From a virus, in the IMG/VR virus record IMGVR_UViG_2162886007_000025, positions 1 through 28,685 of that record: a stretch of DNA of 28,685 nt; one strand, given 5' to 3'. The stretch's first letter is position 1, and each line of letters begins with the position of its first letter. The notes under the pieces are model-generated. The model was given only the letters and a program-made list of their open reading frames with translations. It had not been told where the DNA came from and did no database searches. The position numbers and the translations under genes were made by a program. Positions 1-28,685 of this stretch are shown here, one piece after another.

Positions 1-141
1 ATGCTTGACGATCTTCTGCGTTGACGTGATAGCCGTATTGCTGCCTACAAGCGCATACTCGCCGGATTCGTAGACTAGGAATTGGCCGGGTTTGAATTGT
101 GCTGGCGATCCTTCTTCCCACTTGATTATCACTGCGATCAT
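1..141 (-). CDS. Hypothetical protein, N-terminal part (runs off left edge)
   Basis: Only the first 47 codons are in the window; the product begins MIAVIIKWEEGSPAQFKPGQ and continues past the left edge with no stop. The ATG overlaps the TGA of the upstream membrane-protein gene (ATGA), the same coupling used throughout this leftward arm. A purine-rich stretch (GGGTGGGG) lies upstream. The visible part is hydrophilic after a short hydrophobic start and resembles no family I recognise. The start is well supported; the function is unknown. Confidence 0.6.
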   Translation of the reverse strand, partial: MIAVIIKWEEGSPAQFKPGQFLVYESGEYALVGSNTAITSTQKIVKH

Positions 142-305
142 AACGCCCCACCCGAAAATTGATAAAACCCGAAAGCAAATACTGCCATCACGAACGTAGC
201 AGTGAGCCAGATTATGGTCGTGATTCTGACGCCGATCAGCAGCGAGCTGAAGACGAACAGAGCAGCCATCACTACGACGATTAGGAATATGCCTAGATAA
301 AACAT
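138..305 (-). CDS. Small two-helix membrane protein (55 aa)
   Basis: Product starts MFYLGIFLIVVVMAALFVFS. It has one hydrophobic segment at about residues 2-26 and a second at about 30-50, with few charges, so it should be an inner-membrane hairpin protein. A strong Shine-Dalgarno AGGAGG precedes the ATG. Its stop overlaps the next start (ATGA). Size and topology would fit a class II holin or a superinfection-exclusion-type protein, but it lies far from the endolysin and nothing specific supports either role. Confidence 0.65.
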   Translation of the reverse strand: MFYLGIFLIVVVMAALFVFSSLLIGVRITTIIWLTATFVMAVFAFGFYQFSGGAL

Positions 306-323
306 GGTGCGCCCCTCCTATTA

Positions 324-482
324 TCAGTCAACAATTAGGTTGATAGATACGAAAATGATAGCCGTTACCAATATCGAGATACCCCACGATATAGCGGCAT
401 GCGTGTAACCGTGCGACTGCGCTGTAAACATGAACAGTCCAGCGAAAACAGCCGCAAGCATTGCAAAACCTAAATACTTCAT
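324..482 (-). CDS. Small two-helix membrane protein (52 aa)
   Basis: The ATG at 482 is preceded by GGAGGTGGAT and gives MKYLGFAMLAAVFAGLFMFT, a hydrophobic segment at about residues 3-20. A polar SHGYTH turn and a second hydrophobic segment at about 30-50 follow. A longer reading frame extends upstream but has no ribosome-binding site, so the internal start is chosen. It sits between the A1-like gene and another small membrane protein. Family unknown; a holin-like or membrane-exclusion role is possible but unsupported. Confidence 0.65.
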   Translation of the reverse strand: MKYLGFAMLAAVFAGLFMFTAQSHGYTHAAISWGISILVTAIIFVSINLIVD

Positions 483-515
483 ATCCACCTCCGTTATTTG
501 TATTTTTGGATGGTA

Positions 516-536
516 GACCGCGTGGTTAGCGCGGTC
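516..536 (-). other. Stable intergenic hairpin without U-tract
   Basis: Perfect 7-bp inverted repeat GACCGCG / CGCGGTC with a 7-nt loop, 9 nt past the stop of the A1-like gene in the leftward direction. No T-run follows on either strand, so it is not a classical intrinsic terminator. It could be an RNA-processing or 3'-end-protecting structure. Confidence 0.5.
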
Positions 537-544
537 AAGCATTA

Positions 545-2023
545 TCAGCGAAAGAATTTGCCTGACACACAATGCAAAAGCGCCCTTTTACCGTTTGCGT
601 ACACAATACAATGCGTATGGTGCCAGGATGACGGCGAATCCTCGTTGTATCCCATCTTTAGCTTGCTTGTTGTGCCGACGCAGTAAGCACCATCGATGAT
701 CGCAGGAGAGTGGCTGTGGCCGGTTACTGTGCGAGCGCCGATATTGCTAAATCCTTTCGTGCTGCCTCTTGCTCCGTTTGGCCCTCGATGCCCATGGAAG
801 CCTAGCTCGATACCATGACGCGAGAACGATTCGCCTGGTCGCAGCCAGTGGATAGCTTCAGGAGTGGATGCAAGCTTATCAACCCAGTACTTGAATGGGT
901 CAAGATACGAGCCTTCATGAATCGCACGCAACATTGCGGCCTTGGTCTCGTGATAGACCAATGCGTTCTCAAGGTCTAGCGCGTTTTCGTACTTCGATAG
1001 GTATTGCGTGAAGTGTTCGTTGTGGTTTGATCCCACCATGACGATCTCAGGCGCCCACTTCGAGATGCGGTCTAGGATCTTGGCCGTTACCTTCAGCTCA
1101 GACAGAATGCTGTTCTGCTTGGTGATGTGCAACTTGAATCGCTCGAAATAGCCTGAGTGGTGCGAGGCAGAGGAGAAGTCCAGCGCGTCATGCAGGCACA
1201 CAGATTTAGGCTTGACAGTCAGCGCAAGACGCTCTGTGGCGTCTAGAGCCTTACTGTCTACCTGTCTAGCGTGTAGGTCGCCAAGGATCAATACAGATGC
1301 ATCTTGAGCCAGCTCAGCGCCATGCCTAGAGTACTTAACCATAAGATCAATGAACGAGCCGTCCTTCTCACCCAGTACGTGGCGAAGGTGCGTACCTTTT
1401 CGGTCAACCTCGACAATCACGGCGCCTAGTGTGTGGTGGAATTCGCCTTTCTTACCAGCGTTGGTGTCTGAGTACTGAGGCACAGTGCAGGCGCCAGTGG
1501 TCATCACGAGCTTAGCGTCATCGCCAACCATAGTCGGCACGGACTGAAGCGCGACCTTCGTGTGAGCCAGGATCGCAGAGTCAGTGCCAGATACAGTCAG
1601 CCAGCCTTGCAGCGGGTTAATTGCCGTAGGCTGAACCTTGATGTCAGCCAGCAGAACAACGTCTCGGCACAGCTTGGTGCGCTGGTTGACAATATGCGTA
1701 GTCAGTCGAGCGTCCCACCAGTCATCAGGCGTCTCTTCCTTGCGCGTAGGGTTGCGATAACGCATAGGTAGAACGATCAGCTTGGCGTTATTAGCCTGGC
1801 AGTAGGTATGCAGCGATGCCAGGAACCCGTTGTGCGCCTTTGTAGCGTTGACCGCTGACGTAATGACATAGGTGTCTGCCTGCTCTTGATTGGCCGCTTC
1901 CTGTGCTGGCTCGCTAGCAATCCGCGCCTTCCATCTACGCACAGTCCGCTCATTAATCCCTAGATGATCCGCCGTCTGTTGATTCGTGTAGCCCTGACTC
2001 ATGCACCACTGAAGCTCTTGCAT
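545..2023 (-). CDS. T5 A1-like protein: HTH plus calcineurin-type metallophosphatase
   Basis: The 492-residue product opens with a helix-turn-helix (about 1-36; GYTNQQTADHLGINERTVRR). A long middle region follows, then a metallophosphoesterase core. The metal-binding blocks appear in order: GDLHA at 248-252, HDALD at 278-282, GSNHNE at 331-336, GFHGHRG at 408-414 and TGHSHS at 434-439. This layout matches the T5 A1 pre-early protein and relatives, which are linked to DNA transfer and host DNA breakdown; here the nuclease or phosphatase role is inferred. I chose the ATG at 2023 over the one at 2029 because GAGGG is then 6 nt upstream rather than touching the start codon. The gene lies just beyond a leftward terminator, so it probably has separate expression. 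It could instead be a generic phage metallophosphatase. Confidence 0.7.
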   Translation of the reverse strand: MQELQWCMSQGYTNQQTADHLGINERTVRRWKARIASEPAQEAANQEQADTYVITSAVNATKAHNGFLASLHTYCQANNAKLIVLPMRYRNPTRKEETPDDWWDARLTTHIVNQRTKLCRDVVLLADIKVQPTAINPLQGWLTVSGTDSAILAHTKVALQSVPTMVGDDAKLVMTTGACTVPQYSDTNAGKKGEFHHTLGAVIVEVDRKGTHLRHVLGEKDGSFIDLMVKYSRHGAELAQDASVLILGDLHARQVDSKALDATERLALTVKPKSVCLHDALDFSSASHHSGYFERFKLHITKQNSILSELKVTAKILDRISKWAPEIVMVGSNHNEHFTQYLSKYENALDLENALVYHETKAAMLRAIHEGSYLDPFKYWVDKLASTPEAIHWLRPGESFSRHGIELGFHGHRGPNGARGSTKGFSNIGARTVTGHSHSPAIIDGAYCVGTTSKLKMGYNEDSPSSWHHTHCIVYANGKRALLHCVSGKFFR

Positions 2024-2067
2024 TTTCATCCCTCAACCGATCTTGTGTAAATCCATTATGCAATGAA

Positions 2068-2087
2068 AAGGCCCTGTTGCGGGCCTT
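2068..2087 (-). terminator. Intrinsic terminator, leftward
   Basis: Perfect 7-bp stem AAGGCCC / GGGCCTT with loop GCAACA, followed on the minus strand by TTC after the stem's own TT. It lies between the DUF6378-like gene and the A1-like gene and should reduce read-through into the latter. Confidence 0.65.
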
Positions 2088-2120
2088 GATTGAATTTTTA
2101 GCGCTGCTCGTTGTATTCGG

Positions 2121-2633
2121 TCATTTGGCTGTGCTCGTTGGGCTTAGGCGGTAGGCTGTAATTCCATGCCAGTGTTCGGCACCGCATGGATCCCCGTCTC
2201 TTGATTTGAAGTCGCCCATAGTAAGCGCAGGAATTGAATAAGCCTCGTCGCCATCGGTGTATCTGACATCTACCAGAACGCCTTTCGCAACCGGTGATGA
2301 ATCGTCTCCATTCCATTCAAGCCATGCGCTGGCTACTTCCTTCTCCTCTAGCTGCCCACACTGCTCACTAGCTGCCTCAGCGTACAGTGACGCATAGGCC
2401 ACGAAATCAAGCGCGGAGTCATGATGGTATTGGTCTGGGTTTTGCGCCTGCCTGACGAGCTTCAGGAGGCTTAGAATAAGCCAGCCGTCCGACTCTTCCA
2501 GCATGCTGCCAGTGATGCAGTTGAATGCGCTTACGGTTGCAGCCATCGACCGCTCACCAGTCGGCTTGTCGTACTGCTTGCCGCGCTCAGCCTGAACGTC
2601 GATTGCTGCCTGTAGGAATTCTGTGGATTTCAT
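2121..2633 (-). CDS. DUF6378-like phage protein
   Basis: 170 residues. The N-terminal part (about 1-92) has the block ERGKQYDKPTGERSMA, then DGWLILSLLKLVRQAQ and HHDSALDFVAYASLYA, which I associate with the DUF6378 family of small phage early proteins. The helical DxxxY-type pattern recalls MazG-like folds, but catalytic acids are not obvious. The C-terminal part (about 105-165) is a separate WNGDD...VDVRYTDGDE region seen in other phage proteins, so this may be a fusion. GAAGGGG lies 8 nt before the ATG, and the start overlaps the TGA of the upstream membrane gene. Confidence 0.65.
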   Translation of the reverse strand: MKSTEFLQAAIDVQAERGKQYDKPTGERSMAATVSAFNCITGSMLEESDGWLILSLLKLVRQAQNPDQYHHDSALDFVAYASLYAEAASEQCGQLEEKEVASAWLEWNGDDSSPVAKGVLVDVRYTDGDEAYSIPALTMGDFKSRDGDPCGAEHWHGITAYRLSPTSTAK

Positions 2634-2788
2634 TTTGAAGACCCCTTCTGTACCGCTTCCTTGATCTCATGAAGATAGGTAAGCGCGAAAAATACGCAAA
2701 ACCCGACAGCCGGGCTATATGTGATGCCAGCAGACAAACCTAGCAAGGCAAGCATTATAAAATCTAGCGCCCACATCAACCACTTCAT
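2630..2788 (-). CDS. Small membrane protein (52 aa)
   Basis: Starts MKWLMWALDFIMLALLGLSA and has hydrophobic segments at about residues 3-20 and 26-40, then a charged tail HEIKEAVQKGSSK. GGAGGACGAGGA directly precedes the ATG. Both ends are coupled: its ATG overlaps the stop of the HTH gene upstream, and its TGA overlaps the next ATG. An inner-membrane protein of unknown role. Confidence 0.6.
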   Translation of the reverse strand: MKWLMWALDFIMLALLGLSAGITYSPAVGFCVFFALTYLHEIKEAVQKGSSK

Positions 2789-2973
2789 TCCTCGTCCTCC
2801 AGATCATCAACGTCTATGTGGGCCTCTAAATACGCGATCTCTTGCAATTTGCGTTGCTCCCTAACCCCTAAATTCCCATCCTCCAATCGACTCTGGCTAA
2901 TCCCTGTGCGGCTGGCGATCAGGCTCATATTCCAGCCGCGATTCTTCATTTCCTTTATGATTCGGTCATGCAT
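2785..2973 (-). CDS. Small HTH (Cro/CI-like) DNA-binding protein (62 aa)
   Basis: Residues about 12-48 (GWNMSLIASRTGISQSRLED) read as a Cro/C1-type helix-turn-helix: a SLIASRTG helix, a turn, then the ISQSRLE recognition helix. A strongly acidic C-terminus (DVDDLEDEE) follows. AGGAAG lies 7 nt before the ATG. It overlaps both neighbours by a few bases. It is likely a small transcriptional regulator within the leftward operon; its target is unknown. Confidence 0.6.
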   Translation of the reverse strand: MHDRIIKEMKNRGWNMSLIASRTGISQSRLEDGNLGVREQRKLQEIAYLEAHIDVDDLEDEE

Positions 2974-3220
2974 GCAGTTCTTCCTTATGGGTTACGTCGA
3001 GCGGGTCTGCAAGTGGCGGCAGTGGTAGCAAATGATTTGGCAGACATAGTGCTTGCTCAACCTTTTCGCCGTCTTGTTTGACGAGAGTATCACCCCTTAC
3101 AAGGATTTCTCCATCAGCCCACTTTTCGATAACTTCAACCATCTTTCCGATATTTACTTGAGTAGCTGCGAACCGAGAACCAACGATCATCGCCAACATC
3201 CTAGGCTGCAACTCGCTCAT
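2966..3220 (-). CDS. Conserved-looking phage hypothetical (84 aa)
   Basis: Start MSELQPRMLAMIVGSRFAAT is chosen because its ATG overlaps the TGA of the upstream gene (ATGA); a longer upstream extension has no ribosome-binding site. The middle (VNIGKMVEVIEKWADGEILV) looks like a small beta-rich fold. The tail carries LPNHLLPLPPLADP, a proline-rich stretch ending near a Cys/Pro motif seen in phage accessory proteins. No function is recognised. Confidence 0.55.
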   Translation of the reverse strand: MSELQPRMLAMIVGSRFAATQVNIGKMVEVIEKWADGEILVRGDTLVKQDGEKVEQALCLPNHLLPLPPLADPLDVTHKEELHA

Positions 3221-3447
3221 GTCCACAGCCCCTGTGCAACCAGATTCTCGTGAACCTCGCCAAGATCCGTGGCGAACTCCAGCTTGGTGCAGAACGCGGC
3301 ACACGCATTCCAGTATTCGTGGCGCGCATTGGTCAGCGCTTCTTTGGCGATGTGTGTAGCGGTTGGGTGCTCGATATCTGCCTGGACGTACGCCATGTGC
3401 GCGGCTTCGAGTGCGATGCGTGCTTGGGTGACTGTGATTGTGCTCAT
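3217..3447 (-). CDS. Hypothetical helical protein (76 aa)
   Basis: The ATG at 3447 has GGGAG 7 nt upstream and gives MSTITVTQARIALEAAHMAY, a mostly alpha-helical, Ala/Glu/His-rich protein with two Cys. The upstream gene's TAA lies within the ribosome-binding region, so the genes abut. An eight-codon longer start is possible but lacks a good binding site. Unknown function. Confidence 0.5.
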   Translation of the reverse strand: MSTITVTQARIALEAAHMAYVQADIEHPTATHIAKEALTNARHEYWNACAAFCTKLEFATDLGEVHENLVAQGLWT

Positions 3448-3449
3448 TG

Positions 3450-3674
3450 TTATCTCCCTATCTGCGCCCAAATAGCGCGTTCGATGTCACTTTGGAACTG
3501 GATCGAGATTAAGTCAAGCGATTCTTTTGAAATTGTTTCGCCTATTTCGTCGGTGCCTGATTCTAGAGCCCACTCAAGCTCGCTGTGGCCGTTTGCGTGT
3601 TCGGTTGCTGGGTGTGTGTGGGCGTAGGCTATATCTGCCTCCAGAGTGAGCCCGAGGATGCTCAGCGTTGGCAT
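3450..3674 (-). CDS. Hypothetical acidic protein (74 aa)
   Basis: Product MPTLSILGLTLEADIAYAHT continues with an acidic, helical second half (ELEWALESGTDEIGE ... SIQFQSDIERAIWAQ). Its ATG shares an A with the upstream TAA (TAATG). Its Shine-Dalgarno GGAG lies inside a 26-bp perfect palindrome, so translation is likely tied to ribosomes finishing the upstream gene. No family recognised. Confidence 0.5.
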   Translation of the reverse strand: MPTLSILGLTLEADIAYAHTHPATEHANGHSELEWALESGTDEIGETISKESLDLISIQFQSDIERAIWAQIGR

Positions 3675-3699
3675 TAAAGATTCTCCGGAGAATCTTTAA
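3674..3699 (-). promoter_or_regulatory. Perfect palindrome sequestering a Shine-Dalgarno site
   Basis: All 26 bases are self-complementary around 3686/3687, with core TTCTCCGGAGAA. In leftward mRNA this can fold as an 11-bp stem with a CCGG loop. It contains the stop codon of the upstream gene and the GGAG of the downstream gene, whose ATG overlaps its edge. This looks like a translational-coupling switch; it could alternatively be a protein-binding site. Confidence 0.6.
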
Positions 3700-4042
3700 G
3701 CGCGTCGGCAATCGCAGTGTCGATATCCTCGTCATCCAGATACTCGAACCATGAATTGGCGTTGTACTCATACTCAGGGTGATAGCTGCCAATGTCGTAG
3801 CTATTTTCACGAAGCCACCGATACCGCTCAGCATCCTTGCGTAGAGATTCATTCTCTGCTTTCAGCGATTCGTTGCATGCTTGCCAAACTCGCCAATCGT
3901 GATGTGCAATTTCTCGCGCGTAACCTGGCAGCCCATGCTCATTAAATCTCTCTATTCCGTGTTGCGGCGATCCTTGCCCGATAAACCAGCTGTAGTTGTA
4001 CTTGAACCAATCCTCAAAATCAGCGCGAATTTTCTCACTCAT
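3674..4042 (-). CDS. Phage accessory protein with ERYRWLREN motif (122 aa)
   Basis: The ATG at 4042 has GGAGGGG 4 nt upstream and overlaps the stop of a 28-residue peptide gene; a longer frame start at 4054 is poorer. The product contains FEDWFKYNYSWFIGQG, then WQACNESLKAENESLRKDAERYRWLREN, a short coiled coil ending in a motif very common in phage and prophage hypotheticals. An acidic EDIDTAIADALKDS tail follows. Family is familiar, function unknown. Confidence 0.65.
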   Translation of the reverse strand: MSEKIRADFEDWFKYNYSWFIGQGSPQHGIERFNEHGLPGYAREIAHHDWRVWQACNESLKAENESLRKDAERYRWLRENSYDIGSYHPEYEYNANSWFEYLDDEDIDTAIADALKDSPENL

Positions 4043-4125
4043 ACACCCCTCCAATACCTAATTTTCACCTTAACGGCAGGCATTAAATACACGACTGCGA
4101 ACCATGTGCAAGCGATTATTGGCAT
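4039..4125 (-). CDS. Predicted 28-residue membrane peptide
   Basis: The product starts MPIIACTWFAVVYLMPAVKV and ends with a basic KIRYWRGV tail. It has one hydrophobic segment followed by positive charge, the pattern of a tiny membrane peptide. AGGAG lies 7 nt before the ATG, its start overlaps the end of the upstream gene by 10 bases, and its TGA overlaps the next ATG. The strong binding site and double overlap are the evidence; its size makes it uncertain. Confidence 0.45.
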   Translation of the reverse strand: MPIIACTWFAVVYLMPAVKVKIRYWRGV

Positions 4126-4457
4126 AGCGATTCTCCTAGTGCGGCAGCGGCGCGAACGATAGCCTTTCTTGTGGCAAGGTATGGATCGTATCCGTGCGCT
4201 TCCTGTATGTGCGTTTCAGAAGCTCGAAGCTCGTCATTAGCAACCACCGTGCAATCATCACCAGCGCCAGGATAGATATAGATGCGCATGCCTAGCTTGA
4301 CGGCCAACCGCAACGCATCCCCATCATCATGCTCAGGCTCCCACCGCCTCAGAATAGCCCCATCCTTAGCCAGGTAGTTTGCCCCATCCGAATCAGTCCA
4401 CAGGTCACACTCAATCGCTCTGGCTGCGTTTTTTAGGGTTATGGTTGAGATGGTCAT
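4116..4457 (-). CDS. Phage hypothetical, DDGDALRLA family (113 aa)
   Basis: Contains RRWEPEHDDGDALRLAVKLG and a C-terminal YLATRKAIVRAAAALGESL, both shared in order with the gene immediately upstream, so the two are tandem paralogues. The pattern (W-x-P, DDGDALRLA, ATR-AIV-AAA) is widespread in phage early regions but has no known function. GAGG precedes the ATG, which overlaps the upstream TGA. Confidence 0.65.
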   Translation of the reverse strand: MTISTITLKNAARAIECDLWTDSDGANYLAKDGAILRRWEPEHDDGDALRLAVKLGMRIYIYPGAGDDCTVVANDELRASETHIQEAHGYDPYLATRKAIVRAAAALGESLCQ

Positions 4458-4798
4458 TTGATACCTCGGCCAATTTCGGCGGCTGCTTGTACGATTGCGC
4501 GGCGCGTTGCAGATTCTGGATATCCTCTATGTGGCTGGGTTATCCGGATCTGGTTAGCGCAGTATGGATTTGTCACGACTGATGTATTTTTTTCGTAGGT
4601 GTCGCTATCTCGCTTGCAAACAACACCTAGCTCAAGGTGCATAGCCAATCGCAGAGCGTCACCATCATCACCAAGCGGGTCCCAGTGCTCATGCCTCATG
4701 AATTTAAAGTCGCGAACAGTGCAAAACCTATTGCCAAACCATCTCCACTGGAATCCGCAAGCATTAGCCGCAAGTTCTAGCATCTCTCTATCGTTCAT
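4454..4798 (-). CDS. Phage hypothetical, DDGDALRLA family (114 aa)
   Basis: Start MNDREMLELAANACGFQWRW has GGAGGGG upstream; a longer frame start lacks one. HWDPLGDDGDALRLAMHLEL and ESATRRAIVQAAAEIGRG match the downstream paralogue at 4116-4457. The N-terminal MNDREMLELAA block is typical of full-length members and is missing or altered in the paralogue. It lies just beyond a leftward terminator hairpin. Function unknown. Confidence 0.65.
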   Translation of the reverse strand: MNDREMLELAANACGFQWRWFGNRFCTVRDFKFMRHEHWDPLGDDGDALRLAMHLELGVVCKRDSDTYEKNTSVVTNPYCANQIRITQPHRGYPESATRRAIVQAAAEIGRGIK

Positions 4799-4825
4799 AA
4801 CCCCTCCAAAAATAATCCAAAAAGA

Positions 4826-4846
4826 AAGGCTCACATTAGGAGCCTT
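4826..4846 (-). terminator. Intrinsic terminator within the leftward operon
   Basis: Perfect 7-bp stem AAGGCTC / GAGCCTT with a 7-nt loop, followed on the minus strand by TCTTTTT. It sits between the 40-residue gene and the DDGDALRLA paralogues. No obvious promoter follows, which suggests attenuation or antitermination. Confidence 0.65.
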
Positions 4847-4865
4847 TTGGTGTGCGTGTCAACCA

Positions 4866-4988
4866 CTATTTCTTGCTTTCTGCATGCCTGATTATGTCAG
4901 TACCAAATTGCTGAATTGCTCGACCAATCGCAATCCACAAATTGATCTTAGCAAGCCTGAATTTCTCCCATGCCTCCTGGTGAGTCAT
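4866..4988 (-). CDS. Hypothetical small protein (40 aa)
   Basis: Product begins MTHQEAWEKFRLAKINLWIA and is one amphipathic helix with a basic end (RHAESKK). Its ATG overlaps the upstream TGA (ATGA), with only a weak GGGAAA binding site, so expression probably depends on coupling. It is the last gene before the terminator at 4826. Unknown function. Confidence 0.5.
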   Translation of the reverse strand: MTHQEAWEKFRLAKINLWIAIGRAIQQFGTDIIRHAESKK

Positions 4989-5299
4989 TTCAGTATTTCC
5001 CGCGCCAACTGCTGAATATCGCCCCACAATTGCGATGAGGGCTGATCGTCGTATTGCGACAGCATCTTGGCCAGGCGCACACCGGCTGGCTTGTGGGTGT
5101 CTTGCTTGGCCAGGTAAAGGTTTGTGTCGTACGGAATGCTAGAAAGGTCAGTTAGCAGCTCAATCTCTCGCTCGCCGAACGCTTCAGGGTCTCCGTATTT
5201 AGAAACCACCCTAGCCACGGGCACATCCATTACGTTAGCTGGATACTTCACATGATCAACCACGGTAGCCAATTCCATCTGTCCTGGTAGTGCGTTCAT
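4985..5299 (-). CDS. Hypothetical phage protein (104 aa)
   Basis: Starts MNALPGQMELATVVDHVKYP. It has a mixed alpha/beta composition, and its second half contains IPYDTNLYLAKQDTHKPAGV, a pattern seen in other phage early proteins without known role. AGGAG lies 8 nt upstream, and the ATG overlaps the TGA of the preceding gene. No catalytic motif is visible. Confidence 0.55.
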   Translation of the reverse strand: MNALPGQMELATVVDHVKYPANVMDVPVARVVSKYGDPEAFGEREIELLTDLSSIPYDTNLYLAKQDTHKPAGVRLAKMLSQYDDQPSSQLWGDIQQLAREILK

Positions 5300-5628
5300 T
5301 CCTTTGCTCCTGTTATTTGTTTGGCGCGATCCAATAATTCTTCAGCTTCGTGCTTGCCGTCAACCCAATACTTATTCTCTGGATCGCCTTCATGAATCTC
5401 GTCCTCGTCAACGTACCACTGCAACGACTGCACTAGCTCATCAATCAGGCTCAGGTGAATTGATGTCGTCTCCTGGCAGCGGGTGAAGGTGTCGAGGCGG
5501 GCTTGGTATTCAAGTTCGGTGGAGATGTAGAAGCGATTGACCGCTACATATCGCCCGCTGTATTCGCCCCACTGGACACCCTCAGGCACCGGCCAAATCT
5601 CTTCAAACTTTGCGCGAATGTTGTTCAT
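5296..5628 (-). CDS. Phage accessory protein (110 aa)
   Basis: Starts MNNIRAKFEEIWPVPEGVQW, followed by YISTELEYQARLDTFTRC and a C-terminal WYVDEDEIHEGDPENKYWVD helix. The first half resembles the small FE-IWPVP...YQARWDTF proteins common near phage replication genes; function unknown. A clear GGAGGAAGC precedes the ATG. A 60-bp AT-rich gap upstream breaks the otherwise continuous overlap of genes and might hold a promoter. Confidence 0.6.
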   Translation of the reverse strand: MNNIRAKFEEIWPVPEGVQWGEYSGRYVAVNRFYISTELEYQARLDTFTRCQETTSIHLSLIDELVQSLQWYVDEDEIHEGDPENKYWVDGKHEAEELLDRAKQITGAKE

Positions 5629-5688
5629 GCTTCCTCCAATTGTTATATTATTACAAAAGGCGACTAATAAAATAGGATTGTATACAAG

Positions 5689-5979
5689 TTATTGAATTGT
5701 TGTAGCTTTTTCGATTGCATCTTGTATCACTTTCCATGCGTGATCTGGAATCTGGCCGTTGTCGTTTTCGATGTTCTGGAGTGCATGCAGTAGATCAGGT
5801 GCAGCGGCTATAAGAATTGCATCCTGCTCAGTAAGAACCCATTGATCGTCGTCATGCCAAGACTTACCGCCCTTCCAGTATCCGATAACCCCGCTATCAC
5901 TGGCGATGTAATACTCCTGCTCGTTTACTGCCTGTTCTGCCTTGCGCGCAACCCACGGCCCTTTCGTATACTGACTCAT
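5689..5979 (-). CDS. GPW...AAAPDLL-type phage protein (96 aa)
   Basis: Contains TKGPWVARK near the start, then DAILIAAAPDLLHALQNIEN, the two hallmarks of a very common small phage family of unknown function. Two more copies are in this window (5976-6284 and 12308-12646). ATGA coupling joins it to its neighbour upstream. Confidence 0.7.
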   Translation of the reverse strand: MSQYTKGPWVARKAEQAVNEQEYYIASDSGVIGYWKGGKSWHDDDQWVLTEQDAILIAAAPDLLHALQNIENDNGQIPDHAWKVIQDAIEKATTIQ

Positions 5980-6284
5980 ACATTGCCTCCACTAGCCCGC
6001 TCAATCGCCCTATGCGCCATCTCAAACGCCTCCTTGATCGGTATTGCGTCGGGGCCGGAGTTGGTTATGGCTAGGAGGGCTGATAGTAGGTCTGGTGCGG
6101 CGCAGATCAGCCGAACGTTTGCGGTGAGTTTCGAGGCGCCCACGTACTGATCATTCATGTGACTAGTAGATCCGTGAACAGTGCAGACGGTTGCGTGGCT
6201 GCTATCGTCGATCCGAACATTTATCAGAATGTCATTCTCTGTTCTGGTCGAGTAGTCCCATGGACCGATTGTGTGCGCAGTCAT
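5976..6284 (-). CDS. GPW...AAPDLL-type phage protein (102 aa)
   Basis: Starts MTAHTIGPWDYS and has NVRLICAAPDLLSALLAITN, aligning with the adjacent paralogue downstream. The ATG at 6284 has AGGA about 9 nt upstream and overlaps the TGA of the 58-residue gene. A TTG two codons upstream is possible but less likely. Function unknown. Confidence 0.65.
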   Translation of the reverse strand: MTAHTIGPWDYSTRTENDILINVRIDDSSHATVCTVHGSTSHMNDQYVGASKLTANVRLICAAPDLLSALLAITNSGPDAIPIKEAFEMAHRAIERASGGNV

Positions 6285-6457
6285 TTGCAATCATCCTGAA
6301 GTTCACGATTAGCCGCAATAAGCTCATCATTGCGACGCTCAAGGTATTCGTTCTCGCAAATAAGATCAAGCAAATCCTTGGCTGGAATATTTGCAGTGTT
6401 CCAGCCTCTGGCAATCCGGTCAAGCGCCTTCATTTTTATATCTTCTCGCTTGCTCAT
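6281..6457 (-). CDS. Hypothetical coiled-coil protein (58 aa)
   Basis: Starts MSKREDIKMKALDRIARGWN and ends in a charged helix (ICENEYLERRNDELIAANRE) typical of a short coiled coil. GAGGG lies about 9 nt before the ATG. Its TGA overlaps the next ATG. Small and unknown, but the binding site and overlap make it likely to be real. Confidence 0.6.
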   Translation of the reverse strand: MSKREDIKMKALDRIARGWNTANIPAKDLLDLICENEYLERRNDELIAANRELQDDCK

Positions 6458-6468
6458 CTTCGAATCCC

Positions 6469-6642
6469 TCAGTAAAAATCAACAAACTTTTCACCTTTAT
6501 TACCAATCTCGCTCGTCTTCTCAAACTCACTCACCAGCGCCCCCACAATAGGCTTATGGTCGTCGAATCCTGTAGCGAGTGGTAGGTCGCCGTGTTTTTC
6601 GTAGATGGCGATTAGGAGGGGGAGTAGGTCGGTTATGGTCAT
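6469..6642 (-). CDS. Small phage protein, (S/T)-ELI-L family (57 aa)
   Basis: Starts MTITDLLPLLIAIYEKHGDL followed by PLATGFDDHKPI, the common phage pattern of a short helix, a GD(L)P turn and a strand. A distant paralogue lies at 18518-18700 on the other arm. AAGGA precedes the ATG, which overlaps the stop of the GIY-YIG gene. Function unknown. Confidence 0.6.
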   Translation of the reverse strand: MTITDLLPLLIAIYEKHGDLPLATGFDDHKPIVGALVSEFEKTSEIGNKGEKFVDFY

Positions 6643-7004
6643 TTTGTATCCTTAGCGCAGTTCATGCAGGCAGAGTATCCGATGTTAACCCGCCGCTTCA
6701 AGCAGCATTGGCACCATTCCTTATCGCCAACCCTTGCTTGCAGTTGTACTGGCGTCAGCTTTACGTTGAAATTCTGCTTTCTGTGCGTGATCTTGTTGTG
6801 CTTTGGCTTGTGAAGCTGGATAAGCCGGTATTCCTCGTCAAGCATTTCTTGCGCGGTGGTGAATTGCGCAATCACCGTGAACTTGAATGGCTTGCCATTC
6901 GCCTTGTGCCAACGAAATCTAGCTGATGGTTCCTGAACAGTTGTCCCTATGTAAACAAGCTGCCCGCTCTGTTCTCCCTTGTATACGCTATACGTCCTGC
7001 CCAT
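6639..7004 (-). CDS. GIY-YIG nuclease with C-terminal zinc finger
   Basis: 121 residues. The GIY-YIG signature reads as SVY at 6-8 and YIG at 18-20, followed by Arg in SARFRWHK (29-34), Glu in DEEYRLI (56-62) and Asn in HKPKHN (70). These are the catalytic or structural residues of the family. A C-terminal CxxC...CxxC (Cys98, 101, 113, 116) makes a probable zinc ribbon for DNA binding. The ATG at 7004 has GGAGGG 5 nt upstream; a start at 7025 has none. It is likely a free-standing homing-type or accessory nuclease. It lies directly downstream of another nuclease gene. Confidence 0.75.
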   Translation of the reverse strand: MGRTYSVYKGEQSGQLVYIGTTVQEPSARFRWHKANGKPFKFTVIAQFTTAQEMLDEEYRLIQLHKPKHNKITHRKQNFNVKLTPVQLQARVGDKEWCQCCLKRRVNIGYSACMNCAKDTK

Positions 7005-7076
7005 CACAACCCTCCAAACTCTCAATTTAACTGTTCTCTGGAAAACAATTTACGGTGCTGCTGGGTTGGCGTCAAG

Positions 7077-8033
7077 CTATTTCTGCCAGCCTGGAACGGT
7101 TGCGCTCACTTGTTTTTGCAGAGCCGTGTAAGCCTTGGAATCAATCACGATTAGCTTGACATCTGGATGATATTTAGCCATGCGCTTGATCTTTGTAACG
7201 CTCTTGGCATCCATCCATCCCTTGACCTCGTGGTATTCCTCTGACTCGTCGTTTTTGATGACATGGAAGTCAGGCAGGTAGCTAACGCATCCGCGCTTGA
7301 TTCCCTCAAACCAAAAGACCTTTGATTCGTGCGTCCAGTCTTTGATCTCTCCGTTGACCTTCAGCGACTCCAGGTAATAGGCGTAGTTCGATTCCCACTT
7401 GGACCGGTAGTATTTCCTCTTCCCGCCGATCTCATGCCATGCAGCCTTCCATGTGCAGTTCTTGCGTGGTGGTGCGTATGTGCCGTTAGCCATCTTCGTC
7501 TTCGTTCCCTTAATCAGATATTCAATCCTTTTCTCATCGGTAAGGCTCCGGTTCCATTCGGTGCATATCGATGATAACGCGGCTTTCGTGCTTTCACTGT
7601 GGCTCTTCCCTAGCATTCCTCGTGGATGCCCATTCTCTGCAATTGCTTTCTTCTGTCTCTCTGAATGAAAGGCCGATAGCTCTTCCTTGGTATCGAATTT
7701 GTTCGGGTACTCCTTTCGGAATTCGACAACTTTCCTATTCCTGTCTCCAAGGCCAATCCTAGAAGCCTTGAGGAATATCGCTGCCCTTGTCTTGCCTGTC
7801 AGCTCTTCAAGCCTATCAATGCGAACTGGCTTGTCGGTAGCGTACTCGTCGCGGATCATCTGTATCTGGTCTTCCGTCCATTCGCGAGACTCAAGCAATC
7901 CAAGGCGCCAGCATTTATTTCTAACCGCCTTTTCTGACCTTCCGAGCGATAAGGCCATCTCCTTAATGGATAGGCCATCCGCAATACCAAACCTCAGAAG
8001 CTGGATGTCAGCCTCCTCCCACAATTCACTCAT
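7077..8033 (-). CDS. Homing-endonuclease-like protein: HTH repeats, NUMOD3-like, PD-(D/E)XK
   Basis: 318 residues in three parts. Residues about 1-98 hold two Myb/HTH-like units (IKEMALSLGRSEKAVRNKCW; then a second ending ASRIGLGDR). Residues about 128-160 contain GMLGKSHSESTKAALSS, the NUMOD3 DNA-binding motif of homing enzymes. Residues about 208-298 form a PD-(D/E)XK core with Glu214 in SKWE, PD at 254-255 and E269-V-K271 (HEVKGW). Such architecture is known in phage homing endonucleases. Its ATG overlaps the stop of the 84-residue gene, so it is embedded in the replication operon rather than in an obvious intron. Target site unknown. Confidence 0.75.
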   Translation of the reverse strand: MSELWEEADIQLLRFGIADGLSIKEMALSLGRSEKAVRNKCWRLGLLESREWTEDQIQMIRDEYATDKPVRIDRLEELTGKTRAAIFLKASRIGLGDRNRKVVEFRKEYPNKFDTKEELSAFHSERQKKAIAENGHPRGMLGKSHSESTKAALSSICTEWNRSLTDEKRIEYLIKGTKTKMANGTYAPPRKNCTWKAAWHEIGGKRKYYRSKWESNYAYYLESLKVNGEIKDWTHESKVFWFEGIKRGCVSYLPDFHVIKNDESEEYHEVKGWMDAKSVTKIKRMAKYHPDVKLIVIDSKAYTALQKQVSATVPGWQK

Positions 8034-8284
8034 CGTTTAACCTTCAGCAATAAGTTCAGTTGGCGCCGGGTTTCGGCTTCGATATCAGGCTTTTCCTTAA
8101 GAGTCCTTTCTGCCCACAATCTCCCCTTATTCGCCTTCAACCCAAAATAGATCGCGCTGGCATGGTCCCGAGCTAGCTTCCATCTCTGGAGACAGTCCGC
8201 TTTGTGATCCTCGATGCTCTGGCGTTCGGCAGTCGAAAGGGTTGCCAAATTCACCGGCCCAACATTCGTAACACAGATAGTCAT
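8030..8284 (-). CDS. Hypothetical protein (84 aa) between helicase and endonuclease
   Basis: Starts MTICVTNVGPVNLATLSTAE and is helical and basic toward the end (TRRQLNLLLKVKR). GGAGAG lies 5 nt upstream of the ATG. The gene starts 12 bases after the helicase stop and couples to the endonuclease through ATGA. Residues CLQRWKLARDHASAIY might form a helix for protein contacts; no function assigned. Confidence 0.55.
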   Translation of the reverse strand: MTICVTNVGPVNLATLSTAERQSIEDHKADCLQRWKLARDHASAIYFGLKANKGRLWAERTLKEKPDIEAETRRQLNLLLKVKR

Positions 8285-8296
8285 TTGCGCTCTCCA

Positions 8297-9673
8297 TTAG
8301 AAGCCTTCCTTCTTCCACTTAGTACCGCCGCTACTCTTAGGTGCCGGCTCTTCCTCATCCCATCCTTGGAACACAGCAGGATCAAGCTTGGTAAACCTCG
8401 AGTACTTGCCCTGGAAGATGCTGAAGAACGTCTCTGGTGAACACTCTCGAGCGGCACCAATGATGATCTCGGCAATCCCTTTGCGATCAGTATCCGGATG
8501 ATAAACCTCGTCGCGATAGACAAAGATGATCATGTCTGCATCTTGCTCGAGCGATCCAGAGTCGCGCAGATCAGAAGGTACAGGCCGTTTGTTCGGTCGC
8601 TGCTCGAGCGAACGGTTGAGCTGTGACAGGAACAGGACCGGAACATTCAGCTCCTTAGCCATTAGCTTAGCCTGCCTCGAGATCTCCGTAATCTTTGCCA
8701 CTTGGTTGTGCTTTGGATCATCCGCGTTCAGTAGCCCAAGGTGATCGACCATGATCAGGTCCAGACCATCCTTACGCTTCTTGCGTCGTGCGTCGGCGCG
8801 GATCTGCTGCATGGTGTAGCTAGAGCGATAGGATGCATCGAAGTGCGCGTCTTTCATCTTGGATACAGCAGCCATGAGTTGCGCCGAGTGATCCGACAAT
8901 GCAGAGCCATCCTTCATGGCATCAAGCGGGATAGTAGACTCGGCAGCCAGCACCTTATCCATCACCTGCTTCTCGGTCATCTCGAGGTGATACATCATCA
9001 CCCGCTTACCTTGACGGATGGCCGCGTGCTGACAGATACCTAGCGCAAAGGTCGTCTTGCCCATCTTCGGACGACCCGCAACTAGATACAGCCCGCCAGG
9101 CTGAAGGCCGCCAGTGTGGTTATCGAAGTCCTCGTGCCCTGTAGCGATACCAGTGACAGCATTGTCACCAGCAAGCCGAACCTCAAGAACGTCCATATGC
9201 TTAACGAGCGAATCGAAGATGTTCACGGTATCGTTCGTGGCTGTCTCGGTATCAAGCCCAAGGATAGCCGTCTGCGATCTCGAGATTTTGTCTTCGGTTT
9301 GAATGGTACTGTGCGCGATCTCGTGAATCTCTCGAGCAGCCTCAATCAAACTACGGTCCATGGACCGCTCACGCACGATCCTAGCGTATTGCTCTGCGTT
9401 GGCGGTACTAGGCGTGCCCTTCTGGATTTCGGCAGTGTAGGCGAACGCTGGCTCTCCGCTGTCCAGATTCCCGATGTGCTCGCCAACCGTCAAAAAGTCA
9501 ATGTGACGGTTAAGCGAGTTCAGCTCGAGTATGGCCTTGAAGACGTCAGCGTTGTCCTGCCAATAGAAATCCTTGGCCGATATATCAGCGCATAGTAGGT
9601 CGATCATCTCGGGCGCAATCATCATTGCACCCAAGACGCTCTGTTCAGCCTCCAGGCTAAAAGGATCTCTCAT
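8297..9673 (-). CDS. dnaB: DnaB-like replicative DNA helicase
   Basis: 458 residues, the normal length of DnaB. An N-terminal DnaB domain (about 4-105; LEAEQSVLGAMMI) leads to the RecA-like motor: Walker A GRPKMGKT at 200-207, Walker B LIMVDHLGLL at 306-315, LSQLNRSLEQR at 349-359 and DLRDSGSLEQDAD at 368-380. It should form a hexamer that unwinds the phage fork, loaded by the DnaC-like protein just upstream. In the usual K-x-R-x-G-P arginine-finger region it reads AARECSP, so Arg remains but Lys and Gly are replaced. GGAGCGGG precedes the ATG. Confidence 0.92.
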   Translation of the reverse strand: MRDPFSLEAEQSVLGAMMIAPEMIDLLCADISAKDFYWQDNADVFKAILELNSLNRHIDFLTVGEHIGNLDSGEPAFAYTAEIQKGTPSTANAEQYARIVRERSMDRSLIEAAREIHEIAHSTIQTEDKISRSQTAILGLDTETATNDTVNIFDSLVKHMDVLEVRLAGDNAVTGIATGHEDFDNHTGGLQPGGLYLVAGRPKMGKTTFALGICQHAAIRQGKRVMMYHLEMTEKQVMDKVLAAESTIPLDAMKDGSALSDHSAQLMAAVSKMKDAHFDASYRSSYTMQQIRADARRKKRKDGLDLIMVDHLGLLNADDPKHNQVAKITEISRQAKLMAKELNVPVLFLSQLNRSLEQRPNKRPVPSDLRDSGSLEQDADMIIFVYRDEVYHPDTDRKGIAEIIIGAARECSPETFFSIFQGKYSRFTKLDPAVFQGWDEEEPAPKSSGGTKWKKEGF

Positions 9674-9730
9674 TTTCCCGCTCCGAATAATTATTTCCCA
9701 ATGGTATTGCCTCCATGGCGCCGGAGCAAT

Positions 9731-10492
9731 CTATTTCTTTTTTCGGTTTGATTCGCCTTGGAAGATAAGACATTCGCCGCCGCCTTCGCGCAGACGGTCG
9801 AAGCATCGTTCGCCAATCGCTTCGCCAATTTGTTTTGGACCAAGGTTGGAAATGATGATAGTTGGCAGCTTCCATTCATACCTCGAGTTGATGATGTTGA
9901 ACAGCGTTGCCATCTCAAACTCCGACTGCTTTGTTGCGCCCACCTCGTCAAGAACCAGCAGGTGAGTATCCGTGACCGAGGCAATCACGTCAGACTCGCT
10001 AAACCCAGAGTCTTTCTCGTATGAGGACCGGATAACTTGCAGCAGTCCGTTCACAGTCCAGTATTTCCCGGTGTAGCCCTGCTTTTCAACCGCATCCTTC
10101 AGGATCGCAATCGCGAGATGTGTTTTACCGGTTCCGACAGTTCCGGAAAGGATGAGGCATCGACCGTCAGCGTAATGGGTATCGAAATTCTCGGCGTAAT
10201 CTTGGCACTTCTCGAGATTTGAACGCTGCCCACCAGATGATGGCGAATAGTCCAAGAAGGATTTGTCAGCGAACCTGGCTGGAATGCGGCACGCAGCAAC
10301 ACGATCAGCTATCTCTTTTGCCTTTCTAGCCTCGCTCTGTGCCTTTTGCTCGGTTAGATATTGATCTCGCTGCTTCTCTTGGCTGCACATAGCGCAAAAA
10401 GAAAGGCTTGCGCCATCATCATCTGAGCCGGCCAGCTCTTCAGGATGGGCAGTGCAAAGGCCAGCATGGTAGGTAAATGGTTTAAAGGCCAT
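9731..10492 (-). CDS. dnaC: DnaC/IstB-like helicase loader ATPase
   Basis: 253 residues from MAFKPFTYHAGLC; the ATG at 10492 has GAGGA 8 nt upstream (the upstream gene's stop lies in this TGAGGA). An N-terminal Cys/His cluster (Cys13, His16, Cys33, Cys36) is a probable zinc site. A basic helix follows, then an AAA+ core: Walker A GTVGTGKT at 117-124, Walker B LLVLDEVG at 178-185, sensor-type IIISN to 216 and DRLR at 222-225 as a likely arginine finger. It should load the DnaB-like helicase encoded next. IstB-type transposition helpers look similar, but context argues for replication. Confidence 0.88.
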   Translation of the reverse strand: MAFKPFTYHAGLCTAHPEELAGSDDDGASLSFCAMCSQEKQRDQYLTEQKAQSEARKAKEIADRVAACRIPARFADKSFLDYSPSSGGQRSNLEKCQDYAENFDTHYADGRCLILSGTVGTGKTHLAIAILKDAVEKQGYTGKYWTVNGLLQVIRSSYEKDSGFSESDVIASVTDTHLLVLDEVGATKQSEFEMATLFNIINSRYEWKLPTIIISNLGPKQIGEAIGERCFDRLREGGGECLIFQGESNRKKK

Positions 10493-10502
10493 ATTATTAT
10501 CC

Positions 10503-11249
10503 TCAGAATCGTAGTGAACCATTTTCGTCGACGGTCAAGCCGTCCATGTAATCAATCTGGTCGAATCCACTGTGTCGCGCAGATGCCGATTTGACGCTAT
10601 CCGGAAACAGCCCCTGCCAGCCAGCGGCAATAGATTTGCGGATAACCTCGTCTGCATTGCCATGACCATCTAGCTGCTTAGCCTGTGCGGTACACATTGC
10701 CTTGGTCAGCGGCTTCCTGCTTTCCGATCTTGCCTGACACCATTCAGCCCATACCTGTTCGCTTACGTTCGCAGGCTTCATTGGCAACGGATCAAACTTA
10801 ACCCTAGCGGCCTTTGCCGCGACAGATGTTTTTTCTTGTTTGTTGGTTAATGGTTCTTGGTTGGTGGTTAGTGGTTTATGGTTAAGGTTATTCGTGGGTT
10901 CATTTTCAAAACCATCTGGGTTATCTGTAGGTTTCTTTGGTCTTCCCCCAAGCTTTCCATTCTCGCGGTTTGCTCCTGCCTTTCCGTGATAGCCCTTGAT
11001 CTCCTTGTCGCATCGTGCGTGATGGTATCCATCATCAGATAGAAAGAAAAACTCATTCAAAACAACGGATAGAGCCTGCTCGTGGGTAGCCAAACGCAAC
11101 CTACGAATAACCCACTGGGTTTCTTGTGGGATAGGCATCTCGCTTTCGTAGTAGTGATCGATCAGTCGGCGATAGACTCCTTCCTCTTCTATGGATAGGT
11201 GCGCAGTGTCCCTCGTCCAGTCCTTAATGTTGAATTTGTAGTAGTGCAT
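10503..11249 (-). CDS. DUF1376-type replication initiation protein
   Basis: 248 residues. Residues about 1-100 form a DUF1376 domain (YYKFNIKDWTRDTAHLSIEE ... GVYRRLIDHYYESE), found in phage replication proteins upstream of DnaC/DnaB. A low-complexity Asn/Pro/Thr linker (about 108-140, NHKPLTTNQEPLTNKQE) is encoded by six 7-bp repeats. The C-terminal part (about 160-215; VWAEWCQARSESRKPLTKAM) resembles a helicase-loader-contacting segment. By analogy with lambda O it may bind an origin inside its own gene. The start overlaps the stop of the Cro-like gene (TAATG). Confidence 0.8.
   Translation of the reverse strand: MHYYKFNIKDWTRDTAHLSIEEEGVYRRLIDHYYESEMPIPQETQWVIRRLRLATHEQALSVVLNEFFFLSDDGYHHARCDKEIKGYHGKAGANRENGKLGGRPKKPTDNPDGFENEPTNNLNHKPLTTNQEPLTNKQEKTSVAAKAARVKFDPLPMKPANVSEQVWAEWCQARSESRKPLTKAMCTAQAKQLDGHGNADEVIRKSIAAGWQGLFPDSVKSASARHSGFDQIDYMDGLTVDENGSLRF
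10844..10885 (+). repeat. Six tandem 7-bp iteron-like repeats (TGGTTNN), candidate origin
   Basis: Six contiguous units on the plus strand: TGGTTAA, TGGTTCT, TGGTTGG, TGGTTAG, TGGTTTA, TGGTTAA, with a degenerate seventh (GGTTATT) after. The first five bases are invariant in all six. They lie within the linker of the replication protein gene, where lambdoid phages place origin iterons. The neighbouring T-run (10828-10834) could serve as an unwinding element. Confidence 0.6.
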
Positions 11250-11419
11250 TAGCGGCCCTCAAAATAATCGCTGAGAGCCTTAACCACCTTATAAGTAGGG
11301 TTAGCGCTTGGCGTGTCACGTATCTGGCGGATGGTGTTGTAGTGAAGACCTGTAGCCTCAGCAACCAGAGGAACGCGGCGGTCTTGCAGAAGAGATCGGA
11401 TCATTTCAAGCGTCAGCAT
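11249..11419 (-). CDS. Cro-like small HTH regulator (56 aa)
   Basis: Start MLTLEMIRSLLQDRRVPLVA is chosen for the AGGA 9 nt upstream; a longer frame is unsupported. Residues about 14-40 (VPLVAEATGLHYNTIRQIRD) make a helix-turn-helix, followed by PTYKVVKALSDYFEGR, the layout of Cro/CI-like minimal repressors. As first gene of the leftward arm next to dyad-rich DNA it is likely to act on the divergent promoters. Its stop overlaps the replication gene start. Confidence 0.7.
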   Translation of the reverse strand: MLTLEMIRSLLQDRRVPLVAEATGLHYNTIRQIRDTPSANPTYKVVKALSDYFEGR

Positions 11420-11436
11420 CTTTGAGTCCTTTGTCA

Positions 11437-11518
11437 GCAATTTGCATTTGGATGGCAAGCATACCACAACCTTTTCCACTAAAACCGTCGTGGATCCATA
11501 TTTCTGCTGGCAATTTGC
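11437..11518. promoter_or_regulatory. Two copies of dyad GCAATTTGC (11437-11445, 11510-11518)
   Basis: Both copies are identical 9-mers, each self-complementary around a central T, 73 bp apart centre to centre. They flank the candidate leftward promoter. Identical dyads near divergent promoters suggest operators for the Cro-like protein or an unseen repressor. Confidence 0.45.
11458..11466 (-). promoter_or_regulatory. Candidate leftward early promoter, extended -10
   Basis: On the minus strand TGG-TATGCT gives a TGn extended -10 about 40 nt upstream of the Cro-like ATG. The -35 (GGTTTT at 11486-11481) is poor, as is usual for extended -10 promoters. It should drive the replication arm. Confidence 0.4.
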
Positions 11519-11544
11519 GTCGTCGGCTTATGCGAAAGCGGTAT

Positions 11545-11572
11545 TTGACCATTACCGATGTAAGCCTATGCT
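11545..11572 (+). promoter_or_regulatory. Candidate rightward early promoter
   Basis: TTGACC (-35) and TATGCT (-10) with 16-bp spacing, about 70 bp upstream of the first rightward gene. The -10 lies within a perfect dyad. Confidence 0.5.
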
Positions 11573-11576
11573 TACA
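11559..11576. promoter_or_regulatory. Candidate operator: TGTAAGC-CTAT-GCTTACA
   Basis: Perfect 7-bp inverted repeat with a 4-bp spacer, overlapping the -10 of the rightward promoter. A dimeric HTH repressor bound here would block RNA polymerase. It is a different sequence from the two GCAATTTGC dyads, so two regulators may act in this region. Confidence 0.55.
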
Positions 11577-11643
11577 ACAGGTCAAGGCAAAACGTAACTT
11601 GGCCCCAACCCATAGGAAAATTTATAGATAGAGGTTTACCGAC

Positions 11644-12201
11644 ATGACTACTCAAAAAAGCAAGCAAGCACTGGTCCTTCAGCAGATCGCCGAGCAGGGT
11701 GACAAGCTGGACAATGTAGCCGGAGCTTTTATGAAGCTAGTCAAGGAAGAAAACATAGACACCCTGGAGAAGTTCAACCCCTGGCTGATGATCGGGTACG
11801 AAGAGAACGGCTGGTCGAACGTGATCGGTCGTCCTGTTCCTGGCTCGACGCTGATTCCCGCACCTAGAGCGGTTAAGCAATACGCCTCGATGTTCCGCGC
11901 TGCCTTCAAGTACGAGATGAAGGTTACTGAGTTCGAGTCTGTGCGGCAGATGGTTGATGCGGTGGCGGATAAGCGCAAGGAGCTTGCGACGCCTCCGGTT
12001 AAGCCAGCTGACCCCGAGCTTAAAGGTGTCATGCTCCGATCAACAGGCCACATGAACGGCGCTCTCTGGCATGACGCAATCGTCGTCATCGAGAACCTGA
12101 ACGACGAGGATAAGGATGATTTTGAGCAGCGCCTACGCAAGCTCGTCATGCGTTTCCAGTCCAAGGTGCCGAAAGAGATCAGGAAGCCGAAAGCCGCTTA
12201 A
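11644..12201 (+). CDS. Unknown first gene of rightward arm (185 aa)
   Basis: No family recognised. The N-terminal part is helical (LVLQQIAEQGDKLDNVAGAF), then FNPWLMIGYEENGWSNVIGR, then a linker rich in Pro/Lys (ATPPVKPADPELKG). A compact helical C-terminal region ends in a basic KVPKEIRKPKAA. GAGG is about 10 nt before the ATG. It has a repressible promoter upstream and a very strong terminator right after, so it is a stand-alone transcription unit made first. A regulator, antiterminator or anti-host-defence role is plausible but purely inferred from position. Confidence 0.6.
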   Translation: MTTQKSKQALVLQQIAEQGDKLDNVAGAFMKLVKEENIDTLEKFNPWLMIGYEENGWSNVIGRPVPGSTLIPAPRAVKQYASMFRAAFKYEMKVTEFESVRQMVDAVADKRKELATPPVKPADPELKGVMLRSTGHMNGALWHDAIVVIENLNDEDKDDFEQRLRKLVMRFQSKVPKEIRKPKAA

Positions 12202-12220
12202 CAGTTCTCCGCAGAACAGA

Positions 12221-12250
12221 AAGGCCAGCTAGAAATAGTTGGCCTTTTTT
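12221..12250 (+). terminator. Strong intrinsic terminator with GAAA tetraloop
   Basis: Stem starting AAGGCCAGCTA pairs with TAGTTGGCCTT (one G-U) around a GAAA loop, 11 bp in all, followed by a T-run (12245-12250). It separates the first rightward gene from the recombination block. Confidence 0.85.
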
Positions 12251-12251
12251 G

Positions 12252-12280
12252 TTGACTGCGATTAAGTGGGAGGCTAGAGT
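12252..12280 (+). promoter_or_regulatory. Candidate rightward promoter after terminator
   Basis: TTGACT (-35, 5 of 6) and TAGAGT (-10, 4 of 6) with exact 17-bp spacing, beginning 2 nt after the terminator T-run and about 28 nt upstream of the next ATG. It should drive the exonuclease/SSB block independently. Confidence 0.5.
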
Positions 12281-12307
12281 GACGGAACACGAAACGGAGG
12301 GTTGGAA

Positions 12308-12646
12308 ATGAGTCACACACCAGGTCCATGGGAAGTAAAGAATCAGATACAGGTATTTTCGCTGCTTGGCGCAGATAGTGGCGACGGATGCAAGGCTCAA
12401 GAAAGTGACGGTTGGCAGATTGCCGATTGCTCAGAGGGTGAAACATTTGTTCCTGGCGGCATGATGGATTTAGGGTTCGATGTTAAAAAAGCAAATGCAC
12501 GGTTGATTGCCATGTCACCTCAGCTTCTGATTGCGCTTGAGGATGCGGCGAAGATTATGCGCGGCATTACTAATCAACTACCACTTCTTAATGCAAGAGT
12601 AGATGCATATGATCGACTGATCGCCAAGGCACGAGGCCAAGAATGA
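12308..12646 (+). CDS. GPW-type phage protein (112 aa)
   Basis: MSHTPGPWEV at the start and NARLIAMSPQLLIALEDAAK near residue 60-80 mark it as a third member of the GPW/APDLL family (others at 5689-5979 and 5976-6284), here with SPQLL in place of APDLL. GGAGGG is 7 nt before the ATG. Function unknown. Confidence 0.65.
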   Translation: MSHTPGPWEVKNQIQVFSLLGADSGDGCKAQESDGWQIADCSEGETFVPGGMMDLGFDVKKANARLIAMSPQLLIALEDAAKIMRGITNQLPLLNARVDAYDRLIAKARGQE

Positions 12647-12768
12647 CATACCGCGACGCACTCTGGGCAGCAATCATCGGCGAGGCTGATAAGTTTGGGC
12701 ATCGCATAACAAAAGCGAAACGGAAGAAATATATGCAGCTTGTTGAGTGCTGGAGGAAGGCGCAATGA
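12643..12768 (+). CDS. Small basic protein (41 aa)
   Basis: MTYRDALWAAIIGEADKFGH then a Lys/Arg-rich helix (RITKAKRKKYMQLVECWRKA). The ATG overlaps the TGA of the GPW gene, and its own stop overlaps the next start. GAGG precedes it. A nucleic-acid-contacting role is possible from charge alone. Confidence 0.5.
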   Translation: MTYRDALWAAIIGEADKFGHRITKAKRKKYMQLVECWRKAQ

Positions 12769-12980
12769 TCAAGCTCTCAGTTTTTCTGCTTGATCCAATG
12801 AAGGCCTACGACAGATACCGAAAGGAAATCCTTGAGCTTGAGCAATTGGCGCACAGGATACAGCAAGAGCGAAATCACCTTCGGAAGCAGATAAAGGATT
12901 TGAAGGTTGATTTTAAGGAAGAAAAGCGGCAGTATCTTTGCCAGATTGAGGCAGCTAAACGGAAGGGATCACAAGAATGA
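12765..12980 (+). CDS. Coiled-coil protein (71 aa)
   Basis: MIKLSVFLLDPMKAYDRYRK followed by a long charged helix (EILELEQLAHRIQQERNHLR ... CQIEAAKRKGSQ) with heptad spacing. A strong GGAGGAAGG precedes the ATG. It is coupled to the exonuclease gene by ATGA and might be a partner of that nuclease, though only position suggests this. Confidence 0.6.
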   Translation: MIKLSVFLLDPMKAYDRYRKEILELEQLAHRIQQERNHLRKQIKDLKVDFKEEKRQYLCQIEAAKRKGSQE

Positions 12981-13840
12981 CAGCAATCGCACAATGGGCA
13001 ATGAAGCCAGGCATCTACACGGCTGATCAGATTTCTAATGCCGAGTATCACGCAGGCCCCGGCATTAGCTGCACTGGGCTGAAGAAGATCGCAGTCAGTC
13101 CGGCGCACTTCAAGTATGGCGAATTCAAACAGACCGCTGCGATGGCTATGGGCAGCGTTACCCACTCAGCCATCCTTGAGCCTGAGTCGTTCGCCAAGCA
13201 GTACGTCACGTTACCTGCTGGCAAAGATCGTCGCTCAGCAGAGTACAAGGCTCTCTGTGCCGCTCACGGGACTGACAACGTGCTTGTGTCGTCTGATGCT
13301 AGCCAGATCAACGCAATGCAGTCAGCAGTGCGAACCAATCCAGTCGCAAACAAGTGGCTGTATCAGGAGCAAGGACGCAACGAGCTGTCGGTATACGCCA
13401 AAGATCCAGAGACGGGCATTCTCGTTCGCTGCCGATTCGACCGTCTGCTAGATCGTGGGTTCTCGCCTGATCTGAAGACGACGACTGATGCCAGTCCGCG
13501 TGGGTTTAGTAATGCGATTGCGAAATACGGCTATGCGTTTCAGGCTGCGTTTTACATGGATGTCTATTACTGGGCTACGGGTCAGCGCCTTGAAGGGTTC
13601 GGCTTCCTGGCCGTAGAGAGCAAAGCACCCTACAACGTCATGTGCTATCGGCTGGATGATGAGTCGATTGAGATCGGCCGTGGCCAGTATCGGTCTGCGC
13701 TAAATACCTACGCGAATTGTCTTGAAACCGGCGTGTACGAAGGGTACGATGGCGCCTCAGAAGAACAAATGATTGGGCTTCCTCATTGGATGCTTGATCA
13801 GCAAGATGAAGTCGACTTAAGCGATCTGGAGGAGATGTAA
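12977..13840 (+). CDS. RecE/RecB-type PD-(D/E)XK exonuclease
   Basis: 287 residues. Starts with the usual PGIYTADQISNAEYHAGPGI block (YHAGPGISCTGLKKI) of phage exonuclease VIII-like proteins. Family signatures follow: GSVTH (59-63), NELSV (135-139), RCRFDRL with Asp155, SPDLKTTTD with Asp165 and Lys167, and FQAAFYMDVY with Gln189. These are the metal-binding and QxxxY motifs of RecB-like nucleases. It should resect dsDNA ends 5'-3' for single-strand annealing recombination. No RecT, Erf or Bet-like partner is recognised nearby; the unknown gene after it is the best candidate. Confidence 0.85.
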   Translation: MTAIAQWAMKPGIYTADQISNAEYHAGPGISCTGLKKIAVSPAHFKYGEFKQTAAMAMGSVTHSAILEPESFAKQYVTLPAGKDRRSAEYKALCAAHGTDNVLVSSDASQINAMQSAVRTNPVANKWLYQEQGRNELSVYAKDPETGILVRCRFDRLLDRGFSPDLKTTTDASPRGFSNAIAKYGYAFQAAFYMDVYYWATGQRLEGFGFLAVESKAPYNVMCYRLDDESIEIGRGQYRSALNTYANCLETGVYEGYDGASEEQMIGLPHWMLDQQDEVDLSDLEEM

Positions 13841-14419
13841 ATGGAAGAGATGAATATTCGTGAGTTTGTCAAGATCAAAAGTGACAGGCTAAATTTCGAG
13901 GACTTTATAATGGGTTCTCAGGATTTCACGATTGCCAAGCTAGGCCGGAAGGTTGATCAAGGCAACGTGCGTCTGTTAATGATCTTTGAAGGTCGCGAGG
14001 CTACTCCTTACTGGGTTCCGAAGGGCATGGTCAAGTGTCTGTCAAATCCTGAAGGTTGGGGCGAGTCTGAGTTCTCGGAATGGATCGGTCGCAAGGTTCG
14101 TCTATTTGGCGAGCCGACCGTTGTCTACGCTGGTAAGGAGTTGGGCGGGATACGGATTTCTCATATCAGCCATATTCCGGCGCCTTACTCAACAAAGATC
14201 ACCGAGCGGCGCGGCGTTCGCATTGACTACGTGATTTCTCCATTGGAAGAGGTCATGTATCCTGTCGAGCGCTTCAATACCAACCTTCCAGCCTGGCACG
14301 CAGCAATTCTCAAAGGCCCAACAACAGCAGAACAAATCATTGCAAAAGTTCAGCAGTCTGGTAAATTGACGCCTGAGCAAATCGAACTGATCAAAAAACC
14401 ACAAGAGGCGGCACAATAA
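13841..14419 (+). CDS. Unknown recombination-block protein (192 aa)
   Basis: Starts immediately after the exonuclease stop; GGAGGAGA precedes the ATG. Residues about 17-125 look beta-rich: [68 protein letters not shown]. This pattern belongs to a widespread uncharacterised phage family found beside exonucleases and SSBs, and could be an OB-like fold. The C-terminal helix ([20 protein letters not shown]) is separate. An annealing or end-protection role is inference from position. Confidence 0.65.
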
Positions 14420-14892
14420 TGGCACGCGGAGTCAACCGAGTAATTCTCATTGGTACTTTGGGTCAAGACCCTGAAGTCAAATACCTTGGCAACGGAAATG
14501 CTGTCTGCAATCTCAGCCTAGCCACTAGCGAAGAGTGGAAAGACAAACAGAGTGGCGAGAAGAAAAGCCTTACAGAGTGGCACCGGGTTGTATTGTTCGG
14601 CAAGGTTGCTGAGATCGCTGGCGAATACTGCCGTAAAGGCGGCCAAATCTACATCGAGGGCAAGCTGAAAACCCGCGAATGGGAGAAAGATGGCATCAAG
14701 CGGTACTCAACCGAGATCGTCGTTGATATGCAAGGGACCATGCAGTTGTTGGGGGGCAAGCCGGCTGATGGTGGAAATGCAGCGCCTAGGCCGCAACAGA
14801 GCAAGCCTCAGCCTAGCCAGCAAGCCGCGCCTCCTGATGACTTCGAGGATTCCATCCCGTTCGCTCCAGCTCACTACCTGATGGGTGCCTGA
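14419..14892 (+). CDS. ssb: Single-stranded DNA-binding protein
   Basis: 157 residues with a full OB-fold (about 1-110): [20 protein letters not shown], then [36 protein letters not shown] Gln/Pro-rich linker and the acidic tip DDFEDSIPF (140-148) follow. In bacterial SSB the acidic tip ends the protein; here nine residues (APAHYLMGA) follow, so the partner-binding end is not free. It coats ssDNA in replication and recombination. The ATG overlaps the upstream TAA. Confidence 0.92.
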
Positions 14893-14893
14893 C

Positions 14894-15049
14894 ATGAGCG
14901 AAGAACAAAGAGAAGAATACGAATACCTGCAATGGTTCTATCAGAATGCCGACTTCGGTCCTGCTGATGGTGATGTTCGCTACTACATGAACGAGCAGTA
15001 CACCAAGCGAACTGGAAAGCCAGTACCAGCAGGCTACGACGAAGAGTAA
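14894..15049 (+). CDS. Small acidic hypothetical protein (51 aa)
   Basis: MSEEQREEYEYLQWFYQNAD, rich in Glu, Tyr and Asp, starts one base after the SSB stop. Later YYMNEQYTKRTGKPVPAGYD. Last gene before a stable hairpin. Acidic surface might mimic nucleic acid, but there is no direct evidence. ATG chosen by proximity to SSB; the binding site is weak, so it may depend on coupling. Confidence 0.55.
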   Translation: MSEEQREEYEYLQWFYQNADFGPADGDVRYYMNEQYTKRTGKPVPAGYDEE

Positions 15050-15056
15050 CAACAAA

Positions 15057-15075
15057 GCCCCGCTAACCGCGGGGC
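15057..15075 (+). terminator. GC-rich hairpin, terminator-like but no U-tract
   Basis: Perfect stem GCCCCGC / GCGGGGC with loop TAACC, 8 nt past the stop at 15049. It is followed by AATCCC rather than T's, so termination is probably weak; it could stabilise the upstream mRNA end. Confidence 0.5.
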
Positions 15076-15099
15076 AATCCCAACTACTAAGGATTTCTT

Positions 15100-15477
15100 A
15101 TGACTTGGATGCTGGAGCTGTACAAAGAGATTGGCAGGCCGACTGTTGAGGTCGTGCAAGAGCTGCTAAACGAACACAGCATGGCGGTATCGTCTCAGAT
15201 CATTGGGATCTCACCGCATACGCTAAAGAAGTACGCTGTAGACAAAGGAATAGCGTGGACGCATTACCGTCAAGCCGAGCGGATTCCTCGTTCTAATGGT
15301 ATTGAGCATAAGAATTCGCGGATGCTTGAGCATGATGGTAAGCGCATGTGGCTTCGTGCATGGGCTCGATATACAGGCATTCCGCACACCACCATACTTA
15401 CGCGGCTTAAGCGAGGCTGGTCTGTTAGTGATGCGCTAACAACGCAGCCAGTCAAAGGAGTGTTTGCGCGTGGCTAG
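15100..15477 (+). CDS. HTH-repeat DNA-binding protein (125 aa)
   Basis: Two DNA-binding-like units are visible. Residues about 5-48 (LYKEIGRPTVEVVQELLNEH ... SQIIGISPHTLKKYAVDKGI) match modules in the next gene. Residues about 82-112 (RMWLRAWARYTGIPHTTILT followed by RLKRGWSVSDAL) are the short HTH often attached to phage HNH/AP2 proteins. No nuclease motif remains. Likely a regulator or a relic DNA-targeting half of a homing protein. AAGGA is 8 nt before the ATG. Confidence 0.6.
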   Translation: MTWMLELYKEIGRPTVEVVQELLNEHSMAVSSQIIGISPHTLKKYAVDKGIAWTHYRQAERIPRSNGIEHKNSRMLEHDGKRMWLRAWARYTGIPHTTILTRLKRGWSVSDALTTQPVKGVFARG

Positions 15478-16042
15478 GTCAGTTGTCGCAGAGGTTGAGG
15501 CTGAGTTTGGAGAGCCGTTTATTGATGTTGTTCGTGGGTTTGCGGCAGATAACTACGCATGCGCCACGACGGCAAGGATTATTGGCTACAAACATCCGAA
15601 GGGGCTACGCTCGTATCTTGAGCGCCATGGGCTGAAAGTTGACTGGCCTAAATTTGGTTCGTGTAACTCTCACCAGAACCGATCACCAATCACTGAAGAA
15701 ACCAGAGCCAAGCTGTCCAAAGCAAAGCTTGAGAATCAGCCGACGCTAGCCAAGGAATACGAAAGCAGAACCGGTGAATCGGTCGCACATCTTATCGAGC
15801 GAACCAGAAAGACACACACGATTACTCAAGTTGCCACGATGCTTGGCTATTGCCACTCGACACCATTCCGAGCATGGCTCAAGCGTCATGGCATGGATAC
15901 TGAGTTCATGAAGGCACCGAGCAATTTGCCTAGAGGAATGGGGCTTCAGTCTCGGCGATGCAGGATGGAGACGGATATTACTTTCCAGTCTCGCCGTAAG
16001 CCGCACGTATCAGCGCATCATGCCGCTCCGAGCATTCTCTAA
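15470..16042 (+). CDS. HTH-repeat / NUMOD3-like DNA-binding protein (190 aa)
   Basis: The GTG at 15470 has AGGAG 9 nt upstream and overlaps the preceding gene by 8 bases; a TTG at 15464 is too close to AGGAG. Two homologous modules are seen: about 3-53 (EAEFGEPFIDVVRGFAADNY ... IIGYKHPKGLRSYLERHGLK) and about 97-148 (YESRTGESVAHLIERTRKTH ... MLGYCHSTPFRAWLKRHGMD). A NUMOD3-like SPITEETRAKLSKAKLEN lies between them. The basic C-terminus (from about 160) is encoded opposite the end of Rz1, a 65-bp convergent overlap. No nuclease core is visible; a transcription-factor role is possible. Confidence 0.6.
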   Translation: MARSVVAEVEAEFGEPFIDVVRGFAADNYACATTARIIGYKHPKGLRSYLERHGLKVDWPKFGSCNSHQNRSPITEETRAKLSKAKLENQPTLAKEYESRTGESVAHLIERTRKTHTITQVATMLGYCHSTPFRAWLKRHGMDTEFMKAPSNLPRGMGLQSRRCRMETDITFQSRRKPHVSAHHAAPSIL

Positions 16043-16256
16043 GCGCAGCACCCCATTCAGTCAGTGCAGTCAGAGCGGCTTCACCTGTTACGCCTTCCAG
16101 ATCACTTGGAATCCGGCAAGGCGTCAACAGGCTTGCTTGTGATACGCCCGTTCTTTGCGTCGTTTGCGAGCTGCACGCCGGAAGGATCAAGACAGACGTT
16201 GCGATAGATAGGGCGATCAACAATCTTTTCGCGCTCACGGACAATAGTCGTTTCAT
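15978..16256 (-). CDS. Rz1: Rz1-like outer-membrane spanin lipoprotein
   Basis: 92 residues. MKRLLSVSAKRLLIALSIAT plus SVLILPAC is a lipoprotein signal peptide with lipobox LPAC at Cys28; Ser at +2 predicts outer-membrane sorting. It starts inside the Rz gene in another frame and runs 124 bases beyond it, the usual overlapped Rz/Rz1 layout. It should bind the periplasmic end of Rz and fuse the membranes at lysis. GGAG lies 10 nt upstream. Longer and less Pro-rich than lambda Rz1. Confidence 0.8.
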   Translation of the reverse strand: MKRLLSVSAKRLLIALSIATSVLILPACSSQTTQRTGVSQASLLTPCRIPSDLEGVTGEAALTALTEWGAALRECSERHDALIRAAYGETGK

Positions 16257-16473
16257 TGCTGCGTAACTCCGAAAGGCGAATTTCCCACGCCTTAGCTATA
16301 GATTCGTCTGCCTTGTTCGCGGCGATCACTGAGAATGCCGACTCAAGCTTCTCTCCTGCGCGCTCAGTCGCTATTCTCGACACACTCGCATCATGCCAAA
16401 GGAAAACCACGAACGCTCCGCACGCGAGCCCTGAGAGGAATCGCCACGGCAGCGCGGTTAGCCAGATAGGCAT
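16102..16473 (-). CDS. Rz: Rz-like inner-membrane spanin
   Basis: 123 residues. One N-terminal membrane anchor (about 4-27, ending VVFLWHD) is followed by a long periplasmic helix (SRIATERAGEKLESAFSVIA ... RLSELRSNETTIVREREKIV). The end, DRPIYRNVCLDPSGVQLAND, is common in Rz-like proteins. It has GGAG 7 nt upstream inside a TTCTCCGGAGAA palindrome, and its ATG shares an A with the endolysin TAA. It acts with Rz1 in the final step of lysis. Confidence 0.8.
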   Translation of the reverse strand: MPIWLTALPWRFLSGLACGAFVVFLWHDASVSRIATERAGEKLESAFSVIAANKADESIAKAWEIRLSELRSNETTIVREREKIVDRPIYRNVCLDPSGVQLANDAKNGRITSKPVDALPDSK

Positions 16474-16919
16474 TAGTGTTCTCCGGAGAATAGTTTCAGC
16501 TCTGCCTTGCGACGGCGAGTCAGACCAGCAATTTCAACTCCGTCGTTTTTCGTCCATCTGAGAAGCTGAAGACCAGCGTTAGAGTAATAGCCTTCATTGA
16601 GCATCTTAAGCAGCGTGGAGGTTCTAAGGCTGCCAAGCCCAAGGTTGTATGCGAACGATACCAGCGCATCGAACTGACCCTGCGTGAGTGGCACGGTTAC
16701 AGCCTGAGACACGCCGAGTTCAACCTTGGCCAGCTCCTTAGCGAAACGAGCATCAGCCTGTTCCTTGGTCCACACCGTACCAGGCCAGATATCCATACCG
16801 GTTGAACCCCAGCCAATCGTCCACGGCTTCCCATCCTTGCTACCAGGATCTGGATAAGCCTTAAGCCGCAACGACTCGAAGCTATGGATTAGGTCGATAC
16901 CGGCCTGAGAAGTTTTCAT
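16473..16919 (-). CDS. Endolysin, GH24 (T4/P22-type) lysozyme
   Basis: 148 residues from MKTSQAGIDLIHSFESLRLK. The catalytic triad is readable: Glu15 in HSFESLRLKAYPD, Asp24, and Thr34 in PWTIGWGST. NLGLGSLRTSTLLKMLNEG and GLTRRRKAEL complete the family pattern. It cleaves peptidoglycan glycan strands. No signal peptide or signal-anchor is present, so a holin must release it, and none is evident beside it. The ATG at 16919 has GAGG about 10 nt upstream; a longer upstream frame is non-coding. Confidence 0.92.
   Translation of the reverse strand: MKTSQAGIDLIHSFESLRLKAYPDPGSKDGKPWTIGWGSTGMDIWPGTVWTKEQADARFAKELAKVELGVSQAVTVPLTQGQFDALVSFAYNLGLGSLRTSTLLKMLNEGYYSNAGLQLLRWTKNDGVEIAGLTRRRKAELKLFSGEH
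16479..16490 (-). promoter_or_regulatory. Palindrome TTCTCCGGAGAA at lysis stop-start
   Basis: A 12-bp palindrome identical to the core of the larger one at 3674-3699. It lies in the last codons of the endolysin, and its GGAG is the binding site for Rz. Short-stem sequestration and coupling are possible. Confidence 0.4.
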
Positions 16920-16963
16920 TTGTTTGCGCCTCAAAATATATTTCCATTTTAACTGAAAAGTCA

Positions 16964-16993
16964 TTGCGCAAATCCTGTGTGGCAGATTACAAT
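16964..16993 (+). promoter_or_regulatory. Candidate rightward promoter
   Basis: TTGCGC (-35) and TACAAT (-10, 5 of 6) with 18-bp spacing, 26 nt upstream of the next rightward ATG, in the gap between the divergent endolysin and accessory genes. Confidence 0.35.
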
Positions 16994-17019
16994 CACTCCA
17001 AGCCAACAGGAGCAACCCA

Positions 17020-17274
17020 ATGCATACCAAGAATCAAGCTGAGTTCACGAAGACCATCCACAAAGCCATCTCATACGCCGACGACAAATTTCAGCGCTCA
17101 CGTACGAGCGAATACAAGCACATTTTCGGTATGCTGCGTGGTGCGCTGTTGGTCGGCGGCATCAGCTACGAAATGTACTCATCTCTCTACAGTCACGTTT
17201 GGGAATGCAAATTCGACTCGGACGCAGTAGACATGGAAGATCCCGAGCAGGCAGAATTGAGCATGGAGGATTGA
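17020..17274 (+). CDS. Hypothetical protein (84 aa)
   Basis: MHTKNQAEFTKTIHKAISYA, then a helix with MLRGALLVGGISYEMYSSLY and an acidic tail (DMEDPEQAELSMED). AGGAG precedes the ATG. First gene of the second rightward run, divergent from the lysis cassette. No family recognised. Confidence 0.6.
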   Translation: MHTKNQAEFTKTIHKAISYADDKFQRSRTSEYKHIFGMLRGALLVGGISYEMYSSLYSHVWECKFDSDAVDMEDPEQAELSMED

Positions 17275-17277
17275 ACA

Positions 17278-17466
17278 ATGGAGTGGTCAAAGGAAGAAAT
17301 TACAGAATTTGATAGGTTAATTGATGACGTTAGTAGCCAGAATCAGCTGTCTCGCATATCTTGCGGATTTGCAATGCAAGATTTTGTAAATTGTCACGGC
17401 AAAGAAAAGTGCGATGCGATGTGGATTCATCTTGAATCTGGCGGACCAAAGGAAGATAAAAAATGA
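17278..17466 (+). CDS. Hypothetical protein (62 aa)
   Basis: MEWSKEEITEFDRLIDDVSS followed by SRISCGFAMQDFVNCHGKEK; helical, two Cys. GGAGGA is 8 nt before the ATG. The stop overlaps the next start (ATGA). Unknown function. Confidence 0.55.
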   Translation: MEWSKEEITEFDRLIDDVSSQNQLSRISCGFAMQDFVNCHGKEKCDAMWIHLESGGPKEDKK

Positions 17467-17642
17467 ACATTCGCGCAATCACTACCACAGTAATCATCGT
17501 TATCTTGTGCACCGGATTCGTTGTGTCAAACCGCATGAGTTACCAAGACGGGCTAGATGATCAAGCGTTCAAGTGCCAAATGATCTCGGAAGGAGTATGG
17601 CCGGACGTTGACGGTTACTTTGAAAAGGTGTGCAAATCATGA
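17463..17642 (+). CDS. Small membrane-anchored protein with two periplasmic Cys (59 aa)
   Basis: MNIRAITTTVIIVILCTGFV is a signal anchor (about 4-22). The following exported part has FKCQMISEGVWPDVDGYFEK-VCKS, with Cys38 and Cys57 that could form a disulfide. C-x-M-I-x-G-W-P-D tails of this kind recur in phage proteins of unknown role. AGGAAG lies upstream. Both ends couple by ATGA. Confidence 0.6.
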   Translation: MNIRAITTTVIIVILCTGFVVSNRMSYQDGLDDQAFKCQMISEGVWPDVDGYFEKVCKS

Positions 17643-17998
17643 GCATTCAGCGTTATGCAGTGATTGAGACTGCGCTTTGCATTGGTGGGGATTTGCATGA
17701 TGGCGAAGTGTTGATGGTTCGTGCGGATGATCATGACCGTGAACTGTCTGCGCTGCGGGAAGAGCTGGCCAACCATATCTCATCGAAAAACGCATTCGCG
17801 CAGAATGCAATCGATCTGCAAAAGCGCGCCATAGCCGCCGAGCAGCGGAATGTGACTCTCAGTGATGCGTTAATCAAGATAATCGAGATGAACCGTCAGC
17901 ATGCAAAAGACCAATACGGCGACCCAGATAAGGCGGAGTCATGGGCATGCATACGGGTTTCGCGAGAGGCGCTGGAGACAAAAAATGCAGAGAGCTGA
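17639..17998 (+). CDS. Hypothetical coiled-coil phage protein (119 aa)
   Basis: Starts MSIQRYAVIETALCIGGDLH; a strand-rich first 35 residues (VLMVRADDHDREL) leads into a long coiled coil (SALREELANHISSKNAFAQN ... AAEQRNVTLSDALIKIIEMN). The V-L-A-D-V-D-x-x-L-rich pattern is common in phage accessory proteins. Its end overlaps the HNH gene start by 14 bases. Function unknown. Confidence 0.55.
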   Translation: MSIQRYAVIETALCIGGDLHDGEVLMVRADDHDRELSALREELANHISSKNAFAQNAIDLQKRAIAAEQRNVTLSDALIKIIEMNRQHAKDQYGDPDKAESWACIRVSREALETKNAES

Positions 17999-18521
17999 GC
18001 CATTGCCGACGGTGGAACGGATACGCGAACTTTTCAGCTACGATCCAGAAACAGGGATCTTCACCACCAAGAAAAGCCGCAAGTGCGGTCAAGGCGAAGC
18101 AGGCCGGACAGTTGGCGCAAAGGATGCTCGCGGCCACTTGTTCGCAAGAGTGGATGGCAAGCACTTCAAGCTTCACCGTCTTGCATGGGTCTACATGACT
18201 GGCGAATGGCCGGCGAACATGATCGACCATAAAGACCGTGTAGGCGACAACAACGCCTGGAGCAATCTCCGCGAATGCACTAATGGCGAAAACCAGATGA
18301 ACACTGGTCCGCAGGTAAACAATAGGCTTGGAGTGAAGAACGTAAGCCAAATGAAGAATGGCGCTTTCAAAGCAACAGTTCAGGCCTACAAGAAAATCCA
18401 TGTGCAGATCTTCCTTGATCTTGAAGCTGCTGCCTCATGGGCTCGACAAAAGCGCATTGAGCTGCACGGCGAATTTGCCAGGCACAACACACAACCCACC
18501 GAATCGGGAGCAAGCGAATGA
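17985..18521 (+). CDS. HNH-AP2 homing-type endonuclease
   Basis: 178 residues from MQRAEPLPTVERIRELFSYD; the ATG at 17985 has GGAGA 6 nt upstream. LFSYDPETGIFT is the usual N-terminal strand pair. The HNH_3 core reads LHRLAWVYMTGEWPANMIDH-KD, with His64 and Asp81-His82, then NNAWSNLRECTNGENQMN. An AP2-like DNA-binding domain follows (about 115-165; GVKNVSQMKNGAFKATVQAY). It cuts DNA and likely spreads as a free-standing mobile gene. Second member of the family at 27023-27595. The C-terminus ESGASE comes from a repeated junction cassette. Confidence 0.85.
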   Translation: MQRAEPLPTVERIRELFSYDPETGIFTTKKSRKCGQGEAGRTVGAKDARGHLFARVDGKHFKLHRLAWVYMTGEWPANMIDHKDRVGDNNAWSNLRECTNGENQMNTGPQVNNRLGVKNVSQMKNGAFKATVQAYKKIHVQIFLDLEAAASWARQKRIELHGEFARHNTQPTESGASE

Positions 18522-18700
18522 AAATTTCAGAGCTGATCGAGCAACTGCAAGAAATTCAGGACCAGTGCGGACCTGACCAAATTGTTCATGCTTATTGCCC
18601 TGAAGGCGAGGCGCCATATCCGGTAACCGGCATGACCTATGGTGGCGGTGAAAACATCGTCGAACTGTTCACTGATTCAGACGAGGGAGCAAGCGAATGA
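18518..18700 (+). CDS. Small phage protein, SELI-L family (60 aa)
   Basis: MKISELIEQLQEIQDQCGPD, then IVHAYCPEGEAPYPVTGMTY and GGGENIVELFTDSDEG: the common short phage pattern of a helix, a GPDQ/GDLP turn and a two-strand tail. A distant relative is at 6469-6642. Bounded at both ends by the junction cassette. Function unknown. Confidence 0.65.
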   Translation: MKISELIEQLQEIQDQCGPDQIVHAYCPEGEAPYPVTGMTYGGGENIVELFTDSDEGASE

Positions 18701-18882
18701 GTAAGACTATCACTCTGTACGGAACTGCAACCGTGCGCTTTTCAAAGACAATCTCCGGCCTTGATCAAGATGAGGTTGATGAGCTTTCAGAAAGCTTCAC
18801 CGCCATGGCATGCAACATCGACTTTGACGATCTGACCGAGATTGTACATATAGACGAGGTAGACCTGAGGACAAGCGAATGA
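18697..18882 (+). CDS. Small acidic protein (61 aa)
   Basis: MSKTITLYGTATVRFSKTIS followed by DQDEVDELSESFTAMACNID and DFDDLTEIVHIDEVDL: an N-terminal strand pair and an acidic helix. Strong GGGAG site from the cassette. No family recognised. Confidence 0.55.
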   Translation: MSKTITLYGTATVRFSKTISGLDQDEVDELSESFTAMACNIDFDDLTEIVHIDEVDLRTSE

Positions 18883-19661
18883 GCAGTAAAATTGAAGTGT
18901 CGCGGGAGAAGCTGGAAAGCTTGATTGCAAAGGTGTATGGCGAGAAGCCCGGCAACCCGGATGATGAACTGGACGAGTTGCGTGCCCTACTCGCCGCCCC
19001 TGTCGTCGAGCGCCAGCCAAGGGCATGGCTGTACATGAACACAAACATGGGGAACGAGCTTTCATTCCAGAGATTGGATCATTTCTACCGCCCATATACA
19101 AACACTGGCGAACATGACTACGTGAAAGGGGTAGCGCTCTACACCGCCCCGCCCGAACTCGCCGAACTGCAAGCCACCATCGCACAGCTGACGGCGGAGA
19201 ACGAGCGGCTGAAGGGTGGGCAGGGTGAGCCGGCGGCGTTGACCGTTTGGGAGGGCGCCATGCCTGAATCGAACGGCAAGTCGAACTTCACCGTGATCCT
19301 GCATACGGGCGACCTTACCGAAGGCATCTGCGTTTACCGGTCTGAGTATCCTGACCGGGCACGCTACGAAGCGGACTGTTTCCGCTACTTGATCGGCGAT
19401 CCAGCATTCCCGGAAAAGCCATTCATCTGCGACTACGACGCCGATAAACACAGCGGATATGTCAAGCCGGGCACCTCGCAGCCCGCGCATGTAGCGGTGA
19501 TAGTTGAAACTGTAAAGGATCTTTCAAAAGGTATGACTTGCCTAGAAAGCGGCGGCGGGAAGTATTGCATCGTCACAACTTTCAAGGATAGAGACGATGC
19601 ATGGGCATCCTTCACATCGCTGACCGCCTGCCTCGACAAGGTCAAGGATCTTAACAGTTGA
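18879..19661 (+). CDS. Mosaic phage accessory protein (260 aa)
   Basis: Three segments. About 1-45 is a helical N-terminus (EVSREKLESLIAKVYGEKPG). About 46-120 is the frequent phage module RQPRAWLYM ... GVALYTAPPELAELQATIAQ with a short coiled coil. From about 125 comes a separate domain (VWEGAMPESNGKSNFTVILH ... EYPDRARYEADCFRYLIGDP), ending with KYCIVTTFKDRDDAWASF. Such shuffled segments are typical of phage proteins without known function. Codon choice in the middle module looks more GC-rich than neighbours, hinting at separate acquisition. Confidence 0.6.
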   Translation: MSSKIEVSREKLESLIAKVYGEKPGNPDDELDELRALLAAPVVERQPRAWLYMNTNMGNELSFQRLDHFYRPYTNTGEHDYVKGVALYTAPPELAELQATIAQLTAENERLKGGQGEPAALTVWEGAMPESNGKSNFTVILHTGDLTEGICVYRSEYPDRARYEADCFRYLIGDPAFPEKPFICDYDADKHSGYVKPGTSQPAHVAVIVETVKDLSKGMTCLESGGGKYCIVTTFKDRDDAWASFTSLTACLDKVKDLNS

Positions 19662-19981
19662 CAGCCATAGAACTCTACAACCAAGGACATTCAGTAAAAG
19701 CAATCGCTAGACAGATTGGATTCAGCGAAGGGCACACGCGAAAGATACTCAAGGCTCAAGGATATGAGCCAAACAGGATTGGTGGCACTAGGATTACATA
19801 CGAGCAGGCATTCCAAGCAGCAGAGATGGATCTACAGGGTTACTCTTGGCGAATGATCACTGAGAAACTAGGGCCAAGCTGGAAAGCACTAAAGAGAGCG
19901 ATAAAATATTATGCAGCACAAGAGTCTATCGAATCGTTATTACCTAGAGGGCAAAGTAGCCTATCTGGAGGGAAGGAATGA
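19658..19981 (+). CDS. Two-HTH DNA-binding protein (107 aa), TTG start
   Basis: The start is TTG, overlapping the upstream TGA (TTGA), with AAGGA 8 nt before. Residues about 4-38 (LYNQGHSVKAIARQIGFSEG HTRK split by a turn) are a resolvase-type HTH, and a second unit sits at about 58-85 (DLQGYSWRMITEKLGPSWKA). Likely a small regulator. No ATG is available at the N-terminus, supporting the TTG. Confidence 0.55.
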   Translation: MTAIELYNQGHSVKAIARQIGFSEGHTRKILKAQGYEPNRIGGTRITYEQAFQAAEMDLQGYSWRMITEKLGPSWKALKRAIKYYAAQESIESLLPRGQSSLSGGKE

Positions 19982-20096
19982 CTGTCCATACCAAAATGGA
20001 GAACAAAAGAACTACTGGCTTGCAGGAATTGTCGAGATGCGCGAAGAACTTAGAGTTCTCAGAGAAAGTTTGCAGTTGCAAGCACGAACTGATTGA
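19911..20096 (+). CDS. RMF-like small protein (61 aa)
   Basis: Residues about 10-45 (YYLEGKVAYLEGRNDCPYQN then GEQKNYWLAGIVEMREEL) match the pattern G-x-x-A-x-x-x-G...CPY...WLxG of ribosome modulation factor and the related CrpP proteins. If so it could bind ribosomes or another target. It overlaps both the HTH gene (71 bases) and the zinc-ribbon gene, so its boundaries are uncertain. No strong binding site is seen. Confidence 0.5.
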   Translation: MQHKSLSNRYYLEGKVAYLEGRNDCPYQNGEQKNYWLAGIVEMREELRVLRESLQLQARTD

Positions 20097-20184
20097 TACA
20101 GGCGCGATTTTCCTGCGCAGTTATGGTGTTCTGTATTGCAATGAGTGTTCCGGCCTTCAATCAATTAAGCACGAGATAAGATAA
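19978..20184 (+). CDS. Putative zinc-ribbon protein (68 aa)
   Basis: GGAGGGAAGG precedes the ATG at 19978. The second half has CSCKHELIDTGAIFLRSYGV then LYCNEC, a CxC...CxxC zinc-ribbon-like pattern. The first half overlaps the RMF-like gene in another frame for 119 bases and looks less protein-like, so the true start could be internal. Unknown function. Confidence 0.5.
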   Translation: MTVHTKMENKRTTGLQELSRCAKNLEFSEKVCSCKHELIDTGAIFLRSYGVLYCNECSGLQSIKHEIR

Positions 20185-20378
20185 TGAGCCAACGAATCAA
20201 ACTGAAATTCTTCCCGTTTCCTGACATGGTTTCGGATCTGGTGGTTAACTTGGCTGAGTCTGGATTCAATATCGAGATGAGTCCGTGCGAAGGTGGCGAC
20301 TTTAGCGTGTTGATTGCTGAGCGCTGTTATGAAGGTGGAGAGCCTATGGTGTTGCCGACTGGACCAACCATTCACTAG
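20184..20378 (+). CDS. Hypothetical protein (64 aa)
   Basis: MSQRIKLKFFPFPDMVSDLV then NLAESGFNIEMSPCEGGDFS. Starts with TAATG overlap to the preceding stop and has a weak GAGA site. Small alpha/beta-like composition. Unknown. Confidence 0.5.
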   Translation: MSQRIKLKFFPFPDMVSDLVVNLAESGFNIEMSPCEGGDFSVLIAERCYEGGEPMVLPTGPTIH

Positions 20379-20391
20379 GTGGAGAGTAGCG

Positions 20392-20667
20392 ATGGAATAC
20401 GTAGATCAGCAAGGATTCAATATAAAGCTTGGCGTTGCATATCTGTTCGTATTTGCTATGCCTGGCCCTGACGTAACAGCAATTGTTATTGATGAGTTTC
20501 ATGAGGACGGAACGGTAAGCGGATGGGATGTGAATTTCAAATTCAAGGTTGACAAGATAGCGCCAGATCGACTTTGGCGACCACTGAAATATAAATGGGA
20601 TGATAAAGGAGAAAAGCAAGCAATCATCGAATACGCTGGAGAATCAGCTCTAGACCTTACACCGTGA
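20392..20667 (+). CDS. Hypothetical protein (91 aa)
   Basis: MEYVDQQGFNIKLGVAYLFV, rich in beta-type and aromatic residues (VIDEFHEDGTVSGWDVNFKF; RLWRPLKYKWDDKGEKQAII). GGAGAG is 6 nt before the ATG; an upstream extension to 20314 overlaps the previous gene and lacks a site. Last rightward gene before the shared terminator. Unknown. Confidence 0.55.
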   Translation: MEYVDQQGFNIKLGVAYLFVFAMPGPDVTAIVIDEFHEDGTVSGWDVNFKFKVDKIAPDRLWRPLKYKWDDKGEKQAIIEYAGESALDLTP

Positions 20668-20679
20668 TCCAGTAAAAGA

Positions 20680-20702
20680 AACCCCGCTTATTAGGCGGGG
20701 TT
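20680..20702. terminator. Bidirectional intrinsic terminator
   Basis: Perfect 8-bp stem AACCCCGC / GCGGGGTT with loop TTATTAG; a T-run follows on plus (to 20705) and a TTTC on minus. It ends the rightward accessory run and stops the leftward tail transcripts. Confidence 0.85.
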
Positions 20703-20779
20703 TTTGTTTATGATTTCGTCATGAAAATATAATCAAGGCGCTCATTATACAATCTGCTCAACTACTTAAACAATCAGCG

Positions 20780-22426
20780 TTACGGGTAGAACGAAACACA
20801 AGACAAATCAATACTTCCGTTACTGGAGCGGAAGCATGTGACGTTTCCATCTGAGGTAACAGTTACGTTACCAGCTGCCCGTGTAGATCCATTGGCCGGA
20901 AAGATCATAGTTGCTGGAGGTCGCAATCCAACAGGCAATACAATACAGCTATTGTCTGTTGCCCCAGTAACCATGCCGCGCAAGTCAACTCTGCCATCTG
21001 CACTCTGGTGATACCCAGCCAATGGGTACGGAGCACCTACGTTGGTGAATCCATTGATAGGAACCGGATTTGTCCATATGGAACCGAAGACTGTAGATGT
21101 TCCGTTAAAAACGTTAGAACCAACATCGACACCGATACACTGTGTACCATCAGGCCCCATATCAATGGCTTGGACTTGATCCCAAAAGATATTGAATTGA
21201 AGTGAGCCACCGGTAATGTTGTACCAAGTTTGCGCAGCAGAGTTATAGCCGATCCAGTTGCATTCTATCTTAACGCCACGGCTGCGAGCGCCGAGAAAGA
21301 ATGGAAGAGCTGTTTTACCTTCGATGTAGTTACCGACAAAGTTGAAAGCGTTCACGGCGTCCACTGATAGGACAGCAGCCCTGCCGCCCTCGAAATCGCT
21401 ATTAACTATGTTTATATTGTGAGTTATCGCAGCAAAGTTAATATCAGATCCGAAGGATTGACCTGCCGCAATATCTGAAAACTGGCAGGAATCTACCAGC
21501 AAGTTCATGCAAGGCGTGTTTGTAGCGACACCATATGACTTCTGGTAGGCGAACTGGCATCGGATCACCCTTACTGCGTAGCTCTCTTCAAGGGAGAGTC
21601 CGATTGTCCCTGACTGGAACACGCATTTTTCAATAATGGTGCCGTTCGAATGCTGGAGTTTCACCAACGGCGATACATCTGGTGTGAGGTATGGGCCACT
21701 GAAGATGAAGCCTTCCATGTGCGTTGGAGCGGTAGACGTGGCGTTTGAAACCTCACCAAAATAAAACAATGTCCCCGTATAACTACCGAACCGCTTGATC
21801 ACGGCGCGATCACCGACAACGGTCATTGTTGTGTCTACAGTCTTCGGGAAATTCACCTGAGAACCGAGCGCATACGTTCCCTTCGGGAACACAAGTTTTG
21901 AGCCGCCGGAGGTAGTCAGGCAGTAGGTTATGGCGGCCTGAATGGACGCAGCATCATCCGTAACACCATCCCCTACAGCGCCGAAGTCTTTCACGCTTAC
22001 GATATCGCGCATCTTGTTTTGCGATGTGCGTGTGATCGCACCAGTTCCGGCCTGGGTGAATACATCCCCCATATCAACCAGCAGCGCCTGGTCCGTGGCC
22101 CACGTACCCGTCAGCGCAACGGGGAATGTTGCGGGTTGTTTTACTTTATACGTAATCCCGCCTCGGTCAATAAGCTGGGTAGGCCGAAGAACTGTAAGCG
22201 GTGTTCCGTCAACATATGTAAGGTGCGCGGCTTCGAATCCCATCGCCTCTAGGAAATCGACAACTTGCTTTTGCATCCCAGCCCAAGTTTGGCGGCGCAT
22301 CCTGAATCTGTCATAGAATGCGGGTGACGTAGAGTTCATCCCTTCGTCAAAATTCGACGCATTATCGTAGAGATCCTTTGGGGATGTAGAGCCTAACGGA
22401 TTGCCGGTCAAGTAAGTATTGGTCAT
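20780..22426 (-). CDS. Tailspike with pectate-lyase-like beta-helix
   Basis: 548 residues. The N-terminal adaptor (about 1-120; YLTGNPLGSTSPKDLYDNAS ... YDRFRMRRQTWAGMQKQV) is shared with the fibre gene upstream and should attach it to the tail. VKDFGAVGDGVTDDAASIQA (about 145-165) marks the start of a pectate-lyase-type right-handed beta-helix, with repeated N-I-x-x-S/C coils to about 430. A C-terminal beta domain (DLRGMVTGATDNSCIVLPVG) follows. It probably binds and may cut a surface polysaccharide. GGAA precedes the ATG weakly. Last late gene. Confidence 0.85.
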   Translation of the reverse strand: MTNTYLTGNPLGSTSPKDLYDNASNFDEGMNSTSPAFYDRFRMRRQTWAGMQKQVVDFLEAMGFEAAHLTYVDGTPLTVLRPTQLIDRGGITYKVKQPATFPVALTGTWATDQALLVDMGDVFTQAGTGAITRTSQNKMRDIVSVKDFGAVGDGVTDDAASIQAAITYCLTTSGGSKLVFPKGTYALGSQVNFPKTVDTTMTVVGDRAVIKRFGSYTGTLFYFGEVSNATSTAPTHMEGFIFSGPYLTPDVSPLVKLQHSNGTIIEKCVFQSGTIGLSLEESYAVRVIRCQFAYQKSYGVATNTPCMNLLVDSCQFSDIAAGQSFGSDINFAAITHNINIVNSDFEGGRAAVLSVDAVNAFNFVGNYIEGKTALPFFLGARSRGVKIECNWIGYNSAAQTWYNITGGSLQFNIFWDQVQAIDMGPDGTQCIGVDVGSNVFNGTSTVFGSIWTNPVPINGFTNVGAPYPLAGYHQSADGRVDLRGMVTGATDNSCIVLPVGLRPPATMIFPANGSTRAAGNVTVTSDGNVTCFRSSNGSIDLSCVSFYP

Positions 22427-22440
22427 AATTTTATTCCATG

Positions 22441-23484
22441 TTAGGCGACTGGGTACGATCCCATAATGGTGACAATGCAGCCGTCTGCGGTGACCAAATC
22501 ACCGTTGGCCGAATCTTTACAGCGAGCGACTGTTGCTGAAGTTAGCTGCGCCACTCCAGACTTACCATTGATAGCCCTTTCCGTGGCTTGGATTGACTGG
22601 TTTACCGCGCCGGCAAGAGCGGCCACCGGCAGTGTAAATTGCGGAAAAGTACCTGTGCCCTTGGTCGTGATAGTGAGCGTCGCGTAGAAATAGCAGATAC
22701 CGAACGCAACCATGTATGATCCTGTTGCGGTTGCGTTAGAAAACGATCCAGACGAAGGCGTAATGGTAGGCGTGTAAGACGTCCAGGTTCGTTTATTAGC
22801 GATCTCGGCTTGTATCATTGAAGAGCGGGCCAGTTGATCAGTATTGGTCCCTACGGTCGCGGTGCCAAGGTTCGTACCAGCTGCGGTCGCAGTAGTAGCC
22901 CCCGTGCCGCCATTGGCAATAGGTGTTGCCGTGGATGCCGCCGTGACCAGTCCCTTAGCGTTAACTGTTACGGACCCATAAGTCCCCGCACTAACCCCGG
23001 ATGCCGCAAGCGTTAGCGCTGCTGTGGCGTTTGCGGAGCCGTCGAAGGACATGGACCATGCACCATCGCCCGTAATGCTTAAGGTTCGCGCTGTCGTCAG
23101 CTTCGCGGCACTACCAGCATAGGCGCCCGTGTCAGTCAGGGCCATGGCGCCAATTGCTGTGCGGAACGCTGGGGCGTCTACGGCCACGCCCAACGAGCGC
23201 GAGAACGAAGTCAGTGTATAGGTGCCCATCCCAATTGGCGTTACTGCATTGAAGAAAAAGCCCTTGTCAACTGCCGCAGTAACAGCAGCCAGTGCCGCTA
23301 CGTTCGGGCTTATCAAAGCTTCGGCGTCCGCTTCCATCTGCGCCCAGCTTTTACGTTGAACACCAAGACGGTCTGGGTAGCTAGCATTCGTCCCGCTCAC
23401 CAGATTGTCGAAAACAGTGGCGTTGTCGTCCAAGTCGCGGGGATCGATAGATGGTGGCGGATTACCGGTGTTGTAGTTACTCAT
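22441..23484 (-). CDS. Tail fibre protein
   Basis: 347 residues. The start (YNTGNPPPSIDPRDLDDNAT ... YPDRLGVQRKSWAQMEADAE) matches the adaptor of the tailspike. A long low-complexity Ala/Thr/Ser shaft follows (LTTARTLSITGDGAWSMSFD, GTYGSVTVNAKGLVTAASTA, IANGGTGATTATAAGTNLGT), typical of trimeric fibres. The C-terminal domain (TWTSYTPTITPSSGSFSNAT) is the usual receptor-binding jelly-roll type. Coupled to the upstream gene by ATGA. Confidence 0.85.
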   Translation of the reverse strand: MSNYNTGNPPPSIDPRDLDDNATVFDNLVSGTNASYPDRLGVQRKSWAQMEADAEALISPNVAALAAVTAAVDKGFFFNAVTPIGMGTYTLTSFSRSLGVAVDAPAFRTAIGAMALTDTGAYAGSAAKLTTARTLSITGDGAWSMSFDGSANATAALTLAASGVSAGTYGSVTVNAKGLVTAASTATPIANGGTGATTATAAGTNLGTATVGTNTDQLARSSMIQAEIANKRTWTSYTPTITPSSGSFSNATATGSYMVAFGICYFYATLTITTKGTGTFPQFTLPVAALAGAVNQSIQATERAINGKSGVAQLTSATVARCKDSANGDLVTADGCIVTIMGSYPVA

Positions 23485-23993
23485 GGCTGCGGCCAGTCCT
23501 CGTTAATTGCTGAATCCATAGCGTCTGCATATATCTGCCACGGGTTTAAAGGCCACTCACGATTCATTGCAAAATCGAAAATAGACTGATCAATAATAAA
23601 CTCGGGGAATTCACCCCATCCAGCATCCAAAATAGGTCTTTCCCTTAATTCAAGTTCAGCCGAGAACGACCATAAAAGAGGGCCGACTCTTGAAGGGCCG
23701 GAGTAAATATCAGTAAATCTCGCGGTGTAATCTTGGTAACCTAGCGGGGTTTCTAGTGGGCACTCGAACCATTGCGATCCATCAATTAACTGCTCTCGCC
23801 ACCAAGCTTCAAAAGCTTGCGACTGTGCCGAGTTGAATATCCAGCTAATACTAGCCATAGTCGGAACGCTGGTGAAGTTTCTACGCTGACGTGCGCGCCC
23901 GCTAGCGAGCTCTGATCGTTTTAATGGCGATACAGTTTGATAGGTTCTGCCATTATGTAACCCTCGCGGTAATCCTGCTGGATAGTTAATCAT
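23481..23993 (-). CDS. Minor tail protein (170 aa)
   Basis: RRNFTSVPTMASISWIFNSA QSQAF (two pieces) then AWWREQLIDGSQWFECPLET PLGYQDY and SFSAELELRERPIL form a pattern I know from phage tail-tip genes between gpJ-like and fibre genes. The C-terminal 35 residues (EFIIDQSIFDFAMNREWPLN) vary more and may contact the fibre. ATGA coupling at both ends. Exact role in the baseplate is not known. Confidence 0.65.
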   Translation of the reverse strand: MINYPAGLPRGLHNGRTYQTVSPLKRSELASGRARQRRNFTSVPTMASISWIFNSAQSQAFEAWWREQLIDGSQWFECPLETPLGYQDYTARFTDIYSGPSRVGPLLWSFSAELELRERPILDAGWGEFPEFIIDQSIFDFAMNREWPLNPWQIYADAMDSAINEDWPQP

Positions 23994-26644
23994 GGCGCTG
24001 AATTATCATCATCGGAATAGACTAACTCATTATACGTCATCGCTTCCACGTTCGCGGAGTCGGTTCCGTTTGGAGATATCGACGTAATCAAGACCTTGTA
24101 TCCGATGCCAAATAGCAAATGAGGCGGCTCACGATCAAGCGTCGTATCTGGCGGAAAATCCAGTCCGGAGATAGACAAATGGAAATCATCAACACGGGTA
24201 GCGATGTACGGGCCGGAACTGGTTCCGTCTTCGCGGCGCACATACAGATAGTGCGGTCCAGCATCAGACCAGTCGAAAGCTTCTGATGATTCAATTACGC
24301 CATTGTCGTATTCGACCATGAATGCCGACTGAGCATAACCAGGCACATCGTCAGCTACTTGCACATAGCTCAGGTAACGACTATTCAGCGCGTCCAGTTC
24401 AGTAGCCCAATTGTATTCCCAGCGGCGGTACTTCAGTGCGCGACGTTGACGCATACCGATGCGCCAAGCTTTCGTTCTGTTAGTGCAGCCTTCTGCCTTT
24501 ATCTTTTGAATGCGAGTGCCTGCATCACCTGGCAGTCGGCATTCAACCGTCTCTACCTGCCACGACACGCCATCAATATATTCAACGTCAACGCCATCAT
24601 AATCATCAGGACGAACGGCAGTGAAGTCGCGCTCAAGCCCGCGAGTCATGTTCTGTGGTGTATACATGGATTCGAATACGGCTCTAGGCTCGTCACGCGC
24701 AGGACGCAGAAGACCGCGATCTACCGTAAGCTCGCTGAAGCCGCACGACAGAGCGTCATTAATGACGCCCTTGGCTGTGCCGTTGGTGTTCGTTGCTTGG
24801 TCGTAGTGATCGCCGCGAGCCTTCCAGATGGCGTCTAGACGATCAAGCTCCACAAGGTCAATATCTGCATCCGTGTAGCCAACGTTTTTGGCGACGTAAG
24901 CGAAGAACGGTGCAATATCACGAGTTGCAATGGGAGCGGTCCATGCGCCGCCAGAGCGAGTCGGAAGCTTGCGAGTGGCCTCGACTGAAACCATAGCCTC
25001 GGATTGCGCGGAAAGCCTATCACCGCCACGAGCATTGACGCTCATAACAGTTACATCTGCATAAGAGGTCGGAGCAGACAGTAGCGAGCGAGCGCCATAC
25101 CAAACAGTATCGTTGTTGATTTCTGTTTCGCGCTCTGATTGCTGGATAAAGCGCTTTTTAATCCTAGCCTCTGGCCGCATAGGGTATGGAAGAGAAATAA
25201 AGTTGGTAAAGCCCTGCGAATCCAGAGATGAGCCAGTGTGAGTTTTATCAATAACAGTCCATGCACCGGCAATATCCATGTCACGATACTCGAACGTATG
25301 GAATGCGCCAACCTCATAAACCTGACCTTCTCGGCCTAAGCCGCACAGGCCGCTAGGCATGAATACGTCCCACTCGATAGCCGTAGCCAGCTCGCCAAAT
25401 GGGCACATGGCAAACGGGCCACGGTAGCCGCCCTCAAGGTTAGACGGGTCCAGTGTGATAGAGGCTGATGCTGTTTCAAGATACGTAAAACCGGGGAAGT
25501 CAGTATCGACAGCGCCAGTTGAATCAAGTCGCTGCACAGTAATTTGCGGCGTGCTGAATACCGTGATGCGGAACCGCTGACCGCGAGGCGCAATACTGGC
25601 TGGTAGAGTACCGATAGTCATGCCAGTAACCGGAGCGCCACCATCAAAGTTAAGCGTCATCTGAGCAGGAGTTGCACCTACGGATGGCGTGAAGCTGTTA
25701 ACTACATACAGGCCGGCGTTTGTTCCTGCAATTTCAATGGTGTCGCCAACGCTTGGAGCGAGCATATCAAGCGCAAATCCTCGCACGATATCGCGAACAC
25801 CAGCGCCGCCATCAACGAAATCGTACTGGTATGAGACAAGAATCCTTACGATCAAGCCAATTGTCCAGTCGCCAGGAAATGCTCCGGCACCAGACGGAAT
25901 TGTTACAGTGTAACCACTGAAGACTTGCGACGAGGCAACATACCCATTAGTTAGCGGAGTCGCCACGGTCAGCTCAAGCCCTGATGATCCATTAGAGCTA
26001 GACCCTACTTCGGTTACATCGTTCCACCATAGATGAGCTGGATCTGCTGACAAGTTTGCACCGGGTCCATACACGTTAATTACAACATCAGCGCCAAGAG
26101 AAATTGCGGGAGTGTCGCCAATCAGGATCTTGTTGCCTGGAACTTCGTGCTCGCCTTTGCCGACGCACAGAAGCATTTCAACATGCTGCTCACGAGGGCC
26201 AGCAAAGTAGCGGCGCGGTGGCAGAAGATAGTCAGGGTAAACCTTGCGAGTTCCTGCGATCTCGCGAATAGGCGAGTTAAGCTTGACCTTGTTACCCTTA
26301 ATCGATGCCTCGTTAATCCCTTCGCCGTTTTGAGCAGTAGAACTAACCTTTGGAATCTTAGGGGTAAGAGTCTTTATCGCGACAAGGAACAGTGCTCCGA
26401 AGAACAGTTCTGTACCTTTTGGCTCAATTACGATATCGACAACATCAGTCGCGGCAAACGAACAGATAGCCCACTGCTCAGCTGGTATAACTTCTCCATT
26501 CAGAGAAACGCTGATCGGGTGAACATCCATATCGGAATAGCTAGGCACATTTTTCGCCAGCCACTCGCGCACGGTCATTCCGCCTACCGCGAATTCTTCG
26601 CTAGGCTCGTCATTCAGTTTCGATCCGAATACTCTAATTGTCAC
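23990..26644 (-). CDS. gpJ-like central tail tip / host specificity protein
   Basis: 884 residues, the largest product. The N-terminus (about 1-85) is a ubiquitin/beta-grasp-like region (VREWLAKNVPSYSDMDVHPI), followed by a hydrophobic segment FFGALFLVAIKTLTPKIP (about 80-97), then long beta-rich domains. Mid-protein GGDRLSAQSEAMVSVEATRK and RDIAPFFAYVAKNVGYTDAD match gpJ-type hub domains. The start codon is GTG and overlaps the NlpC/P60 gene by 11 bases. It should form the tail-tip hub and touch the receptor. Confidence 0.85.
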   Translation of the reverse strand: MTIRVFGSKLNDEPSEEFAVGGMTVREWLAKNVPSYSDMDVHPISVSLNGEVIPAEQWAICSFAATDVVDIVIEPKGTELFFGALFLVAIKTLTPKIPKVSSTAQNGEGINEASIKGNKVKLNSPIREIAGTRKVYPDYLLPPRRYFAGPREQHVEMLLCVGKGEHEVPGNKILIGDTPAISLGADVVINVYGPGANLSADPAHLWWNDVTEVGSSSNGSSGLELTVATPLTNGYVASSQVFSGYTVTIPSGAGAFPGDWTIGLIVRILVSYQYDFVDGGAGVRDIVRGFALDMLAPSVGDTIEIAGTNAGLYVVNSFTPSVGATPAQMTLNFDGGAPVTGMTIGTLPASIAPRGQRFRITVFSTPQITVQRLDSTGAVDTDFPGFTYLETASASITLDPSNLEGGYRGPFAMCPFGELATAIEWDVFMPSGLCGLGREGQVYEVGAFHTFEYRDMDIAGAWTVIDKTHTGSSLDSQGFTNFISLPYPMRPEARIKKRFIQQSERETEINNDTVWYGARSLLSAPTSYADVTVMSVNARGGDRLSAQSEAMVSVEATRKLPTRSGGAWTAPIATRDIAPFFAYVAKNVGYTDADIDLVELDRLDAIWKARGDHYDQATNTNGTAKGVINDALSCGFSELTVDRGLLRPARDEPRAVFESMYTPQNMTRGLERDFTAVRPDDYDGVDVEYIDGVSWQVETVECRLPGDAGTRIQKIKAEGCTNRTKAWRIGMRQRRALKYRRWEYNWATELDALNSRYLSYVQVADDVPGYAQSAFMVEYDNGVIESSEAFDWSDAGPHYLYVRREDGTSSGPYIATRVDDFHLSISGLDFPPDTTLDREPPHLLFGIGYKVLITSISPNGTDSANVEAMTYNELVYSDDDNSAP

Positions 26645-27026
26645 GGTAGTAGATCACTCTTAGATATTGGGATTCGAAATCACTAACGCGCATCAGTCGA
26701 GCCCCCTTCTTCGGGTTAATCTCTAGCGCGTGCAGTCCATTTTCTAGCTCAATTATAACAGCGACATGGATGCATAAAGGTCCGCGAAATACGGCTGCGA
26801 TTGCTCCGTGTTCTGGCGCGCACTCTTCCATGCTGGCTGATTCTTGTTGATAGGCACGGGTGAATTCTTTTGGCTGGGTGTTTCGGATTGAGCCGAATGA
26901 TGGGAGTAGGCGTTTTCCGCAGTGGTGATGCCTTACTTCGCGACATAAACCCCAGCAATCGTACTTGCTTGGGCCGCGCGCGCCGTCTTCGTAGGTTGCC
27001 GCTAGGTAATGATTGATCCAGGTCAT
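26634..27026 (-). CDS. NlpC/P60-like tail protein
   Basis: 130 residues. Cys24 in KYDCWGLCREV and His87 in GPLCIHVAVII fit the catalytic pair of NlpC/P60 cysteine peptidases, with ALEINPKKGARL after. In lambda the equivalent (gpK) lies between gpL and gpI/gpJ, as here. It may help the tail pass through peptidoglycan. The start overlaps the HNH gene stop (ATGA) with GAGAG upstream. Confidence 0.8.
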   Translation of the reverse strand: MTWINHYLAATYEDGARGPSKYDCWGLCREVRHHHCGKRLLPSFGSIRNTQPKEFTRAYQQESASMEECAPEHGAIAAVFRGPLCIHVAVIIELENGLHALEINPKKGARLMRVSDFESQYLRVIYYRDN

Positions 27027-27595
27027 GCGCGTCTCTCATGATAAACACATGGAGCCTTTCCATGTTCCTTGGTATATCCATTTTCAGATCTGAATTTTTC
27101 AACGGCTACGGCGGCCGACTCAATAGTTTTATAGAGGCCAAGGCTTTTATATTTACCGTGGCGGTCAACGGTTCTTGCTACCCACTTTCCTGAATTCTTG
27201 TCAAGTGAAACGCCAGATACGCCGCTTGTATTGTCTTTTCGCTTGCTTGCATTTCTTGCGTTAAGATTATTTGCATCTCTCAAGTTTGACCACTTGTTAT
27301 TCGTTCCATCTTGATCTTTGTGGTCGACTTGAGTAGGCGGCTCATTGCCAGTCATGCAGGTCCATGCAAGCCTATGAGCCTTCATTACCTTGCCCATAAT
27401 GTTGATTTGTATGCATTGATATCCAGTTTGGCCTGTGTAAACACTGCCAGCCACTTTTCCAGCGTGCATGTTGTTCCATCTGCTTTGGCTGTTAAGTGAT
27501 TTGAACCAATGAAGATCCCGGCGATTCCACGTAAATATCCCGGAATCTGGATCATAGGAAAGAAATGCTTGGATTGTTTCTTGATTGAAAATCAT
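27023..27595 (-). CDS. HNH-AP2 homing-type endonuclease in tail module
   Basis: 190 residues. FLSYDPDSGIFTWNRRDL at the N-terminus, HNH_3 core AHRLAWTCMTGNEPPTQVDH KD (His74, Asp91-His92) with NNKWSNLRDANNLNARN, and an AP2-like domain (about 124-165; SGVSGVSLDKNSGKWVARTV). Paralogue of 17985-18521. It sits between the DUF1833-type and NlpC/P60 genes, where lambda-like phages have none, so it is an inserted mobile gene. AGAGG lies about 10 nt upstream. Confidence 0.85.
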   Translation of the reverse strand: MIFNQETIQAFLSYDPDSGIFTWNRRDLHWFKSLNSQSRWNNMHAGKVAGSVYTGQTGYQCIQINIMGKVMKAHRLAWTCMTGNEPPTQVDHKDQDGTNNKWSNLRDANNLNARNASKRKDNTSGVSGVSLDKNSGKWVARTVDRHGKYKSLGLYKTIESAAVAVEKFRSENGYTKEHGKAPCVYHERRA

Positions 27596-27687
27596 GCTCG
27601 AATGCCTCTATTCGAACCTCATAAATAATTGCGGCAGACAGTGAGGTTTCTGCTTTTCGGGTGCCCCCTAGCCGCATCATTATTTTA

Positions 27688-28176
27688 CTACAAATATTTT
27701 ATGCCCGGAAACTCAACGGTGTTATACACATCCCTAGGCCATGCATAATTCAATGCATCAACAAACCCTGCCTCAATCTGCACGGTAGTGCCAGTGACAT
27801 TTCCGCTAAGTACAGTGGCGTAGAAAGGCTTCTCGGACGGCGTAGTCAGGTCAGTATTAAGGTATCGGCGGAAGGTCAGCGTGATTCTCGCGCTAGCCTC
27901 CATAGCAGTATCAATCAACCGCTGCGCCTGACCGGTTACGTTATCAATCGCGAAGTTAAGCGTCTGGTTGCCTTGGTTGTTTTTCTTGGGCAGTGCAATA
28001 GCAATAGGCGCGGCCATGAACGTTTTGAACGTAACTCCGTCAAGGCCGAGACTCATGTCCTCGTAACCCTTGACGATGTACATTGATTCAGCCCATGCAG
28101 GACAAGCAAGCTCAATGGTGTCAATGATCACCTCTGAGCCTGCCGACGCATAAACTCGCTCGATTAGAGTGCTCAA
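27688..28176 (-). CDS. DUF1833-like minor tail protein (162 aa), TTG start
   Basis: The start is TTG, overlapping the upstream TGA (TTGA), with AGAGG 8 nt before it. Contents: YASAGSEVIIDTIELACPAW, YEDMSLGLDGVTFKTFMAAP, ARITLTFRRYLNTDLTTPSE, VQIEAGFVDALNYAWPRDVY. This is the DUF1833 pattern of tail proteins placed between the tape measure and NlpC/P60 genes, the gpL/gpM-like position. Likely a structural part of the tail tip. A 92-bp gap with only a weak hairpin (27615-27648) separates it from the HNH gene. Confidence 0.75.
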   Translation of the reverse strand: MSTLIERVYASAGSEVIIDTIELACPAWAESMYIVKGYEDMSLGLDGVTFKTFMAAPIAIALPKKNNQGNQTLNFAIDNVTGQAQRLIDTAMEASARITLTFRRYLNTDLTTPSEKPFYATVLSGNVTGTTVQIEAGFVDALNYAWPRDVYNTVEFPGIKYL

Positions 28177-28685
28177 GTTCCTTGCCTCTTAGTGCCAGTC
28201 AACGAGTTAATCATTCTACCTGTTTTGCCGTCGCCCATTCCGTCACCAACAACCACGTCAATGACCCACGCCTTGTCGGCATCGCTAAACTTGCTAGTGG
28301 TAGTAGCCGCTTGGCCTGAGTAGTTGTTGACGTTAACGATTGGAGCCGCTGCTTGCGATCCGCCTGATGTTGCATCCTTGTTGCTAACCACATCACCACG
28401 GCTGTTTGGCATCATGTACTGGCGACCGTTTGCAGCGTTGAAGATTTCAGGGGCTCCGGTTTCGTTTACACGGTACATTCCGTTAGCCTGCACTGGTCCG
28501 CCAAGAGCGCGACCGCCAGCAATAGCTAGTCCTGACGCCAGCATGTTAGTAGAAGTGATAGCAGCGGCAGCCGGCACTGCGTTAGCGCCGAACGATGCTA
28601 GGGATGCCATAGCAGCAGCAGGAGCCCATGCAGAGGCAACGATTGCAGCTTCACCTACAGAAGCCGCCGCAGAGGCAGCGGCGGG
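28173..28685 (-). CDS. Tape-measure protein, C-terminal end (runs off right edge)
   Basis: The frame is open to the window edge, so the internal ATG at 28610 is not the true start; 170 residues are visible. An Ala-rich hydrophobic stretch (AAIVASAWAPAAAMASLASF ... SGLAIAGGRALGG) leads to GGPVQANGMYRVNETGAPEI and FNAANGRQYMMPNSRGDVVS, the standard C-terminal signature of phage tape-measure proteins. It fixes tail length and is ejected with DNA. Coupled to the DUF1833-like gene by TTGA. Confidence 0.85.
   Translation of the reverse strand, partial: PAAASAAASVGEAAIVASAWAPAAAMASLASFGANAVPAAAAITSTNMLASGLAIAGGRALGGPVQANGMYRVNETGAPEIFNAANGRQYMMPNSRGDVVSNKDATSGGSQAAAPIVNVNNYSGQAATTTSKFSDADKAWVIDVVVGDGMGDGKTGRMINSLTGTKRQGT

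Follow-up and report, generated by a model that had tools for sequence, protein, structure and literature searches.

The 28,685-nucleotide stretch of viral DNA analysed here (the window) encodes a full-length member of the bacteriophage T5 A1 family. The phage that carries it is a lambda-like siphovirus of 48 kb, unrelated to T5. We read the protein, with a probability of roughly 0.55, as a DNA-targeted, Mn-dependent nuclease effector that would degrade host DNA during lytic growth. Ever since T5 A1 was discovered genetically, the question has been if this protein acts as the nuclease behind the destruction of host DNA. Apparently new here are an A1-family protein in lambda-like phages, its occurrence also in true prophages, its exchangeable head and a predicted tandem of metallophosphoesterase (MPE) folds.

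Assignment to the T5 A1 family

The gene and its two candidate start codons are as follows.
545..2029, minus strand: A1-family protein (PHROG 1745), an intact ORF of 494 aa from ATG-2029 or 492 aa from ATG-2023

A PHROGs profile search matched residues 34–493 of the window protein to PHROG 1745, 'DNA transfer protein', with an E-value of 6.3e-143 over profile positions 70–541 of 542. BLAST comparison with T5 A1 (AAU05157; translated from AY692264) gave 33% identity across residues 24–493 (E 2e-69), and over this range the two proteins are collinear, with every MPE motif block present. An initial reading, made from the sequence alone (the sequence-only reading), had called the gene T5 A1-like. 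Both searches bear this out, and instead of an unrelated phosphatase family, which that reading had named as the contrary outcome, the profile search returned A1 and the fold search placed PolD DP1 and Mre11 nearest. Pfam recognised nothing in the protein beyond a helix-turn-helix (HTH) domain, PF13384, and outside the HTH no Pfam or NCBIfam model matched. A defence-system function was dropped as a candidate, as the PADLOC defence models gave no match at E-values up to 1.

The true start is probably ATG-2023, the codon from which the sequence-only reading had also counted: a GAGGG sequence lies 6 nt ahead of it but abuts ATG-2029, and homologs L009, L033 and L010 begin at the equivalent position. 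Residue numbers below nevertheless follow the 494-aa protein from ATG-2029. The residues His252 and Asp282, suggested earlier for mutagenesis, are incorrect in either numbering and should read H253 and D281 (H251 and D279 from ATG-2023). Comparison with close relatives gave dN/dS values of 0.024–0.047, which correspond to strong purifying selection and argue that the gene is functional.

A1-like proteins were found in 1,124 phage records, mostly of T5-like phages but also of Caulobacter, Flavobacterium, Cellulophaga, Rhizobium and Agrobacterium phages, and A1-like genes at at least 343 places in IMG/VR. The sequence-only reading had treated an A1 outside a T5 context as a surprise. Such homologs were first noted in phiJL001 and phiCbK (PMC3556154) and later in KASIA (PMC8541194) and BONAISHI (PMC6207643), and their presence in replication modules has been in print since 2012 (PMC3556154; PMC8541194; PMC6207643), so location outside T5 is not in itself new. 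The label 'putative DNase' for T5 A1 also exists already (PMC7232257). In phiCbK/CcrColossus, KASIA, BONAISHI, Flavobacterium phage elemo, Cellulophaga phage phi4:1 and Agrobacterium phage Atu_ph02 the A1-like gene lies in or near a replication module, as in the window. The published cases likewise lack A2 (KASIA) or a T5 setting (the others). These homologs are however distant from the window protein (27–40% identity), belong to other phage types and include no integrated prophage among the records examined.

Domain architecture of the window protein

Three domains were delineated.
1919..2002, minus strand: N-terminal HTH (HTH_23, PF13384), residues 10–37, E 6e-7
1307..1876, minus strand: middle domain, residues 52–241, predicted Vps29-like MPE fold
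548..1306, minus strand: catalytic MPE domain, residues 242–494, from alignment and predicted structure

The sequence-only reading had described the HTH and all five metal-binding blocks as intact, and both descriptions hold. The blocks are G250-D251-x-H253, H280-D281, S334-N335-H336, H412-G413 and G437-H438-x-H440. In an alignment of 54 homologs the ligands D251, H253, D281, N335, H336, H412, H438 and H440 are invariant, and T5 A1 retains each of the blocks. The catalytic site is thus intact and under selection. These eight residues provide a family-wide set for mutagenesis, together with a putative DNA-binding head that could be separated from them.

The N-termini ahead of residue 52 are not homologous throughout the family, and comprise HTH types, InsA/IS1595 transposase zinc ribbons or no recognised domain. 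The head is therefore predicted to be an exchangeable DNA-binding module of transposase type, represented by an HTH in the window protein; T5 A1 differs from the window protein in lacking the HTH_23 head.

An AlphaFold2 model of the full-length protein had a pLDDT of 89 and a pTM of 0.85, and the middle domain modelled alone had a pLDDT of 91. The middle domain matched Vps29 (Foldseek E 5e-5; Z 9.9, rmsd 3.2, 142 residues aligned), a Z-score above the 7–8 that the tool states as its norm for models without a clear match, and its top-listed structural matches were members of the MPE superfamily. The canonical GDxH, GNHD and GHxH motifs are missing from it. Profile alignment of the middle and catalytic domains with hhalign detected no sequence similarity (probability 0.2%), so the claim of a tandem is one from structure prediction only. 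On that basis we predict for the middle domain a second MPE fold, similar to Vps29 and placed ahead of the active one, presumably as a scaffold or substrate platform. Its invariant residues are R90, Y91, N93, T95, D129, P134, T135, K173, Y186, H198, H199, R216 and D228, most of which T5 A1 keeps; a second MPE-fold domain would account for this conservation beyond the catalytic site. Vps29 resembles the middle domain in fold, but it is a eukaryotic retromer scaffold with about 9% identity and we claim no functional relation.

Residues 242–491 of the model aligned in VIA-align with PolD DP1 (8ppt_A; Z 13.3, rmsd 3.2, 202 residues) and Mre11 (3qg5_C; Z 11.9, 178 residues). The C-terminal domain is accordingly predicted to be an active two-metal MPE domain that most resembles the PolD-DP1 and Mre11 exonucleases. 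PolD DP1 and Mre11/SbcD share the two-metal catalytic fold with the window protein but differ from it in sequence, with 10–18% identity and no match at that level, and in their partners, the PolD large subunit for DP1 and Rad50 for Mre11. A search of PDB sequences with the family profile found no relative.

YfcE and LpxH followed PolD and Mre11 closely in the fold search, all four within about 1–2 Z units, so the fold by itself leaves the DNA substrate unfixed. The nearness of LpxH, YfcE and other MPE enzymes to the DNA nucleases, and the presence of nucleotide enzymes among the neighbours of A1, would suit an enzyme with a small substrate, either an ApaH/LpxH-like phosphatase or nucleotidase or one directed at a nucleotide signal, in nucleotide metabolism or counter-defence. 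We hold such a function to be improbable, given that the family retains a predicted DNA-binding head while swapping its type and that T5 genetics tie A1 to host DNA degradation.

Genome setting and relatives

The surroundings of the gene comprise the following features.
7077..11479, minus strand: leftward replication arm that ends at A1 (regulator, primosomal O-like protein, DnaC loader, DnaB helicase, Holliday junction resolvase-like protein)
11249-11479, minus strand: regulator at the start of the leftward arm
2121..2633, minus strand: DUF6378 protein (PHROG 474, labelled 'phosphofructokinase'), encoded ahead of A1 on the far side of the terminator
2068..2087, minus strand: intrinsic-terminator hairpin, AAGGCCC-loop-GGGCCTT then TTTTC, immediately ahead of A1

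On the opposite arm, the lysis genes and the lambda-type tail genes come after those for an exonuclease VIII-like protein and SSB. The stem and T-run of the terminator are kept in 13 relatives with a variable loop. A1, the last gene of an early replication arm that runs from about 11.5 kb, is thus insulated in its transcription and would need its own promoter or antitermination. This agrees with the sequence-only reading, which had placed the gene at the end of a replication arm behind a terminator. Several relatives also encode the DUF6378 protein near A1, among them members of the window clade and, at 49% identity, Pseudomonas prophage G013. In G013 it persists although nearly all other genes differ, and it is possibly a partner of A1 or a nucleotide enzyme.

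The gene's place in a replication arm of the window, and next to genes for polymerases or helicases in several phages, could also fit a replication or recombination nuclease with phage DNA as its substrate. Such an exonuclease, similar to PolD DP1 or SbcD, would process DNA ends or intermediates of replication; PolD DP1 and Mre11/SbcD are the closest structures. We consider this unlikely. In T5, A1 acts ahead of the onset of replication; the window phage has other genes for an exonuclease VIII-like protein and a Holliday resolvase; and the terminator insulates A1 from the replication genes.

T5 A1 is encoded in the terminal repeat of first-step transfer beside A2 and dmp, whereas the window gene has neither neighbour. 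When 13 T5 proteins were searched by tblastn against the window and 14 relatives, no homolog of A2, dmp, 002, 003, 005, 007, 008 or other pre-early proteins was found, and the only matches were to A1 and to an HNH endonuclease, a promiscuous type common among phages. The sequence-only reading had likewise seen no A2-like or other recognisable T5 pre-early gene in the window. Five of these relatives (G001-G004 and G019) are circular-complete, assembling as circles of 47–50 kb, so the absence is not merely due to fragmentation of the window. As to a long terminal repeat that would hold A1 and be injected first, their circle ends overlap by 105–123 bp only; such repeats can be collapsed during assembly.

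No tyrosine integrase, serine recombinase or S24 repressor was found in the window or in the same five complete relatives. A temperate lifestyle for the window phage was rejected on these grounds, and its own clade is probably virulent. The tail of the window phage resembles those of Pseudomonas phages PS-1 and JBD44. Beyond this clade, the nearest relatives include temperate prophages: a tyrosine integrase is present in most records whose A1 is about 57–61% identical to that of the window, and a CI-type S24 repressor in five of those tested. A 183,872-base contig of Stutzerimonas xanthomarina PX_067 (G021) carries an integrase at 42.1–43.3 kb and A1 at 61.0–62.4 kb, and an exact 23-bp repeat, GCCGGGGGGATTTGAACCCCCGT, occurs at about 41,905 and 86,370, where the tmRNA gene ends at 86,363. 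These repeats are attL and attR in ssrA and bound a 44.5-kb prophage. The catalytic motifs are kept in its A1. The prophages have A1 on the lytic side, downstream of their CI-type repressor. Integrases also occur on the A1 contigs of a second, distant clade (L050, L051 and L054), which the tree separates from the Pseudomonas prophages.

Of the 56 predicted window genes, A1 alone exceeds 50% identity in each of the eight prophage-side genomes; matches to any of these genomes came from just seven further genes, at 25–48%. Either A1 passes between unrelated phage backgrounds or it is far better conserved than its surroundings. With integrated prophages among its closest relatives, A1 appears to be a widely traded, putative host-takeover enzyme and not a T5 speciality. 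A1 prophages are rare: among 298 Pseudomonadaceae genomes a single one, that of the query itself, contained A1, and a pattern search identified 8 loci in GTDB. The literature covered, which is partial, yielded no published report of A1 in prophages, and we found none of the exchangeable N-terminus or the Vps29-like middle MPE fold.

A proposed role in lytic growth

T5 A1 is needed for host DNA degradation (PMC13250531; PMC8541194), and the annotation of the T5 record states the same requirement. The sequence-only reading had suggested a host-takeover or host-DNA-degrading nuclease, which is plausible. For the window protein we propose that the head, here an HTH, would bring the enzyme to DNA, that the C-terminal domain would hydrolyse phosphodiesters with Mn2+, and that host DNA would thereby be broken down during lytic growth and feed phage dNTP synthesis. 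Neither A2 nor two-step DNA injection would be required. In temperate relatives, the location of A1 on the lytic side of the repressor switch would spare lysogens until induction. Among 118 genes adjacent to A1, eight encode dATP/dGTP diphosphohydrolase or DNMK domains; 133 distant control genes included one diphosphohydrolase, with DNMK absent from the 25 commonest families shown. The association of A1 with dNTP enzymes is weak, as the enrichment is small and the counts ignore shared ancestry. In T5, dmp lies near A1.

Two points count against a nuclease: A2 is absent, and a chromosome-degrading enzyme is unexpected in prophages. In addition, according to Davison 2015, as quoted in PMC8541194, T5 A1 had not been reported to act as a DNase. 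The main rival is a role directed at RNA polymerase, in which A1 would bind host RNA polymerase and DNA and shut off or redirect early transcription, its MPE fold serving mainly for binding. T5 A1 has been found with host RNA polymerase and is needed for pre-early shut-off (PMC8541194, PMC3556154), and the authors of the phiCbK and KASIA studies favour such a role where A2 is absent or A1 lies in the replication module. The HTH head, and the position of A1 at the end of the early arm and ahead of the late genes in relatives, are consistent with it. Pure binding would not need metal ligands that are invariant across very distant homologs, and their invariance argues for catalysis; we therefore regard a transcriptional switch as rather unlikely.

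More tentatively than for the window protein's own nuclease role, and at less than even odds, the whole A1 family may be a mobile module for destruction of the host chromosome, common to virulent and temperate phages and built from an exchangeable target-recognition head, a degenerate Vps29-like MPE fold and a Mre11/PolD-like nuclease. It would be silent in the lysogen and, at induction, would degrade the chromosome from which the phage had just excised, without A2 or two-step injection. A homolog that works in this way would separate the nuclease role of A1 from its role in DNA transfer, and the presence of A1 in integrated prophages raises the question of how a lysogen tolerates the gene of a putative chromosome-degrading enzyme. 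Methylase genes adjoin A1 in CcrColossus and phi4:1 (L158, L159); in prophages G013 and G018, an ORF that by eye resembles a C5-methylase lies a few genes upstream of A1. General self-protection of phage DNA by a methylase beside A1 was rejected, as a single C5-methylase domain occurred among the 118 neighbour genes.

Several minor observations were made. A1-family genes occur in MAG contigs assigned to Lachnospiraceae (L084) and Bacilli (L086), so phages of Bacillota seem to carry the family too. Giant ORFs of roughly 2,000–3,280 aa end directly before A1 in seven contigs (L042, L045, L049, L058, L059, L064 and L074); their products are related across most of these contigs and could be large injected or polyvalent proteins. 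HNH endonucleases of PHROG 99 are encoded in the window at 17901-18521 and 27023-27595, the latter between two minor tail genes in the tail cluster, where it looks like a homing insertion. An endolysin and an Rz-like spanin (15978-17030) are encoded on the minus strand in the otherwise plus-strand right arm.
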